NCBI RefSeq assembly: GCF_008087625.1 | Contig: NZ_CP042997.1 | Coordinates: 3,038,001-3,102,000 of the forward strand | Source: Aquisphaera giovannonii | GTDB lineage: Bacteria; Planctomycetota; Planctomycetia; Isosphaerales; Isosphaeraceae | Length of the DNA stretch: 64,000 nucleotides | Direction: 5' to 3' | In this document: positions 1-64,000 of the stretch, piece by piece | Layout: the number at the start of each line of letters is the position of its first letter | How positions within the stretch are numbered: position 1 is the stretch's first letter | Made by a program: the position numbers and the translations under genes | The notes under the pieces: generated by a model | Database searches by the model: none | What the model was told of the DNA's origin: nothing | Seen by the model: the letters and a program-made list of their open reading frames with translations, nothing else

Positions 1-3000
1 TGCCGGCCGAGTAAGCAAGGCCGGTGTCGGCGAGGTAATCGGCCACCGCCAGCCCGTTCGCGGTCGTGAAGTTCACGTGCGTCAGGAACAGCGGCATCGC
101 GTGCGACTCGCCGGATTTCGCGCTCTCGCCGCCGGAGTTCACCGCGGTGACCTTGTAGAAGTACGTCACGCCGAAGGCGGCCGCCGCGTCGGTGAACGAC
201 GTGCCCGTGACCATGGTGGCGATCGGAGTGCCCGTCTCTCCCCCGCTGCTCAGCGAGCGGTAGACGTTGTAGCCGGCGGCGCCCGCCGAGGCCGTCCAGC
301 TCAGAAGGACGCTCGCGACCGGCGTGTTGAACGGGACCGATGAGGTCAGCCCGGTGGGCGCCGCGGGGGCGGTCGCAGCCAGCGACGCCGACGCCTCGGC
401 AGACGGGGCACTCTCGGCGGGGAGCGGAGGGGTCCGCGTGGCGTTGGCGTTGACGGCCGTGACCTCGTAGTAGTACGTGACCCCCGGTGTCGCCGAGGCG
501 TCGATGTACGCCGTCGTGGCCAAGCCCGCGGCCAGGGGCGTGGTGCCCTCGCCGCCCGGGGTGGTGCTCCTGTAGACGTTGTAGGACAGCGTCCCGTACG
601 CCGCGGGGGCGGTCCAGGTCAGGGCCAAGCCGTTGCCGTTGGCCTTGGCGGTCAGGCCCGAAGGTGGCAGGGTGATCGTCGTCGCGTTCGTCCCGGTGAA
701 GTCGTTGTGGCCCGAGGTGTTGATGGCCTGGACGTGATACTCGTAGAACGTCCCGGGGACCACGTTCGTATCCGCCCAGGTCGGGTACGTTGACGGCGGC
801 GTGGCATTCAGCGCAGGCAGCGTCGCGACCTGGGTGAACCCGCCGCTGCCGTTGGCCTGGCGGAGGATGATGTAGCTGGTGGCCGCGCGACCGGCGTTGT
901 CGGTCCAGGTGAGGTCGACCTCGCCGGTGCCGACGTTCACCACCGCGGCGTCGGAAGGCTTCGGCGGTGCCAGCGGGATCGCGACCGAAGCCGTGTTCGA
1001 GTTGGCCGAGTCGCCCGCCGTGTTGAACGCGCGGATGCGATAGTAATACGTCCCGCCCGGCGCGATGCCCGGGGCCGCGTCGATGAATCCGGTGGCCGCG
1101 GCCGAGGCGATGGTCTGGGTGATCAGATTCTGCGTGAAGCCGCTGTCGGTGGCCCGGTCGAGGTGGAAGCCGGCCTGGTTGGTGGCGTTGTTGGCCCAGG
1201 CGAGGCTGACCGAGGTGTCGGTCGCCGGCGACGCGCCCAGCCCCGACGGGGCCGAGGGGGCCTGCGGCGCGTTGGGCGCGAAGGACCAGGTGATGATGTC
1301 CTGTTTCGCGGACAGGCCGCCGGTGCCGGCCGTGAATCCGGCGTAGGCCGTGCTGCCGCCCACGGCGGAGGGGATGTTGATCGTGTAGGCCTGAGTCGCC
1401 GACTTCCCTGTCTGGGTGTCCCTGATGACCACGGTCAGCGTGGTCCCGTCGTACGTCATCTCGACCTGCATGACGTCGCCGCTGTGCAGGTCGACGCCGG
1501 AGGGAGCCAGGTTGATGGAGCCCGCGTTCGTGGGCGATGCACCGCCGGTGTAGAGGCCCGTCGAGTCGACCCCTTCGCCCTGGTTGCTGTAGAGGTCGAA
1601 CTTGATCGCCACGCTGTTGGGGATGCCGCCGGGCCCGCCCGCGCTATATGGCCCGTAGCCGAGGGCGGCGCCGGTCGAGCCCAGGGACGTCGGCGCCTTG
1701 CTCTGGATGCAGAAGGTGAAGCCGTCCGCCGTGCCGGCCCCCGCGGTGACCTGGAAGGTGAACTGCGTGGTGAATTTTGTGACATCGACGGGGCTCGTGG
1801 AGAAGGCGCTCGCGGCCTGGTTCTTGCCGCCGTTGGTGAGCTCCAGCCGAGTGCCGACGAGCGACGTCGAGCCGTTTAGCGTGAGCTTGCTCGCGGCCCC
1901 CGCGAAGCCGGCCGAGAAGTCGAGGACGGGGATGACGTTCGTCGTGGAGACCGTGACGGGATCCGAGGGCGGCGAGCTGCCCACGCCGTTGAAGCCCCGC
2001 ACCTCGAAGCTGTAGGTCATGTTGGGCTGCAGGCCGCCCACGGAGATGCCGGTGGCGCCCGCCGGCGCGGTGGTCACCTCCGTATAGGGGCCGCCCCCGA
2101 CCGATTCCAGGACGGAGTAGCCCGTGGCCGTGTTCGGGGCCGTGGTCGGGTCCTGCCAGGTCAGCTTGACCGAGCTCCCGGAGAGCGTCGTGGCCTGGAG
2201 ATTCGTGGGCTTGGAGGGGGCGGACCCGGCGGGGGGGGTGAGCCCGTAGACCACGAGGCCGCTCGTCGTCCCGACGAAGACCTGGCCGTTGGCGATTGTC
2301 GGGGTGGCGAACTTGACCACGGCGCCCACGGAATCGGCGCCGCCGGACTTCTGACCGCTGTCCCACAGCTCGGTCGCGAGCGTCGTGGCGTCGTAGGCGC
2401 GGATCAGGTTCGCGTTGCGGTCCATGATCCAGACGATGCCGTTCGACGTACCGTCGGCGGACACGGAGACGGATCCTGGCAAGTAGCCGAACGAACCGAC
2501 CGCCGTGACCGAGGTGATGCCGAGGGAGCCGTTGCTCTGGACCCGGTAGGCTCGGGCCGTGCTGTTGTAGCCGCTCACCCAGTACAGCGCACCGTTGAAG
2601 TAGGCCGGGGTGCTCAGGGAGCCGCCGATCTGCACCGGCGGGGTGCTGTTGCCGCTGCCGTTCACCACCGCGTTGAGCACGTTGTCGTTCGTTGCGTTGT
2701 ACTTCCCCATGTTGTCGCGGTCGATGAGGTAGATCTTGCCCTGCTTGCCGGCGGCGACGATGAGGTGGGGATGCCCGGGGATGCCCGCGGAGTCGGGCAG
2801 GATGAGCGGGCCGCCGGAGCCGAAGTCCTGATCGGCCGCGTCCAGCGCCGCCACGTTGTAGGGGATGAAGTAGTCGGCCACCTTCATGCCCCAACCGTTG
2901 GGATTCTGGCCGGTGGGCGTGGAGGCGGGGTCGTTGACCACCTTGACGAGCGCCTCGTTGTAGTTGGCGTCGGCGGGGAAGCCTCCGGCGTCGAGCGCCG

Positions 3001-4057
3001 GGGCGCCGCCGGTGCCGTTGCCCGTCTCGAAGTAGAAGGCGCTGCCGTTGGCCTCGAATGACAGCCGGCCGCCGCCCTCCCACAGGCCGGCCTCGCCGTC
3101 GTTCGGGGAGACGCAGAGGACGCCCGTCAATGGCATGCCATTGGCCAGATTGCTGACGTCCCAACGCGTCACGAAGCCGTGGTAAGGTCCGTTGTCCCCG
3201 TGCGAGGCCCAGGAGGCGTAGAGGCTGCCGTTGACCAGGCTGAGCGCCATCCGCTGGGCTTCGCGCTGGGCGTTGAACTGGACGACCTTCCGGCCGGTGC
3301 CGTTGTAGGGGTCGACGACGGAGCCGTCGCCCGTGCCGTATACATAGATTTGTGTGTTATTCGAGAGGCGGGTGTCGCCGATGAGGTAGGGCGTGACCCT
3401 GTCGGTGCCGTCGGCGATGTTGATGGCGTGGAGCCGCTGCACGTAGTGCGCGCCGGTGCCGATGGTCTCCTTGGTCTTCGTCACCACGTAGAGCGTGTTC
3501 GTCGACGGGTCGATCACCGGCGTGCCGGTGATGCCGACCTCGGGGCTGATGTCCGAGCTGCCCAGGTCGCCGTTGGGCACGGAGGTGATCGCGGTCGCGC
3601 CCAGGGTGTTGTTGATGTCGGGCTGCGACCCGCTCCCGGGGTTGCTTGGATCCAGGAACGAGCGCCGCCAGAGAACGGCGCCGCCGCCGGCGTTGCTCGC
3701 GTCCAGCGCGTAGAGCGAGTCGTGCTCGGTTGCCACGAAGACCACGTCGTGCACCCCGGCGGAGCCGGCGGTCGTATTGGGCCCCGCGACGATGGTCACG
3801 CCGGTGTCGACGAGGGGCTGGGCGTACACCTGCCCATCAAGGTTCACGCCGAGGAGCTTGCCGAAGGATCCCACCTTCACGTTGGCCGGCGTCAGGTTGA
3901 CTTCCGCGGCATTCACCCCCGTGCCGGCGATGTCGTTGTGATAGGTCAGCACCCCGGCGGACATGACGAGCCGCGGCTCCAGGTCCTCCAACGAAAGGCG
4001 AATCGGCCCCACTCGACGACGGCGAAGGAAGCGGGCGCGTATCGATGTCGGCTGCAT
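1..4057 (-). CDS. Large secreted PQQ-propeller / lectin / fibronectin-III protein with LEPR-XLL-type N-terminus (3' end outside window)
   Basis: The frame is open from the ATG at 4057 to the window edge, about 1352 codons, so the C-terminus is missing. A basic N-terminus is followed by LEDLEPRLVMSA (residues ~22-33), the LEPR-XLL-type motif of planctomycete surface proteins. Residues ~35-610 look like a quinoprotein-type beta-propeller with repeated strands (VFVATEHDSLYALDA, VFVGTTSGLVVYGL). A fibronectin-III domain (~614-700) comes next, then a legume-lectin-like beta-sandwich (~707-922; ADGFTF, AYAGFTAGTGGL). Several more FnIII modules with the YYYRIRAFN-type strand follow, and the visible end (HVNFTTANG) resembles the start of a malectin/NPCBM-like domain. 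It probably works at the cell surface in carbohydrate or adhesive binding. The substrate and any redox activity are unknown. A GTG start slightly upstream is possible. Confidence 0.85.
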   Translation of the reverse strand, partial: MQPTSIRARFLRRRRVGPIRLSLEDLEPRLVMSAGVLTYHNDIAGTGVNAAEVNLTPANVKVGSFGKLLGVNLDGQVYAQPLVDTGVTIVAGPNTTAGSAGVHDVVFVATEHDSLYALDASNAGGGAVLWRRSFLDPSNPGSGSQPDINNTLGATAITSVPNGDLGSSDISPEVGITGTPVIDPSTNTLYVVTKTKETIGTGAHYVQRLHAINIADGTDRVTPYLIGDTRLSNNTQIYVYGTGDGSVVDPYNGTGRKVVQFNAQREAQRMALSLVNGSLYASWASHGDNGPYHGFVTRWDVSNLANGMPLTGVLCVSPNDGEAGLWEGGGRLSFEANGSAFYFETGNGTGGAPALDAGGFPADANYNEALVKVVNDPASTPTGQNPNGWGMKVADYFIPYNVAALDAADQDFGSGGPLILPDSAGIPGHPHLIVAAGKQGKIYLIDRDNMGKYNATNDNVLNAVVNGSGNSTPPVQIGGSLSTPAYFNGALYWVSGYNSTARAYRVQSNGSLGITSVTAVGSFGYLPGSVSVSADGTSNGIVWIMDRNANLIRAYDATTLATELWDSGQKSGGADSVGAVVKFATPTIANGQVFVGTTSGLVVYGLTPPAGSAPSKPTNLQATTLSGSSVKLTWQDPTTAPNTATGYSVLESVGGGPYTEVTTAPAGATGISVGGLQPNMTYSFEVRGFNGVGSSPPSDPVTVSTTNVIPVLDFSAGFAGAASKLTLNGSTSLVGTRLELTNGGKNQAASAFSTSPVDVTKFTTQFTFQVTAGAGTADGFTFCIQSKAPTSLGSTGAALGYGPYSAGGPGGIPNSVAIKFDLYSNQGEGVDSTGLYTGGASPTNAGSINLAPSGVDLHSGDVMQVEMTYDGTTLTVVIRDTQTGKSATQAYTINIPSAVGGSTAYAGFTAGTGGLSAKQDIITWSFAPNAPQAPSAPSGLGASPATDTSVSLAWANNATNQAGFHLDRATDSGFTQNLITQTIASAAATGFIDAAPGIAPGGTYYYRIRAFNTAGDSANSNTASVAIPLAPPKPSDAAVVNVGTGEVDLTWTDNAGRAATSYIILRQANGSGGFTQVATLPALNATPPSTYPTWADTNVVPGTFYEYHVQAINTSGHNDFTGTNATTITLPPSGLTAKANGNGLALTWTAPAAYGTLSYNVYRSTTPGGEGTTPLAAGLATTAYIDASATPGVTYYYEVTAVNANATRTPPLPAESAPSAEASASLAATAPAAPTGLTSSVPFNTPVASVLLSWTASAGAAGYNVYRSLSSGGETGTPIATMVTGTSFTDAAAAFGVTYFYKVTAVNSGGESAKSGESHAMPLFLTHVNFTTANGLAVADYLADTGLAYSAG

Positions 4058-4617
4058 GTCCGTGATTCCCTGGATGTCGAGCGCGGTTCGTGGAGGGCGG
4101 GCTGTGCGGCGTCCCACTCGCCCGGAGCGAAGATGCGCGGCGGGTCCTGAGCATGGAGGTGCGGCGCAATCTCCCTTCCCTGGGGCACGAGCGGAAATGG
4201 ATGAAAATGATGCAGTTAGGATGACAGGCTTCCGTTCCGTATCGCCAACCGTGACCCGCCTAGCATTCAGATGAAAGGAGGGGGGTGTCAAGGGCCCAGC
4301 CTTTCTTGTCTGGTTTTTGAAACAAGGGTCCGACATCGGACGTCTCGGGATGACACCGCGTCCTCAAATCGGCCTTCAATGACACATTTAGCAACATTGA
4401 TTGACACACCTTGACCGAATGACCGCACGACGTCCGCTCGCCGGCAATTCCCCTTCGTGCCGCTCAGTGCTCATGCTCCCTGCGCTGGATCGGCCCAGCC
4501 TTGATCCCGAACCCGAGTGGTTGCCGGATTCCGATCCCGCGGTGCGTTGACAGCGAGGCCGGACGCAACGACAATTGTCAAGGCTACCTCCTGGGCCATC
4601 GCGAAATGGAGGCTCTC
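4058..4617. other. Intergenic region between divergent genes
   Basis: This 560-bp stretch separates the minus-strand lectin gene from the plus-strand pair at 4618. It is less GC-rich than its surroundings around 4300-4420. A TTGACA hexamer lies at 4401-4406 on the plus strand, but I see no convincing -10 element at the right distance. Short open frames here have no family resemblance or ribosome site. It presumably holds both divergent promoters. Confidence 0.5.
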
Positions 4618-4905
4618 ATGAGGATGAGACTCGCCGCGCTCGTTTTTCTCCTGGCCTGTCCCTCGGCGACGGCCTGCATCAATGACGAGGAATCGCCCTC
4701 GCATGAGCGGGAGTTCCGCTCGTCCTATCTCAAGGACCTCGGGCGGCTCGCAGGCGATGCGGAGGGGAGTCGCGGGGGGTTCATCGACGAGGCTTGGTAC
4801 TACGCCGGCGGGGCCGCGGTGGTCATCGCGACCCTGGCGTTCTCGGCGAGGCGGGAGCGGGCCGCGGGAGGGCAGAAGCCATGCCAGGTCGGCGAGCTGG
4901 CCTGA
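4618..4905 (+). CDS. Small exported/membrane protein of unknown function
   Basis: This frame codes for 95 residues. I chose the ATG at 4618 because GGAGG at 4608-4612 lies five bases upstream; an ATG at 4606 is the alternative. The N-terminus (MRMRLAALVFLLACPSATAC) is a signal peptide, possibly lipoprotein-like, although the box before Cys is not canonical. Near the C-terminus a hydrophobic segment (YYAGGAAVVIATLAF) followed by arginines could be a membrane anchor facing the cytoplasm. No family is recognised. It overlaps the next gene by 25 bp, which suggests translational coupling and a shared function. Confidence 0.6.
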   Translation: MRMRLAALVFLLACPSATACINDEESPSHEREFRSSYLKDLGRLAGDAEGSRGGFIDEAWYYAGGAAVVIATLAFSARRERAAGGQKPCQVGELA

Positions 4906-6512
4906 TCGTCCTGCGGCTCCTCGTGATCGGGGCGGCCGCGATGGCCGGGCGGTGGCTTGGCGCCGGGCTCTGCGGTGCGCGCCTGGCGGTCCTCCCGGCG
5001 GACCGGTTCCCATTCCTGGCCACGCCGTATCCGCTCCCGCACCACGTCCCGAAGGATCCGGGAGGGCTCGCTCTGCGGTTCGCGATGGTCCACGACGTGG
5101 TCCACGAGCGATTCCCTCGCCACGGCAGGGCCTATTACGAGTGGCGCGATCGGAAGACGCGTGAACGGCTGGCACGCCTCGACGAGGCCGATCCTGCGCG
5201 CTTCCCGCTGCTGGACGACCTCGGGGCGGGCCTCGAACGCCTGGGAAGGTCCGACGAGGCCGTCGCCGTGCTCCGCGACAAGCTCGCCCGGCAGCGAAGG
5301 CTGGGCGTCGCGGGTAAGGAACTTTACACCTCCTACGCCAATCTCGGTACGTTCCTGATCCATGCGGGCTTCCCCAAGGCGCTCGCCGGGGACAGGGAGG
5401 CACTGGCCGGCATCGAGGAGGGCATATCTTTCATCCGAAAGTCGGTCGAAGTGAATCCGGACGCGCATTTCGGCCGCGAGGCCTGGCAGGCGGCGATCGC
5501 CGAGTTCCTGGCCGCGGCGATGCGCGATCCGAAACTGCTGAGGACGTATGATTGCCTCGGCAACCGACTCGACCTGCGGATCTCGGAGATCATCAACCGC
5601 GAGACGAACTGGGTCGGGACGGGATACGGCCGCCCGTACGACGCGGCGTTCGCCCAGGGCAAGACGAGCGAGGAGTTCCCCGCATTCTGGAGGCCGGACG
5701 TGGACCTGGAGTCACCGGCGAACTGGCCCCTCGTCCGCGATATCCGGAAGCACATCACGCGAGTCGGGGCGGAGGACGGCTGGGACGGCGTGCCGGTCCC
5801 CTCGCATCGCGGCCCGGTGGCATTCGATGAACCTGTCATGGGCATCATAGGAATGTGGCGGCAGGGGGGCGGCGCGAATCCGCACTTCGCCCTGGCACTC
5901 GGCGAAACGATGCTCCGGGTCGGCGAGCGGTTCCTGGCATGGTCCGCGTTCGAGCGTGCTTCGCGGCTGGCCGGACGCTATTCCCGGGACACCGCCCTCC
6001 AGGAGTTCCTCCGGGAACATTGCCGCAGTCGCCAGGCGGAGATCGAGGGGACGCTCCAAAGTCGGGGAGGGTCGGTGTCGGGGAGGAGCTACGCGTATCA
6101 CGTCGATGCGTATCTGACGCCCGCGGAGATCGGCCGCATGCGGCCGGCTTTCGAGGAGGAGCTCGCCCGAGGCACCGAGTACCAGGAGCGGATGAGCGAC
6201 TTCGAGGCGGCACAAATCGCCGCCGGTGAGATCGAGAGCGGCGAGGCGCTCCTCGAGGAGTTCGAACGGCAGCACGGTGCGATCGCCACGACGCCCGGCG
6301 CGGAGGAGACGTTCGACCGGGTCTCGAAGGAGGCGAAGGCGGACTTCATCCGCGAACGAATGAAAGCCTGCGGATTCTTCGGTGCGTGCCTGTTCGCCTC
6401 GGTCGCGATACTGGCCACGTCCCGAAAAGTCCGGGCCCCTGGGATCAGGCCGTCCAGGTCGGACGAGTTCTCCGGCGATGGACGTAGTGGGATCGCGGTG
6501 ACAGATTCGTAG
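4881..6512 (+). CDS. Membrane-anchored TPR-like protein of unknown function
   Basis: The product is 543 residues. The ATG at 4881 has GGAGGG at 4867-4872 with good spacing and overlaps the preceding small gene. An N-terminal hydrophobic segment (LIVLRLLVIGAAAMAG) and a C-terminal one (GFFGACLFASVAILATS, about 25 residues before the basic tail) suggest two membrane spans flanking a large soluble part. The middle has TPR-like helical pairs (DDLGAGLERLGRSDEAVAVL; LGETMLRVGERFLAWSAFERA), so a scaffolding role is possible. I recognise no catalytic motif. It probably acts with the 4618 product. Confidence 0.7.
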   Translation: MPGRRAGLIVLRLLVIGAAAMAGRWLGAGLCGARLAVLPADRFPFLATPYPLPHHVPKDPGGLALRFAMVHDVVHERFPRHGRAYYEWRDRKTRERLARLDEADPARFPLLDDLGAGLERLGRSDEAVAVLRDKLARQRRLGVAGKELYTSYANLGTFLIHAGFPKALAGDREALAGIEEGISFIRKSVEVNPDAHFGREAWQAAIAEFLAAAMRDPKLLRTYDCLGNRLDLRISEIINRETNWVGTGYGRPYDAAFAQGKTSEEFPAFWRPDVDLESPANWPLVRDIRKHITRVGAEDGWDGVPVPSHRGPVAFDEPVMGIIGMWRQGGGANPHFALALGETMLRVGERFLAWSAFERASRLAGRYSRDTALQEFLREHCRSRQAEIEGTLQSRGGSVSGRSYAYHVDAYLTPAEIGRMRPAFEEELARGTEYQERMSDFEAAQIAAGEIESGEALLEEFERQHGAIATTPGAEETFDRVSKEAKADFIRERMKACGFFGACLFASVAILATSRKVRAPGIRPSRSDEFSGDGRSGIAVTDS

Positions 6513-6542
6513 GGCCGTCTACGCGGGACCCCTTGCAGACCC

Positions 6543-8597
6543 TCAGCGGGGCAATGCCGGCAGCAGCTCCGGCTCGCCGTCGACGGTCGGCTGAGGTTCC
6601 ATGAGGATCGCCGCGGGGGACTGGTTCGGCGGGGCAGCGGCGGCGGTGGCGGGGGCGGGAATCTCTTCTGCCGAGGCCGCCGGTCGGGGCCGAGTGCCGG
6701 TGGCGGCGAGTCCCGGGCGGCCCTGGGCGACTTGCGACCCGGAGCCGATGTGCTCGTGGAGGATCCGACGGACCTCGCGGATCGCCATGGCCGAGGCCTG
6801 GACCCCGTGATCCGAACGGACGACCACCTCGCTGGCGACGCCGTCGAGGTGCGAGCTCTTGTAGGCGACCACGCCGTCGGTGGACTCGTCGGTCGGCCCC
6901 GGTCGGAGGGAGCCGATGATCGAATGGTAGGTCACCGCGGGGTTCTGCTTCATGGCCAGGACCGCGAGCAGCGTCTTGGAGTCCGTATCCAGGGTCTCGA
7001 TGCTCGAGGGGAAGCGCCGGAACCGCCTCTGGAACGCGTCCGGATTGTCGCGGACGAGCTGCGTGAGGAGCTTGGTCACGTGGTCCGGGTCGTTGATCAG
7101 CCCCGCGCCCACGCGGCCGACCACGCTCCGCGAGAGGCCCGAGCCCCGGTGAGGCGTGGCCAGGAAGACCGCGCGGCTGACGAAGGGGAGCGGTTCGAAG
7201 AAGAGCAGGTGCTGGAGATCGCCGAGGACCTCCTTGGGCCCGAGGATCGTGTCGAACGACTGGTCGGAATTCAGCCTCCAGAACTGGTCGCCGCTGGAGA
7301 CGGTCATGAGGTGGCTGAGCAGACCGCCCATGCTGTGGCCGAGCAGCACCATCCGGTCGAAGGCGGGGTCGCTGTCGCCGGGACTGAAGGTCTCCTTGGC
7401 CTGGCCCAGCGCGTCGCGGAGGCTCGACGCGGCGATCGGGAGGGGCACGCCGGTCGGATACATGTAGAGGATGAACTGATACTTGCTCTGGATCACCGGA
7501 TCCCGTAGGAGCTCGTCCAGCATCGGGATCCACGCCAGCGGGCTGGAGATGAGCCCATGGACCATCACCACCGGGATCTTCCCGGGCTCGTACGGCCGAA
7601 TCATCAGGAGATTGGCCCGGCCGAGATTCGCCTCCGGGCGCATCAGGCCGGCCCATCGGTAGCGCTCCAGGTCCGTCCGCGACCACATGTAGGCGAGAGG
7701 GGTGGTCAGGTCGGCCTCGATCGCGATGGTGCTGCTCCCCGAGGCGACGGTCCGCTGAACCACCGGGTCGATCAAGGCGAGGCTGCAACGGCGGGGGCCG
7801 TCGCCCTCATTGGCCGGGTCCCGGAGCCTCGAGTTGGGGTAGAGGAAGGCGGTCAGAGCGAAGGTCATCTCGTCGGGATAGAAGCGCTCCCCCGCCTTGC
7901 GATCCTCCTTCTTCGGGTCGGTCGCACGGACCGCGATGAGGGGCACTCCCAGGCCGTACTGATTGCGGCTCTTGGCCAGGCCGGAGACCTCGTAGTCCGA
8001 GCAGAGGATCAGCTTGTGGATGTCGGCGGCCGTCCACGGGGACTGGCTGAGGGCGACCTGGAGGACCTGCTCCCGCCCGTCGATCTTGAGCTTGATCGTC
8101 CCCTGAGGATTGATCGGATCCTTGGATTGAACGGTGCGGATGATCCGCTCCAGCCCCGCGTTGTAGAGCTTGCAGGCGAGCAGGAACCGCGGGTCGGTCG
8201 GGCCCCGGCCGGCGGCCAGCTCGGGGTCGAACAGGAAGTCGTGGGCATAGCCGACGGCGTCCAGGAAGCGGCCCATCGCCTCGCCCTTGCGCCACCGCTC
8301 CTGCTTCAGCCCTTCGACCCAGGAGAGCTCGGCGAGGGCGTAGACGAGCTCCGCCTCCGGCTGCTTCCTCGCCAGCTTCTCGAGGCTCTGCAGCGCGAGG
8401 TCGGGCCGGCGCCGATAGGTCCGCTCCAGGTCATAACGCTTCAGCGTCTCATGCGTCCGATCGCTCGGACGGTCGATCCCCGCGTTATCCCTCGATGAGG
8501 AGAAGAGGCCGCGCTCGCCGCGGGACGGCTGGATCGTGATATTGTCTGACCAACCCAGGAGCGCGGCGCAGAGGACGGTCAGGTGAGCGGCTGGCAT
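6543..8597 (-). CDS. Alpha/beta hydrolase (lipase/PGAP1-like) with exported N-terminus
   Basis: This 684-residue protein begins with a short hydrophobic stretch (MPAAHLTVLCAALLGW) that may be a weak signal peptide. The central part carries an alpha/beta-hydrolase fold: the oxyanion strand VVMVHGLISSPLAW (residues ~340-355), then the nucleophile elbow VLLGHSMGGLLSHL (GxSxG) and a later GxHG-like histidine region (VVRSDHGVQ, residues ~590). These fit a Ser-Asp-His triad in esterases and lipases of the PGAP1/triacylglycerol-lipase type. The ~330 residues before the fold are lineage-specific. The C-terminal tail is Pro/Ala-rich and probably unstructured. The substrate is unknown. It stands alone; its upstream region (8598-8854) shows no clear element. 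Confidence 0.8.
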   Translation of the reverse strand: MPAAHLTVLCAALLGWSDNITIQPSRGERGLFSSSRDNAGIDRPSDRTHETLKRYDLERTYRRRPDLALQSLEKLARKQPEAELVYALAELSWVEGLKQERWRKGEAMGRFLDAVGYAHDFLFDPELAAGRGPTDPRFLLACKLYNAGLERIIRTVQSKDPINPQGTIKLKIDGREQVLQVALSQSPWTAADIHKLILCSDYEVSGLAKSRNQYGLGVPLIAVRATDPKKEDRKAGERFYPDEMTFALTAFLYPNSRLRDPANEGDGPRRCSLALIDPVVQRTVASGSSTIAIEADLTTPLAYMWSRTDLERYRWAGLMRPEANLGRANLLMIRPYEPGKIPVVMVHGLISSPLAWIPMLDELLRDPVIQSKYQFILYMYPTGVPLPIAASSLRDALGQAKETFSPGDSDPAFDRMVLLGHSMGGLLSHLMTVSSGDQFWRLNSDQSFDTILGPKEVLGDLQHLLFFEPLPFVSRAVFLATPHRGSGLSRSVVGRVGAGLINDPDHVTKLLTQLVRDNPDAFQRRFRRFPSSIETLDTDSKTLLAVLAMKQNPAVTYHSIIGSLRPGPTDESTDGVVAYKSSHLDGVASEVVVRSDHGVQASAMAIREVRRILHEHIGSGSQVAQGRPGLAATGTRPRPAASAEEIPAPATAAAAPPNQSPAAILMEPQPTVDGEPELLPALPR

Positions 8598-8854
8598 GTA
8601 TCACTCCCTCGACCCGGAGTCGGAATCCTTCGAGCCCCCACTCGCCGTTCCCTCGCTGGAGCACGGCCGAGCGTCCCGGGCGTTCGGGGCCGATGATGCC
8701 CCCGGAGGCAGGCCCAGTCAATGCCGGTCATGCCCCCCGCGGCCAACCCCTGCCTAGCGCCCGGCCGTACGCCGAACGTGCATTCGCCGGTGCCGGTCAT
8801 GCGGATGGTATCGGCCGCGCCAGCCTCGGCGATGCAACGAATCACGGAAACGTC

Positions 8855-9691
8855 TCAGCCGGCGGAGGCGAACGTCCAGGCGAGGTAGTCATCCACAATG
8901 GTGGAGATGGGCCCGTCGGCCACGACCTGCCCTTGGCGGAGCCAGATCCCGCGGGTGCAGAGCTCTCGGAGCGTCGCCATGTCGTGGGAGACGAGGATCA
9001 CGGCGTGGGAGCGGCCCATCAAGTCCAGGATCCGGCCGCGGGCCTTGTCCTTGAAGACCGCGTCGCCGACGCTCAGCGCCTCGTCGATGATCAGGATCTC
9101 CGGGTCGATCTGGGTGGCGATGGCGAAGGCCAGCCGCATGTACATCCCGCTCGAATAGTACTTCAGCGGGAGGTCGGCGAAGTCGCGGAGCCCCGTGAAC
9201 TCCCAGATGTCGTCCACCTTCTCCAGCATGACCCGCCTCGGCACCCCGAGCATCGCGCCGTTCAGGAGGATGTTGTCGCCCCCGGAGAGCTCCGGGTTGA
9301 AGCCCGCCCCCATCTCGATCAGCGGGGCGACATTGCCGCGCACCGCGAGCGTGCCGGACGTCGGCGGGTAGATCCCGGCCAGGACGCGCAGCAGCGTGCT
9401 CTTGCCCGCCCCGTTGCCGCCGACGATGGCCACTCGCTCGCCACGGTCGATGCGCAGGCTGATGTCCCGGAGCGCCCAGAAATCCTCCACCGGCGCGACG
9501 TTCTCGCGGCGGAGGACCAGGTCCAGGACCGCCCGCTTCAGCGAATAGGCCTTGTCCGTGTAATTGACGAACCGGAGCGAGACGCCCGCGAGGTCGATGA
9601 GCGGCTCGCGAGGCTTCGCGGCGGTCGGCGAGGGCCGGTCCGCATCAGAGTCGGAAAACCATCTTGTCTTCTTGCGACTTGAATACGGCAT
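8855..9691 (-). CDS. ABC exporter ATP-binding subunit (Wzt/TagH-like polysaccharide export)
   Basis: The protein has 278 residues. It shows the complete nucleotide-binding set: Walker A GGNGAGKS (~residue 96), a Q-loop-equivalent region, a signature of the polysaccharide-export type (YYSSGMYMRLAFAIA), Walker B ILIIDEALSVGD and the H-loop VSHD. The degenerate signature SSGM replacing LSGGQ and the ALRDISLRI N-terminal strand are typical of Wzt/RfbE/TagH ATPases, which power export of lipid-linked polysaccharide or teichoic-acid-like polymers. It lacks the C-terminal carbohydrate-binding domain of long Wzt proteins. It starts inside the permease gene (47-bp overlap), so the two are co-translated. 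Confidence 0.92.
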   Translation of the reverse strand: MPYSSRKKTRWFSDSDADRPSPTAAKPREPLIDLAGVSLRFVNYTDKAYSLKRAVLDLVLRRENVAPVEDFWALRDISLRIDRGERVAIVGGNGAGKSTLLRVLAGIYPPTSGTLAVRGNVAPLIEMGAGFNPELSGGDNILLNGAMLGVPRRVMLEKVDDIWEFTGLRDFADLPLKYYSSGMYMRLAFAIATQIDPEILIIDEALSVGDAVFKDKARGRILDLMGRSHAVILVSHDMATLRELCTRGIWLRQGQVVADGPISTIVDDYLAWTFASAG

Positions 9692-10517
9692 AACCCATCC
9701 CCAGGCTTACCACCGCGATCGCGAAGGCGAGCAGCCACGTGCCGGTAGCCGGCCAGAGGCCCTCGTAGATGATGGCGTGGAAGAGCTCGATGAAGTAATA
9801 GGCCGGGTTGATGCGGAACATCCACATCGACGTCTGGCCGAAGACCTCCTCCGCCCGATAGACGATCGGCGTGGCGAAGTACCAGGCCTGGAGGAAGACG
9901 GCGACCAGGTGCCCGCAGTCGCGGAAGAAGGTGTTCGTGGTCGCGACCAGCAGGCCCAGGCCGGCGGCGAAGGCCATGAAAAGGACCAGCGCGGCGGGCA
10001 GCAGGACCATCGGCAGCGAAGGCCTCGCCCCCATGGGCCCGAGGAGGAGGAACATGGCTCCCAGGGAGAGGGCCATCGTGATCAGGTTGATGAGCAGCCG
10101 AGTGATCGGGAATACCAGCTTCGGCAGGTAGATCTTCCGGATCAGGCCCTCGTTCTGGATGATGCACGTGGCGCACTCGTTGATGCTGCCGCTCAGGAAT
10201 CCCCAGGGGACCATGCCGGCGAAGACGAAGACGGGGAAGTGCGGAGTCTTCGGCGACATCGCCGAGAAGAAGATCGAGAGCGTCGTCATCATCAAGAGCG
10301 GGTTGAGCAGCGTCCAAAAGAAGCCCAGCAACGAGCGCTGATAGCGGACCCTCAACTCCTGCATCACCAGGTTCTGGATCACCGGCCAGTAGCGGATGAG
10401 CTGGGCCCGGTCGTCCCGCAGCCTCCTCCGCCAGACTCCGACCTCGCCGGCACGGCGCACGGGCGCAGGGGGAAATTCCTCGGTCTCCTGCGCCTTCGTG
10501 CTCGTGCAAACGTCCAT
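9645..10517 (-). CDS. ABC-2 type polysaccharide export permease (Wzm-like)
   Basis: This 290-residue membrane protein has about six hydrophobic segments (LLGFFWTLLNPLLMMTTLSI; VLLPAALVLFMAFAAGLGLL; LLAFAIAVVSLGMGYAVF) and the cytoplasmic amphipathic helix with LRVRYQRSLLG that typifies ABC-2 exporters of the Wzm/TagG family. Together with the overlapping ATPase gene it forms a two-gene transporter, probably for O-antigen-like or other surface glycans. No glycosyltransferases lie nearby, so the polymer is not identified. The 10518-10808 region upstream contains no other gene. Confidence 0.92.
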   Translation of the reverse strand: MDVCTSTKAQETEEFPPAPVRRAGEVGVWRRRLRDDRAQLIRYWPVIQNLVMQELRVRYQRSLLGFFWTLLNPLLMMTTLSIFFSAMSPKTPHFPVFVFAGMVPWGFLSGSINECATCIIQNEGLIRKIYLPKLVFPITRLLINLITMALSLGAMFLLLGPMGARPSLPMVLLPAALVLFMAFAAGLGLLVATTNTFFRDCGHLVAVFLQAWYFATPIVYRAEEVFGQTSMWMFRINPAYYFIELFHAIIYEGLWPATGTWLLAFAIAVVSLGMGYAVFKSQEDKMVFRL

Positions 10518-10808
10518 GTTTCGGATTTTCCCAGCCGATCGCCCGGGGTCCCTCGGCTCGTGCGCGGCACGAACCCGGACGGCGCGGCATCTTACGGGGG
10601 ACCCAGACTTTGGTGAAGGCCAACCGGATCGGCGCCGGCCCGGCGGACCCGGGGGCGAATACGACGGCGATGTGATGCTTTCGTCCTGGCCGGGCGTCCG
10701 CCGCCAGGAAATCCCCGATCCCTCGGCTGCGAACTCGACGGTATCGGGGAGACGCCTTCGTCCCTCGGCGCGTCACCCACCCGGATGAACCTCATTTTCC
10801 ATCCAGGT

Positions 10809-11342
10809 TCACGAACGATGCCTTGCTCGTCGTCGCCCGGTCATGGTGGGGAAGCCCGCGGCCGCCGCGCCGGCCAGGAGCCATAGCGACGGCGGTTCGG
10901 GTACGGTCAGCAGCGACGGGCCGGCGATGCGACCCTGGACGGCCCCGAAGGCATCGCCCACGGTCAGGAAGTCCTCGTCGCCCGCGCCCAGAGGGCTGGC
11001 GAAGCTGAAGACGGCCGACTGGCCCGGAAGGAGGTCGGTGTCCGACCCCGGGCTGAGCCACGAGACGCCCGTGTCGCCGGTGTTGTAATCGATCTCCCAG
11101 CCGGCCGGGCCCGAGATCGAGGTCAATCCGGCGGCGGCGTCCACGTTGATGAGGAGCAGGACCGCGGCCTGATCGCTGGCCGGATCCACGCTCAGCATGT
11201 ACTGGTAGAGCGTCAGGCCGCCGGCCTCCGGCGTGGTCGTCACGTCGAGCGTGGCGAGGAAGTCGGCCCGGGCGGAGCCGGGCCCCACGAGTCCCGCGAG
11301 TGCGACGAGCCCCCAGACGAAGCGGATTAGAAATGTCTTCAT
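10809..11342 (-). CDS. PEP-CTERM-sorted secreted protein
   Basis: The 177-residue product has a signal peptide (MKTFLIRFVWGLVALAGLVG...ARA). At the C-terminus the motif VPEPPSLWLLAGAAAAG is followed by TGRRRARHRS: a PEP motif, a hydrophobic helix and a basic tail. This is the PEP-CTERM sorting signal, recognised in other bacteria by an exosortase that anchors or releases proteins linked to exopolysaccharide. The middle (~residues 28-140) is beta-rich with no recognised domain. It lies 33 bp downstream of the LEPR-XLL gene at 11376 and may be cotranscribed with it. Confidence 0.85.
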   Translation of the reverse strand: MKTFLIRFVWGLVALAGLVGPGSARADFLATLDVTTTPEAGGLTLYQYMLSVDPASDQAAVLLLINVDAAAGLTSISGPAGWEIDYNTGDTGVSWLSPGSDTDLLPGQSAVFSFASPLGAGDEDFLTVGDAFGAVQGRIAGPSLLTVPEPPSLWLLAGAAAAGFPTMTGRRRARHRS

Positions 11343-11375
11343 GCTAGCTCTCTAATCTGTTTGGGGTGCGAAGGC

Positions 11376-13397
11376 TCAGGGTTTCTTCGGGTGGTAGGAG
11401 ATCGTCAGGAAGCCGTTGAAGAGAGAAGGCAGCACGGCGACCTCGTAGGTATTCCCCAGCCAGGTCAGGTCCAGGGTAGGCGGGGTCAGCGAGAGGTCTA
11501 CGCTGGGGTCGAAGTAGAGGAGTCTCCCGGAGTTCTGCCCGGTGAGCTGGACTGCACCGGAGAGCTCGATCGAGCCCGTGACGTCGGACTGCATGCTCAG
11601 GCTGGGGAGCAGGCCCAGGTCCTTCGCCAGCTCGGTGGCGATGCTCCCCAGGATGGTGCCGATGGGTGTCGTCGCCCCCAGGAATCTCCTGGCCACGCCC
11701 AGGATTGCCCTGGCCTCGGCGACCGACGTGAAGTCGAGGTCGAGGAGTTTGCCGGAAAGATCGCCTTTCAGGTCGAAGGAGAGCCGACTGCCGGACAGGG
11801 AGCCGTCGGCGGCGACCTGGCCGGGCACGAATGTGCCGTCGGCGTTGATGGACAGGTTCAAGTCCATCGTCTCGGTGAGGTCGATGCCGACGCCCGAGAG
11901 CGCGGTGAAATTCGCCGTCTTGAACTGATCGTTCTTGAACAGGTCGATCTTCTGCTGTCGCGTCTCGCTGTAGGACACGTCCCCGCTCTGCAGGGCGAGG
12001 GTCCTGGGATCGAGCGTGACCCCCAGGACGAATGGGCCGTCCTGTTGGTCCGAATCGAAGGATGCCGCATAGACGCTCTTGCCCATGAAGGTGAGGTCGA
12101 CCTTGACATTGCCGTCGACGCTGGGATCCTCGGTCGGGTCCAGGCCGGTCTGCGCGGTGACCGCGATGGTGGCGTCCAGGCCGCTCTTCGCACCGCCTCC
12201 GAACCACAGGCCAGGCACCTGGTGAAGGCTGAAGTAATCGCTGGAGCTGGTGTGGGAATCCAGGAGCGAGGCGTTGAAGGTGTAGACCTCCGAGCCGGTA
12301 TCGAATGTCGCCTTGCCATTCAGTGCGATGAACCACGGAGGCTGGGGCTCGACATCGAGCGTCTCCTGCTTGGTGGCGACCAGCTCGCCGTTGACCGTCA
12401 GGGAGACCTTCAGCGCGGTGCCGTTCGCATAGGTCGAGGGGTCGAAGTTGGCCGTGGTGTAGGTGCCCTTGCCGGTCTTCGTGACGGCCAGGGGCGATCC
12501 CCCGAGCGTCGCGGTGACGGACGCGGCGCCCGACTGGGCGAACTGCTGGAGCACGGTGATGGTCGCGTTTTCGTCCGGGATGGGTACTCCCCGGAAAAAG
12601 CGGCCGATGACGTTCGCACCCGCCTCCGGGGTGTTGTACTTCGCCGCGATGTCCAACGTCGGCGTGATCCCGAGATCAAGGCTGCCGAAGCTTCCCGCGC
12701 CGCCCGTCGCGTCGAACGACCAATTCAACTGGATCGGCGTGTTGAAGGGCAGTCCCTTCAAGTCGGCCGAATCCGTCGCGCCGACGCCCGCCACGGAAGG
12801 AGAGGCACTGAGCGACCCGCTGGTCGAACCGGCGCTGTAGGAGAGGGCGACGGTGCTGCTGTTATGCGGGGGATCCTCCGTGTTGGTTTCCACCTTCAGG
12901 GAGACGTCGGAGAGCGAGTCCGGAAGATCTCCCTCGTCGGGTATGAGTTCGAGCTTGATCGATCCGGTGATCGATCCGGAAGGGGTCGGATCGCTGCCGG
13001 CAGGCTGCGGCAGCCCGGGCGGAAGGATGCTCGTGCCTCCCGAAAAGTCGCCCACGAGGCTGTACACGACGCCATCCGAGCTCGAAGCATCCGGTTGATA
13101 ACCGTCGAGCGTGGTCCACGTCTGGACATACGTCACCGGATCCTGGACCGTTGCTTGATTGAAGAGGTTGCTCGTCAGGGGGCCTTGCGGCAGGGAAGCC
13201 GTGACCTGCTGTGTCTTCCCCATGGAGGACGTGATGAGGAAACTGCTGCCCAGGACCTCGAGATGAGAAAGCAGGGCCCGCTGCTCGAGCGGCTCGAGAT
13301 CCGGATGCTTCGTCCTGATCCGCCGCGGTTTCGTGGGCATCCCCGGTGAACGGCCCGCCCTCGCCCGGGAATTGGCCCATCGGATGCCTTTCATCAT
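11376..13397 (-). CDS. Large surface protein with LEPR-XLL-type N-terminal motif
   Basis: The protein has about 673 residues from the ATG at 13397. A second ATG follows at 13394, and a longer start at 13466 adds 23 unlikely residues. The basic N-terminus leads into LEPLEQRALLS, the LEPR-XLL-type motif that precedes many very large planctomycete surface proteins. The rest is low in Cys and rich in Ser/Thr/Gly/Asp beta-strand repeats (for example TVLQQFAQSGAASVTATLGG), which suggests stacked beta-sandwich modules. No enzymatic motif is visible. It probably forms an operon with the PEP-CTERM gene just downstream. Confidence 0.8.
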   Translation of the reverse strand: MMKGIRWANSRARAGRSPGMPTKPRRIRTKHPDLEPLEQRALLSHLEVLGSSFLITSSMGKTQQVTASLPQGPLTSNLFNQATVQDPVTYVQTWTTLDGYQPDASSSDGVVYSLVGDFSGGTSILPPGLPQPAGSDPTPSGSITGSIKLELIPDEGDLPDSLSDVSLKVETNTEDPPHNSSTVALSYSAGSTSGSLSASPSVAGVGATDSADLKGLPFNTPIQLNWSFDATGGAGSFGSLDLGITPTLDIAAKYNTPEAGANVIGRFFRGVPIPDENATITVLQQFAQSGAASVTATLGGSPLAVTKTGKGTYTTANFDPSTYANGTALKVSLTVNGELVATKQETLDVEPQPPWFIALNGKATFDTGSEVYTFNASLLDSHTSSSDYFSLHQVPGLWFGGGAKSGLDATIAVTAQTGLDPTEDPSVDGNVKVDLTFMGKSVYAASFDSDQQDGPFVLGVTLDPRTLALQSGDVSYSETRQQKIDLFKNDQFKTANFTALSGVGIDLTETMDLNLSINADGTFVPGQVAADGSLSGSRLSFDLKGDLSGKLLDLDFTSVAEARAILGVARRFLGATTPIGTILGSIATELAKDLGLLPSLSMQSDVTGSIELSGAVQLTGQNSGRLLYFDPSVDLSLTPPTLDLTWLGNTYEVAVLPSLFNGFLTISYHPKKP

Positions 13398-14011
13398 GAT
13401 GCCCTCATCAATGAATTGCTCTGGCGGTTGCGTCCGGGTGATCGTCAAAACGGCATGGGCCGGCAAGCCGCCGGGCTGCCCCGGGTGCCGAGCCTCGAAG
13501 GCGTGCCGTAGCCGAGCGAGGTTGCCGAACCGACTCTACCCCGAGTCGGCCCGGGAACGTCCGGTCATCGGCGCCCCTCGTCCTGGGGTCGGGAGGAAGG
13601 GGATCTGCGGAGATGTGCGGTTCCGATCACCGGTTGTCTTCGCTGCTCACGAGCCGGTGGTGAACTCCAGATGACCGTCCTCCCTGGTGCGCTCGCGGCG
13701 GCCCATCACCAATACGGATCGCGCGTGCAGCCGATGCGACATCGGCCCGGAGAGCCGACCGGAGGAGGTCGTCTCTTTCGTGCTCGTGAGGCGGCTCCCG
13801 GAGTAGGACGAGCTACCCCGAGAGCCCCCTCAAGTGATTTGACGGAAAATCCGAGGGAGTAACCGCACACCGGCGTTTTTTCGTCGCCAAGGTAGAGAAG
13901 GCGTCCGACGCTCGGAATGGCGCGCCCGCGAAAACCGTGCTCAGATCAGACCACTGTGGAATTGTGTTCACCTGCGGCCGTTGCTGACTTAGATCGCTTC
14001 GTGACCTGAGG
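13398..14011. other. Intergenic region, no supported gene
   Basis: This 614-bp stretch lies between two minus-strand genes. I see no gene with a ribosome site or family resemblance. A 13-bp inverted repeat, TGACCTGAGGTCA at 14002-14014, overlaps the stop codon of the upstream thiamine-diphosphate enzyme gene. It lacks a following T-run, so it is not a standard terminator. The region presumably contains the promoter of the LEPR-XLL gene. Confidence 0.45.
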
Positions 14012-15892
14012 TCAATCGCTGTCATTCGCCCGGCCGACCGAACGGACCCCGACCCGGGCGGCGACCCGGATCTTCTGCCGCGTGCTCAGCTCGTCCAGGT
14101 AGTGCGTGCGTAGCGCGCTCAGCCACCGGATCTCCCGCCCTTCGTAGCTGACGCAGACGTGCGTGAGGATGGGCCCCGCCAGCCCGAAGGCCCTCTGGAT
14201 GCCGGGCAGGACGTCGTTGTTGCTTGCGATCCGGTTGTAGCCCAGCCCGACGGCCCGGGCGAAGGCCTCGTAGTCGATCCGCGCGATCTCCGTGGCCGTG
14301 GTCCGCCGGTAGACCGGCTCCTGGAGCATCTGCATGTAGTGGTAGGCCCCGTCATCGAATACGAAGAACTTGACGGGGATCCCGGCCCTGGCGGCGGAGG
14401 ATAGCTCCATCGCCGACATGAGGAAGCAGCCGTCGCCCGTGACGCAGGCGACGTTGCGATCGGGGCGGACGACCTTCGCCCCGATGGACGCCGGGATTGC
14501 CCAGCCCATGCTCTGGTTGTCGGCGGGGGTGAAGAATCGCCGCGAGCCCTCGACCTCGATCGATTCCGCGGCCCAGTGCGTCGAGGCCGTGACGTCCACG
14601 ATGACCAGCTCGTCCGGCCCCAGCGTCGCCCTCAACTGGCTGAGGAAGTACATCGGGTCGACGCAGCGGTCCACCTGGACCGTCCTCGCCAGGCAGCGAT
14701 CGACCTGCCGCTGTCGATGGATGCGCTCCCAGAGCTTGGGATCCGCGGGCCGTCGGATCGCCTGGCCGTCGGCCAGGAGCCGGTCCAGGAAGACGCGTGA
14801 GTCCGAGCAGAGGCAGACGTGCGCGGGGACGTTCCGCCCGAGGTTCTGCGGGTTGATGTCCACGTGGATCAGCGTGTCATGCTTGGGGATCGCGTAGTTC
14901 GCGGTCGAGACCTCGCTGTACCGCACGCCGACCGCCAGGACGAGGTCCACGTCCTTGAAGGCCGACTCCGCCGCACGCGTCCCCTGCTTGCCGTATCCCC
15001 AGCCGACGGCGAGCGGGTGGGAATCCGGGATGACCCCCTTGCCGCTGACCGAGGTGGCCACCGGCGCCTGGAGCATCTCGGCCACGGCCGTCAGCGACGA
15101 CCCCGCGTCCGCGCACCCGAGGCCGGCATAGATCCCGACACGCTTCCTGCGGTCCTGGAGGTGGCAGAGCACCTTCTGATACGCGGCCTCGTCGAACGGC
15201 ACGGGGTAGGGGGGGGGCGCCGGCTGGTCGTAGTCCCAGGCCTGCATGAAGAGCGGATACGGGATCATCACCCCGACCGGCCCGGGCTCTCCGGAACGGG
15301 CGATCCGGAAGGCCTGGAAGACGGCGCCGGGGATCTCCGCCTGGTGCCTCACGGTGACGAGCGCCTTGACCACGGGCCGGAGGATCGCCTCGTTCGCCAG
15401 GCCGTGGACCTGGCCGATCGGGGCCCCCGGCGAACGATCCACGTCCGTGACGATGCCGACGATCGGGATGCTGTCGTAGAGTGCCTCGCCCACGCCCGTC
15501 AGCGCATTGGTGAGGCCGGGCCCGGGCACGACGGAGAAGACCCCGACCTCGCCAGTCGCCCGGGCCGAGGCGTCCGCCATCACGCTGGCCGAGGCCTCGT
15601 GCGCGACCAGGAAGTAGGGCTGGCCGTACGCCTTGAAGGCGTCCCAGAGCTCGTTGTTCTGGGCGCCGGGGATGCCGAAGACGCAGCGGACCTGCTCGCA
15701 GCGCAGCGCCGCCGCCACGGCCTGCGCGCCTGTCATCTTGCCCCGGACGCCCTGGCGGTGCGCATAGCGACCGAGCTCGACGTGGTCGGCCTGCGCGGGC
15801 CGGGAAGACGCTGCGGACGTAGCGGCCGCGATGGCGGCACTCGCCAGGCCCATCGAGCCGATGGCGTCACGGCGATTGAGCTTCGGTATCAC
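14012..15892 (-). CDS. Thiamine-diphosphate enzyme of the acetolactate synthase family with Tat-like signal
   Basis: This 626-residue protein has the three-domain layout of acetolactate synthase-type ThDP enzymes. The N-terminal PYR domain (~51-225) holds the catalytic Glu in LVAHEASASVMADASAR and the loop VPGPGLTNALTGV. A central Rossmann-like domain follows, then the PP domain with VTGDGCFLMSAMEL (~485) and FVFDDGAYHYMQ. The cofactor motif normally reads GDG...NN; here the second half is DD. The first ~35 residues (LNRRDAIGSMGLASAAIAAATSAASS) look like a Tat signal with an RR pair, which is odd for this cytoplasmic family. No small regulatory subunit is adjacent, so a role in branched-chain amino-acid synthesis is doubtful. 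The substrate is unknown. Confidence 0.85.
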   Translation of the reverse strand: MIPKLNRRDAIGSMGLASAAIAAATSAASSRPAQADHVELGRYAHRQGVRGKMTGAQAVAAALRCEQVRCVFGIPGAQNNELWDAFKAYGQPYFLVAHEASASVMADASARATGEVGVFSVVPGPGLTNALTGVGEALYDSIPIVGIVTDVDRSPGAPIGQVHGLANEAILRPVVKALVTVRHQAEIPGAVFQAFRIARSGEPGPVGVMIPYPLFMQAWDYDQPAPPPYPVPFDEAAYQKVLCHLQDRRKRVGIYAGLGCADAGSSLTAVAEMLQAPVATSVSGKGVIPDSHPLAVGWGYGKQGTRAAESAFKDVDLVLAVGVRYSEVSTANYAIPKHDTLIHVDINPQNLGRNVPAHVCLCSDSRVFLDRLLADGQAIRRPADPKLWERIHRQRQVDRCLARTVQVDRCVDPMYFLSQLRATLGPDELVIVDVTASTHWAAESIEVEGSRRFFTPADNQSMGWAIPASIGAKVVRPDRNVACVTGDGCFLMSAMELSSAARAGIPVKFFVFDDGAYHYMQMLQEPVYRRTTATEIARIDYEAFARAVGLGYNRIASNNDVLPGIQRAFGLAGPILTHVCVSYEGREIRWLSALRTHYLDELSTRQKIRVAARVGVRSVGRANDSD

Positions 15893-16108
15893 GGTGCGAC
15901 CCTCCCTGGTCTATGGCTCTCCCGGTCCGGTCCCCGGATCCGGCCGCGACCGCAACCCCATCCTGCGGGTCACGACGACAGACGCCTCGCCTACGTCATC
16001 GGCCGGCGCGGCTCCCGGTCTTCTCCGCCCGTCCAACCCCAGGGCGTGGGAACCACCGCCGCACCCGCGCAACCGTCAGGACCGCCTCGGTCGACCCGCT
16101 TCGGAGGG

Positions 16109-17005
16109 TTATTCACGCCCGAGCAGGGGAGCGATGACGTCGTGGAAGAACCGGGAGGGATCCTCCCTCAGTTGACGGATGCACTCAAGGACGATGGGCC
16201 CTTCATAGCGAATCCGGTCCAGGGCCTCGGCCCAAGCCGGCCACGCGATGGTGCCGTGCCCGGGCGGGTCGTGCGAGTCTCGTCGGCCGTCGTTATCGTG
16301 CACGTGGGTCGTCGCGAGATGATGACCGGCGGCCAGGGTCTCGCCCACCACGTCGGCGGAGATGTGTGCGTGCCCGGTGTCCAGGGCCAGGGCGATCGCC
16401 GGATGACTCAGCTCCCTGACCAAATCGTGGAGGTCGGCCATCAGCGAGCCGGGATGAACGCCCGGTGGCATGTTCTCCACGCAGAGGCACATCCCGCCTC
16501 CGGCCGCGAGCTCCGCCAGCTCGACCAGCCCCCTCGCGAGCTGCCCGCGCCTCGCTTGACGTTCATCGGCCTCGGAGAGGCCGCCGGGATGGATGATCAG
16601 GTGCGTACCGCCGGCGGCCTCCAGCCAGTCGATGCAGCGGCGCAGATCGTCGATCGATTCCCGGTGGATCGCGGCATCCACCGAGCCCAGGTCCACGCGG
16701 CGAGCCTTGATGGACTGCCCTCCCCAGCAGCCATGCACATTCCGGATCCGGAGGCCGCGATCCTGGGCGGCACGTCGCAGCGGGCCGACATCCGGAAAGG
16801 ACCTCCAGTCCGGGAGGATCTCCAGCAACTCCGCGCCGATGCTCGCGGCCAGGTCGAGCTCGGACTGGGGGGTGAGGTTGGGATAGCCGCAGGTGATCAT
16901 CGTGCCGAGTTGGCGTGCGGGCAACGTAGGCTCTCCGTGGGGGTTGCCGAGGAAGCCTGGATCGCCCCCCTGAAACCTCTTGTTCTGGAGGCTGGTGGAA
17001 GTCAT
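16109..17005 (-). CDS. Sugar phosphate isomerase/epimerase-like TIM-barrel protein
   Basis: The C-terminal ~264 residues form a xylose isomerase-like TIM barrel: first strand MITCGYPNL, then HLIIHPGG, CLCVENMPPG, ALALDTGHAHI and THVHDNDG. Their conserved His/Glu/Asp residues could bind a divalent metal as in this superfamily. The last strand ends in PIVLECI. I use the ATG at 17005, which gives 298 residues. An ATG at 16900 starts right at the first strand and could be the true start, because the extra 35 residues match nothing. The substrate is unknown. It is divergent from the dehydratase gene at 17194. Confidence 0.75.
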   Translation of the reverse strand: MTSTSLQNKRFQGGDPGFLGNPHGEPTLPARQLGTMITCGYPNLTPQSELDLAASIGAELLEILPDWRSFPDVGPLRRAAQDRGLRIRNVHGCWGGQSIKARRVDLGSVDAAIHRESIDDLRRCIDWLEAAGGTHLIIHPGGLSEADERQARRGQLARGLVELAELAAGGGMCLCVENMPPGVHPGSLMADLHDLVRELSHPAIALALDTGHAHISADVVGETLAAGHHLATTHVHDNDGRRDSHDPPGHGTIAWPAWAEALDRIRYEGPIVLECIRQLREDPSRFFHDVIAPLLGRE

Positions 17006-17193
17006 GATAACCACCGAACGGGCGTCGATCTGCGCCGCGCCGATCACAGGCTCGCTGCCGACTGTCGCCGGTTCCCCGCGGGGCACTGGCGCAGCGACCG
17101 TTCGCCCCGCCGCACACCTCGCGGCCGGCCGTCGCGCTCGGCCCGCTCGTGCCTCGCTGCGAACCGCCTCGCCCGTAGAAAGGATGATCGCGC

Positions 17194-17694
17194 ATGCCGC
17201 CCGTTGCCCTGGTCGACCCCTCCACGATCGACACGTCGCGTGTCCTCGGCGACCGGGATGCCATCCACCGCTTCAACCCTCAACGCTTCGAGATGGAGCA
17301 GTTAACGGCGGTGATCCACGTCGACAGGGAGGAGCGGCTGATCATCGGCTACAAGGATGTGGCGGAGGACGAATTCTGGGTCCGGGGGCACATGCCCGGT
17401 TACCCGCTCATGCCGGGAGTCCTGATGTGCGAGGCGGCGGCCCAGATCGCCAGCTACTTCTGCAAGGAGGTAGGCCTGTTCGAGTCGGGCTTCGTCGGCT
17501 TCGGCGGCATGGAAGAGGTCCGCTTCCGCGGCCCCGTGCGTCCCGGGGATCGGCTCATCCTCGTCGGCAAGGCCATCCGGCTCCATCGCCGCCACTCGAT
17601 CTTCGAGGTCCAAGGGTTCGTGAAGACCAATATGGTCTTCCACGGCAAATTCCTGGGCGTGATGATTTCCCGCGAGGACGAGCTGCCGGGATAG
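17194..17694 (+). CDS. FabZ-like 3-hydroxyacyl-ACP dehydratase
   Basis: The product has 166 residues and a single hot-dog domain. The motif GHMPGYPLMPGVLMCEAAAQ (~70-89) carries the active-site His and Glu of FabZ, which dehydrates 3-hydroxyacyl-ACP in fatty-acid elongation. The protein is slightly longer than typical FabZ (about 145 residues) because of an N-terminal extension. It is not in a fab or lpx cluster, so it may be an additional paralogue rather than the housekeeping FabZ. A -10/-35 pair was not evident in the 188-bp divergent region upstream. Confidence 0.85.
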   Translation: MPPVALVDPSTIDTSRVLGDRDAIHRFNPQRFEMEQLTAVIHVDREERLIIGYKDVAEDEFWVRGHMPGYPLMPGVLMCEAAAQIASYFCKEVGLFESGFVGFGGMEEVRFRGPVRPGDRLILVGKAIRLHRRHSIFEVQGFVKTNMVFHGKFLGVMISREDELPG

Positions 17695-17764
17695 GTCACG
17701 TCCTCCACTTATCGTTTCTTTGAGCCCGGCTCAGCCCCATCCTCCCGGTTCCGACCCCGACACC

Positions 17765-18421
17765 ATGACGCGTGCGCGCCCCTCCCTCGACGTCTCATCC
17801 TGCCTGCTCGAGCCCGAGCGATTCTCCCCGGACGCCTGCCTGAACTGGAACGATCTGTTCGGCGACGGCCGCGAGGTCGAGATGGAGATCGGATCCGGCA
17901 AGGGCCTCTTCCTGGTCAACGCGGCCGCGGCGAACCCGGATCGGGGCTTCTTCGGGATCGAGATTTCCAAGAAATATGCCAGGCTCGCCGCGGAGCGGGC
18001 GGTCAAGGCCGGCGTGGCGAACGTGAGGCTCTGGCCGGGCGATGCCCGGCCGGTCGTCGGCAGGCTCGTGCCGGACGCGAGCGTGGCCGCCGTGCACGTC
18101 TACTTCCCGGACCCGTGGTGGAAGAAACGGCACAAGAAGCGCCGCGTGTTCACCGGATCGCTCGTGGAGTCGATCGTCCGCATCCTGAAGCCGGGCGGCC
18201 GCCTGGAGGTGGTCACGGACGTGGAGGAGTACTTCGAGGTCATGCGCGAGCTGCTCGCCTCCGAGGAGAGGCTGCTGGAGCAGCCGTCCCCGGCGGCGAA
18301 GGAGCCGGAGCATGACCTCGACTACCTGACCAACTTCGAGCGGAAATTCCGCATCGAGGGCCGGCCGATCCACCGAGCGTCGTATCGGAAGGCCGAGTCG
18401 CCGGGCCCGGCCCTCAGGTGA
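17765..18421 (+). CDS. trmB: tRNA (guanine-N7-)-methyltransferase
   Basis: This 218-residue protein methylates G46 of the tRNA variable loop using S-adenosylmethionine. The SAM-binding motif I is visible as VEMEIGSGKGLFL, followed by FFGIEISKKYARLA and the family-specific YFPDPWWKKRHKKRRV. The terminal TNFERKF also fits TrmB. The start is the ATG at 17765; a TTG at 17720 is an upstream alternative. The last 8 bp overlap the 3' end of purF, which is transcribed convergently. Confidence 0.93.
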   Translation: MTRARPSLDVSSCLLEPERFSPDACLNWNDLFGDGREVEMEIGSGKGLFLVNAAAANPDRGFFGIEISKKYARLAAERAVKAGVANVRLWPGDARPVVGRLVPDASVAAVHVYFPDPWWKKRHKKRRVFTGSLVESIVRILKPGGRLEVVTDVEEYFEVMRELLASEERLLEQPSPAAKEPEHDLDYLTNFERKFRIEGRPIHRASYRKAESPGPALR

Positions 18422-20012
18422 GGGCCACGCGCTCCCGCTCGCGTTCGTAGGCGCGTCCGCCGGATGCGGAGTCGGGCGGGCACGAGGAGGCCTCGATCTG
18501 GTAAAGGTCCTCGCCGGTCTGGGTCGGATAGCGGCCCGTGATGCAGGCCCGGCAGAGTCGGTCGGGGGACATGGTCACGGAGCGGGCGATGGCGTCCACG
18601 GGCAGGTAGCGGAGGCTATCCGCGCCGAGCTCCCTGGCCATCCGCTGCTGGGCTTCCTCGGAGACGCCGCCGTCCGGCAGGTCGATGAACCGAGTCGCGA
18701 ACAGCTCGTCCCGGCTCGACATGTCGATGCCGTAGTAGCACGGGGCGATGATCGGCGGGCAGGCCACGCGCAGGTGGATCTCGCGGGCGCCGCCGCGGTC
18801 CCGGATCTCGTGGACCAGGGCACGCATGGTCGTCGAGCGGACGATGCTGTCCTCCACCAGCAGGACTCGCTTGCCCTTCAGAACCTCCGGCAGCGGCGTG
18901 TACTTGAGGCGGGCCTTGGCCGCACGGTCGGCGGTGCCTTCGATGAAGGTCCGGCCCACGTAGCGATTCCGCATGAGGCCCTCGACCGAGGGGATCTTGA
19001 GGGCGAACGACATTGCGTCGGCGGCGGCCTTGGCCGTGTCGGGCACGGGGACGACGATCGTCTCGGCGTCGAGCGGCACGTCCTCCAGCCGGGCAAGCTC
19101 CTTGCCCAGCTCCGACCGGCTCAGGTAGACCGAGCGGTCATCCAGGGTGCTCGCCACGTTGGCGAAGTAGATCCACTCGAAGAAGCAGTGGGCCTGCCGG
19201 GGGGACGGGGCATAGCGCTCGACCCGTACGCCTTCCCGGCTGGCCACGACCAGGCAGCCGGGGTCGAGCGAGCGGATGTTCTTGAAGCCGAGGTTCGCCA
19301 GGGGGACGCTCTCGCTGGCGGCCCCGAAGAGGGGACCATGCTCGGCGATGCAGAGCGGCCGGAAGCCGTACGGGTCGCGGGCCACCACGAGCTCGCCGTG
19401 GGCGGTGAGGAGGACGATGTTGTACGCCCCGTCGAAGCGGTCCGCCAGGCGGCCGAACACGCCCACCCAATCGGGCTGATGGTCCTCATTCTGCAGCTCG
19501 TAGGCCAGCGAGTGCATGATGATTTCCGTATCCGTGTCCCGCTTGAGGTGGTAATCCCCCTTGGAGAGGAGCTCCTCCTTCAGCTCGTTGTAATTGGCGA
19601 GCTGGCCGTTGAAGGCGAAGGCGAACCACTTGGCCTTGCGTCCGTGATCCCGCTCGAACGGCTGGGCGTTGTAGCGGTCGTCGCCGCCGCAAGTTGCGTA
19701 GCGGACGTGGCCGATGGCGGCGGGCCCGTCGGCCCCGCGCATGATGGCCTCGAATTCGTTCCGGTGATTGAGGCGGAAGGCCTCCGCCACCGTCCCGAGC
19801 TCCTTGTGAGTACGGATCAGGGACTGGCGGTCGGGCCGGAAGCTGGCCATGCCCGCGGCCAGCTGGCCGCGATTCTGCATGTCCAGGAGCATGCGGGGGA
19901 CCAGGCGGGCCACGCTGTTGACATCGCCCGGGATGGGTGCCAGCCTGGAGACGGGCTCGTCCAAGGCGTGGAAAACGGCCGCGACGCCGCACTCATGGTA
20001 GAGCTCACCCAT
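18414..20012 (-). CDS. purF: Amidophosphoribosyltransferase
   Basis: The 532-residue enzyme catalyses the first committed step of purine synthesis, glutamine plus PRPP to phosphoribosylamine. The N-terminal nucleophile Cys is residue 8 (MGELYHECGVAAVF), so a 7-residue propeptide must be removed, as in Bacillus-type enzymes. The glutaminase domain follows (GHVRYATCGG, FAFNGQLANY). The phosphoribosyltransferase domain has the PRPP loop VLLVEDSIVRSTT (~375). Cys residues in CPPIIAPCYYGIDM and CRACITGRYP are placed like the iron-sulfur ligands of the Bacillus-type subgroup. A strong promoter candidate lies about 110 bp upstream. Confidence 0.95.
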   Translation of the reverse strand: MGELYHECGVAAVFHALDEPVSRLAPIPGDVNSVARLVPRMLLDMQNRGQLAAGMASFRPDRQSLIRTHKELGTVAEAFRLNHRNEFEAIMRGADGPAAIGHVRYATCGGDDRYNAQPFERDHGRKAKWFAFAFNGQLANYNELKEELLSKGDYHLKRDTDTEIIMHSLAYELQNEDHQPDWVGVFGRLADRFDGAYNIVLLTAHGELVVARDPYGFRPLCIAEHGPLFGAASESVPLANLGFKNIRSLDPGCLVVASREGVRVERYAPSPRQAHCFFEWIYFANVASTLDDRSVYLSRSELGKELARLEDVPLDAETIVVPVPDTAKAAADAMSFALKIPSVEGLMRNRYVGRTFIEGTADRAAKARLKYTPLPEVLKGKRVLLVEDSIVRSTTMRALVHEIRDRGGAREIHLRVACPPIIAPCYYGIDMSSRDELFATRFIDLPDGGVSEEAQQRMARELGADSLRYLPVDAIARSVTMSPDRLCRACITGRYPTQTGEDLYQIEASSCPPDSASGGRAYERERERVALT

Positions 20013-20121
20013 GATCAGGGGTCTTCCCGTAAGTTGGCCCCCGTCGTGCGGGGGATGAGTAGGTCACGACGCACCCGTGCTGGCCGAGAGTTGAGTTCCT
20101 CTAGGCCCCCCCGCCGGTCGA

Positions 20122-20150
20122 ATTATAATGTCGTCAGGATCTACCGACAA
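20122..20150 (-). promoter_or_regulatory. Sigma-70-type promoter for purF
   Basis: Read on the minus strand, TTGTCG (20145-20150) and TATAAT (20122-20127) are separated by 17 bp, which places the start of transcription near 20115, about 100 bp before purF. The -10 lies inside the palindrome ATTATAAT (20122-20129), so it also reads TATAAT on the plus strand toward proB. There is no good -35 in that direction. Confidence 0.7.
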
Positions 20151-20221
20151 CCTTCACGATTCGGCCGGGCGTCCTTTTCGCGACATGGCATCCTTACACG
20201 AACAAGAAAGCGTGTTTTGAC

Positions 20222-21505
20222 GTGCCACCGCGACGCGGTCTTCGGCCGGCGGATTCTCTCCCGGAAGTCCAGGGCGGAGCCTTGAATACGAATCCCAATA
20301 CGGCCGGCGACGGCGCCGCCGGGGCGGTCACCGCGGGCGAGGCACATCCCGTGGCGAGGGCGGCGGATCGGGACCTCGTTCGCGACGAGGTCGTGCTGTC
20401 GTCCGCGATCTGGGTCGTCAAGGTCGGGACGAGCGTCCTGGCGGACCCGCGAGGCAGGCTCGACCCCGAGCGCATCCATCACCTCAGCGAGCAAATCTGC
20501 GCGGTCATGGACACGGGCCGCAAGGTCGCCCTGGTCAGCTCCGGGGCCGTCGGCGCCGGGATCGGTCAGCTCGGCCTGCCCCGGCGGCCGGAGAATCTGT
20601 CCCAGATCCAGGCCGTCGCCGCGGTCGGCCAGTCCTACCTCATCCGCGCCTACGACGAAGGATTCCGCCGCCACGGCAGGCACGCCGCGCAGCTGCTGCT
20701 GACGCACGAGGACTTCGACAGCCGGGCGCGTTACCTCAACATGCGGAACACGTTGCACTCGCTCTTCGAGTACGATGCGGTGCCGATCATCAACGAAAAC
20801 GACACGATCAGCATCGACGAGATCAAGTTCGGCGACAACGACCGGCTGGCCGCGATGGTCACGAATCTGCTGCAGGCCCCGCTGCTCGTGATCCTCAGCG
20901 TCGTGGACGGCCTCCTCCGGACGGATCCTGTCACCCAGGCCCGCACGGCCGAGGTGATCCCCCTGGTACCCCGGATCGACGACGACGTACTCGGGCTGGC
21001 CGGCTCGAGCCGGAGCGCCCTGGGCACCGGCGGGATGCGGAGCAAGCTGGCCGCCGCCGGACAGGTGACGCGTGCGGGCGGATCGGTCATCCTCGCCTCC
21101 GGCACCCGGCCGGAGCCGCTGACGAACATCCTCGCGGGACGGCCCGTGGGCACGCTCTTCCTCGCCCACGGCCAATCCCACCGCGCCCGGCAGCGCTGGA
21201 TCGGGCTGACGGCCAGGCCGCGCGGGCATTACGTCGTGGACGACGGGGCACGCCGGGCCGTCGAAGCGGGCTCCAAGAGCCTGCTCGCCATCGGCATCGT
21301 GGAGGTCGTCGGCGACTTCGACAAGGGCGAAGTCGTGGGCATCCGCGACCGGGAGGGACGGGAATTCGCCCGAGGTCTGACGAACTATCCCTCCACGGAC
21401 GCACGGTCGATCCGGGGCCTGCACACCCACGAGGCCCGCGCGATGCTCGGCGGGGCGCTCTATGACGAGGTCGTCCATCGCGACAACCTCGTGCTGATCT
21501 CCTGA
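20222..21505 (+). CDS. proB: Glutamate 5-kinase
   Basis: This enzyme phosphorylates glutamate in the first step of proline synthesis. The amino-acid-kinase domain starts at WVVKVGTSVL and includes LVSSGAVGAGIGQLG, IINENDTISIDEIKFGDND and the GTGGMRSKL segment. A C-terminal PUA domain (WIGLTARPRG ... GRALTNY-like GLTNYPSTD) completes the full-length form. The start is uncertain. The frame opens with GTG at 20222, but the kinase core begins about 60 codons later; TTG at 20282 and GTG at 20351 (GAGG upstream) are realistic alternatives. The other proline genes are not adjacent. Confidence 0.93.
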   Translation: MPPRRGLRPADSLPEVQGGALNTNPNTAGDGAAGAVTAGEAHPVARAADRDLVRDEVVLSSAIWVVKVGTSVLADPRGRLDPERIHHLSEQICAVMDTGRKVALVSSGAVGAGIGQLGLPRRPENLSQIQAVAAVGQSYLIRAYDEGFRRHGRHAAQLLLTHEDFDSRARYLNMRNTLHSLFEYDAVPIINENDTISIDEIKFGDNDRLAAMVTNLLQAPLLVILSVVDGLLRTDPVTQARTAEVIPLVPRIDDDVLGLAGSSRSALGTGGMRSKLAAAGQVTRAGGSVILASGTRPEPLTNILAGRPVGTLFLAHGQSHRARQRWIGLTARPRGHYVVDDGARRAVEAGSKSLLAIGIVEVVGDFDKGEVVGIRDREGREFARGLTNYPSTDARSIRGLHTHEARAMLGGALYDEVVHRDNLVLIS

Positions 21506-21529
21506 TCGCGCGACCCGATTCGACCCGGC

Positions 21530-22906
21530 TCAGGGCATCGGGAGGTCCTTGAATTCGAAGGGGACCGCGACCCTCGACTCGCTCACCTTGTAGAACCTCA
21601 GCTCGCGGGCGTCGGCGGCGATCTGACCAGCCAGCCCGATCGTCAGCCGCGATTCCTCGGGCTCCATGCCGGTCCGGAACCAGGGGATCGGCTGGCCCTT
21701 CGCGTCGAGGATCTCGATCTGCGGACCCCGGAGATCCGCGGACGACCCGGGCGTCGCCGGCGAGTCGGCGCCCGGCGCGTCCGAGCCGGACGCGACCCTT
21801 GCGGTGAGGTCGATCTGGCGACCGCGGTCGTTCGGGCCGCTCCGGATGTCGTGGATTTCGATGTGGAGGTCGCCCCGGTCGAACGACTTCCCGGCCGCGC
21901 CGGCGAGCGGGACCACCAGGGGGTCGGCCTGCCGGGCCACGGCCAAGATGGGGATCGATCCACGCAGGACCTTGATCACCTTGCCCGGCTCTTCCGGCCT
22001 CATCAGCGGGACGGGCGTCGTGAGGAAGGCGGTCGAGGCGGCGTCGCGGGCGAACGGCCGGACCGCATTGAATGGGACCGGGGACTGGGGCGGCCCCGCG
22101 GCGGGAACGGCCAGGGAATGGCCCTTCTCGTCGACGGCCTCGGTCACCAGGGGGAGCCCGGCGAGCGTGACGCTGAGTCGAGGCTCCGCGGCGAGCTGGA
22201 TCTGGGCGGAGAAATGACTCGTCGCGACGGTCCGCGGCGGGGGAGGGGCCTGGGCGGGCCGCGGGCCGGCGGGCGGCATCGGCGGCTCCGTCATGTCGGA
22301 GGCGAATCCGATGTGCCGACGGTATTCCAGCGCCGCGAGGGTCAGACGGAATGGGCCGCTGTCGCAGGTCGGGAAGATGGGCCGGCCGCGACGGTCCATG
22401 AGTAGCACCGCCTGCCCTTCGCGGCCGTCGGGCGCTCGCTGGGACGCGTCGGGGAGCAGCCTGGACTCCGCACAGAGCCGGTCAAGGGCCTTCCAGAAGG
22501 GCAGCGGCCGGGGCTCTTCCAGCGTGATCCGATCGGTGTTCCATCTCGGCTGGTTGGGCGGGAAGAGGACGAGCCTCATCCCCGTCCTCTCCGAGAGGGA
22601 ACGCACCACCTCGCCGAGGGGCAGGTCCCGGTAGTCGAGGGCGACCAGCGTCGGCTGGGTCAGGACGGACTCCTCGATCTTCTTGAGGAGTGCGGCGGCC
22701 CTCGACCGGACCTCCAAGTCGCGCGAGCTGGCGGCCATCTTCAGCGAGGGGACCGCCAGCGTACCCAACCTCGCGAGGGCCTCCTCGGCGGCCTCGCGTT
22801 CCGCATAGCGCGACGATCCGAGCTGCTCGATGAGGGACCGGGGATCCGAGGATTCGCGGACCTGGCAGGCGAGGCCGATGACCAGTGCAAGACCGAGACC
22901 CGCCAT
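21530..22906 (-). CDS. Secreted HEAT-repeat / STN-like protein of unknown function
   Basis: The 458-residue product has a hydrophobic N-terminus (MAGLGLALVIGLACQV). A HEAT-like helical repeat follows (YAEREAAEEALARLGTLAVPSLKMA, residues ~33-75). Next is VALDYRDLPLGEVVRSLSERTGM, the pattern of a secretin/TonB short N-terminal (STN) domain. The remainder is beta-rich with Pro-rich linkers and has no recognised family. This architecture recurs in planctomycetes, but its role is not established. It converges on proB with a 24-bp gap. Confidence 0.7.
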   Translation of the reverse strand: MAGLGLALVIGLACQVRESSDPRSLIEQLGSSRYAEREAAEEALARLGTLAVPSLKMAASSRDLEVRSRAAALLKKIEESVLTQPTLVALDYRDLPLGEVVRSLSERTGMRLVLFPPNQPRWNTDRITLEEPRPLPFWKALDRLCAESRLLPDASQRAPDGREGQAVLLMDRRGRPIFPTCDSGPFRLTLAALEYRRHIGFASDMTEPPMPPAGPRPAQAPPPPRTVATSHFSAQIQLAAEPRLSVTLAGLPLVTEAVDEKGHSLAVPAAGPPQSPVPFNAVRPFARDAASTAFLTTPVPLMRPEEPGKVIKVLRGSIPILAVARQADPLVVPLAGAAGKSFDRGDLHIEIHDIRSGPNDRGRQIDLTARVASGSDAPGADSPATPGSSADLRGPQIEILDAKGQPIPWFRTGMEPEESRLTIGLAGQIAADARELRFYKVSESRVAVPFEFKDLPMP

Positions 22907-23212
22907 GAAGCACCCCCGTCGGTTCGCTGCGCCGGCGCCCCGTCGTCCGCGGCGCCCCTCCCAATCTTATTCGGCCCAAGGCGACGTTTCCATGGTCGTC
23001 GGGCCGACTGGCCGTCGCCCCGCCGCGACGCCCGGGGCTTGGCGTACGCCGGCAAAACCCATGGAACCCGGCCGCGGGCGCGCGAAATGCGGCTTGACAG
23101 GTCATCCGGACGGGTGATGTCCTCCGATGATTTCGGTACAATGGATTGACATGGGAGAGTTCGTCGCTCGCCCGCGGTGGGAACAACTCAATGATCCCGA
23201 AGAGGCAGGCCC
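22907..23212. other. Divergent intergenic region
   Basis: This 306-bp stretch separates two divergent genes. TTGACA occurs at 23094-23099 and TACAAT at 23137-23142 on the plus strand, but they are too far apart (37 bp) to be one promoter. A TACAAT-centred promoter with a weak -35 near 23114 could drive the gene at 23213. Nothing else is evident. Confidence 0.4.
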
Positions 23213-24052
23213 ATGTTCAGGTACTCTGAAAGACCCTCGTGTCGCTTCCGCGGAACGCTCCTCGGCACGATGGCCCTGGGCGCTGCCGTGATGTTCGGCT
23301 GCGGGACAACGGCCCGGGCCCAGGGGTACGGCCCCGATCCGTTCCGGCCCTACAACTCCCAGTACAACGCGTACATCTACCCCGTCGCACCGTCGATGAA
23401 CTACGGCTACAACAACGCACCGCCCGTCGTCGGGTCGGCCGGGGGTTATCAGAACTACCTGGATTCCCTATCCGGGATGGCCAATGGCCGCGGCGGGGCG
23501 GCAGTCCCTTACAATCAGGCCAACAGGGCCTACGACGAGCAGTTCGGCCGGATTTACCGTCCCAATCGCGAGGCCGACGCGCAGTTTGAACGACGGCAGC
23601 AGAAGGCCAACGACATCTACTTCCAGTATTTCCGCGAGAAGGATCCGAAGCGGCGTGCCCAGCTGCTCCGGGATTACAACCGCGCCCGTACACTCGAGGA
23701 GCGCGACGCCGGTTTGGCAGGCGGCGCCGCCAGGACCCGGGCGGTCGAGTCCGGACGTGCCCGCGGCGAGGCCGGTGCGGCGCGCGACCCGGGTGCCGAC
23801 CTCGGCCCTCCCGCCATCGGCGGCTCCCGATCGGCCGCCAGGCGCGGGAGCGGATTGCCGGTCTCGTCCGCGGCGAGGCGCGCCCCGCGGCCGTCGTCGC
23901 CGACCCGCGCCGCCAGCCCATCCACCGTCCGGGGTCGAAAGCCGGAGGATATCCTCGACCGGGCGAAGGCGACGGAAGCCCCCGAAGGCGGTCCTCCGCC
24001 TGCGGTCGCTCCCCGCCGGCGCGGTCAGGACGGGCCGCCTCCGATCGATTGA
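23213..24052 (+). CDS. Secreted Tyr/Asn- and Arg-rich protein, function unknown
   Basis: The 279-residue protein has a signal peptide ending near ARAQ (~residue 37). After it comes a Tyr/Asn/Pro-rich stretch (residues ~38-100), then an acidic/basic helical part (QFERRQQKANDIYFQYF; residues ~120-160). The C-terminal ~110 residues are Arg/Ala/Pro-rich and low-complexity. I recognise no family. The composition suggests an extracytoplasmic structural or nucleic-acid/polyanion-binding role, which is conjecture. Confidence 0.6.
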   Translation: MFRYSERPSCRFRGTLLGTMALGAAVMFGCGTTARAQGYGPDPFRPYNSQYNAYIYPVAPSMNYGYNNAPPVVGSAGGYQNYLDSLSGMANGRGGAAVPYNQANRAYDEQFGRIYRPNREADAQFERRQQKANDIYFQYFREKDPKRRAQLLRDYNRARTLEERDAGLAGGAARTRAVESGRARGEAGAARDPGADLGPPAIGGSRSAARRGSGLPVSSAARRAPRPSSPTRAASPSTVRGRKPEDILDRAKATEAPEGGPPPAVAPRRRGQDGPPPID

Positions 24053-24175
24053 GCAGTCTTCAGGGGCTCGCGGTCGCGGCGTGGGCTCGCCGTGATTCGT
24101 CGGCCGGAATCCATCAGGGATGGCATGGCATGTCACCCCGGAAGCTCGAATCTTGTCGCGGTGGCCGCTAGCTTG

Positions 24176-24203
24176 TTGACGCCACGCGATGGATCCCTAG
24201 AAT
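24176..24203 (+). promoter_or_regulatory. Sigma-70-type promoter upstream of small RNA / nuo leader
   Basis: TTGACG (24176-24181) and TAGAAT (24198-24203) are separated by 16 bp. Transcription would begin near 24210. The next feature downstream is an intrinsic terminator, not a gene, so the promoter would make a short RNA or an attenuated nuo leader. Confidence 0.6.
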
Positions 24204-24209
24204 ACTGGC

Positions 24210-24334
24210 ATTCTTGTGAACACCGGGCAAGCAAGCCCCGACGCCGGCCTGCCACCTGCCGCCCTCCCTGGCACTGATGTCCGGCCCGCTGGCTTAGCGA
24301 GGTCTCCTTCCCCAGCATCAGGCTGGGGTTTTTT
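24210..24334 (+). ncRNA. Putative small RNA or attenuator leader (~125 nt)
   Basis: The interval runs from the predicted start after a TTGACG-N16-TAGAAT promoter to the end of a strong intrinsic terminator. It contains no credible open reading frame. It lacks the conserved SRP RNA core, tmRNA and RNase P motifs. Either it is a free-standing small RNA, or it is a 5' leader whose terminator can be bypassed into nuoA, 66 bp downstream. I could not find an obvious anti-terminator, so I favour the small-RNA reading only slightly. Confidence 0.4.
24310..24334 (+). terminator. Intrinsic terminator upstream of nuoA
   Basis: CCCCAGC (24310-24316) pairs perfectly with GCTGGGG (24322-24328) around a 5-nt loop and is followed by six T residues (24329-24334). 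It stands 258 bp after the stop of the 23213 gene and 66 bp before nuoA. Confidence 0.9.
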
Positions 24335-24344
24335 GGGGACAACA

Positions 24345-24362
24345 TTGTGAAACGCTTCACAA
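24345..24362. promoter_or_regulatory. Rex- or CRP-like operator upstream of nuoA
   Basis: TTGTGAAACGCTTCACAA has perfect 7-bp inverted arms around ACGC. It matches the TTGTGAANNNNTTCACAA form bound by the NADH-sensing repressor Rex and also the TGTGA-N6-TCACA form of CRP/FNR-family sites. Its position 38 bp before the complex I operon makes Rex attractive, because Rex controls nuo in some actinobacteria. Which regulator binds here is inference. Confidence 0.7.
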
Positions 24363-24399
24363 TCTCCCCGCCGATCGGTTCGCGGAGTTCGGACGAGAG

Positions 24400-24822
24400 A
24401 TGAACACGGAATTCACCCCGATCTTCCTCCTCCTCATGGTCGCGGTCGTGATCGGCCTGAGCATGCTGATCATGAGCGCGGTGTTGGGTCCGAAGAAGGT
24501 CACGGCGGTCAAGCAGATGCCCTACGAGTCGGGCATGAACCCGTTCGGCGACGCCCGGCAGCGGTTCGACGTCCGCTACTACCTGGTCGCGATCGTCTTC
24601 CTGCTGTTCGACGTGGAGTTGCTCTTCCTCTATCCCTGGGCGGTCTCCCAGTGGAGCGGGGCGGCGGCCCCGGTCGCCGCCGCAGAGGCGGCCCCGGCGG
24701 CCGTGGCCGGGATCCCAGCGGCCTTCCGCACGCTGGTGTTCTGGGAGATCCAGGTCTTCGTCGTGATCCTGGTGGCGGCCTTCGCCTACGCCTGGAAGAA
24801 GGGGGTGTTCGAATGGCGTTGA
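24400..24822 (+). CDS. nuoA: NADH-quinone oxidoreductase subunit A
   Basis: This 140-residue membrane subunit of respiratory complex I has three hydrophobic helices. The conserved loop [20 protein letters not shown] is present, as is the acidic [12 protein letters not shown]. An Ala/Pro-rich insertion (residues ~86-107) between helices 2 and 3 lengthens it relative to typical NuoA. It is the first gene of the complete nuoA-N operon. The last 10 bp overlap nuoB. Confidence 0.96.
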
Positions 24823-25517
24823 ACGTGCCTCAGGGGCAGGGGCCCATCGTCACCCGGCCGAGCTCCCAGCTCGTGGTCGAGCCGGCCCACGAAGTCAAGG
24901 TGCCGGAGAACGTCTTCCTCTCGACGCTCGACGCCGCGGTCAACTGGTGCCGCAAGTACAGCCTCTGGCCGATGCCCTTCGCGACGGCCTGCTGCGGGAT
25001 CGAGCTGATGGCCGTGGGCGCCAGCCGGTTCGACATCGCCCGCTTCGGCGCCGAGGTCATGCGGTTCAGCCCCCGCCAGTGCGACCTGATGATCGTCGCC
25101 GGCCGGGTGGCGATGAAGATGATGCCGGTCCTCCAGCGGATCTGGCTCCAGATGCCGGAGCCCAAGTGGTGCATCAGCATGGGCGCGTGCGCCTCGACGG
25201 GGGGGGTCTTCGACACCTACTCCGTGGTCCAGGGGGTGGACCGCTTCATCCCGGTGGACGTCTACATCCCGGGGTGCCCTCCGAGGCCCGAGCAGATCCT
25301 CCGCTCCCTGATGGACCTCCAGGGCAAGATCCAGAAGGGGGGCGGGATGTTCGCCTCCAACGGCCTGCCCGAGTTGCTCGAGCGCGAGAAGCTCATGGCC
25401 GAGCGGCGGTCGATGCCGCCCGGCTACTCGATCGCCCCGGAGCGGGGCGACGAGGACCGATACGGCTATCGCCTGCCCGGCGGACCCGCCCGACTGGGCG
25501 GCGACGAGTCGCACTAA
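24813..25517 (+). CDS. nuoB: NADH-quinone oxidoreductase subunit B
   Basis: This 234-residue peripheral subunit carries cluster N2, the last iron-sulfur centre before quinone. The four Cys ligands are visible in [11 protein letters not shown] (adjacent pair), MGACASTGG and [11 protein letters not shown]. The C-terminal ~55 residues ([21 protein letters not shown] onward) exceed the usual length. The start is the ATG at 24813, inside nuoA. The family normally starts shortly before the [20 protein letters not shown]-type segment, which fits. Confidence 0.96.
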
Positions 25518-25579
25518 CCGGAGCCCCGATCCGCGGACGCGGGGACGACGACGGCCCCCCTGGAGAGCGAATCGCCTCG

Positions 25580-26113
25580 ATGAGCAGCACGACCGAAACA
25601 CTCGCCGACCCCCACGCCGCCACCCTGCGGGCGCTCGCCCGCGAGTTCGGCGAGGGGGTCTTCACGACCTCCCGCTTTCGGGACAACCTCCGGCTGTTCG
25701 TGCCCCCGGCGCGGCTCCTCGACCTGCTGAAGTTCCTCAAGCAGCGTTGCGGATTGAACCTGCTCGCGGAGCTGGGCGGGGCCGATTACCTCGGCTATCC
25801 CGGCCGCAGCCGCGAGCGATTCGAGGTCCACTACGTGCTCCGCAACCTGGACACCAGCGAGAAGCTGGTGGTCAAGGTCGGCGTCAGCGACCCGGACCCC
25901 ACCCTCCCCTCCGCCTATCCGCTCTGGAAGGGCGCCGACTGGATGGAGCGCGAGGTCTTCGACATGTTCGGCATCCGGTTCGAGGGCCATCCCGACCTGC
26001 GGCGGATCCTGATGCCGGAGGAGTTCGCCGCCTTCCCGCTCCGGAAGGATTACCCCCTGCGAGGCCGCGGCGAGCGGCACAACTTCCCCAGGCTCTCCCG
26101 CGGCGAATCCTGA
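25580..26113 (+). CDS. nuoC: NADH-quinone oxidoreductase subunit C
   Basis: The 177-residue subunit belongs to the 30-kDa family of complex I and sits beside NuoD in the peripheral arm. The signature region is [21 protein letters not shown] followed by RILMPEEF and [11 protein letters not shown]. It is separate from NuoD, unlike the fused NuoCD of enterobacteria. The start is the ATG at 25580; the 62-bp gap to nuoB contains a GGAGAG ribosome-site-like run. Confidence 0.95.
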
Positions 26114-26173
26114 CCCGAGCCCGGCGAGCCCCGCCGATCCCCGGTACCCGATCGACAGAATCGCGAGGAAGAC

Positions 26174-27394
26174 GTGACGGCCAATCTGCTCGACGAACCC
26201 GAACTGGAACGCGACGCGAAGCAGGTGACGTGGACCCTGAATTTCGGGCCCCAGCACCCCGCCACGCACACCACCCTGCGACTGATCCTGGAGCTGGACG
26301 GCGAGCGGATCGTCAAGGCGACGCCCGAGATCGGCTACCTGCATTCCGGCTTCGAGAAGCTCGGCGAGCACCTGAACTACAACCAGTACGTGACGATTGC
26401 CGACCGCAAGAACTACATCAGCCCGCCGCTCAACGAGGTGGCGTGGCACCACGCCGTCGAGAAGCTCCTGGGGATCGAGCTGACCCCGCGCTGCCAGTAC
26501 ATCCGCGTGATCATCGGAGAGCTCGCCCGGATCAGCGACCACCTGCTGTGCACGGGTGCCGCGGCGCTGGACCTGGGGGCGTTCACCGCGTTCCTCTACG
26601 CATTCAACCTCCGCGAGCAGATCTACGACGTCTACGAGGAGATGTCGGGCTACCGCTTCCACCCGGGGTACACCCGGGTCGGCGGCGTCCTCTACGACTT
26701 CAACGACCGCGTCCTGGACAAGGTCCGCCGGGTGCTGGACAGCTTCCCGAAGGTCTACTCGGACATGTCCAAGCTCCTCTTCCGGAACCGGATCTTCCTG
26801 GATCGGGTGCGGGGCGTCGGCGTGCTCACCAAGGAGGACGCGATCTCGATGTCGGTCACCGGCCCGCTCGCCCGGGCGAGCGGCGTGGCCTACGACCTCC
26901 GCAAGGATGAGCCCTACCTGGCCTATCCCGACTTCGACTTCGAGGTGCCCTACTGCACCGAGGGGGACTGCTGGGCCCGCTTCATCGTCCGGATGGAGGA
27001 GATGAAGCAGAGCCACTCCATCCTCACACAGGCGCTCAAGCGCCTGCCGGGCGGACCGGTGAACCTGCCGATCGCCGAGAAGCTCTCCGCGCCCGATAAG
27101 CTCACGACCTACAACAGCATGGAGGGCCTGATCCAGCACTTCGAGCTGATCATGCCCAACCGCGGATTCACGACGCCCCGGGAGGAGATCTACGCGGCGA
27201 TCGAGAGCCCCAACGGGGAACTCGGCTACTACCTCGTCGCCGACGGCAGCGAGTTCGCCTGGCGCGTCCGGACGCGGCCGCCGTCGTTCATCCACTTCGC
27301 CGTCTTCCCGCACATCATCAAGGACCACCTCATCGCCGACGTGGTGGCCGTGCTGGGGAGCCTGAACATCATCGCGGCCGAGCTCGACCGCTGA
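26174..27394 (+). CDS. nuoD: NADH-quinone oxidoreductase subunit D
   Basis: This 406-residue 49-kDa-family subunit forms the quinone site with NuoB. The N-terminal loop FGPQHPATHTTLRL holds the quinone-contacting His, and EIGYLHSGFEKLGE, NEVAWHHAVEKLLG and GPLARASG are conserved. The C-terminus is HIIKDHLIADVVAVLGSLN. It starts with GTG at 26174, preceded by GAGGAAG. Length is normal for the family. Confidence 0.96.
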   Translation: MTANLLDEPELERDAKQVTWTLNFGPQHPATHTTLRLILELDGERIVKATPEIGYLHSGFEKLGEHLNYNQYVTIADRKNYISPPLNEVAWHHAVEKLLGIELTPRCQYIRVIIGELARISDHLLCTGAAALDLGAFTAFLYAFNLREQIYDVYEEMSGYRFHPGYTRVGGVLYDFNDRVLDKVRRVLDSFPKVYSDMSKLLFRNRIFLDRVRGVGVLTKEDAISMSVTGPLARASGVAYDLRKDEPYLAYPDFDFEVPYCTEGDCWARFIVRMEEMKQSHSILTQALKRLPGGPVNLPIAEKLSAPDKLTTYNSMEGLIQHFELIMPNRGFTTPREEIYAAIESPNGELGYYLVADGSEFAWRVRTRPPSFIHFAVFPHIIKDHLIADVVAVLGSLNIIAAELDR

Positions 27395-27446
27395 GCCGGC
27401 CGGGACGAGACGACTCCGGACGTATCGAATCGAGGACGACCGCACG

Positions 27447-27977
27447 ATGCCCGCCGAAGCACCGACGAAGCCCGCCCGAGCCCCGATGCTCAACGAGGCC
27501 CTGCGCCAGCGGATCCGCGACCTCTTCCCGCGCTATCCGAGCAAACGCGCCGTCACCCTGCCGGCGCTGCACATGGTCCTGGAGCACTACCGCTGCGTCC
27601 CCATGCAGGCCATGGAGGAGATCGCGGAGCTGCTGGAGATCACGCCGGCGGAGGTCCACGACACGATGAGCTTCTACGGGTTCTTCCCGCAGGCCCCGCT
27701 CGGCGACGTCCGGGTCTGGATCTGCCGGTCGATCTCGTGCATGCTCCGCGGCGGCGACGAGCTCCTGGAGCACGCCTGCAAGCGATCCGGGATCGAGCAC
27801 GGCGAGACCACCGCCGACGGCAAGCTCACCGTCGATTACGCCGAGTGCCTGGGCATCTGCGACCACGCGCCGGCGGCCCTCGCCGACGACGGCCGGGTCT
27901 TCGGCCCGCTCGACGAGGCCGGGGTGGACGCGATGCTCGACCTGCTGAAGAAGGGACGCCAGGACCCGCCGGCCTGA
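27447..27977 (+). CDS. nuoE: NADH-quinone oxidoreductase subunit E
   Basis: The 176-residue thioredoxin-like subunit binds the 2Fe-2S cluster N1a. The Cys ligands appear in CRSISCMLRG and YAECLGICDHAPA. The N-terminal helical bundle has YRCVPMQAMEEIAELL and VHDTMSFYGFF. It belongs to the NADH-oxidising module together with NuoF and NuoG. It starts with ATG at 27447. Confidence 0.95.
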   Translation: MPAEAPTKPARAPMLNEALRQRIRDLFPRYPSKRAVTLPALHMVLEHYRCVPMQAMEEIAELLEITPAEVHDTMSFYGFFPQAPLGDVRVWICRSISCMLRGGDELLEHACKRSGIEHGETTADGKLTVDYAECLGICDHAPAALADDGRVFGPLDEAGVDAMLDLLKKGRQDPPA

Positions 27978-28037
27978 GTCCGGGACGAGGGGCAGGGGCC
28001 GCGGTGTCGGGGCATCCGGAACAGGAGATCACCATAC

Positions 28038-29432
<1,395 letters not shown>

Positions 29433-29511
29433 CCCACGACCTTGATCTGACCCGACCCGATCGGATCGACGAGGGACATCGCCCCGGTCGATGCCCGGAA
29501 CAGGAAGCACG

Positions 29512-31260
29512 ATGGCGACGATCATCATCAACGGCAACGAATACCCGATCCCCGAGGGCGAGAAGCTCAACGCCATCCAGATGGCGAAGCGGGTCGGCGT
29601 CGACATCCCGTACTACTGCTGGCATCCGGCGCTCTCCGTGGTCGCCAACTGCCGGATGTGCGAGGTCGAGGTCGGGGCGAAGGATGCGAAGACGGGCGAG
29701 ATCAAGATGACGCCGAAGCTCGTCCCCGGCTGCCAGACGCCGGCCAAGGACGGGACCGTCATCGTCACCGACAGCCCCAAGGTCAAGGAGCACCAGCGGA
29801 TGGTCATGGAGCTCCTGCTCCTGAACCACCCGCTCGACTGCCCGGTCTGCGATCAGGCCGGCGAGTGCGGGCTCCAGGACTACAGCTACGAGTACGGCCA
29901 GGCCTCGCACCGGTTCGTCGAGGAACGCCTGGTCAACCCTCGCAAGAGCGTGTCCGACACGATCCAGCTCAACTCCGACCGCTGCATCGTCTGCACCCGC
30001 TGCGTCCGGTTCACCCGGGAGATCACCCAGACCGGCGAGCTCCAGGTCATGAGGCGCGGGAGCCATTCGGAGATCGACATCTTCGCCGGCCACACGATGG
30101 ACGCCAACCCGCTCGCCGGCAACGTCGTGGACATCTGCCCGGTCGGGGCCCTCCTGGACAAGGACTTCCTCCACAAGCAGCGCGTCTGGTTCCTCAGCCG
30201 CCACGATGGCATCTGCACCCGCTGCTCGACCGGCTGCAACATCCAGATCGACGAGAACAAGGGCCAGGTCTGGCGGTTCAAGCCCCGGGACAACCCGCAC
30301 GTCAACGACTACTGGATGTGCGACGAGGGCCGCTACAGCTACAAGGCCGCCAACGACCCCTATCTGCTCGGCGCCATGTACGTCCGCAAGGACGACGACC
30401 TGAAGCCGGTCCCCGCGGACGAGGCCCTCAAGGCCGTCGATCGGGGCCTCCGCGAGGCGTCGGAGCGCGGGGCCGTCGCGGCCGTGCTCTCGCCCTTCAT
30501 GACCGTCGAGGAGGCCTTCCTCGCGGCCCGGTACGTGAAGGGCCTGGGTGAGAAGAACGTGCTGGCCCTCGGGCCCGTCCCGACCCGGGGCGAGGATGTC
30601 ACCTTCAAGCCCGACCAGACGAAGGGCCGGACCGGCGACACGAGCTTCGTCGTCCCGCGACCCTTCACGATCCACGCCGAGAAGTGCCCCAATCGGAAGG
30701 GGGTCGAGGCCGTCCTGGAGCACTTCCAGGGCTCGGTGATCCCGTTCGAGGATCTCTCCTCCAGGGTCGCCGGCGGCGAGTTCGCCGCGCTCTACGTGGT
30801 CTCGGACTCGATCGACGCCTGGATCGACGAGCCGGCCGCCAAAATCCTCCGGGCGGGGGTGAAGTTCCTGGTCCTCCAGGACACGAACGTGACCCCGCTG
30901 GCGCACCTGTCCGATGTCGTCCTCGCCGGGGCGACCTTCGCGGAGAAGGCCGGCTCCTACGTGAACGCGAACGGCCGGCTCCAGTACGCGGCCGCGGCCC
31001 TGCCCCCTCGCGACGGGTCGCTTCCCGACCTGGACATCTTCTCCATCCTGCTGAATCGCACCGGGGGGCCGGCCCAGTCCGGCGATGTCCTCGCGGAGCT
31101 GGCCGAGGCCGTGCCGGCCTTCGCGGCCGCGGAGGGAGGCACGCTTCCGAGGACGGGTCTGGACCTCTCCGGCGAGGCGAAGCCCGGGACGGCCAAGGTG
31201 GACCCGCCGGCGTTCGTCGATACGTGGTACGCGCCGCAGGGTGCGGCACGGTGGCGTTGA
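29512..31260 (+). CDS. nuoG: NADH-quinone oxidoreductase subunit G
   Basis: The 582-residue iron-sulfur subunit passes electrons from NuoE/F onward. The N-terminal 2Fe-2S ferredoxin domain (PYYCWHPALS, CRMCEVEV, CQTPA) is followed by the His/Cys N5 motif (CPVCDQAGECGLQDYSYEYG) and paired 4Fe-4S ligands (CIVCTRCVRF, CPVGALLD). A molybdopterin-like part starts near ICTRCSTGCNI. The molybdopterin-type domain is shorter than in enterobacterial NuoG (~900 residues). An ATG seven codons upstream is possible, but ATG 29512 gives the usual ferredoxin start. Confidence 0.95.
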   Translation: MATIIINGNEYPIPEGEKLNAIQMAKRVGVDIPYYCWHPALSVVANCRMCEVEVGAKDAKTGEIKMTPKLVPGCQTPAKDGTVIVTDSPKVKEHQRMVMELLLLNHPLDCPVCDQAGECGLQDYSYEYGQASHRFVEERLVNPRKSVSDTIQLNSDRCIVCTRCVRFTREITQTGELQVMRRGSHSEIDIFAGHTMDANPLAGNVVDICPVGALLDKDFLHKQRVWFLSRHDGICTRCSTGCNIQIDENKGQVWRFKPRDNPHVNDYWMCDEGRYSYKAANDPYLLGAMYVRKDDDLKPVPADEALKAVDRGLREASERGAVAAVLSPFMTVEEAFLAARYVKGLGEKNVLALGPVPTRGEDVTFKPDQTKGRTGDTSFVVPRPFTIHAEKCPNRKGVEAVLEHFQGSVIPFEDLSSRVAGGEFAALYVVSDSIDAWIDEPAAKILRAGVKFLVLQDTNVTPLAHLSDVVLAGATFAEKAGSYVNANGRLQYAAAALPPRDGSLPDLDIFSILLNRTGGPAQSGDVLAELAEAVPAFAAAEGGTLPRTGLDLSGEAKPGTAKVDPPAFVDTWYAPQGAARWR

Positions 31261-31317
31261 GGTCGAGGGCCATGGTCGGGCGGCGGTCTAGGAGCATCGG
31301 ACGGGAGTACTGAGCAA

Positions 31318-32358
31318 ATGCCTTGGGAACTGATCGGCACTCTGGTGAAGATCCTCCTCGTGGTGAATATCGCGATGGGGGTCGTCGCCTACCTCATCTA
31401 CATCGAGCGCAAGGTCGCCGCGTACGCCCAGGACCGCATCGGCCCGAACCGCGCGGGCAGCCCGATCGTCCCGTTCGGCCTCCTCCAGCCGATCGCCGAC
31501 GGGGCGAAGATGCTCCTCAAGGAGGACGTCATCCCGGGGTATGTGAGCCGCCCGGTCTACATCCTGGCCCCGCTGATCGCCATCGTCGCGGCCATCATCG
31601 GCTTCGCGGTGGTCCCGTTCGGCCCGGTCGGGCCGGACCAGTGGATGAACTTCCAGATCGCCCCGAACGTCAACATCGGCATCCTGTACGTCTTCGCGGT
31701 GGGCAGCCTGGCGGTCTACGGCGTGATCCTCGCGGGCTGGGCCTCCAACAACAAGTACGCGTTCCTGGGCGGCCTCCGCTCCAGCGCCCAGCTCATCAGC
31801 TATGAGATCCCGCTCGGGATGTCGATCCTCGGGATGGTCTTGATCGCCGGCTCGATGGACCTGAGCACGATCATCAACTGGCAGAGCCGACACACCTGGG
31901 GCATTGTCGTCCAGCCGCTCGGCTTCCTGCTGTTCCTGGTGAGCGGCTTCGCGGAGACCAACCGCCTGCCGTTCGACCTCCCGGAGTCGGAGCAGGAGCT
32001 AGTGGGCGGCTTCCACACCGAGTACTCGGCGATGAAGTTCGGCATGTTCTTCCTCGGCGAGTACCTGCACGTGATCACCGTCAGCTACCTGATCGCAATC
32101 CTGTTCCTGGGCGGTTGGCACATCCCGTTCCTGACCAGCCCCGAGCAGACGTGGTGGCCGACGTCCTTGCTCAAGATGGTCATCCTGATGTCCAAGGTCA
32201 TGGCCATGATCCTGATCATCATGTGGGTGCGCTGGACGCTGCCCCGGTTCCGCTACGACCAGCTGATGGACCTCGCCTGGAAGTCGATGATCCCGCTGTC
32301 GATCGTCAATCTGGTGGCGACGTCCGGCATCGTCCAGCTGATCTACTCCGCCTCCTGA
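31318..32358 (+). CDS. nuoH: NADH-quinone oxidoreductase subunit H
   Basis: This 346-residue membrane subunit joins the peripheral and membrane arms and helps form the quinone chamber. It has about eight hydrophobic helices. Family loops are visible: YIERKVAAYAQDRIGPNRAG, LADGAKMLLKED-like IADGAKMLLKEDVIP, and FAETNRLPFDLPESEQELVG with its conserved acidic residues. It starts with ATG at 31318. Confidence 0.96.
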   Translation: MPWELIGTLVKILLVVNIAMGVVAYLIYIERKVAAYAQDRIGPNRAGSPIVPFGLLQPIADGAKMLLKEDVIPGYVSRPVYILAPLIAIVAAIIGFAVVPFGPVGPDQWMNFQIAPNVNIGILYVFAVGSLAVYGVILAGWASNNKYAFLGGLRSSAQLISYEIPLGMSILGMVLIAGSMDLSTIINWQSRHTWGIVVQPLGFLLFLVSGFAETNRLPFDLPESEQELVGGFHTEYSAMKFGMFFLGEYLHVITVSYLIAILFLGGWHIPFLTSPEQTWWPTSLLKMVILMSKVMAMILIIMWVRWTLPRFRYDQLMDLAWKSMIPLSIVNLVATSGIVQLIYSAS

Positions 32359-32370
32359 GGAGACTGTCCG

Positions 32371-32952
32371 GTGCGACCCGACGACCCGAAACTCAAGAAG
32401 CTCGAGCCGCCGCGGCTCACCTTCGGCGACCGGATGTACCTGCCGCAGATCGCGGCCGGACTGCTGCTCACGGCCAAGCACATGGCCGGCGTGGCCTTCG
32501 GCAACAAGGCGATCACCGTCCAGTACCCGGAGGAGCAGCACGTCCCCAGCCCCAATTACCGGGGCGTCCATCGGCTGAACAAGGACGACCAGGGCCGGGT
32601 GAAGTGCGTCGCCTGCATGCTCTGCGCGACGGCCTGCCCGGCGCACTGCATCGACATCGTGGGCACGACCGCCCCGGACACCTGGCCCGACCGCGAGAAG
32701 TACCCGGCCAGCTTCGTCATCGACGAGCTCCGCTGCATCTACTGCGGGATGTGCGAGGAGGCCTGCCCGGTGGACGCCATCGAGCTGACCGGCCTCTATG
32801 ACTTGACCGGGCTGACGCGCGAGCAGATGATCTTCGACAAGACCAAGCTCCTCTCGGTCTACGACGCCACCCGCGACGCCGAGCCGATGCGATACACCGC
32901 CCCGCCGCCGAAGACGGCGGCGACCGAGGCGCTGCCCTCGCCGATCTCCTGA
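32371..32952 (+). CDS. nuoI: NADH-quinone oxidoreductase subunit I
   Basis: The 193-residue ferredoxin-type subunit carries clusters N6a and N6b. Two 4Fe-4S motifs are complete: CVACMLCATACPAHC and CIYCGMCEEACPVDA. It starts with GTG at 32371 preceded by GAGGAGA, 12 bp after nuoH. The C-terminus is extended and Ala/Pro-rich. Confidence 0.96.
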   Translation: MRPDDPKLKKLEPPRLTFGDRMYLPQIAAGLLLTAKHMAGVAFGNKAITVQYPEEQHVPSPNYRGVHRLNKDDQGRVKCVACMLCATACPAHCIDIVGTTAPDTWPDREKYPASFVIDELRCIYCGMCEEACPVDAIELTGLYDLTGLTREQMIFDKTKLLSVYDATRDAEPMRYTAPPPKTAATEALPSPIS

Positions 32953-33037
32953 CCCCGCGACGGCCGCGAGCCGTCCCTCGGCCCACGCAACCCCCGGATC
33001 CGAGCCGAATCACCGCCTGCAGGAAAGCCGTAACGCG

Positions 33038-33886
33038 ATGACCACCGTCGAGATCGTCTTCGCCACCCTGTACATCGCCCTGGGCGCGGCGGGGAGCTAC
33101 CTGCTCCTGCCGCACCGGCACGGCAAGGCCCGACCCCGCGTGCTGCACCTCGCGGGGGCCTTCTTCGCCGCCGCGGCGCTCTTCGGCTTCGTCACGATGT
33201 GGAGCCTGCCGGGGGGCGGCCTCTCGGGGATCTTCTTCTACCTCTTCGGCATCGGTGCCCTCGTCGGCGCGGTGCTCACGGTGACGAGCCGGAACCCGGT
33301 CTACAGCGCCCTCTGGTTCGCTTCGGTCATCCTCTCGACGGCCGGCCTGTTCCTCCTCGCGGGGGCCCAGTTCCTGGCGGCGGGCACGGTGATCGTCTAC
33401 GCCGGGGCGATCATCGTCACCTTCCTCTTCGTGATCATGCTCGCCCAGATGGAAGGGAAGGCGGAGTACGACCGTGCGGCCCGGGCGCCCGGGGCGGCCA
33501 CCCTGACCTGCTTCGGACTCCTCTGGTCCCTGATCTACCTGATCGGCCCGCTCCACGCGGATCGTTCCACGGAGATTAACGACGCCCAGATCCAATCCGT
33601 CGCGGAGCGATCGCTGGTCCGGGGACGCGACATCGTGGGCCATTACCGCCTGCTGGCCGGCAACCCGACTCGGACGGTCGCGGAGCAGGCCGTGCGCCCC
33701 ACCTCACTGCTCCGCGACGCATCGGGCGCGGAAAAGCCCAACGTCGCCGGCCTCGGCGAGGCCCTCTACACGGACCACCTGATCACCATCGAGCTGGCCG
33801 GGGCGTTGCTGTTCGTGGCCCTGATCGCGGCGGTGGTCATCACCAACCCCAGGCGGCCGATCCGGCCCGGCGAGGCCGCAGCCTGA
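33038..33886 (+). CDS. nuoJ: NADH-quinone oxidoreductase subunit J
   Basis: The 282-residue membrane subunit of the proton-pumping arm has five hydrophobic segments. The family core is NPVYSALWFASVILSTAGLF and VIVYAGAIIVTFLFVIML. It is much longer than the ~165-200 residues of many NuoJ proteins, because of an N-terminal helix and a ~75-residue loop (residues ~180-250) before the final helix. It starts with ATG at 33038. Confidence 0.93.
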   Translation: MTTVEIVFATLYIALGAAGSYLLLPHRHGKARPRVLHLAGAFFAAAALFGFVTMWSLPGGGLSGIFFYLFGIGALVGAVLTVTSRNPVYSALWFASVILSTAGLFLLAGAQFLAAGTVIVYAGAIIVTFLFVIMLAQMEGKAEYDRAARAPGAATLTCFGLLWSLIYLIGPLHADRSTEINDAQIQSVAERSLVRGRDIVGHYRLLAGNPTRTVAEQAVRPTSLLRDASGAEKPNVAGLGEALYTDHLITIELAGALLFVALIAAVVITNPRRPIRPGEAAA

Positions 33887-33964
33887 CAGGTCCACGCCCC
33901 GCAGCCACGGTTCGACCATCAGACGCCCCGCCATCGGGCGACCGGAGAGCATAGAGCCCTAACC

Positions 33965-34438
33965 ATGACAGCCCCAGACCCGTTCACCCTGGACATACTG
34001 AAGAACTACCTGCTCCTCGGCGCGGCGTTGTTCGCCATCGGGATGCTCGGGTTCCTCTCCCGGAGGAACCTGATCGTCATGTTCCTCTCGGCCGAGATGA
34101 TGCTGCAGGGCACCGCCCTGAGCCTCGTCGCCTTCGGCCGCTATCACGGGAACTGGACGGGGCAGGTCTTCACGATCGTCATCCTGACCGTAGCGGCCTG
34201 CGAGGCTTCCATCGCGCTGGCGCTCATCGTGGTGCTCTACAACCGGAAGTCGTCGCTCGACGTGACGCTCTGGCAGGACATCCGCGAGGAAGGCGTGCGG
34301 CCGGAGACCCCGGCGATGGAGGCGGCCCAGGCCGAGCCGGTCGAGGTCACGCCGGGCCCGGAGTCGTACCCGTCGCTGACGCCTTCGGGCATCGAGCCGG
34401 TGCATCCGGTCGAGTCCTGGCTCCAGCGGCGCCGGTAG
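33965..34438 (+). CDS. nuoK: NADH-quinone oxidoreductase subunit K
   Basis: The 157-residue subunit has the three helices of NuoK, with RRNLIVMFLSAEMMLQG (helix 2, conserved Glu) and ACEASIALALIVVLY (helix 3, conserved Glu). Normal NuoK has ~100 residues; here a ~55-residue hydrophilic Pro/Glu-rich tail follows. It starts with ATG at 33965. Confidence 0.94.
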   Translation: MTAPDPFTLDILKNYLLLGAALFAIGMLGFLSRRNLIVMFLSAEMMLQGTALSLVAFGRYHGNWTGQVFTIVILTVAACEASIALALIVVLYNRKSSLDVTLWQDIREEGVRPETPAMEAAQAEPVEVTPGPESYPSLTPSGIEPVHPVESWLQRRR

Positions 34439-34514
34439 TCGAGGCGGAGTCGGCGACCGGGCCGACGGGGATCGTCCGGGGCGGAGTGGACCCAAGCGGC
34501 AAGAGGAGTCGGAC

Positions 34515-36542
34515 GTGTCAGGTTTCTTCGTGGACAACGTGTGGGTCATCCCCTGCCTGCCGCTGATCGGCGGCCTGCTGGCCGGGATCGGCGGCCGCTG
34601 GCTGAAGTCGAACGCGCACATCCCGGTCGTCGCGGGGATCGCGCTGGCGTTCCTCTTCTCCCTGGGGTCGCTCGCCAACGCCGATCCGCACGCGGCCCCC
34701 CTGGTCGGCCGCTGGCTGTCGATCAGCGGCATGGAGGTCCCCTTCGAGTTCCGCGTGGACGGCCTGACCACGATGATGCTGTCGATGGTCACGTTCGTCT
34801 CCACCCTGGTCGCCATCTTCGCCGTCGGCTACATGAACGGCGACCCGGGTTATCCGCGGTTCTTCGCCTTCATCGGGCTCTTCGTCTTCTCGATGACGGG
34901 GCTGGTCCTGTCGAACAACTACGCCCTGACTTATGCCTTCTGGGAAGGGGTGGGCGTCTGCAGCTACATGCTGATCGGCTACTGGTATACCAAGCCGTCG
35001 GCCGCGGCCGCCGCCATGAAGGCGTTCCTGGTGAACCGGATCGGTGACGTCGGCTTCGCCGTCGCCATCTTCTGGCTGTGGTCGCTCGTGCCGGGGCATG
35101 ACCTCAGCTACACGAACGTCCTGAGTCCGGAGACCCTGGCCGCCCTGCCCGAGTCGGCGAAGGTGGGCATCCCGCTCCTGCTCTTCTGGGCGGCGACCGC
35201 CAAGAGTGCCCAGGTGCCGCTCTACGTCTGGCTGCCCGACGCCATGGAAGGCCCGACGCCCGTCTCGGCCCTCATCCACGCCGCGACCATGGTCACCGCG
35301 GGGGTTTACCTGATCGCCCGGTCGACCCCCCTGGTCGCACTGGCGCCGGGGGTCCAGGCCCTCATCGCGGCCACGGGATGCCTCACCGCCTTGCTGGCGG
35401 CCTCGATCGCGTTGACTCAGAATGACCTGAAGCGGGTGATGGCCTACTCGACGGTGAGCCAGCTCGGCTACATGTTCATGGGCCTGGGCGCGGGCGTGGG
35501 CGAGGTGGCCCAGCTCGCGGTCCTGGCGGCGATGTTCCACCTGTTCACCCACGCCTTCTTCAAGGCCCTGCTGTTCCTCGCGTCGGGCAGCGTGATGCAC
35601 GCGATGGGCGACGTCATCGACATGCGGCGGTTCGGCGGGCTCCGGCATCGCCTGCCCTACACGCACATCACCTTCGCGGTCGGCGCACTCGCACTTTCTG
35701 GCGTCTTCCCTCTGTCCGGGTTCTTCAGCAAGGACGAGATCCTCCTCGCCCTGAAGTCGGCCTCGCACGCGGCCGGCGAGAACGGCTGGGGATCGTTGTA
35801 CATGCTCGTCTACTGGGTGGCGGTCTTTACCGCCCTGATGACGGCCTTCTACACGGGGCGGGCGTACTTCCTGACGTTCTGGGGGCCGGACAAGCTGCCG
35901 TCGCCGGACGACCCTGAGGCCCCGCCCGTGGAAACCGGGTCGGGCCACGGCGACCACCACGCCCACGGGGCCGGCCACGATGAGTCGCACGGCCACCATC
36001 ACGTGGGCCACGAGTCCCCGCCGGTCATGACGATCCCGCTGATGATCCTGGCCGCCTGCGCGATCCTGGTGGGCATGCTCTTCGGGCCGACCGAGCTCTT
36101 CGCCCATCACCTGGAGAAGACCCTGGGCTTCGAGGAGTTGGGGCACGGCGAGCACGCGTTCGACTGGGCTACCGCCATCGTCAGCACGATCGCCGCCCTC
36201 GCGGGCCTGGCCGCGGCCTACCTGCTGTACGCGACGCGGAGCCCGGTGCCGTCCCGGCTCGCGGCCCGGCTCGGAGGCCTCTACCGTGCGTCCCTGAACA
36301 AGTTCTACGTGGACGAGGCGTACGACTGGATCGCGGTGAAGACCACCAGGGGGTTCGCCCTGGTTTCCGAGTTCCTCGACGTCTACCTGGTCCACCGGCT
36401 CGTCCTCCTGGTCGCACAGCTGCCGAGGCGGTTCGCGGGCGAGACCCTTTTCCGGTTCCAGAACGGCCTGCTCCAGTTCTACGCCGGGGCCTCGGCGGTC
36501 GGCGTGGCCGTGCTCCTGTTCATCCTGCTCTTCTATGCCTGA
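34515..36542 (+). CDS. nuoL: NADH-quinone oxidoreductase subunit L
   Basis: The 675-residue antiporter-like subunit is the distal proton pump. Typical regions are FWEGVGVCSYMLIGYWY, PLYVWLPDAMEGPTPVSALI (conserved Lys/Glu/His network nearby) and YSTVSQLGYMFMGLG. The C-terminal lateral helix is present. A His-rich cytoplasmic or periplasmic loop (residues ~475-503; GHGDHHAHGAGHDESHGHHH) is inserted, which is not part of the core. It starts with GTG at 34515. Confidence 0.95.
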   Translation: MSGFFVDNVWVIPCLPLIGGLLAGIGGRWLKSNAHIPVVAGIALAFLFSLGSLANADPHAAPLVGRWLSISGMEVPFEFRVDGLTTMMLSMVTFVSTLVAIFAVGYMNGDPGYPRFFAFIGLFVFSMTGLVLSNNYALTYAFWEGVGVCSYMLIGYWYTKPSAAAAAMKAFLVNRIGDVGFAVAIFWLWSLVPGHDLSYTNVLSPETLAALPESAKVGIPLLLFWAATAKSAQVPLYVWLPDAMEGPTPVSALIHAATMVTAGVYLIARSTPLVALAPGVQALIAATGCLTALLAASIALTQNDLKRVMAYSTVSQLGYMFMGLGAGVGEVAQLAVLAAMFHLFTHAFFKALLFLASGSVMHAMGDVIDMRRFGGLRHRLPYTHITFAVGALALSGVFPLSGFFSKDEILLALKSASHAAGENGWGSLYMLVYWVAVFTALMTAFYTGRAYFLTFWGPDKLPSPDDPEAPPVETGSGHGDHHAHGAGHDESHGHHHVGHESPPVMTIPLMILAACAILVGMLFGPTELFAHHLEKTLGFEELGHGEHAFDWATAIVSTIAALAGLAAAYLLYATRSPVPSRLAARLGGLYRASLNKFYVDEAYDWIAVKTTRGFALVSEFLDVYLVHRLVLLVAQLPRRFAGETLFRFQNGLLQFYAGASAVGVAVLLFILLFYA

Positions 36543-36590
36543 GCCCCGGCGAGACTGCCCCGAGGCGTTGACGATCACGAGGGACGATTG

Positions 36591-38297
36591 ATGGCGACAC
36601 TCCTGGCGATCACGGTGCTGCTCCCCCTGCTCGGGAGTGCCACGCTCGTGCTCACGCCGCGGCTGGACAGGAACGGGGCCCGGAGGATCGCGCTGGGCAC
36701 GACGCTGGTCACGATGGCCTCCAGCCTGGTCCTGCTGGCGGAGTTCCGGACCGGGGTGCTCCAGCCCCAGTTCGCCTTCGGCCAGCCGGGCGGGCCCTAC
36801 GGGCTGGCCTGGATCTCGCAGCCAGACATCCGCCTGGCCTTCGGCCTGGACGGGCTGAGCCTGTGGCTCTTCATGCTGACCTCGCTGCTGATGATCACGG
36901 CCGTTCTCTCGTCGTGGGAGGCGATCGAGCAGCGGGCGCCCCTCTACTATGCGTTCCTGCTGGCGCTCGAGACCGGGCTGCTGGGGCTCTTCGCCAGCCT
37001 GGACGTGATCCTCTTCTACATCTTCTTCGAGTTCACGCTCATCCCGCTGTTCTTCATCATCGGCCTGTGGGGCGGCCCGGACCGCCAGCGGGCGTCGGTG
37101 ACGTTCTTCCTCTACACGCTCGCCGGCAGCCTGCTGACGCTGCTGGGGGTCATCGCGCTGGTTATCGTGCACTACCAGCACGCGCCCGACCACACGCTCA
37201 CGTTCTCGATCCCCGCGCTCACGCAGGGGCTCGCGAAATTGCCGTGGGACCGCTGGCACGAGGTCGGGCAGTGGTCGAGCCCGCAGGTCCTGATCTTCCT
37301 CCTGCTCTTCGCCGGGTTCGCGATCAAGGTCCCGATGTTCCCGTTCCATACGTGGCTGCCGCTCGCCCACGTGGAGGCCCCCACGGCGGGCTCGATCATC
37401 CTCGCCGGCGTGCTCCTGAAGGTCGGCAGCTATGGGCTGATGCGATTCAACATGGGGATGACACCGCTGGGCGCGGTGGCCCTCTTCCCGCTGCTGGCCA
37501 CGCTGTCGGTGATCGGCATCATCTACGGGGCCCTCGTCGCGCTCGCGCAGACCGACATCAAGCGGATGGTGGCCTACAGCTCGGTGAGCCACATGGGCTT
37601 CATCGCCCTCGGGATGTTCGCCCTGAACGCCACGGGCCTGGACGGCTCGGCGATCCAGATGATCAATCACGGCCTGACGACGGGGGCACTCTTCGCCTGC
37701 GTCGGGGTCCTCTACGAGCGGTATCACACCCGCGAGATGGGCGACCTGGGCGGCATCTGGAAGCGGCTGCCGCTGCTGGCCTTCTTCTTCTTCCTGTCGG
37801 CTCTAGGGTCGGCCGCTCTGCCGGGGCTGAACGGGTTCGTCGGCGAGTTCCCCATCCTGGCCGGCATGTTCGCCGAGAGCCCCCGGGCCGGCGTCCTGGC
37901 GGCGACGGGCATGGTCCTCGGGGCGTATTACCTGTTCGGCATGCTCCGCCGCGTCCTGTTCGGCCCGCTCCGCGAGCCCTCGGCCCACGGGCACTCCCAC
38001 GGCGAGCTGGCCGGCGACGGCCACGGCGAGGAAGGGCACCCGGAGGTCCGGCCGGTCGGCTGGCATGAGATCGCGGCGCTCGCGCCGCTGATGGCCCTGA
38101 TCGTGATCATCGGCGTGATCCCGGGGCCGTTCCTCGATCGGATCCGCCCCACGGTGGGCGAGATCGACAAGAATCTCCAGGCGCAACGCCTGGTTCGCAC
38201 GACCGCACCGCCGGCCGGGGAGCCCGGGCCGGGATCCATCCACGTGGGTGGCAGGGGCAATGCCATGGGCGGCGGTGGCGGTGGAGGGCGTCGATGA
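36591..38297 (+). CDS. nuoM: NADH-quinone oxidoreductase subunit M
   Basis: The 568-residue antiporter-like subunit has about 14 helices. Conserved segments include FEFTLIPLFFIIGLWGG, FHTWLPLAHVEAPTAGSIIL and MVAYSSVSHMGF. Near the C-terminus a short His-rich stretch (residues ~463-484; AHGHSHGELAGDGHGEEGH) echoes the one in NuoL. The tail ends in a Gly-rich run. The ATG at 36591 follows an in-frame TTG; the stop overlaps the nuoN start (ATGA). Confidence 0.95.
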   Translation: MATLLAITVLLPLLGSATLVLTPRLDRNGARRIALGTTLVTMASSLVLLAEFRTGVLQPQFAFGQPGGPYGLAWISQPDIRLAFGLDGLSLWLFMLTSLLMITAVLSSWEAIEQRAPLYYAFLLALETGLLGLFASLDVILFYIFFEFTLIPLFFIIGLWGGPDRQRASVTFFLYTLAGSLLTLLGVIALVIVHYQHAPDHTLTFSIPALTQGLAKLPWDRWHEVGQWSSPQVLIFLLLFAGFAIKVPMFPFHTWLPLAHVEAPTAGSIILAGVLLKVGSYGLMRFNMGMTPLGAVALFPLLATLSVIGIIYGALVALAQTDIKRMVAYSSVSHMGFIALGMFALNATGLDGSAIQMINHGLTTGALFACVGVLYERYHTREMGDLGGIWKRLPLLAFFFFLSALGSAALPGLNGFVGEFPILAGMFAESPRAGVLAATGMVLGAYYLFGMLRRVLFGPLREPSAHGHSHGELAGDGHGEEGHPEVRPVGWHEIAALAPLMALIVIIGVIPGPFLDRIRPTVGEIDKNLQAQRLVRTTAPPAGEPGPGSIHVGGRGNAMGGGGGGGRR

Positions 38298-39907
38298 ATC
38301 CCGAGCTCGCGTACGAAACGGTCACCCAGACCCTCAAGATCCTGGCGCCCGAGCTGGTCCTCCTGGCGGTGTCCATCGCCATGATGACGCTGTCGCCGTT
38401 CGTCCAGCTGACCAGGCAGGCCTGGTGCGCCGTCGCGGCCGGAGGCCTGGTGGCCTCGCTGGTCGCCCTCCTGCTGGTCGCCGGCATCCGCCCGGATCCC
38501 TACTCGGCGATCGCCCTCAACGACTCGCTCGGGTTCTACGGCCGGCTGGTCGCCATCCTGACCGGCCTGGTCCTGCTGGGGCTCGCTCACCGGGAGCCGC
38601 CGCACGACCGCTCCGCGGAGTTCTTCGGCGCGTTCCTCATGATCGACGCCGGGGCGATGATCGTGAGCACCGCGAATGAGCTGGTCTTCCTCTTCGTCGG
38701 TCTGGAGCTGGTGAGCATCCCGACATACCTCCTCCTCTACCTGAGCCGCCGGTCTACGACGACGCAGGAGACGGCCACCAAGTACTTCTATCTGAGCATC
38801 TTCTCGTCCGGCCTGCTCCTCTTCGGCCTCGCCTACCTCTACGGGATGACGGGGGTGAGCAACCTGAAGGCGGTCGCCGAGCTCTCCTGGAAGCTGTCGG
38901 TCCCCAATCCCCAGCTCGGCCTGATCGCCGTGGTGTTCGTCGTCGCCGGCCTGAGCTTCCGGGTGGCCGCGGTGCCGTTCCACTTCTATGCCCCGGACGT
39001 CTACCAGGGATCGCCCACGGTGATCGCGGCGCTGCTGTCCTGGGTGCCCAAGGGGGTCGGCTTCGTGGCGATGGTCCGGGTGCTGACCTCGGTCTTCGCC
39101 GTGAAGGGGCCGCTCGACCCGCTGGTGGAGAAGGCGGTCCTGCTCTGCTGGTTCATCGCCGCGGCCACCATGATCGTCGGCAACACGATGGCGCTGCTCC
39201 AGAACGACCTGAAGCGGCTTCTCGCCTACTCCTCGATCGCCCACGCCGGCTACCTCATGATCGGGGCGACGGTCGCCTTCTCCAACGGGCCGAACGGCGG
39301 CGGGGCGTACTACGGCTCCGAGGGCATCTTCTTCTACCTGGTCGCCTACGCCTTGATGACGCTGGGCGCGTTCGGGACCATCCTCGCCCTGAGGACGCCG
39401 ACGAGGCCCGTGGAGACCGTTGAGGACCTCGACGGACTGAGTGCGACTCAGCCGCTCCCGGCACTGGGGCTGGCGATCTGCCTGCTCAGCCTGAGCGGGA
39501 TCCCGCCGCTGCTGGGCTTCCTCGGCAAGTTCACCATCTTCGCGTCGGCGTTCGCCGCGAACACGGACCAGGGGTTCGGCATGCTGGTCGGCCTGGCGAT
39601 CCTCGGCGTGTTGAACTCGGCCGTCGGCGCCTATTACTATCTGCGGATCGTGGTCGGCATGTATCTGAAGCCCTCGCGGCAGAAGGTGGAGGCCACCGGC
39701 GGCTGGCCCGTCGCGGCGGCCGTCGGCGCCTGCGTGACGCTGACGCTGGTGCTCGGGTTCTATCCCTTGCCGATCGCCCGGGCCTCCCGGGAGGCCGCCG
39801 TCGCCGCCGTCGGCCGGGACATCCCGGCGCCCACCTCGGACCGGATCGCGGCCGAGCGGGCCCCCGCGGAATCGGCCCCGGTGACGAGTGTCGGAGCACG
39901 CGATTGA
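38294..39907 (+). CDS. nuoN: NADH-quinone oxidoreductase subunit N
   Basis: The 537-residue antiporter-like subunit closes the operon. Family segments include FVGLELVSIPTYLLLYL, ATKYFYLSIFSSGLLLFG, PFHFYAPDVYQGSPTVIAAL and LLAYSSIAHAGYLMIG. It overlaps nuoM by 4 bp (ATGA), so translation is probably coupled. A ~50-residue hydrophilic C-terminal extension is present. No terminator is obvious before the next gene at 40033. Confidence 0.95.
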   Translation: MNPELAYETVTQTLKILAPELVLLAVSIAMMTLSPFVQLTRQAWCAVAAGGLVASLVALLLVAGIRPDPYSAIALNDSLGFYGRLVAILTGLVLLGLAHREPPHDRSAEFFGAFLMIDAGAMIVSTANELVFLFVGLELVSIPTYLLLYLSRRSTTTQETATKYFYLSIFSSGLLLFGLAYLYGMTGVSNLKAVAELSWKLSVPNPQLGLIAVVFVVAGLSFRVAAVPFHFYAPDVYQGSPTVIAALLSWVPKGVGFVAMVRVLTSVFAVKGPLDPLVEKAVLLCWFIAAATMIVGNTMALLQNDLKRLLAYSSIAHAGYLMIGATVAFSNGPNGGGAYYGSEGIFFYLVAYALMTLGAFGTILALRTPTRPVETVEDLDGLSATQPLPALGLAICLLSLSGIPPLLGFLGKFTIFASAFAANTDQGFGMLVGLAILGVLNSAVGAYYYLRIVVGMYLKPSRQKVEATGGWPVAAAVGACVTLTLVLGFYPLPIARASREAAVAAVGRDIPAPTSDRIAAERAPAESAPVTSVGARD

Positions 39908-40032
39908 TTGATCGTCGCCGAGAGCTTATCCTGGCCTGGGCATCCGCTCCGGACCCGGGCGAGGGTAAGCCGTGACGAGCCCGCACGAAGCGGCATGATC
40001 GGTCCCCGTCGAGAAGGACGAGGCCTGAAGCC

Positions 40033-43000
40033 ATGCATCAGAGTGACGGCTCATCCTGGTCGGCGCTCGGCCTCGCGCCGGAGTTCCAGAGGCTATGGGA
40101 AGACTCTTCGACCCTACCTGACGTTTTCGGTTTCCTGGCCAGCCATCCCGCGGCGGCCATGGACGAGAAGGTGGATGTCCTCCGGATCGATCAGGAGTAT
40201 CGATGGCGGCGGGGCAAACCCCTGCCGCTCCAGACGTACCTCCGCCGCCTACCGAACATCGCCGGGCGGCTCGACCTGGTCCGCAGGCTGATCGCCGGCG
40301 ACCAGTCGTGCCGCAGGGAGTCGATCGCCTCCTCCCCTTTCGCCCCGGCGGAGGCCGACGTGGCCGGCTCCTCGGAGTCGTCCACGCAGGTCGCCGAGAC
40401 CCCGGGGGCGCTGCTCGAGACGGTGGTCGAACTGCCCGGCGCGGGGGACGAGAAGGCTCGGGACGCGTCGCCCTCTGCGCCGACGGGGTCGCGAGCCGCG
40501 GGCAGCACGCAGGCGGGCACGGTCCCCCCGAGCGACGTCGATTGCCTCGAATTCCACGTCGAACCGGGGCCCGGAACGCTCGCGGACCCGCCCAGGTTCC
40601 GCCCGGTGCTGGAGAGCACGCGTTTCACCCCGATCCGCCGTCTGGGTGCCGGGGGCATGGGCGTCGTCTTCGAGGCCTACGACGAGGAGCGGGGCGAGCT
40701 GGTCGCGATCAAGACGATGAAGCGGGTGGATCCCGCGGGGCTCGAGCGTTTCAAGGGCGAATTTCGCTCCCTAAGCGACATCACGCACCCGAATCTGGTC
40801 CAGCTCTTCCAGCTCTTCTCCGTGGACGACTGCTGGTTCCTGACGATGGAGCTGGTCATCGGGTCCGACCTGCTGACCTACGTGCGGGGCGGTCCGGCGG
40901 CCCCCTACGACGACGCCACGCGGCTCTCGGCCCCGCCGGACCCGACGCATGTGCGGTCGCCCGCGGCGGGTGGCGCGGGGGAGGGCGCGGACGCCCCGCC
41001 GGCGTTCCCGACGGAGCCCGCCACCGGATGCTGGTCGAGTCTCCCGAGGCGAGATGAGGCGCATGTCCCCCCGTCGCCGCCGCCCCTCGACCAGGGGCGG
41101 CTGCGGTCGGCCCTCCTTCAGCTCGCCGAGGGGCTCCAGCACCTGCACCGGGCGAAGAAGCTGCATCGGGACATCAAGCCGACGAATGTGCTGGTCACCG
41201 AGGAGGGGCGGGTCGTCATCCTCGACTTCGGGCTGACCGCCGACCTCGAGCCGGGCTTCCTGAAGGCCACTCCCGTGAGGGACCGCCAGGTCGTCGGGAC
41301 GCTCGCCCACATGTCGCCGGAGCAGTCGCTGGGCCTGAGCATGACCGCGGCCAGCGACTGGTACAGCGTGGGCGTCGTCCTCTACCAGGCATTGACCGGC
41401 CGCCTCCCGTTCCGCGGAACGTTCGACGAGGTCGTCATCCGCAAGCAGACCGCCCGCCCGACCCCGCCGGACGAGATCGTACCCGGCGTGCCGGCCGACC
41501 TCGCCTCGCTCTGCATGGACCTCCTGGAGCGGGACCCCGAACGGAGACCGACCGGGGCGCAGGTGCTCCAGCGGCTCGGGAGCGGCCGGGGCGAGTCCCC
41601 GGCCCCGGCGGACCTCGAGGCTCGTCGCGAGATCGCCCTGATCGGTCGCGAGTGGCATCGGGACGTGCTCCAGGCTTCGTATGAGGCGCTCACGCAGGGC
41701 CGCACGGCCACCGTGTTCGTGTACGGCAGCTCGGGCACCGGCAAGACGGCGCTGGTGCGGGCGTTCCTCGACGAGCTCGCGGCGAAGGGGGACGTCGTCA
41801 TCCTGGCGGGCCGCTGCTACGAGGAGGAATGGGTGCCGTTCAAGGCCGTGGACAACCTGATCGACGCGCTGGCGCGGCACCTCAAGACGCTGCCCAGGAA
41901 CGTGCTCGACGGGATCCTGCCGGCGGACGCATGGCTCCTGGCCCGCGTCTTCCCGGTGCTCCGCGGCGTGGACGGGGTCCTGCAGGCCCGCCGCGCCACG
42001 TCCGAGATGCCCGACCCGCAGGAGATGCGGCTCCTCGTCTTCGCGGCCCTCCGCAAGCTGCTGCAACGGCTGGGGAGGATCTGCCGCCTGGTCCTGGCCG
42101 TGGACGACCTCCAATGGGGCGACACGGACAGCGCCGTGCTGATCTCCGACTTCCTGGACGGCCCGCAACCGCCGGCGATGCTGTTCATCGGTTGCTTCCG
42201 GCAGGAGGAGATGGCCCAGAGTCGGCTGCTGCAGATCATCCGACACGGCAGGGGCGCCGACGACCGGCCCGGCACGTGGCACCGCGATCTCTACGTCCAG
42301 CCGCTCACGCAGGTCGATTCCCGCTCGCTGGCCCTGGCCCTGCTGGGCCGCGAGGATCCCGCCTCGCTGGCCCTGGCCCACCTCGCCGCGCGCGAATCCG
42401 GGGGCAACCCTCTCTTCATCGAGGAGCTCATCAAGCACCTGCAGACGTCCGGCCCCGGGCGCGATTGGGCCTCCCCGACGACGGTGGACCTGGAGACGGT
42501 CCTGCTGTCCCGCATCCGAGAGCAGCCGCCCGAGGCCCGGCGCCTGCTCCAGGTGATCGCGGTGTCCGGGCGTCCCATCCGAGAGGCCCTGGCCTTCCGC
42601 GCGGCGGGCCTGGAGCTCGGTGGCCGGGCCGCCCTGGGCGCGCTCCGCTCCGCCAGGCTGATCCGGGGGGTCGGCCCCTCGGGACAGGACCAGGTGGAGA
42701 CCTACCACGATCGGATCCGGGAGACGGTCCTGGCTCACCTCTCCGAGGAGGAACTGCGGCGGAATCACGAGCGGATGGCGGAAGTCCTCGAGGTGGCCGG
42801 CCAGGCCGACCCCGAGGTTCTGGCGGGCCACCTCCACGGCGCGGGCCACGGCGATCGCGCCTCGATCCTGTTCGTCCAGGCCGCCGAGAAGGCGATGGCC
42901 GCGCTGGCGTTCAATCACGCCGTGCGCCTCTATCGGCTCGCCCTCGATACGGGGGCGTCGGCCGGCCCGGACGTCAGGCGGATCCGACGCCGGCTCGGCG

Positions 43001-44478
43001 ATGCGCTGGCCAGCGGCGGCCGCGGCGCCGAGGCGGCCGCCGCGTATCTCCAGGCGTCCGAGGGGGCGGCCGCCGCCGAGAACCTGGAGCTGACCCGCCT
43101 GGCCTCCACGCAACTCCTGATCAGCGGCCACGTCGACGAGGGGCTGTCCCTGCTGCGGACCATCTTGGGGCCTCTCGGCCTGAGCATGCCCAGGACGCCC
43201 GGTCGGGCCCTCCTCTCGCTACTCCGCCACCGCGCGATCCTCCGCGTCCGCGGGCTGCATTTCCGCCCCAGGGACGCGACGCAGGTCTCGGCGGAGGACC
43301 TCACGCGCATCGACCTCTGCTGGTCCGCCGTCGCCGGCCTCAGCGTCATCGACCCCATCCTCGGGGCGGACTTCCAGACGCGGGGGCTGCTCCTCGCCCT
43401 CAGGGCGGGGGAACGGTTTCGGGTCGCGCGTGCCCTGGCGATGGAGGCCGCGCATCATTCGACCGCCGGCCTCGGCTCGGCCCGTCACGCCGCCGCGCTC
43501 GTCGAGAGGGCCGGAAATCTGGCCGCCCACCTGGACCACCCGGAGGCCCAGGGGGTCCTATCCATGGTCCGCGGCATCAGCAGGATGATGGTCGGCGACT
43601 GGCCGCGGGCCGTCTCGTGGTTCGAAGAGGCCGAGGATCTCTTCCGCAACCGCTGCGCGGGCGTGACGTGGGAGCGAAATACCGTCCGCTGCCTGGTCCT
43701 CTGGTCCATGATGCAGACGGGCAGGATGGCGGAGCTCCGCAGGCGATGGGAGGTGCTCATCAAGGAGGCCGAGGAGCGAGGGGACCTCTACGCCGCCACC
43801 ACGCTGACCACGTTCTTCCTCGCCATGATCCGACTGGCCGAGGACCGTCCCGGCGACGTCCACGAGGACCTCGAGCGAGCCATGGGACGCTGGCGTCACC
43901 AGGGCTTCTTCGTGCAGCATTCGACCGAATTCTGCTCGCGGGTCCACCTGGATTTCTATCGAGGCGAGGCCTCCCGCGCGTGGGAGCGGACCAACGCCAT
44001 CTGGCCCGAATACACGCGGTCGATGCTCTTCCGCATCCAGATCACCCGGATCCAGATGCACGAACTGCGCGGCCGTGCCGCGCTCGCCATGGCCGAGTCG
44101 GCCCCGGATCCCGCCCGCTTCCTCTCGCAGGCGGCCGACGACGCGCGCCGGCTCGAGCGCGAGGGCCAGGGGTGGGCCCTGGCTCACGCGGGCTTCCTGC
44201 GCGCCGGCCTGGCCGCGGGTCGCGAGGACGTCGCCACCGCGGTGCACCTGCTGGAGCAGGCCGCCGCCCGGTACGACCAGGTCGACATGCCGCTGAACGC
44301 CGCCGTGATGCGGCACAGGATGGGCGAGGTGCTCGGCGGGATGGAGGGGAAGCGGCTGGTCGTCTCCGCCGAACAAAAGATGCGCGAGCAATCGATCGCC
44401 TCGCCCGAGGGCTGGGCCAGGATGATCGCCCCCGGATTCTCGAAGATCGCGGCCAGCCGGGTCGAGACCAGCGTCTGA
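40033..44478 (+). CDS. Giant Ser/Thr protein kinase fused to AAA-type ATPase and TPR region
   Basis: The 1481-residue protein opens with ~195 residues of low-complexity regulatory sequence. A eukaryotic-type kinase domain follows: Gly-loop LGAGGMGVVFEAY (~202), Lys in VAIKTMK, HRDIKPTNVL (~377) and ILDFGLTAD; a ~70-residue Pro/Ala-rich insert separates the lobes. A STAND/MalT-like ATPase has Walker A YGSSGTGKTALV (~565) and Walker B LVLAVDDLQWGDTDSA (~687). The C-terminal ~550 residues look like TPR helices. The layout is that of PknK/AfsK-like signalling proteins; targets are unknown. It starts 125 bp after nuoN. Confidence 0.9.
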   Translation: MHQSDGSSWSALGLAPEFQRLWEDSSTLPDVFGFLASHPAAAMDEKVDVLRIDQEYRWRRGKPLPLQTYLRRLPNIAGRLDLVRRLIAGDQSCRRESIASSPFAPAEADVAGSSESSTQVAETPGALLETVVELPGAGDEKARDASPSAPTGSRAAGSTQAGTVPPSDVDCLEFHVEPGPGTLADPPRFRPVLESTRFTPIRRLGAGGMGVVFEAYDEERGELVAIKTMKRVDPAGLERFKGEFRSLSDITHPNLVQLFQLFSVDDCWFLTMELVIGSDLLTYVRGGPAAPYDDATRLSAPPDPTHVRSPAAGGAGEGADAPPAFPTEPATGCWSSLPRRDEAHVPPSPPPLDQGRLRSALLQLAEGLQHLHRAKKLHRDIKPTNVLVTEEGRVVILDFGLTADLEPGFLKATPVRDRQVVGTLAHMSPEQSLGLSMTAASDWYSVGVVLYQALTGRLPFRGTFDEVVIRKQTARPTPPDEIVPGVPADLASLCMDLLERDPERRPTGAQVLQRLGSGRGESPAPADLEARREIALIGREWHRDVLQASYEALTQGRTATVFVYGSSGTGKTALVRAFLDELAAKGDVVILAGRCYEEEWVPFKAVDNLIDALARHLKTLPRNVLDGILPADAWLLARVFPVLRGVDGVLQARRATSEMPDPQEMRLLVFAALRKLLQRLGRICRLVLAVDDLQWGDTDSAVLISDFLDGPQPPAMLFIGCFRQEEMAQSRLLQIIRHGRGADDRPGTWHRDLYVQPLTQVDSRSLALALLGREDPASLALAHLAARESGGNPLFIEELIKHLQTSGPGRDWASPTTVDLETVLLSRIREQPPEARRLLQVIAVSGRPIREALAFRAAGLELGGRAALGALRSARLIRGVGPSGQDQVETYHDRIRETVLAHLSEEELRRNHERMAEVLEVAGQADPEVLAGHLHGAGHGDRASILFVQAAEKAMAALAFNHAVRLYRLALDTGASAGPDVRRIRRRLGDALASGGRGAEAAAAYLQASEGAAAAENLELTRLASTQLLISGHVDEGLSLLRTILGPLGLSMPRTPGRALLSLLRHRAILRVRGLHFRPRDATQVSAEDLTRIDLCWSAVAGLSVIDPILGADFQTRGLLLALRAGERFRVARALAMEAAHHSTAGLGSARHAAALVERAGNLAAHLDHPEAQGVLSMVRGISRMMVGDWPRAVSWFEEAEDLFRNRCAGVTWERNTVRCLVLWSMMQTGRMAELRRRWEVLIKEAEERGDLYAATTLTTFFLAMIRLAEDRPGDVHEDLERAMGRWRHQGFFVQHSTEFCSRVHLDFYRGEASRAWERTNAIWPEYTRSMLFRIQITRIQMHELRGRAALAMAESAPDPARFLSQAADDARRLEREGQGWALAHAGFLRAGLAAGREDVATAVHLLEQAAARYDQVDMPLNAAVMRHRMGEVLGGMEGKRLVVSAEQKMREQSIASPEGWARMIAPGFSKIAASRVETSV

Positions 44479-44492
44479 TCGGCGCGAGTGAC

Positions 44493-45674
44493 TCAATCGC
44501 CTCGGGCCGCTCGCCTCGCCTCCCGCAACCCGTCCACGTAGGCCGGCGGCAGCGCGACGTGGCGCCCGTCGGCCGTCCACCAACGGGGCGTCTCGGCGTA
44601 GATCCACACGTATTCGTCCGTGGCGTTTAGCGCATGCCCGAGGGCCACGCGGAACCTGCCCGGCGAAAAGTAGTTCTCGTCCGGACGCTCCGGGCTCCAG
44701 CCCTTCTTCCTCCAGTCGAAATCCAGCCAGAGCCCGAAGCCGGCGGAGACGACTCGGCGATACCTCGCGGGGTCCGAGGTCATCGCCGCGGCTCGTTCCC
44801 GGATCAACTCGCGGGCCGCCTCGAACTGGGCCCGCTCGAGATACCCGTAGGACGGCTCGAAGCCGTCGATGATCCTCGACTGCCCGGCGGCGGCCTCGAC
44901 CATGCCTTCCACGAAGGGCAGCAGAAGGCCGTATTCGCATTCCGCGGGCGACTTCTTCCCCCGCTCCAACTCCCTACAGACCTGGCTCGGGCCGAAGGTC
45001 AGCATCACCGCAAGGTCCGGATAGCCGGCCTGGAAGGCGTTCATGACCTCGCGGCCACGACGCCTCGCCTGGGCCTCGTAATCCTTCAAGGACTTCCCGG
45101 TGCGGTCGGCGAGCTTGGGATACTGAAAGATCTTCCCCTCGTATTGCTCGGTGTCGAGGAGGATGCCCGCACCGCCCCGGGCGAGCGTGGCGGCGATCCT
45201 GGCGTTCGCGAGGACGGCCGCGTGATCGTCGAACCAGTCGAGGTCGCCGGGCGTGACGTTGAAACGGAGAAAGTTCTCGTCGAAACCCTTGCCATCCTTC
45301 CGGCCGGACCGGGACAGCGGCGGGCCGAAATCCTCCAGGCGGAACGCCTTCCGCCCCCACCCCTTCCACGTGAGGCTCTCGTGAGGCCTGCCGGGGACGG
45401 AGGTGTTCGCGTGGTAGACGCATCCGTCGAAGGGGGAGGCCGACATCGCGACGCGAAGGCGCTCGATCGTCGCGGCGTCGGGCTCATCCCAGCCGAACTC
45501 GATCAGCTTCGGGGTGCGCCGCGAGGACTTCATATCGCCGATCGCGAGTGCGTCCCCGCAGCGGGCCGCGTGCGTGCCGATTCCGGAGCACCAGATGGAA
45601 TACGCGACGATGAACAGTCGCACCATCCGGTCTCGGCGACGAGTCGACGCCATCGTCTGCGTGCTCCGGTTCAT
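44493..45674 (-). CDS. Secreted protein of unknown function, possibly glycosidase-like
   Basis: The 393-residue product has a signal-like N-terminus (MVRLFIVAYSIWCSG, after a basic lead). The body has TIM-barrel-like segments with acidic strand ends: GGAGILLDTEQYEG, LAVMLTFGPS, IIDGFEPSYGYLE and EYVWIYAETPRWW. This resembles a glycoside-hydrolase-like fold, but no catalytic pair is certain. The start codon at 45674 overlaps the stop of the VanZ-like gene (TGATG), so the two are translationally coupled. Confidence 0.65.
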   Translation of the reverse strand: MNRSTQTMASTRRRDRMVRLFIVAYSIWCSGIGTHAARCGDALAIGDMKSSRRTPKLIEFGWDEPDAATIERLRVAMSASPFDGCVYHANTSVPGRPHESLTWKGWGRKAFRLEDFGPPLSRSGRKDGKGFDENFLRFNVTPGDLDWFDDHAAVLANARIAATLARGGAGILLDTEQYEGKIFQYPKLADRTGKSLKDYEAQARRRGREVMNAFQAGYPDLAVMLTFGPSQVCRELERGKKSPAECEYGLLLPFVEGMVEAAAGQSRIIDGFEPSYGYLERAQFEAARELIRERAAAMTSDPARYRRVVSAGFGLWLDFDWRKKGWSPERPDENYFSPGRFRVALGHALNATDEYVWIYAETPRWWTADGRHVALPPAYVDGLREARRAARGD

Positions 45675-46108
45675 CAAGCGTCCTCGACGGCGAAGGCACG
45701 CGAGTCCGCCGTACGGCGATTTGAGGCGCTCCAGCGCTGATATCGGGCCTCGACGAAGCGATAGATCGGGAAGCCGGCGATCGCGCCGGCGACGTCCGTG
45801 AGGCCATCGGCCAGCTCGCCCTCGCGATTGATGAAGGGGTGGTTCTGCACGGCCTCCGTGAGCAAGGCCAGCGCCGCCCCGGCGAGCAGGACGAGGAGAT
45901 AGTCTCGGGGACGCCCGGACGACGTTCGCAGCCAGAGGACGGCGAAGACGGCGAAGATCCCGGCATGAACGATCTTGTCCAGGTGCATGAGATGCACGAG
46001 AGAGCCTTCGTGCTCGGGCGCGGGCAGGTAGATGCGCGGTGTCCAGCACAGGATCAATATCACGACGGTCCAGAGCACGGCGGCTCCGACGCGTAGCCGG
46101 TGAGTCAT
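45674..46108 (-). CDS. VanZ-like membrane protein
   Basis: The 144-residue protein has four hydrophobic helices and the VanZ family pattern: LDKIVHAGIFAVFAVLW, LLVLLAGAALALLTEAVQ and DGLTDVAGAIAG. VanZ homologues alter glycopeptide sensitivity in some bacteria, but their molecular role is unclear; here it is probably a general envelope protein. A weak -10 (TAGAAT, minus strand, 46148-46153) lies 40 bp upstream. Confidence 0.85.
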   Translation of the reverse strand: MTHRLRVGAAVLWTVVILILCWTPRIYLPAPEHEGSLVHLMHLDKIVHAGIFAVFAVLWLRTSSGRPRDYLLVLLAGAALALLTEAVQNHPFINREGELADGLTDVAGAIAGFPIYRFVEARYQRWSASNRRTADSRAFAVEDA

Positions 46109-46359
46109 CGGGCGACGCCCTCCCAGGTCGAAGTTCTTCGTCCGCCCATTCTAGCGGAACCCGGGCCGCCTCATCAGCGCCGATACGACCTCGCGTGGCC
46201 CCGGCACCACGAGCCGATCCCCGTGTTTGGTTTTTCGCGCGAACATCCGGCTCATGTCCTCCGTCTGTTGGTTTGTGAAGCGGGTGGACCTGAAGGGCGG
46301 CCCGAACGGAAGGCCGGCCGGTCGCCCAACTCGGGTCGGTTAGCGAGGAGCTCGGGGCC

Positions 46360-46541
46360 ATGCGGGCGATATCGCGGGAACATCAATACCCTGGAGAAAC
46401 CCTCCGAGAAGGCGGCATGGACGACCCCGCTCCCGCGCGGTCCGCCCCTTTCCACTTCCAGGGCTCCTCCGGCTGAATCCCCAGGTCGCGGCACTTCCTT
46501 CGAGGATCGCCGGGCCCGGGGGCATGTCCCTGGGCCTTTTT
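46360..46541 (+). ncRNA. Putative structured RNA ending in an intrinsic terminator, ahead of the tRNA array
   Basis: No plus-strand protein gene lies between 44478 and the terminator at 46512, so the terminator must serve something else. Before it, CCCTGGA (46389-46395) pairs with TCCAGGG (46457-46463), enclosing GGCGG (46411-46415) with CCGCC (46442-46446), which makes an extended hairpin. I do not recognise SRP, tmRNA, RNase P or 6S motifs. The 5' end is a guess. The rest of the 46109-46359 gap shows nothing clear. Confidence 0.3.
46512..46541 (+). terminator. Intrinsic terminator immediately before the tRNA array
   Basis: A 10-bp stem with two G-T pairs (46513-46522 with 46527-46536) encloses a 4-nt CATG loop and is followed by five T residues (46537-46541). 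It ends 12 bp before the first tRNA gene. Confidence 0.8.
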
Positions 46542-46553
46542 CGTCCCATGCAC

Positions 46554-46625
46554 GGGCCGGTAGCTGAGATGGTCTAGCGCCACCCTGAAAAGGTGGAGAC
46601 GTGGATTCGAGCGCCACACGGCCCA
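46554..46625 (+). tRNA. tRNA-Phe(GAA), divergent or degenerate
   Basis: The anticodon arm CCACC-CTGAAAA-GGTGG gives anticodon GAA. Acceptor GGGCCGG/ACGGCCC has a G7-A66 mismatch, and the T stem GTGGA/GCCAC ends in A53-G61 instead of G-C. CCA is not encoded. It may be a decayed tRNA. Confidence 0.65.
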
Positions 46626-46653
46626 CTCCCGCACGGGGAGCTCGACGAAGGTA

Positions 46654-46725
46654 CGCCCGTTCGTCTAGCGGGCAGGACACCGCCCTTTCAAGGCGGCGAC
46701 GAGGGTTCGACTCCCTCACGGGTGA
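46654..46725 (+). tRNA. tRNA-Glu(TTC)
   Basis: A cloverleaf with acceptor CGCCCGT/ACGGGTG (one G-T pair), D arm GTC/GAC as in other tRNA-Glu genes, anticodon loop CTTTCAA and T arm GAGGG-TTCGACT-CCCTC. First pair is C1-G72. CCA is not encoded. Confidence 0.9.
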
Positions 46726-46753
46726 TCCGATGAGAATCGGAAAACAAGTCGTT

Positions 46754-46826
46754 ACGACCGGGGCGACTGGGGGCGCGGGCGGTCTCCAAAACCGCCGACT
46801 CGCGGGTTCGAATCCTGCCGGTCGTG
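46754..46826 (+). tRNA. tRNA-Trp(CCA)
   Basis: Acceptor ACGACCG/CGGTCGT, anticodon arm GCGGT-CTCCAAA-ACCGC and T stem GCGGG/CCTGC; discriminator G as usual for Trp. CCA is not encoded. Confidence 0.9.
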
Positions 46827-46844
46827 CTGGGGCGAGATGCGGGA

Positions 46845-46916
46845 GGGGTTGTGGTGTAGCGGCAGCACAGCGGCCTTTTAAGCCGGGGAGCGGGGGTTCG
46901 AGTCCCTCCAACCCCA
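46845..46916 (+). tRNA. tRNA-Lys(TTT)
   Basis: Acceptor GGGGTTG/CAACCCC, anticodon loop CTTTTAA on a CGGC/GCCG stem, T loop TTCGAGT, discriminator A. CCA is not encoded. Confidence 0.9.
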
Positions 46917-46950
46917 TCGCGGATCGGGGTGCACCACTCATGAAGAATCG

Positions 46951-47022
46951 CGGCCCGTAGCTCAGGGGTCAGAGCCTTCGGCTGATATCCGAAAGGTGGA
47001 GGTTCGACTCCTCCCGGGCCGA
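46951..47022 (+). tRNA. tRNA-Ile(GAT)
   Basis: Acceptor CGGCCCG/CGGGCCG, D arm with AGCTCAG, anticodon arm TTCGG-CTGATAT-CCGAA, T stem GGAGG/CCTCC, discriminator A. CCA is not encoded. Confidence 0.9.
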
Positions 47023-47055
47023 CTCGGTGGATTCGACGCAGTGTGATCGGAAGGC

Positions 47056-47128
47056 GGGACCAAGGTGTTAGCGGCAGCACACCTGGCTCTTAACCAGGCG
47101 GGTGAGGGTTCGAGCCCCTCTGGTCCCA
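47056..47128 (+). tRNA. tRNA-Lys(CTT)
   Basis: Acceptor GGGACCA/TGGTCCC, anticodon arm CCTGG-CTCTTAA-CCAGG, T stem GAGGG/CCCTC. With the TTT gene it gives two lysine tRNAs in the array. CCA is not encoded. Confidence 0.9.
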
Positions 47129-47160
47129 CTCTCTCTTTGACAATTCGGCGACGGTGCAAG

Positions 47161-47231
47161 GTGCCCATGATGTAACGGCAGCCTCCCGCCTTGCCATGGC
47201 GGATGTGCGGGTTCGAGTCCCGCTGGGCACT
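47161..47231 (+). tRNA. tRNA-Gly(GCC)
   Basis: Acceptor GTGCCCA/TGGGCAC with discriminator T (typical of Gly), anticodon arm CCGCC-TTGCCAT-GGCGG, T stem GCGGG/CCCGC. The D stem is weak (ATG/CCT). CCA is not encoded. Confidence 0.88.
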
Positions 47232-47236
47232 CTGAA

Positions 47237-47310
47237 CGAGGTGTAGGAAAGCGGCCGAATCCGCCTGCTTCGGGAGCAGGAGACCGCTGGTTCGAATCCA
47301 GCCACCTCGA
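47237..47310 (+). tRNA. tRNA-Pro(CGG)
   Basis: Acceptor CGAGGTG/CACCTCG, D stem GGA/TCC, anticodon arm CCTGC-TTCGGGA-GCAGG, T stem GCTGG/CCAGC. It begins 5 bp after the Gly gene. CCA is not encoded. Confidence 0.9.
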
Positions 47311-47383
47311 CATGACGCCTCCCCGGGATACGGTCGAGTTCCCTGAAGGATCCCGATCGGAGGACCAGGCTCCCGTACGCGGC

Positions 47384-48010
47384 TCAGCCGCGGAGGGGCT
47401 TGAGTTTGGCCCCCCTCGAGCGCAGGGCCTCTCGAGCGAGGAACCGGATCCAGGGGACCGCGACGTCGGAGTCGGCCTGTTCCAGATAAGGGCGGGCGTC
47501 TTCGGGCTTGCCGTGGCGATCCAGGAAGAGCCCCAGGCACGCGGCCGTGTTCACGCTGCGGCTCGGGTCGGCCCCCCGGCTGAGCTCCTCGATCGCTCGG
47601 ATGTCCAGAGGGGATTGGTCGCCGTGCGAGAGCCATTGGAATAGGACGCCCATGATCTTCGCCGTCTTCGGCCCGGAGGCCTTCGGATCCTCCGCGACGG
47701 CCTTGAGCGCGGCATCCCGGGCCTCCCCGTCCCCTTCCTGGTCGCAGGCGAGGGCGAGGAAGACGCCGTCCATCGTATTCCGGCCCTTCTCAAACTCCGG
47801 CCCGAGCAGCCGGCGAGCCACCTCAGGCTTGCCCTCCAGGAGGAGCAGGATCGAGACCTGATGCAGATCGTCCGACGTCGGCGTCCGGCCGGCGTCGAGC
47901 TGAGCCTCGACGAGCCGGGCCGCGGCGCGACGGTCGCCGCGGCCGGTCCTCAGGCACCAGGCGTACCATTCGAGCCAGGAGCCGGGATATCGCTCCGAGC
48001 AGCGGGACAC
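47384..48010 (-). pseudogene. Antisense TPR-like gene inside the tRNA array, probably 5'-truncated
   Basis: The frame ends at 47384 and codes for helical-repeat sequence rich in Ala/Leu/Asp (SILLLLEGKPEVARRLLGPE; TAACLGLFLDRHGKPEDARP), similar in feel to TPR regions. The first codon that could serve as a start is a GTG at 48010 (208 residues), without a good ribosome site. Recognisable coding sequence continues upstream (SVDGYCAELW) to about 48060 and then ends at the tRNA-Asn gene. It looks like the 3' part of a longer gene cut by the array, though a short functional gene cannot be excluded. It fills the 47311-48082 gap; I found no tRNA there. Confidence 0.55.
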
Positions 48011-48082
48011 CCAGAGCTCGGCGCAATAGCCGTCGACCGACGCGATTCCTATCAGGTTCGTGCGGCGGGCGGCGGAATCGAT

Positions 48083-48165
48083 TCCAGGGTGGCGAAACGG
48101 TAGCCGCACCTCACTGTTAATGAGGCGCCCGGGAGGGCGTGGGGGTTCGAGTCCCTCCCCTGGAG
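48083..48165 (+). tRNA. tRNA-Asn(GTT) with long variable arm
   Basis: Acceptor TCCAGGG/CCCTGGA, D stem GCG/CGC, anticodon arm CCTCA-CTGTTAA-TGAGG and T stem GGGGG/CCCTC. The variable region is 15 nt and folds (CGCCC/GGGCG), a class II arm normally limited to Ser, Leu and Tyr in bacteria. Discriminator G fits Asn and Ser. CCA is not encoded. Confidence 0.85.
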
Positions 48166-48188
48166 CTGAGCGACCGCGACGTAGGGAC

Positions 48189-48272
48189 GGAAGAGCAAGC
48201 CGACTGGCGACGGCACCCGGCCCGAAACCGGGCGAGCGACGAGCCTTGGGGGTTCGACTCCCTCCTCTTCCG
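48189..48272 (+). tRNA. tRNA-Ser(CGA), C33
   Basis: Acceptor GGAAGAG/CTCTTCC, anticodon arm CCCGG-CCCGAAA-CCGGG, 15-nt variable region and discriminator G as for Ser. Position 33, almost always U, is C. CCA is not encoded. Confidence 0.85.
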
Positions 48273-48291
48273 CTGATCGTGACTCTCTTTC

Positions 48292-48363
48292 GTGCCCCTG
48301 GCCGAGCGGCCGAGGCGCCAGCCTTCCAAGCTGGAAAGGCGGGTTCGACTCCCGCGGGGCACT
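48292..48363 (+). tRNA. tRNA-Gly(TCC)
   Basis: Acceptor GTGCCCC/GGGGCAC, discriminator T, anticodon arm CCAGC-CTTCCAA-GCTGG, T stem GCGGG/CCCGC. CCA is not encoded. Confidence 0.9.
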
Positions 48364-48364
48364 C

Positions 48365-48435
48365 TCGGGAATCGGCTAACGGCAGGCCACCTGGCCTTGA
48401 ACCAGGCGGTGGAGGTTCGAGTCCTCCTTCCCGAT
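48365..48435 (+). tRNA. tRNA-Gln(TTG), C33
   Basis: Acceptor TCGGGAA/TTCCCGA, D stem GGC/GCC, anticodon arm CCTGG-CCTTGAA-CCAGG, T stem GGAGG/CCTCC. Position 33 is C, and the discriminator is T rather than the usual G. It starts one base after the Gly gene. Confidence 0.85.
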
Positions 48436-48436
48436 T

Positions 48437-48473
48437 GGCCGGGCGGTCACTCCTGGAAAGGTGGCCGCCGGCC
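48437..48473 (+). repeat. Long hairpin between the two tRNA-Gln genes
   Basis: GGCCG (48437-48441) plus GCGGTCAC (48443-48450) pair with GTGGCCGC (48461-48468) plus CGGCC (48469-48473), with one bulged G and one G-T pair. The loop TCCTGGAAAG is 10 nt and has no following T-run. It could be a processing hairpin or a decayed tRNA anticodon arm. Confidence 0.55.
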
Positions 48474-48479
48474 GGAAGC

Positions 48480-48554
48480 TCCGGGGCAGTTGCGGTTGGT
48501 CGTGACGCCACGCCCTGAACGTGGAGGCCGCTGGTTCGATTCCAGCCCCCGGAA
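48480..48554 (+). tRNA. tRNA-Gln(CTG), C33
   Basis: Acceptor TCCGGGG/CCCCGGA, anticodon arm CCACG-CCCTGAA-CGTGG, T stem GCTGG/CCAGC. Position 33 is C. The D loop is enlarged. Discriminator A. CCA is not encoded. Confidence 0.83.
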
Positions 48555-48571
48555 CTCGCGATCTTTGATGA

Positions 48572-48656
48572 GGAAGCCATCCGGCCGGAGAGGAACCTGC
48601 TCGGAAGGCAGGCGGCGGCCCCGGGCCGCTTGTGGGTTCGAGTCCCACGGCTTCCG
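48572..48656 (+). tRNA. tRNA-Ser(GGA), C33
   Basis: Acceptor GGAAGCC/GGCTTCC, anticodon arm CCTGC-TCGGAAG-GCAGG and a long variable arm with stem GCGGC/GCCGC, as expected for Ser. Position 33 is C. CCA is not encoded. Confidence 0.85.
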
Positions 48657-48692
48657 CCTCGTCCGCCGGCCGCGGCTCCGGCCGCGTCGTAC

Positions 48693-48765
48693 GCCCTCGT
48701 GGAGCAGGGGAGTGCTCGCCACCCTGTCAAGGTGGAGGCCACGGGTTCGAATCCCGTCGAGGGCG
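48693..48765 (+). tRNA. tRNA-Asp(GTC)
   Basis: Acceptor GCCCTCG/CGAGGGC, anticodon arm CCACC-CTGTCAA-GGTGG, T stem ACGGG/CCCGT, discriminator G as for Asp. CCA is not encoded. Confidence 0.9.
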
Positions 48766-48775
48766 CTGGTCCAGG

Positions 48776-48810
48776 AATGGAGGAACACTAGTATAGAAAT
48801 GGAGGAACAC
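48776..48810 (+). repeat. 13-bp tandem direct repeat upstream of tRNA-Tyr
   Basis: AATGGAGGAACAC occurs at 48776-48788 and 48798-48810, a 22-bp period, within the relatively AT-rich spacer (TAGTATAG) before tRNA-Tyr. Function unknown. Confidence 0.7.
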
Positions 48811-48826
48811 ATCCGAATCCCTCGTC

Positions 48827-48907
48827 GCGTCGGCTGGGCACTGGCGAGCCCAGGTGGCCGTAACCCACCCGCCACCGGCTGTGCAGGTTCAACTCCTGCC
48901 CGACGCA
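48827..48907 (+). tRNA. tRNA-Tyr(GTA), C33
   Basis: Acceptor GCGTCGG/CCGACGC, D stem GGGC/GCCC, anticodon arm GGTGG-CCGTAAC-CCACC, 13-nt variable region as for bacterial Tyr, T stem GCAGG/CCTGC. Position 33 is C. Confidence 0.85.
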
Positions 48908-48937
48908 CTCGCCCCTCGTCGGGGCCATTTCCCCTAC

Positions 48938-49009
48938 GGCCCGGTCGTCTATCGGCCAGGACGCCACCCCCTCAAGGTGGAGAGGCGGGTTCGACTCCCG
49001 CCCGGGCTG
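48938..49009 (+). tRNA. tRNA-Glu(CTC), C33
   Basis: Acceptor GGCCCGG/CCGGGCT (one G-T pair), D arm GTC/GAC like the Glu(TTC) gene, anticodon arm CCACC-CCCTCAA-GGTGG. Position 33 is C. CCA is not encoded. Confidence 0.86.
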
Positions 49010-49032
49010 CTCGGCGATCCGCCCTCGATCCT

Positions 49033-49101
49033 CCCAGGCGTGGCGGGTGCCCGGCCGGCTCTCATAAGGCCGGCCTCCCGGATCGACACCGGGGCCTGGG
49101 A
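49033..49101 (+). tRNA. Compact tRNA-like gene with CAT anticodon (Met-type)
   Basis: Acceptor CCCAGGC/GCCTGGG (7 perfect pairs), D arm GGC-GGGT-GCC with only a 4-nt loop, an 8-bp anticodon stem GGCCGGCT/GGCCGGCC around CTCATAA, a one-base variable region, and T arm CCCGG-ATCGACA-CCGGG. Discriminator A. It sits in normal array spacing 5 bp before tRNA-Leu. A standard covariance scan may miss it; whether it works as tRNA is unknown. Confidence 0.6.
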
Positions 49102-49106
49102 CTTCA

Positions 49107-49180
49107 CGCACGGTACGCAAACCGGCAAAGCGGCCAGGTCGAGAGCCTGGTGCGTGTGGGTTCGACTCCCACCCGTGCGA
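49107..49180 (+). tRNA. tRNA-Leu(GAG) with short variable loop, C33
   Basis: Acceptor CGCACGG/CCGTGCG, D stem CGC/GCG, anticodon arm CCAGG-TCGAGAG-CCTGG, 5-nt variable loop TGCGT and T stem GTGGG/CCCAC. Bacterial tRNA-Leu should have a long variable arm; this one is class I. Position 33 is C. Discriminator A fits Leu. Confidence 0.82.
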
Positions 49181-49201
49181 CTCCAGGTTGGCTCCGAGGA
49201 T

Positions 49202-49273
49202 CGTCCCGTGGTCCAGCGGCCACGACGCCTCTCTTACAAAGAGGAGATGGGGGTTCGACTCCCTCCGGGACGA
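49202..49273 (+). tRNA. tRNA-Val(TAC)
   Basis: Acceptor CGTCCCG/CGGGACG, D stem GTC/GAC, anticodon arm CCTCT-CTTACAA-AGAGG, T stem GGGGG/CCCTC, discriminator A. CCA is not encoded. Confidence 0.9.
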
Positions 49274-49293
49274 TTGCGAGATGATGCTCCGCC

Positions 49294-49364
49294 GGGCGGC
49301 TGGTCCAACGGGAAGACTCCTGGTTTGCACCCAGGCAATCGGGGTTCAAGTCCCCGGCCGTCCA
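49294..49364 (+). tRNA. tRNA-Ala(TGC)
   Basis: Acceptor GGGCGGC/GCCGTCC with G3-T70, the classical alanine identity pair. Anticodon arm CCTGG-TTTGCAC-CCAGG, T stem CGGGG/CCCCG, discriminator A. Confidence 0.9.
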
Positions 49365-49393
49365 CTGTTCAATCGGTTCACAGGTCTCATCAC

Positions 49394-49479
49394 GGAAGGC
49401 AGCCGGATACGGTTGGCCGGGCCTCGGTGCTAACGAGGTTGCCCTTCCGGGCATGAGGGTTCGAATCCCTCGCCTTCCG
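49394..49479 (+). tRNA. tRNA-Ser(GCT)
   Basis: Acceptor GGAAGGC/GCCTTCC, anticodon arm CCTCG-GTGCTAA-CGAGG, variable arm TGCCC/GGGCA and T stem GAGGG/CCCTC. Position 33 is the usual T. Discriminator G. Confidence 0.9.
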
Positions 49480-49495
49480 CTCGACCAGCACGACA

Positions 49496-49568
49496 GCCCT
49501 CGGGGTGTGATGGATTCGCACTCGACCCTCCGAAGGTCGCGGACCAGGTTCGATTCCTGGCGAGGGCA
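49496..49568 (+). tRNA. tRNA-Arg(CCG)
   Basis: Acceptor GCCCTCG/CGAGGGC, D stem GTG/CAC, anticodon arm CGACC-CTCCGAA-GGTCG, T stem CCAGG/CCTGG, discriminator A. It is the last gene of the array. Confidence 0.9.
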
Positions 49569-49691
49569 TGGACCCCGCTTCCCTCCCGCCCGCCCTCGAC
49601 TTGCGCCGTCGCACGCCGCCCCGCCGGTCTGCTATCCTCTTGGGAGGAAAGTGGACAGGTTCGATCCCTCGCTGATCCGGTCGGGGACGTC

Positions 49692-51458
49692 ATGACCAGG
49701 CAACCGAAACGAAGCAGCACGCTCGCCCCGGCGCCCGCCGCGGCGGTTCGAACGTCCGCCGCCGAGGCCGCGAAGAAGCGCCGGGATCGCCGCGAGTCGG
49801 TCGAGTCGGTGGTGGTCGTCGTGGTGGCCTTCCTCCTCTGGAGTTTCGAGGCCGAAGGGTTCGTGATCCCGACCGGATCGATGGCCCCGACCCTCATGGG
49901 CCGGCACAAGGACGTGACCTGCCCGGAATGCGGGCACGTCTACACCGTGAACGCCGACAGCGAGGTCGATTCCAGCGGCTCGGGCGCCAGCACGGGGGTG
50001 AAGATCGTCCGGGGGACGTGCGAGAACTGCCGGTGCCCCGCCCGCGTGGACGGCGTGCCGAGCGTCGCCGGGGACCGGATCTACACCATGAAGAAGGGCC
50101 TCCACCTGCCCCTCGTCCCGGCGCTGGGCGAGGTCGGGCCCCGCCGCTGGGAGATCGCCGTCTTCAAGGTCCCGGAGGAGCCGGAGGTCCGCTACATCAA
50201 GCGCCAGGTCGGCCTGCCATCGGAGATCGTCCGGCTCCAGCAGGGGGACCTCTGGAGGCGGCCGCTGGATGAATCCGAGCCGTTCGCCCGGCTGCGTCGC
50301 CCTTTCGCCCACCAGAAGGCGATGCAGGTCCTGGTCTACGACGACGCCCACCGCGCCCGCTCGCTGCGAGACGACCCGAGGTGGGACCGCTGGGCCTCGT
50401 CCTCCGACGGATGGTCCGAGTCGTCGCCGGGCCGTTTCGCCGTCAACGCGGCGGCGGAGTCCTGGTCCGAGCTCCGCTACCGGAACCTCGTCCCGGAGCC
50501 CCGCCACTGGGATGCCATCGCCGACGGCGAGAAGCCGCCGGCGCCGCGGACCTCGCTCGTCACCGATTTCTGCTCGTACAACACCGACCTGAGCCCCCAC
50601 TGGCAGTCCAACCCGAGGCTCGCATCCCGCCCGTGGCTCCAGCCACACTGGGTCGGGGACCTGACCCTCTCGGGACGCGTGAAGATCACCCAGCCGACGG
50701 GCACGCTGCGCCTGGCCCTGATCAAAGGGGGCCGCCTCTATCATGCGGACGTGGACCTGCAGTCGGGCCGGGCGACGCTCCTCCGCGACGATGAGCCACT
50801 CGGCGAGGCCGCCGCCACGCGACTGAACGAGGTCGGGGAACATAGCTTCACATTGTCCAACGTGGACGACCGGCTGACCCTGGAAGTGGATGGGAATCTG
50901 CCCTTCGGGGACGGCCTGCCGTACGACTCGGGAGGCGCTGATGGCCTGGCCCGGCCGGCGAGTGCGGACCTCGAGCCGGCGCGGATCGCGGCGCGCGGCG
51001 TCCCGCTGGAGGTCGCCGGCCTCCAGCTACGCCGCGACGTCTACTACACCCTGAGCCCCGGGGATGCGGACCTCCCCGGGCTGGAGTCGCTGGCCTTCCA
51101 GGGGCCGAATGCCCTGTTCGACCTGCTCGCCGACCCGGAGGCGTACGGCAGGCTCGGCCAGCCCGGCTGGCACGATTACCCGATCGGCCCCGGGCGATAC
51201 ATGATGCTGGGGGACAACAGCCCCTGGAGCCGGGACGGCCGGGCCTGGGGGCGTAAGGACCAGGTCGACCCCGAGGCCCCCGGCCTCGGCTGGGACGAGT
51301 CCGGCCGCGAGAGCTGGGAGGTGCCCGAATCGCTCATCATCGGCAAGGCCTTCTGGGTCTACTGGCCCCACCTCCAGCCCATGTGGCCCGCCTGGCAGCT
51401 CGGCGACTACCGGTTCCCCGTCCGGCCGAACTTCGAACAGATTCGTTGGATACGCTGA
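49692..51458 (+). CDS. lepB: Oversized signal peptidase I with zinc-ribbon-like and beta-sandwich inserts
   Basis: The 588-residue membrane protease removes signal peptides. After a basic N-terminus a single transmembrane helix (VVVVVVAFLLWSF) precedes the catalytic Ser63 in VIPTGSMAPTL. The catalytic Lys is in RYIKRQVGLPSE (~170), and the late box is MMLGDNSPWSRDGRAWG (~506). Normal enzymes have 170-320 residues. Here CPECGHVY...CENCRCPA (Cys pairs at ~77/80 and ~113/116, zinc-ribbon-like) lies between the Ser and Lys, and about 330 residues with beta-strand sequence (LTLSGRVKITQPTGTLRLAL) separate the Lys from the last box. Confidence 0.88.
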   Translation: MTRQPKRSSTLAPAPAAAVRTSAAEAAKKRRDRRESVESVVVVVVAFLLWSFEAEGFVIPTGSMAPTLMGRHKDVTCPECGHVYTVNADSEVDSSGSGASTGVKIVRGTCENCRCPARVDGVPSVAGDRIYTMKKGLHLPLVPALGEVGPRRWEIAVFKVPEEPEVRYIKRQVGLPSEIVRLQQGDLWRRPLDESEPFARLRRPFAHQKAMQVLVYDDAHRARSLRDDPRWDRWASSSDGWSESSPGRFAVNAAAESWSELRYRNLVPEPRHWDAIADGEKPPAPRTSLVTDFCSYNTDLSPHWQSNPRLASRPWLQPHWVGDLTLSGRVKITQPTGTLRLALIKGGRLYHADVDLQSGRATLLRDDEPLGEAAATRLNEVGEHSFTLSNVDDRLTLEVDGNLPFGDGLPYDSGGADGLARPASADLEPARIAARGVPLEVAGLQLRRDVYYTLSPGDADLPGLESLAFQGPNALFDLLADPEAYGRLGQPGWHDYPIGPGRYMMLGDNSPWSRDGRAWGRKDQVDPEAPGLGWDESGRESWEVPESLIIGKAFWVYWPHLQPMWPAWQLGDYRFPVRPNFEQIRWIR

Positions 51459-51523
51459 GGGAGCCGTGGGGGGGGCCGTCGACCGACGGTTCGCGGCCAC
51501 GCGACACGCGGCCGGAGCGTCCC

Positions 51524-51551
51524 TTGACTCGCCCGAAGATGCGACTAGACT
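51524..51551 (+). promoter_or_regulatory. Sigma-70-type promoter upstream of the ECF-like sigma gene
   Basis: TTGACT (51524-51529) and TAGACT (51546-51551) are 16 bp apart, the same spacing and -10 style as the promoter at 24176. Transcription would begin near 51558, about 95 bp before the sigma gene. Confidence 0.6.
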
Positions 51552-51653
51552 TTCTCTTACGATTCCCGGCTCGGCGCCCACTGGGCGGCCGGCTCCTCGC
51601 CCCCGTCGCTTTCCCGGCGGCGGGTTGAACCTTCCGCGGCGGCGGTGCGTAAC

Positions 51654-52295
51654 ATGGTTAAGGCCATCGGGTCCGATTCGGCACACGACCTCGCCAACCT
51701 GACGGACGAGGTCCTCATGAGCCGTTATCGGGACGACGGCACCGAAGCGGTCTTCAACGAGCTGGTCCGTCGCTACGAGCGGGAGCTCTACCGTTACCTC
51801 GCCCGGTACATCGGCGATGCGAACCTGGCGGACGACGTCTTCCAGAACACGTTCCTCCAGATCCACCTGAAGCGCGGGCTCTTCGAGGACGGCCGGCCGT
51901 TCCGGCCGTGGCTCTACTCGATCGCCACGCATCAGGCCATCGATTCGCTCCGGAAGGTCGGCAGGCACCCGGCACTCAGCCTGGACCAGCAAGTTCAGGG
52001 CTCTCAGGCGGGCTCCGACGCCGGATCGCTGCTCGACCTGCTCGTCAACGAAGGGGTCGGCCCCCTGGGCGAGCTGGAGGAGCAGGAGCGGCAGCAATGG
52101 GTCCGCGACAGCATCCTGAGGCTGCCCGAAACCCTCCGACAGACCTTGATCCTCGCCTACCACCAGGACTTGAAGTATCGCGAGATTGCGGACATCCTCA
52201 AGATCCCGGTGGGCACGGTGAAGTCGAGGCTCCACGCCGCGATCTCGAAGCTTCAGGAAATGGCAAGCTCCGCCAAGCGTGACGGGAAAGACTGA
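51654..52295 (+). CDS. ECF-family RNA polymerase sigma factor
   Basis: This 213-residue protein has region 2 (FNELVRRYERELYRYLARYI, ADDVFQNTFLQIHLKRG, PWLYSIATHQAIDSLRK) and region 4 (LPETLRQTLILAYHQDLKYR, IADILKIPVGTVKSRLHAAI). It lacks regions 1 and 3, as ECF factors do. The start is the ATG at 51654; a GTG three codons earlier is the alternative. The next gene begins 4 bp after its stop and encodes the likely anti-sigma partner. Confidence 0.93.
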   Translation: MVKAIGSDSAHDLANLTDEVLMSRYRDDGTEAVFNELVRRYERELYRYLARYIGDANLADDVFQNTFLQIHLKRGLFEDGRPFRPWLYSIATHQAIDSLRKVGRHPALSLDQQVQGSQAGSDAGSLLDLLVNEGVGPLGELEEQERQQWVRDSILRLPETLRQTLILAYHQDLKYREIADILKIPVGTVKSRLHAAISKLQEMASSAKRDGKD

Positions 52296-52299
52296 CGCC

Positions 52300-53265
52300 A
52301 TGAACGCCGACGAGATGATCGATCACGTGATGGGCCGGCTGGATTCGGCCGATCGCGAGCGGATGGAGCGGGCCATCGGCGGCGACCCCGAGCTGTCGTC
52401 TCGGGTCGAGGTCCTCTCCCATCGCCTCCACATCCTGCTCGACGACGGCGACGCCCCCGAGCCGCCCGCCGGCCTGCACAGGCGGACTATGATGCTGGTC
52501 GCCCGGGAGCGATCCCGGCCCCGGGCCTTGCCCGAGTTTGCCCCCTCGCGGTCGCGATTCCGGTGGGCCGACCTCGCCGTCGCGGCGAGCATCTTCCTGG
52601 CCGGGACGGTGACCCTGATCCCGGCCATCCAGCATTCACGGGAGCGTATGGCCATCGCGGGGTGCGCGTTCAATCTCCAGCAGCTCGGCCAGAGCTTCGC
52701 CCAGTATGCCTCGCTCAACCGCTCCTACCCGTATCCACCGGAGCAGAAGACCGACGCCCCGGCCGGCAGCTTCGCCGCGTTCCTGCACGACGCGGGCCTC
52801 CTCGACGACCTGTCGATCCTCGACTGCCCCCGCAACGGTCGCAAGAAACGCCCCGGAGAGTTGCCCAGCTTCACCGAGCTGGAGACGCTCCGCCGGACCG
52901 ACCCTGCCCGATACGGCGAGCTGCTCCAGTGGGATTACGCCTACAACGTCGGCCATCGGCAGGAATCCGGGATGCCCGGTCCGGTCGACCCGCGGCCGGC
53001 CATGGCCGTGCCCGTCGCCGCCGACGCCCCCGCGCACGAGAACTACGCCCGCATCCTCGCCGGCAACAGCCCCAACCACGGCGGCCGCGGGCAGAACGTC
53101 CTGTTCAGCGACGGCAGCGTCCGCAATCTGAGCACTCGCAAGGTCAGCCCGCGCGACCCGGACCTCTTCCTGAACAACCTCAACCAGCTCCGGCCGGGCG
53201 TCGACGAGCAGGACAGCGTGGTCTCCCCGAGCTACAGCTCCTTCGTCGGCACGCCGGCTCGCTGA
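52300..53265 (+). CDS. Membrane-anchored anti-sigma-like protein with DUF1559-type C-terminus
   Basis: The 321-residue product starts with an anti-sigma-like cytoplasmic segment (ADEMIDHVMGRLDSADRERM) without zinc ligands. A single membrane helix follows (ADLAVAASIFLAGTVTLIPA, residues ~95-115). The outer part resembles the planctomycete pseudopilin family DUF1559: CAFNLQQLGQSFAQYAS after the helix and NHGGRGQNVLFSDGSV near the end (H-X10-DG, one more than the usual nine). Gene position after the ECF factor suggests it restrains that factor. The last 34 bp overlap the convergent synthetase gene. Confidence 0.8.
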   Translation: MNADEMIDHVMGRLDSADRERMERAIGGDPELSSRVEVLSHRLHILLDDGDAPEPPAGLHRRTMMLVARERSRPRALPEFAPSRSRFRWADLAVAASIFLAGTVTLIPAIQHSRERMAIAGCAFNLQQLGQSFAQYASLNRSYPYPPEQKTDAPAGSFAAFLHDAGLLDDLSILDCPRNGRKKRPGELPSFTELETLRRTDPARYGELLQWDYAYNVGHRQESGMPGPVDPRPAMAVPVAADAPAHENYARILAGNSPNHGGRGQNVLFSDGSVRNLSTRKVSPRDPDLFLNNLNQLRPGVDEQDSVVSPSYSSFVGTPAR

Positions 53266-55190
53266 AGAACGGCCCCCTCAGGCCCGGCGTCCGGTAGCGA
53301 CGCCTCCAGGACCTCGGCGATCTCCGTCAGTGCCGACGCGTCGTCGATGGTCGCCGGCACATTGTAGTCCTCCCGGTCGGCGATCTTCTGCATCGTCCCG
53401 CGGAGGACCTTGCCGGAACGCGTCTTCGGCAGCCGGTCGACGACGACGGCCCGCTTGAAGTCGGCGACCGGCCCGATCCGGTCCCGGACCATCCGCACGA
53501 CCTCCGCGACGATCGTATCCGGCGGCCGCGTCACGCCCGCCTTGAGCACCAGGAAGCCGAGCGGCACCTGCCCCTTGAGCGGGTCCGCCATCCCCACGAC
53601 CGCGCACTCGGCCACGTCGGGGTGCTCCGCCAGGATGCCCTCCATCTCGCCCGTCGAGAGCCGATGCCCGGCGACGTTGATCACGTCGTCGGTCCGGGAC
53701 ATCACGTGGACGTAGCCGTCCTCGTCGATGAAGCCGGCGTCCCCGGTGCGATAGTGCCCTTCGCATGCGTTGAAGTAGGAACGGCGGCACTCGTCCTCTG
53801 CCTTCCAGAGCGTGGCGAGCGCCCCCGGGGGAAGCGGAAGCTTCGCATAGATCGCACCCTGCTGGCCCCTCGGCACTTCCTTCAGCCCGGCGCCGAGGAC
53901 GCGCAGATCGTACCCCGGCATGGCCCTCGTTGCGGATCCTGGTTTGACCGGGAAGAGGTGCGTCGCCAGCGGATTGCCGGCGATTGCCCATCCCGTCTCG
54001 GTCTGCCACCAGTGGTCGACGACCGGCACGTTCAACCGCGCCGCCGCCCAGCGGACGGTGTCCGGATCGGCCCGCTCGCCGGCCAGGAAGAGGGCCCGGA
54101 AGTGCGAGAGGTCATATCGACCGATGTGTTTCCCTTCGGGATCTTCCCGCTTGATCGCCCGGAGTGCCGTTGGCGCCGTGAAAAGGAGCGGGACCCGGTG
54201 CTGCGAGACGACTCGCCAGAACGTCCCGGCGTCCGGAGTGCCGACCGGCTTGCCCTCGAAGACGATCGTGGTGCAGCCCTGGAGCAGCGGGGCGTAGACG
54301 ATGTACGAGTGCCCGACTACCCAGCCGATGTCCGACGCGGACCAGAAGACCTCGCCCGGCCTCGCCCCGTAGAAATGATCCATCGTCCACAGAAGCGCCA
54401 CGGCATGGCCGCCGTTGTCGCGGACGACCCCCTTGGGCCGGCCGGTCGTGCCCGACGTGTAGAGGATGTAGAGCGGATCGGTCGCGAGCACCGGCACCGG
54501 ATCGGCGGGCCCTGCCCACGAGGTCGCATCGTCCCAGTCGATGTCGCGACCCGGTAGAAGCGCAGCCCGCTCCATCTCCCTCTGGAGGATCACGCAACGC
54601 TCGGGCTTGTGGGCGGACTGTTCGATGGCGGCGTCGAGCATGGGCTTGTAACGCACGACGCGCGACGGCTCCATGCCGCAGGAGGCCGAGACGATCACGC
54701 GGGGAGCCGCATCGTTGATCCGCGTGGCCAACTCGGGCGCCGCGAAGCCGCCGAAGACCACCGAGTGGATGGCACCCAGCCTGGCGCAGGCGAGCATCGC
54801 CGCGATCGCCTCGGGGACCATCGGCATGTAGATCAGGACCCGATCGCCCTTCGCGACGCCGAGCGCGCGAAGGGCCCCGGCGAGACGAGAGGTCAGGCCC
54901 AGGAGTTCGTCGTAGGAGATGACGCGGACCGAGCCCGTCACCGGGCTGTCGTGGATGATCGCCGGCTGGTCGCCCCGGCCGGCGTGGACGTGACGGTCCA
55001 CCGCGTTGTGGCACGTATTCAGGGTGGCGCCGGGGAACCACCGGGAGAACGGCGCCCTCGTGTCATCGAGCACGCGCGTCCAGGGAGAGAACCAGTCCAC
55101 CCGCGATGCGGCCTCGCCCCAGAACCCCTCGGAATCCCGGAGCGACCGCTCGTGCAATGCATCGAAATCGTGGCTCGAGGAGCTACCCAT
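53232..55190 (-). CDS. prpE: Propionyl-CoA/acetyl-CoA synthetase
   Basis: The 652-residue enzyme activates propionate (or acetate) with ATP and CoA. The AMP-binding motif YILYTSGTTGRPKG, DIGWVVGHSYIVYAPLLQG, WWQTETGWAIAG and the catalytic-Lys motif LPKTRSGKVLRGTM are intact. SASCGMEPSRVVRYKPMLDA matches PrpE-type enzymes better than Acs. The ATG at 55190 has GGGGG just upstream; a longer start at 55217 is less likely. Assignment between propionate and acetate is inferred from sequence style only. Confidence 0.88.
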   Translation of the reverse strand: MGSSSSHDFDALHERSLRDSEGFWGEAASRVDWFSPWTRVLDDTRAPFSRWFPGATLNTCHNAVDRHVHAGRGDQPAIIHDSPVTGSVRVISYDELLGLTSRLAGALRALGVAKGDRVLIYMPMVPEAIAAMLACARLGAIHSVVFGGFAAPELATRINDAAPRVIVSASCGMEPSRVVRYKPMLDAAIEQSAHKPERCVILQREMERAALLPGRDIDWDDATSWAGPADPVPVLATDPLYILYTSGTTGRPKGVVRDNGGHAVALLWTMDHFYGARPGEVFWSASDIGWVVGHSYIVYAPLLQGCTTIVFEGKPVGTPDAGTFWRVVSQHRVPLLFTAPTALRAIKREDPEGKHIGRYDLSHFRALFLAGERADPDTVRWAAARLNVPVVDHWWQTETGWAIAGNPLATHLFPVKPGSATRAMPGYDLRVLGAGLKEVPRGQQGAIYAKLPLPPGALATLWKAEDECRRSYFNACEGHYRTGDAGFIDEDGYVHVMSRTDDVINVAGHRLSTGEMEGILAEHPDVAECAVVGMADPLKGQVPLGFLVLKAGVTRPPDTIVAEVVRMVRDRIGPVADFKRAVVVDRLPKTRSGKVLRGTMQKIADREDYNVPATIDDASALTEIAEVLEASLPDAGPEGAVLQRAGVPTKEL

Positions 55191-55292
55191 GCACGCCCCC
55201 TTTCGGGGCATCCGCATCGAAGCGTGTCGATGAGAAGCGTCCGCCCGGCCCCGAGTATCCCACCGGGCCGGGGGCGTGCAAGAAAAATCCGA

Positions 55293-56309
55293 TTAGGCCT
55301 GGAACCCGTGCTGCTTGCGGTGCACCTCGCCGTCGAAATTCTGGGCGGACTTGAACAGCTCGTGACGGCCGTCGCCCGCGATCGGCAGATACTTGGCCTC
55401 GACGGCCGCCATCTCCTCCCGCGTCATGGGCTGGAGCTCGCGGACGATCTTGAGATTCTGATCCAGCACGTTCTCGGAGTCGATGCCGCAGACGAGCGTG
55501 GCGATCGGCAGCGAGAAGACGTATCGGAGCGCCTCATCCACGGGCACCTTCGCGTCCTTGACGATCCCGCCGCGACCGCCGAGGCTCTTCATCCCGATGG
55601 CCGCGATCCCGCGCTGGTTGAGGACGGGCAGCACCTGGCGCTGGAAGCTGCGATAGTGCCCGTCCATCACGTTCAGGGGCATCTGGACGCTCACCCAGTC
55701 ATACGGCTTGCCGAGCATCTTCAGGTGGATCTCGGGATGCTTGTGCCCCGTGAAGCCGATGTGGCGCACCTTGCCCTGTTCCTTCGCCTTGAGGGCGAAC
55801 TCGAGGGCACCTCCCGCCGCGAAGATCCAGTCGGGGTCGTTGTCATAGTTGATCTCGTGGAACTGCCAGAGGTCCAGGTGGTCCGTGCGGAGCCGCCGGA
55901 GGCTGTCTTCGAGGTTCGACTGCGCGTCCTTCGCCGTCCGGCCGCAGCACTTGGTCATGAGGAAGATCTTGTCCCGCCGGTTCCCCTCGGCGAGGGCCTT
56001 GCCCATGCGCTCCTCGGCGAGGCCGTCCATGTAGTCCCAGGCGTTGTCGAAGAACGTGATGCCCTCGTCCACCGCTCGCTGGATCATCCGCAGGCTCGCC
56101 GGCTCCTCCGGCACGGCGGCATGGAATCCGCCGACGCCCAGCAGCGTCACCTTTTCCCCCGTCTTGCCGAAGGGCCGCATCGGGATGCCCGTGGGCCCCT
56201 TGTCCTCGGCGGCCCCGGCCCCAAATGGCAACGCACCCAGCGCCAGGCCCGCCGCGGCGCCCGTCTGGAGGAAATCTCGTCGGCTCGGATTCAATCCGGG
56301 ATTGGTCAT
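55293..56309 (-). CDS. Tat-exported aldo/keto reductase
   Basis: The 338-residue NAD(P)H-dependent reductase has a Tat signal (SRRDFLQTGAAAGLALGALP). The TIM barrel shows FFDNAWDYMDGLAEERMGKA (Asp and Tyr of the catalytic tetrad), FLMTKCCGR (Lys) and LWQFHEIN (His). SSxN-type cofactor strand is GIAAIGMKSLGG. The start at 56309 follows GAGGTGAAAG. Tat export implies periplasmic action after cytoplasmic cofactor loading. The substrate is unknown. Confidence 0.88.
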   Translation of the reverse strand: MTNPGLNPSRRDFLQTGAAAGLALGALPFGAGAAEDKGPTGIPMRPFGKTGEKVTLLGVGGFHAAVPEEPASLRMIQRAVDEGITFFDNAWDYMDGLAEERMGKALAEGNRRDKIFLMTKCCGRTAKDAQSNLEDSLRRLRTDHLDLWQFHEINYDNDPDWIFAAGGALEFALKAKEQGKVRHIGFTGHKHPEIHLKMLGKPYDWVSVQMPLNVMDGHYRSFQRQVLPVLNQRGIAAIGMKSLGGRGGIVKDAKVPVDEALRYVFSLPIATLVCGIDSENVLDQNLKIVRELQPMTREEMAAVEAKYLPIAGDGRHELFKSAQNFDGEVHRKQHGFQA

Positions 56310-56518
56310 GGCTTTCACCTCGAAGGATGGTTGGTCGCGGAACCGTCCGCCAGAGCGACTCGGATGTCCGGATCGTACGCCGAGTCCGGCATGCAGGAAA
56401 GGGGCCGAGCCGCTCGCCCAAACCATCCGCGGGACAACCGAGCCGTCTGGTGTTACGCTGTACGGTCTCGCAGGGAGCGGCTCGCGGACGTCGAGCCCTC
56501 GCGAGGGGATTCCCCGAG

Positions 56519-57340
56519 ATGATGCGCGGCCCGCTTGCCCTCGCGGCCCTCCTGTCCATGACGCTGTTGGCCGATCCCCCCGCCCGGGCCCAGCAGGTGT
56601 CGGGATTCCCGCGTGCCGAGGGCTGGAAGCCCCTCTTCAATGGCAAGGACCTCGACGGCTGGAAGTTCCGCAATCCCGATGCCAGGAAGGTCTGGATGGC
56701 CTGCGACGACGTCCGCCTCGACCCCGCGGACCCGGCCCGCCTCCTCCCGGTGGGCCGCGGCGGCGGCCCGTCCTCCGCGCTCCTCTGCGGCGACGACGGG
56801 CGCGGATCGGACATCCTCACCGTGGAGGACTTCGACGATTACGAGCTCCACCTCGAGTTCACGGTGCCGAAGGGGAGCAACTCGGGCGTCTACAACCGCG
56901 GGCTCTTCGAGATCCAGGTCTTCGACAGCTACGGCGCGCCGAGTCTCGCTTTCCACGACTGCGGCGCCCTCTACGAGCGGGCCATCCCGCCCGAGAACCT
57001 CTCGAGGCCCCCGGGCCGGTGGCAGTCCTACGACATCACGATGAGGGGCAAGAGGCTCTCCCTCGTCTGGAATGGAAAGGCCGTCTACAAGGACATGGAC
57101 GTCCGCTACGGCGAAACCGACCGCGCGGCGTTCGAGCGGCTCATCGAGGAGAGCAAGGGGCGGCCCGAGCCGCTCCGGGTGAAGCTGCGGGAGGAGAACG
57201 GCAAGTACGTCGGCTACTTCGGCGAAGGCGCGACGCGGTCCGGGCTGGACGGGCCGGACCGCCCGGGCCCGATACTCCTCCAGGGCGACCACGGCCCGGT
57301 CGCGTATCGCAACCTGTACATCCGCCGGCTTCCGAGATGA
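56519..57340 (+). CDS. Secreted DUF1080-family protein (3-keto-disaccharide hydrolase-like)
   Basis: This 273-residue protein has a signal peptide ending near ARAQQ. It is a single concanavalin-like domain of the DUF1080 family, with the opening FNGKDLDGWKF, the strand FDDYELHLEFTVPKGSNSGV and the end GPVAYRNLYIRRL. Some family members cleave 3-keto-glycosides; activity here is inferred. It lies 18 bp before the LarA-family gene and is probably cotranscribed with it. Confidence 0.85.
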   Translation: MMRGPLALAALLSMTLLADPPARAQQVSGFPRAEGWKPLFNGKDLDGWKFRNPDARKVWMACDDVRLDPADPARLLPVGRGGGPSSALLCGDDGRGSDILTVEDFDDYELHLEFTVPKGSNSGVYNRGLFEIQVFDSYGAPSLAFHDCGALYERAIPPENLSRPPGRWQSYDITMRGKRLSLVWNGKAVYKDMDVRYGETDRAAFERLIEESKGRPEPLRVKLREENGKYVGYFGEGATRSGLDGPDRPGPILLQGDHGPVAYRNLYIRRLPR

Positions 57341-57358
57341 GATGAGAGGGGACCGACC

Positions 57359-58645
57359 ATGAAGACGATCAAGGTGACCCTCGATTATGGCCGGACCGGC
57401 CTGGACGTGGAGATCCCCGCGGACCGCCTCGTCGGCCCGCTCACCATCCGCGAGCACCCGCCGCTCCCCGACCCCGACTCCGCCGTGGCCGAGGCCCTCG
57501 CGCACCCAACGGGCTCGCCCCCCCTCGCCGACCTGGCACGCGGGAGGCGGGACGCCTGCATCCTCGTCTGCGACATCACGCGCCCCGTGCCGAATCGGAC
57601 GATCCTCCCGCCCCTTCTGAAGACGCTCCACGACGCCGGGATTGCCCGCGAGGATGTCCTGATTCTCGTCGCCACCGGCCTTCACCGGCCCAGCACCCCC
57701 GCCGAGAAGGTCGAGATGCTCGGCCCGGACATCGCCGCGGCCTATCGGGTCGAGGACCATCGAGGAACTCTGCGGGACGAGCACACGTACCTGGGCGACA
57801 CGCCGCGGGGGATCCCGGCTTGGATCGACACGCGGTACGTGCGGGCGGACCTGAAGATCGCCGTCGGCCTGATCGAGCCCCACCTGATGGCCGGCTTCTC
57901 GGGCGGCCGCAAGCTGATTTGCCCGGGAGTCGCGTCGATCGAGACCGTCAAGCACTGGCACGGCCCGGAGCTCCTGGAGCACCCGAACGCCGACTGCGGC
58001 ATCCTCGACGGCAATCCGGTCCATGAGGAGAACACGCGCATCGCGCGGATGGCCGGCTGCGACTTCATCGTCAACGTGACCCTCGACGACCAGCGACGCA
58101 TCACATCGGTCGTCGCCGGCGACATGGAGCGGGCCTTCCTGGAGGGCGTCGCCTTCGTCCGCGAGATCGTCCGCGCCCCGGTCGCCCGCCCGGTGGACAT
58201 CGTCGTCACCAGCTCGGCCGGCTACCCGCTCGACACGACGTTCTACCAGTCCGTGAAGGGCATGACCGGCTGCCTACCCATCGTGAAGCAGGGCGGCACG
58301 ATCATCCTCGCCGCCAGCATGTCCGAAGGTGTCGGCTCCCCCGAGCTCCAGTCGATCTTCGCGGAGAACCCCACGCCCGAAGCCTTCATGTCGCGGATCC
58401 TGGGCAAGGACTATTTCGTGATGGACCAGTGGCAGGTTGAGGAGCTCGCCAAGGTGCTCCGCAAAGCCCGCGTGAAGGTCGTCACCGACGGCCTCCCGCC
58501 CGAGACCCTCGCCCGCTGCTACGTCGAGAGCGCCCCGAGCGTCGAGTCCGCCCTGGCCGATGCGCTCGCCGAGTACGGGCCCGCGGCCAAGGTCGCCGTC
58601 ATCCCGAGGGGGCCCTACGTCCTGCCGACGCTCCAAGGCTCCTGA
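57359..58645 (+). CDS. larA: LarA-family (nickel-pincer) racemase/epimerase
   Basis: The 428-residue protein belongs to the lactate racemase LarA family, which uses a nickel-pincer nucleotide. Conserved catalytic residues are visible: Asp in CDITRPVPN, His in VATGLHRPS, His in [14 protein letters not shown], Lys in GGRKLICPG and a later His in [10 protein letters not shown]. Many LarA paralogues act on other 2-hydroxyacids, so lactate is not certain. The cofactor-synthesis genes larB, larC and larE are not in the window. Confidence 0.85.
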
Positions 58646-58671
58646 ACCCAACCCGTCGAGATGATCGTCGA

Positions 58672-59559
58672 TCAGGCCGGGGGGAACTCCCAATCGTGGA
58701 GTCCGTCCGCGGCGTCTGTTTCCTCCTTCGATGCAGGAGACTTCGCATCGCCCGTCTCCGAGGCGATCGGCGGCCGCCAGAGCGTCTCGACGCGGATGCG
58801 GGCGTCCTCCGGCACGGCCTCGTTCACCCCCTTCGGTAGCCGGAACTTCAAGCGGGCCGGCCTCGACAGGTAGAACGTCCCCGTGGCGGCGGCCGCCACG
58901 GTCAGCACATTCGGCCAGAGCGAGCTGGTGGCCTTGCCGACACGAACGCCGTCGCGAAATCGGATCATCCTGCCGCGCCCGGTTGGGTACTCAGTGGACG
59001 CGGCCACGTCCAGCGACTGTCGCTGCCCCTGGTACTTCGAGGGCACGCCCCAGGGGATCCGCGCGACTCCGAAGGCCCCTCCGTCGCATTCGATCGGCAC
59101 CGCGATCGCCTGGATGGATCCCCGGTTCAGGAAGAATTTCTGAGACGGTCGGATCGCCACGTGGGCGAGGCAGGCCTTCTCGAAGCGGTTCTGGAAATAG
59201 ACGTCCAGCCTTGCCTGGCCGTCGGCCACGGCCGGCACTACCGCGAAGCAGAAACCATCCCGCTCGAAATAGCTTCCGCACGCCTGCCTCATCAGGTCCG
59301 GGGCCTCATCCTCGCGAATCAGTGACCAGAGAAGGATGCCCAGCGACCCGACCGTCAGCGCGGGGAACCCGACGATCGGGCGCCAGGTTGCCCCGTCGGT
59401 CATCCAGGCCATGACGCCGCCGATCATCCCGATGATCAGCAGCAGCGCCAGCACCGCCTTGGCGCTCTCACCCGTCGGTACACCCCCCAGGTTTCGCCGA
59501 GGACCGACAACCTCGATTCGAAGGCGATCGTACCACTCAGCCAAGCTGCCGATCGACAT
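58672..59559 (-). CDS. Membrane protein of unknown function
   Basis: The 295-residue product has two hydrophobic helices near the N-terminus (AVLALLLIIGMIGGVMAWM and VGFPALTVGSLGILLWSLI). A soluble, beta-rich part follows (residues ~75-250), and a Glu/Asp-rich C-terminal tail ends it. I recognise no family. The ATG at 59559 has AAGGA upstream. It is divergent from the BlaI-like gene, with 75 bp between the starts, so their promoters may interact. Confidence 0.7.
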   Translation of the reverse strand: MSIGSLAEWYDRLRIEVVGPRRNLGGVPTGESAKAVLALLLIIGMIGGVMAWMTDGATWRPIVGFPALTVGSLGILLWSLIREDEAPDLMRQACGSYFERDGFCFAVVPAVADGQARLDVYFQNRFEKACLAHVAIRPSQKFFLNRGSIQAIAVPIECDGGAFGVARIPWGVPSKYQGQRQSLDVAASTEYPTGRGRMIRFRDGVRVGKATSSLWPNVLTVAAAATGTFYLSRPARLKFRLPKGVNEAVPEDARIRVETLWRPPIASETGDAKSPASKEETDAADGLHDWEFPPA

Positions 59560-59634
59560 CCTTGACGCCCATCCTGTCCTACGCAATAATCCGTACGCTG
59601 CATCGTGTAGGTCGAATCGAGGAGGGGCCGGTCG

Positions 59635-60036
59635 ATGGCGGGTCGGAAGGCGCTGGCGATCACGGAGCGGCAATTCGAGGTCCTCCGGGTGCTCTGGGAG
59701 CACGGGCCGCAGACGGTGCGGGGGCTCATGGAGCACCTGCCGAGGGGCGACCGGCAGCCGTACACGACAGTGCTGGGACTCGTCCAGGGGATGGAGAAGG
59801 CCGGGCTCGTGGACCACGACAAGCAGGGGCTGACGCACCTCTACCGGGCGGCCGTCACGCGCCAGGAGGCAACCGGGAGCCTGCTCTCGGACTTCCTCGC
59901 GCGGTTCTTCCGCGGGTCGGCGGAGCAGCTCGTGCTGGGCCTTATGGACGCCGAGCAACTCTCCGCCGAGGAATTGCGCGCGATCGAGATTCGGCTGATG
60001 GACAAGCGGGGCAATGATCCGCGGGCGTCGAGCTGA
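59635..60036 (+). CDS. BlaI/MecI-family transcriptional repressor
   Basis: The 133-residue winged-helix protein carries the family pattern ITERQFEVLRVLWEHGPQTV and YTTVLGLVQGMEKAGLVDH. Family members bind operators as dimers and are inactivated by proteolysis triggered by the partner membrane peptidase, here encoded 14 bp downstream. It probably also autoregulates the divergent gene. Confidence 0.9.
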   Translation: MAGRKALAITERQFEVLRVLWEHGPQTVRGLMEHLPRGDRQPYTTVLGLVQGMEKAGLVDHDKQGLTHLYRAAVTRQEATGSLLSDFLARFFRGSAEQLVLGLMDAEQLSAEELRAIEIRLMDKRGNDPRASS

Positions 60037-60050
60037 CGGGGAGAAGTGCC

Positions 60051-62513
60051 GTGATTCGCATGACCGATCAATGGGTCGTCCCGTGGCTCCTGCTGCTCGG
60101 AGGCTGGTCGCTGCGCTGGGCTTTCATCCTGGCTGCAACCGCGGGCTGGTTCGCCGTGCGGCCACCTCGCCGGCCGAACACCTGTTATCGCGTCTGCCTG
60201 GCCGCACTCGGGGCGGGCCTGCTGCTCCCCCTCACGCCGCAGTGGGGAGCTGGCCTCCTCACGTCACAGGCATCCGGGATCGTGCCCCGGTTGGTCTCGG
60301 GACGCGTTTCGTCATCCGAGGCCACGCCCCCGGGGGGCGGTCCGCTTCCAACGGCCTCGACGCCTCGGTCCCACGCGTCAATAAGCACCGAGAGCCGATT
60401 CGATCGCACCGGCAATTTGACCGGAATGACCGCCATGGGATCGATGGATCCCAAGCGGGTCGCTATCCTCGCCGTCGGAGTCCTGTGGGCATTTCCGTCG
60501 CTCGTGATGGCGATCCGACTGATCGGCGGATGGAGGATGCTGGCACGGCTCAGGCGCGACGCGACCGAGTTGACCGGGTCGTCCGGACTCCTCGGCGAGT
60601 GCCGCGCCGCGCTCGCCCTGGAGCGGCCGGTCCGCCTCGCCGCACATCCCTTGGTCGCGACGCCGGTCATTCTCGGCGGATTGAGGCCGCTCGTCCTGGT
60701 GCCCGAGGACTGGGCGCAGTGGCCCGACTCGCGTCGGCGAGCCTGCCTGCTGCACGAGCTCTGCCATCTGGCTCGTCTCGACGACATGGTGAAGCTTGCC
60801 CAGGAGCTGATCCGCATCCCCTTCTTCTTCCACCCGCTCGTCGCATGGCTCCTGATTCGGCTCGATCGCGAACGCGAGCTCATCTGCGACGAAGCGGCCG
60901 TGGCCCACGGTTGCGATCCGGTCGATTACGTGCGTCTCCTCGTCGAGCTCGCCCGGCGCCGGTCCCGCCTGCCGCGAACGTCCCCGGGCCTCCGCCCGGG
61001 CTGGCTCCCTTTCCTCGATCGGCGCACGGTCCGGGCACGGATCGAGCGGCTCCTGGAGGGAGACGCGAGAACACCCTCGCCCGCCTCGTCGGGTCGGCCG
61101 ATCGCCCCCGGGGCGCTGGCCGTCCTCGTCGCCGTGGCGGTCGGGGGCATTCGCGTGAGTGCGCGGCCCGTTCCGGAGCCAGACCCCGTGGAGTACCTAG
61201 CGACCGCGCCCGGGCCGCTCGCGGCGGACGCCGACGAGCCCGCACGGCCGAAGGAGCTTCGGGGGATCGTCGTGGATTCGGAGGATCGGCCGGTCGAGGG
61301 CGCGACGGTCGTGGCCGGGTGTGCCGACCCGGGTCGATCCGGCCACCAGGTGCTCGCGACTGACGCACAGGGGCGCTTCACATGGAAGGTGCCGGAGCGG
61401 AGCGAGATGGTCGGCGTCTTCGCCCACAAGTCCGGAATGTCCGCCGCCACGTGGCTCGACTGGATGGGCTCCCCGACCGCCAGGCCCGAGCAACGGTTGA
61501 AGCTCGGAAAGTCCGAGCCTTTCGAGGCGGTCCTCCTGAACGGACAGGGCGGTCCGATCGTCGGGGCGAAGCTCCGCATCAAGATGGTGGCCCACTCCTT
61601 CGCCTCCGGGAATACGGTGACGACCTGGTACGAGCACGTCGCCGGCAGGGTTGTCGAAGGCAGCGTCCTCGAGCCGCTGTACGCGGCGACGACCGGCCCT
61701 GGGGGCTCGTTGCGGTTCGACGGGGTCGCGCCGGGGTCCGGACTGGCGATCCATGCCATCGGCCCGGATGGACGCACGTTCCTGGTGAGGCACGGGACCG
61801 AGCCGGCCGAGTCCGCCCGCCAGGGCATGGCGCGGCAGGGATTCGTAGACTCTCCGCCAGGTTCCAGGACGAAGCTCGTCGCCGTTCCATCGGCTCGAAT
61901 CACCGGGCGAGTCGTCTCGAAGTTGCCCCGTGTCGGGGTGGCCGGACTGGTAATCACTCAGGGCGTGTGCCACTTCCCGGAACGCCCCCCCTCGCCACTC
62001 CAATTCGCCGACGAGGTGCGGACCGACGCGGAGGGACGCTTCGTGCTCGATGGCCTGGACGAGGGAGCGGTGAACGTGTACGTCCACGGCGCAGGGGAGA
62101 ACGAGACCTGGACCTATCGCGCGGCGAAGGAAGTCCGCCTGACTCCCGGATCGACGTCGGAGGTCAAGCTCGAGCTCATCCGAGGCGTCGAGGTGGAGGG
62201 CATGGTGGTCGAGCAGGGGACCGGCAGGCCGATCGACAAGGTCGAGGTCGGAGTCATCGGGCCCCACCGCCCCCGCTCGGGCTCGGCGGTGATGTCGGCG
62301 ACCACGGATGGCCGGGGCCGGTATCGATATCGCCAGCCAGCCGGCGAGACGTATCTTTATGTAATGGGGCACCCAGACGGTTACGACTCGCTGCCCGACG
62401 GGAGGTCCACCCGCACCCTGGTCGTCCCCGAGGGGGCGCCGCAGTTCAAGGCCCCGTCGATCGAGCTGATCCCGCCCGCCCGGGGAACCGGTCAGGAGGA
62501 GGCGGCCGAATAG
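60051..62513 (+). CDS. BlaR1-like M56 membrane metallopeptidase with carboxypeptidase-regulatory-like tail
   Basis: The 820-residue protein has about four membrane helices. The zinc site is HELCH (~234, HEXXH) with ERELICDEAAVAHG supplying the third ligand. The usual penicillin-binding sensor is absent. Instead, the C-terminal half has repeated prealbumin-like beta domains (LRGIVVDSEDRPVEGATVVA; TRTDAEGRF-like patterns) as in carboxypeptidase-regulatory modules. It starts with GTG at 60051 (GGGGAG upstream) and forms an operon with the BlaI gene. The signal it senses is unknown, and beta-lactam resistance should not be assumed. Confidence 0.88.
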   Translation: MIRMTDQWVVPWLLLLGGWSLRWAFILAATAGWFAVRPPRRPNTCYRVCLAALGAGLLLPLTPQWGAGLLTSQASGIVPRLVSGRVSSSEATPPGGGPLPTASTPRSHASISTESRFDRTGNLTGMTAMGSMDPKRVAILAVGVLWAFPSLVMAIRLIGGWRMLARLRRDATELTGSSGLLGECRAALALERPVRLAAHPLVATPVILGGLRPLVLVPEDWAQWPDSRRRACLLHELCHLARLDDMVKLAQELIRIPFFFHPLVAWLLIRLDRERELICDEAAVAHGCDPVDYVRLLVELARRRSRLPRTSPGLRPGWLPFLDRRTVRARIERLLEGDARTPSPASSGRPIAPGALAVLVAVAVGGIRVSARPVPEPDPVEYLATAPGPLAADADEPARPKELRGIVVDSEDRPVEGATVVAGCADPGRSGHQVLATDAQGRFTWKVPERSEMVGVFAHKSGMSAATWLDWMGSPTARPEQRLKLGKSEPFEAVLLNGQGGPIVGAKLRIKMVAHSFASGNTVTTWYEHVAGRVVEGSVLEPLYAATTGPGGSLRFDGVAPGSGLAIHAIGPDGRTFLVRHGTEPAESARQGMARQGFVDSPPGSRTKLVAVPSARITGRVVSKLPRVGVAGLVITQGVCHFPERPPSPLQFADEVRTDAEGRFVLDGLDEGAVNVYVHGAGENETWTYRAAKEVRLTPGSTSEVKLELIRGVEVEGMVVEQGTGRPIDKVEVGVIGPHRPRSGSAVMSATTDGRGRYRYRQPAGETYLYVMGHPDGYDSLPDGRSTRTLVVPEGAPQFKAPSIELIPPARGTGQEEAAE

Positions 62514-62546
62514 CCGTGGCCCCGGTTCCCCGGGCGGAATGCATCT

Positions 62547-64000
62547 CTAATTCAGCGGCTGCGAACTCCGCAGGTAGGAGAGCAGGTCGCGGATCTGGGC
62601 ATCATCCAGGGGCTTCAGGATCCCTTCCGGCATCAGGGAGTGCCGCGAGCCCCGGATCTCCTCCACGTCCTCGCGGCGGACGGCGATGTCGCGGCCGTCG
62701 GCGCCGCGGAGGACGAGGGATTGCGGGTCCTGCTCGGTCAGCAACCCGGAGAGGATCCGCCCGTCCTTCGTCGCGACCTGGACGGTCTGGTAGCCCTCGC
62801 GGATCTCGGCGTCGGGATCGACGATGTTCCGGAGCAGGTTGGGCAAGTCGTTCCGGCCGTAGCTGGTCAGGTCGGGGCCCACGTGGCCCCCCTCGCCGAA
62901 GAGCACGTGGCACTTCCCGCAGAGGCCCAGGTAGACGGCCTTGCCCTTCGCGCGGTCTGCGGCGCCCGAGCGGGCCAGCGCGTCGAGCCGCTCGACCTCG
63001 CGCCGGAGCTGCTCGGTCGCGGCCCCTTGGGCGTTCGGCCAGAGCCTGGCAACGAGTGCCACGATGCGGGGATCGCGGTGGACCGACAGGGTGCGGACCG
63101 TCTCCGGGGTGATCGCGGCCCGGTCAATCCTCCCGGCGTTGATCGCCTCGAGGAGGGCCAGCGCCGAGGCCTTCCGCGCGGCCAGCAGCGTCTCGGCGGC
63201 GACCCGTGCGTCGTCCGGCATGGTGGGATAGCACGCGAGGATGGCGGGGGCGATCGACGGATCGTCGAACGAGAGCAGGGCGTTGAGCGCGGCGAGCCGC
63301 ACGTCCCCGCCGTCGCGCTCCGCCAGGTCCTTCAGGCTGGCCACCACCTGCGGCCGTCGCGTCTCCCCGAGCGCCTCGACCATGGCGATCCTGCGACGCG
63401 GGTCGGCAGACGGATCCGCCGCCACCTTGAGGGCCTCCTCGATCGCGCCGGGCCGGCCCCGCCTGAGGTCGAGCAGCAGGGAGCCGCCGCCCGACTTCGC
63501 GAGTGCGGCGGTCAACTCGTCCGGCATGGTGGCGAGGGATCGCCCTTTGGTCGCGATCTCGAACCCCTGCAAGAGCAGGGTGCGACTCCCCTGGTCCGGG
63601 GCCGCCTCCAGCAACTGGGCGCACGTCCGAAGATCCTTCTGGGATCCGGCCGCGGCGAAACGCTGCATCAGGCGGACGAGGATCTGCTTCCGGACGATGG
63701 GCCGGGACCACAGCTCAGGGCCGCGGAAGAGAGCGAGCACGGCCTCGCGATCGGCGCCGCAGCGGGCCTCGATGGCCCACCAGAGGAGCAGCGGGATCTG
63801 CACGTCGTTCGCGTCCTCATCGCGTGCCAGGAGGTTGGCGACGACGGGGAGCCCCTGGGCCGCCGGGAGCCTCCGCGACGTGCACGCGAGCTGGCTTCGC
63901 ACCTCGGCGTTCGGCTCTCCCCGCGCCATCGTCGCGAGCCGGGCCGCGACGTCGGGGCCGACCCGATTCGCGTCCCCGAGGAGCCGGACGGCCCAGAGTC
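62547..64000 (-). CDS. HEAT-repeat / CxxCH putative heme-binding protein (5' part outside window)
   Basis: At least 484 residues are visible and the frame stays open to the window end (LWAVRLLGDAN), so the N-terminus is missing. HEAT-like repeats (DVRLAALNALLSFDDPSIAP) precede a c-type heme motif CGKCH (~residue 345 of the visible part). GEGGHVGPDLTSYGRND follows with the axial-ligand region, and IREGYQTVQVATKDGRILSG ends the domain. It matches the planctomycete 'putative heme-binding' proteins, whose N-termini often carry a sugar-dehydrogenase-like propeller. The electron partner is unknown. Confidence 0.85.
   Translation of the reverse strand, partial: LWAVRLLGDANRVGPDVAARLATMARGEPNAEVRSQLACTSRRLPAAQGLPVVANLLARDEDANDVQIPLLLWWAIEARCGADREAVLALFRGPELWSRPIVRKQILVRLMQRFAAAGSQKDLRTCAQLLEAAPDQGSRTLLLQGFEIATKGRSLATMPDELTAALAKSGGGSLLLDLRRGRPGAIEEALKVAADPSADPRRRIAMVEALGETRRPQVVASLKDLAERDGGDVRLAALNALLSFDDPSIAPAILACYPTMPDDARVAAETLLAARKASALALLEAINAGRIDRAAITPETVRTLSVHRDPRIVALVARLWPNAQGAATEQLRREVERLDALARSGAADRAKGKAVYLGLCGKCHVLFGEGGHVGPDLTSYGRNDLPNLLRNIVDPDAEIREGYQTVQVATKDGRILSGLLTEQDPQSLVLRGADGRDIAVRREDVEEIRGSRHSLMPEGILKPLDDAQIRDLLSYLRSSQPLN

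Follow-up and report, generated by a model that had tools for sequence, protein, structure and literature searches.

Lability of position 33 in a conserved second tRNA gene set of Aquisphaera and related planctomycetes

Large, non-standard tRNA gene clusters that stand beside a normal tRNA set, as the one analyzed here does, have already been described in the same phylum as 'degenerate tRNA gene clusters' (PMC4807772); all papers are cited here from excerpts, and those of this paper do not mention position 33. The trn operon of Anabaena sp. PCC 7120 is likewise a non-housekeeping array, with 26 tRNA genes beside 48 scattered housekeeping genes (PMC10272220). Mycobacteriophages carry dense tRNA arrays with variant anticodon loops (PMC10264068), and the tRNA array units of Mycobacterium are also high-density arrays, whether chromosomal, plasmid or phage borne (PMC5966550; its main text contains neither of the terms Planctomycetes and anticodon loop). 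Isosphaeraceae genomes have 47-79 tRNAs, and the excerpts of the paper reporting them do not discuss arrays (PMC5352709). Natural exceptions to U33 are known as well, namely C33 in the eukaryotic initiator tRNA (PMC9023262) and G33 in Candida tRNA-Ser(CAG) (PMC1991585), and most exceptions to such conserved positions in annotated eukaryotic tRNA genes are treated as likely pseudogenes (PMC9023262). Among the open-licence papers listed in literature searches, judged by titles, the starts of abstracts and passages, none reports C33 in planctomycete tRNAs.

We analyzed a stretch of 64,000 nucleotides (the window) from Aquisphaera giovannonii, contig NZ_CP042997.1, positions 3,038,001 to 3,102,000; the host genome comprises 10.5 Mb in three contigs. 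ARAGORN placed 23 tRNA genes on the forward strand at 46554-49568 (~3.0 kb), a run dense enough to count as a bacterial tRNA array (about 20 or more genes). Rfam reported 14 of the 23 above the gathering score in a scan of the window and 16 in a scan of the whole genome; ARAGORN requires a T-loop, and by our reading the window itself leaves no space for missed genes. The array has a block of 8 genes (46554-47311, +) and one of 15 genes (48083-49568, +), with an open frame on the reverse strand between them (47384..48082), which is part of a longer ORF. A Pfam search gave no match for the ORF in this gap, an upstream 622-aa ORF or a 328-aa ORF, and a sigma-70 promoter scan of 46300-49900 found none. 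The flanks include genes for a kinase and a LepB-type peptidase as well as two ORFs that gave no Pfam match, and the A. insulae array lies at the same site, bounded by the same genes. A scan for LepB among the named relatives returned two loci only, one of them without tRNA genes.

Uridine 33 makes the U-turn and is for this reason regarded as nearly invariant in elongator tRNAs. The preliminary description of this DNA had reported C33 in seven tRNAs of the array, and our structure-resolved reading found C33 in exactly those seven, each with a 5-bp anticodon stem and a 7-nt loop and each at the position first given. All are on the forward strand. The genes for tRNA-Ser(CGA) (48189..48273) and tRNA-Gln(UUG) (48365..48435) have C33 in A. 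insulae too and U33 in the second congener, G001; those for tRNA-Gln(CUG) (48480..48555) and tRNA-Glu(CUC) (48938..49010) have U33 in both congeners. The tRNA-Ser(GGA) gene (48572..48658) has U33 in A. insulae and U33 with anticodon UGA in G001, and the tRNA-Tyr(GUA) gene (48827..48908) shares C33 with G001 and is U33 in A. insulae. The tRNA-Leu(GAG) gene (49107..49181, the last base being 49181), which has a short variable arm, is C33 in A. insulae and has no orthologue at that place in G001. Alignment to the Rfam tRNA covariance model, a check proposed at the outset, gave the same loop for Gln(TTG), Glu(CTC) and Leu(GAG); the best Rfam alignment of Ser(CGA), Ser(GGA), Tyr and Gln(CTG) was to the tRNA-Sec model, below its cut-off. 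None of the seven (Ser, Gln, Gln, Ser, Tyr, Glu and Leu) is an initiator of the eukaryotic C33 type, and the array's Met(CAU) has U33.

The array stands beside a separate housekeeping set of 46 dispersed tRNAs, counted without the selenocysteine tRNA and two two-gene loci, and C33 is concentrated in the array (7/23 vs 1/46, Fisher p=0.0014). Among the dispersed tRNAs 45 of 46 have U33, the sole C33 being in Val(GAC). In G057, the second well assembled genome, the picture is the same: U33 occurs in 44/45 distinct dispersed tRNA sequences, the exception again being Val(GAC), and C33 in 8/27 array tRNAs. The window's genome has a second array of 20 tRNAs, every one with U33, and one of its two two-gene loci contains a Glu(CTC) with C33. 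Within the window the clustering of C33 in the second half was borne out, the first 8 tRNAs all having U33 and the seven C33 tRNAs lying among the last 15 (probability 0.026 by simple draw). As a general property, however, it was rejected: in the other 31 genomes C33 occurs in 19/212 first-half isoacceptors vs 48/482 others (p=0.78).

Both congeners have arrays of related tRNAs arranged in a similar way, and so do the families f2, f3, f5 and f9 of the class. For the family of the window, Isosphaeraceae, 43 of 45 genomes were searched (all save G053 and G054) and array stretches were obtained from 24, with a match in G044 standing outside these 24. Since the array is absent or reduced in many genomes, even inside one genus, it is dispensable. 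Compared with the core tRNA of the same anticodon in its own genome, 22 of the 23 array members are 50-71% identical, and the array is therefore not a recent duplication; the remaining one, Lys(UUU), has no counterpart, and no dispersed Lys-UUU was found in the window's genome or in G057. The idea that the array Lys(UUU) is the family's sole reader of AAA was rejected, as a good match is present in only 15/45 family genomes. We also rejected an origin of the window array on a mobile element: its flanks are ordinary, its place is conserved in A. insulae, and the best match listed covers 4% of it among plasmid records and 3% among phage records, so that in its flanks and in the plasmid and phage records there was no sign of an array on, or recently derived from, such an element. 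The array is thus old, vertically kept and patchily retained in the class, with frequent loss.

We then read position 33 in 722 array tRNAs from 32 genomes and found U in 643, C in 74, G in 3 and A in 2, with C33 in 22 of the 32 genomes and in 28 anticodons. This survey left out ARAGORN calls with ambiguous anticodons and 3 isolated tRNAs of 725, and the C-vs-U tests below exclude the 5 tRNAs with G33 or A33; A. insulae Ser(CGA), missed by ARAGORN, was counted only in the comparison of body and spacer divergence and in the per-gene reading. Because C33 is common to some close relatives (A. insulae shares it at Gln-TTG, Leu-GAG and Ser-CGA), sequencing error is excluded. Nor is C33 the standard state of the phylum, the arrays of the class being mostly U33. 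The suggestion that the seven share an origin did not hold: A. insulae has C33 in 3 of the 7 and G001 in 1 of the 6 with an orthologue (Tyr), the remainder being U33, and in other genera C33 falls in differing isoacceptors (60/408 genus x isoacceptor cells, 12/16 genera).

Orthologues were then paired between genomes (201 pairs, 11 genome pairs); a difference at position 33 was seen in 23/201, vs 639/10854 at the other labelled positions (binomial p=0.0019). Position 33 thus changes about twice as often as other positions, and 21 of the 23 changes are between C and U. Positions 32, 38 and 59 change more (32, 36 and 35 of 201, respectively) and T55 never; the anticodon positions cannot differ here, since orthologues were paired by name. 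Relaxed selection at position 33, one of the causes originally put forward, therefore finds support in the lability of U33 between orthologues. The relaxation is not complete. Non-U letters at position 33 comprise 74 C and 5 purines, whereas those at position 8 spread over G (123), C (75) and A (66), that is 75 C and 189 purines (p=8e-27), from which it follows that position 33 remains confined to pyrimidines.

The published view of such clusters suggests another explanation, in which a horizontally acquired tRNA cluster is decaying and C33 is just one neutral substitution among many (PMC4807772). Covariance scores are indeed low, with 9/23 genes (window scan) or 7/23 (whole-genome scan) below gathering, and U8, A14, R15, Y48 and A21 are lost in many array tRNAs, in addition to the patchy distribution of the array. 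Among 416 array tRNAs, position 8 is not U in 146, position 14 not A in 165, position 15 not a purine in 73, position 48 not a pyrimidine in 111 and position 21 not A in 130; the 46 housekeeping tRNAs show none of these losses save at position 14 (7/46), where the D-loop numbering of the parser is least certain. Other positions of the same 416 tRNAs are kept, with a non-purine at 37 in 2, non-U at 55 in 4, non-C at 56 in 1 and non-A at 58 in 1, the T-loop figures leaning towards conservation because ARAGORN favors intact T-loops.

Divergence from the congeners speaks against decay. Between the window and A. insulae, 84/1666 sites differ in 22 tRNAs (5.0%) vs 210/442 aligned spacer sites (47.5%), and between the window and G001 117/1355 sites in 18 tRNAs vs 231/402 spacer sites; the tRNA bodies diverge roughly tenfold less than the spacers. 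The spacers themselves are close to unalignable with those of A. insulae. In that comparison no change is seen in the T-stem (0/220) or the anticodon (0/66), and position 33 differs in 5/22 tRNAs, always T<->C; one of 54 anticodon sites differs in G001. A cluster of pseudogenes would be expected to show near-neutral substitution and broken stems, and here substitution is far from neutral and the stems of the seven C33 tRNAs are intact. C33 as a mark of general decay was rejected too: within the family, C33 tRNAs have lost a mean of 1.20 of the 5 core positions (n=30) vs 1.52 for U33 tRNAs (n=228, p=0.23), and thus no more than their U33 neighbors. These figures indicate that the array tRNAs are not simply decaying and point to purifying selection on the anticodon, T-arm, acceptor stem and most identity elements. 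Drift after relaxed selection, as first proposed, consequently applies to position 33 but not as a general drift of useless genes, given the strong purifying selection elsewhere in each tRNA. Together with isotype-specific discriminators, the U/C-only change at 33, a covarying leader hairpin and the small plasmid and phage matches, this leaves the decay view largely refuted as regards the tRNA bodies, and we consider it distinctly unlikely as a whole. Apart from position 33 the genes show strong conservation and seem fit for use, and so we take the cluster to be, probably, a functional reserve of tRNAs rather than decayed debris.

The array tRNAs mostly carry the discriminator base of their isotype as in the core: G73 in Ser (36/36), Asp (17/17) and Trp (14/14), G in Asn (14/15), U73 in Gly (29/30), U in Thr (18/19) and C in His (11/13). 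The G3:U70 pair of Ala is present in 15/21 array Ala tRNAs vs 2/395 non-Ala, and so absent in 6 of the 21. Gln is an exception at position 73, with G in the core and A in 13/17 array members. Among the array Leu tRNAs the variable arm is mostly short, which is unusual for bacterial tRNA-Leu. Nothing was found in favor of altered decoding, which had also been raised for C33: the anticodons are frozen and most isotype-specific identity elements are kept. Retention of identity elements and the T-arm, with U33 and the core relaxed, would also be expected if the array tRNAs were charged for a non-ribosomal task, as aminoacyl donors, decoys or a source of tRNA fragments, which would free U33. We regard this as unlikely, since C33 tracks anticodon bases 35 and 36 as decoding would predict (see below), position 37 is a purine save in 2/416, a wide range of anticodons is kept, and a housekeeping tRNA has C33 as well.

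The occurrence of C33 depends on the anticodon. It is found in 29/153 tRNAs with a purine at 35 and G/C at 36 (R35+S36), 24/227 with Y35+S36, 15/172 with R35+W36 and 6/165 with Y35+W36, the R35+S36 excess having p=0.0002 by within-genome permutation. Taken singly, G/C at 36 gives 53/380 vs 21/337 (p=0.0008) and purine 35 gives 44/325 vs 30/392 (p=0.013). The effect, 2-5 fold and not absolute, is weaker when counted per genus x isoacceptor cell (43/219 vs 17/189, p=0.003, for position 36; 34/186 vs 26/222, p=0.07, for position 35). Anticodons made of A and U only have no C33 (0/36), Tyr(GUA) breaks both the 35 and the 36 rule with C33 in 4/14, and G/C at 36 is found in just 4 of the window's 7 C33 tRNAs. 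That C33 is commoner with purine 35 and G/C 36 points to remaining selection for decoding. According to the excerpts of PMC5372741, tRNAs reading U- or A-first codons have an invariant U33, and the 2'-OH of residue 33 bonds to N7 of purine 35; our pattern fits both statements. C33 also makes up a larger fraction in genomes whose fetched stretches are richer in GC (rho 0.64, p=5e-4, for the 26 genomes having 12 or more array tRNAs), and the two genomes lowest in GC (G030 and G034) have no C33 in 55 array tRNAs. We read C33 as the probable outcome of mutation pressure on a weakly constrained, still decoding-relevant site.

Selection could instead favor C33 directly, if variants of the anticodon loop evaded tRNases whose cleavage site lies at U33 or beside it, an escape put forward for phage tRNAs. 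Loop positions 32, 33 and 38 are fast around a frozen anticodon, and escape mutations in the anticodon loop have precedent (PMC10264068, whose text mentions neither position 33 nor U33). ARAGORN moreover found 22 tRNAs in a 49-kb stretch of phage Alice, two of which, Val(CAC) and Val(GAC), have C33. The fast positions are, however, also those least constrained structurally, and U/C toggling with a GC correlation fits mutation pressure. In addition, C33 is missing from Lys(UUU) (0/20) and Lys(CUU) (0/24), although tRNA-Lys(UUU) is the target of PrrC (PMC10264068). We therefore hold tRNase escape to be very unlikely.

The almost exclusive U<->C change would equally be seen if C33 were edited to U33 in the RNA, leaving the DNA free to carry either base. 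Editing of C8 to U8 in tRNAs of an archaeon is a precedent, and none of the papers listed in a literature search deals, by its title, with such editing. Editing would predict neither the anticodon dependence nor the near-fixed C33 of Val(GAC), and among the explanations weighed here it is an extremely improbable one.

Val(GAC) is the sole tRNA read in which C33 is near standard. It has C33 in 28/28 genes from 24 family loci, the other 6 of the 30 loci encoding Val(UAC), and in 9/10 from other families, the exception being one f2 genome. In total 33 of the 34 genomes read have C33, sampled outside families f4, f5 and f11, and the class-wide share may be overstated because the searches ranked matches by similarity to a C33 query. 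With purine 35 and C36, Val(GAC) is in line with the anticodon pattern of the array. It reads the commonest Val codon, GUC making up 178/296 Val codons in six ORFs of the window. Elsewhere the change to C33 can do harm: a yeast study states that mutation of U33 markedly lowers translational efficiency, and in tRNA-Gln(CUG) U33C gave a growth phenotype and U33G none (PMC3664417).

Ahead of the array lies a terminator-like leader hairpin (46512..46537, +), with 11 bp followed by TTTTCG, 16 nt before the first tRNA. The upstream gene is on the other strand, and there is thus no upstream forward-strand gene whose end the hairpin would obviously mark. Four terminator-like sites occur in 3.6 kb of the window vs 2.2 +/- 1.6 after shuffling, a count not unusual in itself. 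Counterparts with the consensus GGCCCGGTGTC-loop-GACACCGGGCC occur just 5' of the first tRNA in 18/23 Phe-led arrays, with at least 4 T following in 12 of the 18 on our reading of the alignment; no hairpin is visible upstream of the other five (L081, L166, L170, L176 and L178), and the leader alignment consists of the 18 sequences. The hairpin also precedes at least two arrays that are not Phe-led (L095 and L097, among the 60 of 110 matches listed).

The alignment supports the pairing, as 89.3% of cells pair, and the covariation score (0.276) and the number of cells changed on both sides (13) were reached in none of 500 shuffles and both dropped when the partners were slid. Weaker controls were both-side-changed pairs (5), reached by 38/500 shuffles, and pair types (15), reached by 26/500. 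A strict hairpin pattern, which the window's own copy does not fit, occurred at 13 places in 12/79 class genomes vs 2 for the reversed control pattern; at 7 of the 13 a T-run and then a tRNA array came next, at 1 more two tRNA genes, and 5 had no tRNA nearby. It is natural to infer that the leader hairpin may act as a transcription gate, and its conservation would be compatible with gated transcription as in a stress-induced trn operon of the Anabaena type.

In the account that we favor as probable, the array is a second tRNA set for conditional use whose members could be charged and would probably decode, and a mutational bias towards GC converts their U33 to C where the loop tolerates it. 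According to this model, which builds on comparative sequence data, the set would be kept separate from the housekeeping tRNAs behind its conserved terminator-like leader hairpin, would be expressed conditionally, perhaps under stress, and its members would remain substrates for processing, charging and probably decoding. Because the array tRNAs would carry little of the everyday decoding load, the constraint on peak decoding performance may be relaxed, both at U33 and in the core at U8, A14, 15-48 and 21. In these GC-rich genomes mutation could then toggle U33 and C33, C33 settling mostly where, thanks to purine 35 and G/C 36, the U-turn and strong pairing of the first codon base may persist even when U33 is gone. 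More tentatively, and with less confidence than in the model itself, we consider it possible that the ribosomes of Planctomycetia accept C33 in many isoacceptors of an ancient second tRNA set gated by its leader, and also in housekeeping Val(GAC), so that in this class U33 would not be required for efficient elongation and bases 35 and 36 would set the rule for its loss.

How does this locus compare with known systems? The planctomycete clusters of PMC4807772 were presented, in the excerpts, as partly degraded and possibly dispensable, whereas the arrays studied here have purifying selection, identity elements, a similar order and a leader hairpin. Judging by their descriptions, both are probably the same arrays. 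What was called 'degenerate' would thereby become a conserved, probably regulated second tRNA set and a testable case for the role of accessory arrays. The mycobacteriophage arrays are phage borne, whereas the planctomycete array lies among ordinary chromosomal genes. The eukaryotic exceptions to U33 are single specialized tRNAs (PMC9023262; PMC1991585), and here C33 extends to 28 array anticodons and a housekeeping bacterial Val tRNA. The Anabaena trn operon appears to be the nearest functional precedent, but it sits on a megaplasmid, where TrcR represses it and antibiotics that target translation induce it, whereas the planctomycete array is chromosomal and has a leader hairpin (PMC10272220). 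While tRNA arrays and natural U33 exceptions were thus known, the lability of U33 in a conserved second tRNA set, for which a function can be inferred, and a near-fixed C in a housekeeping tRNA are added here, and these dozens of natural C33 genes with a conserved C33 housekeeping tRNA amount to an evolutionary experiment on the need for U33.

The array tRNA-Asn(GUU) of Aquisphaera (window 48083-48166) has a long variable arm and retains G73, and its best match among the core tRNAs, the housekeeping set encoded apart from the arrays, is tRNA-Leu(UAG) (68%). The gene looks like a chimera in which Asn ends enclose a Leu-like body. Across the class, the tRNA-Leu genes that lie in arrays mostly have variable arms of only 5-7 nt, for example at window 49107-49181, and the variable arm of the usual bacterial tRNA-Leu is unlike this short form.

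In several of the families that make up the class, arrays of this kind are preceded by a terminator-like hairpin with covariation (window 46512-46537; loci L232, L235-L238, L240 and L241; alignment A1 of 18 leader hairpins upstream of Phe-led arrays). An Rfam scan of the window reported tRNA as the sole family.

Outside the arrays, two loci of two tRNA genes each (L041 173-249; L003) look like array remnants, and one of them contains a Glu(CUC) gene with C33. C33 was also seen in the housekeeping tRNA-Val(GAC) of 33 of the 34 planctomycete genomes read, in a search biased towards C33 copies (L036, contig 1 of the Aquisphaera genome, G000:C1:8485219-8485292; further loci within L115-L160).

An initiator tRNA is expected to have three G-C pairs in its anticodon stem; the full set of three was seen in neither of the two dispersed Met(CAU) tRNAs (L014 4098-4171; L024 172-246). 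Whole-genome Rfam hits included no dispersed tRNA-Lys(UUU) in either the Aquisphaera genome or G057, a second well assembled genome: the Lys(UUU) genes found in the former lie only within its two arrays, and none was found in the latter. An intron-bearing Lys(UUU) gene could possibly account for the reading of AAA.

The second Aquisphaera array (L001 5289-8013; G000:C1:6718288-6721012) comprises 20 tRNAs, all 20 with U at position 33 and 18 with an encoded CCA end. It contains a LAGLIDADG-like ORF, whose match falls below the Pfam cut-off, and is adjoined directly downstream by an RtcB ligase gene. In its overall appearance, this array resembles a mobile or phage-type array.
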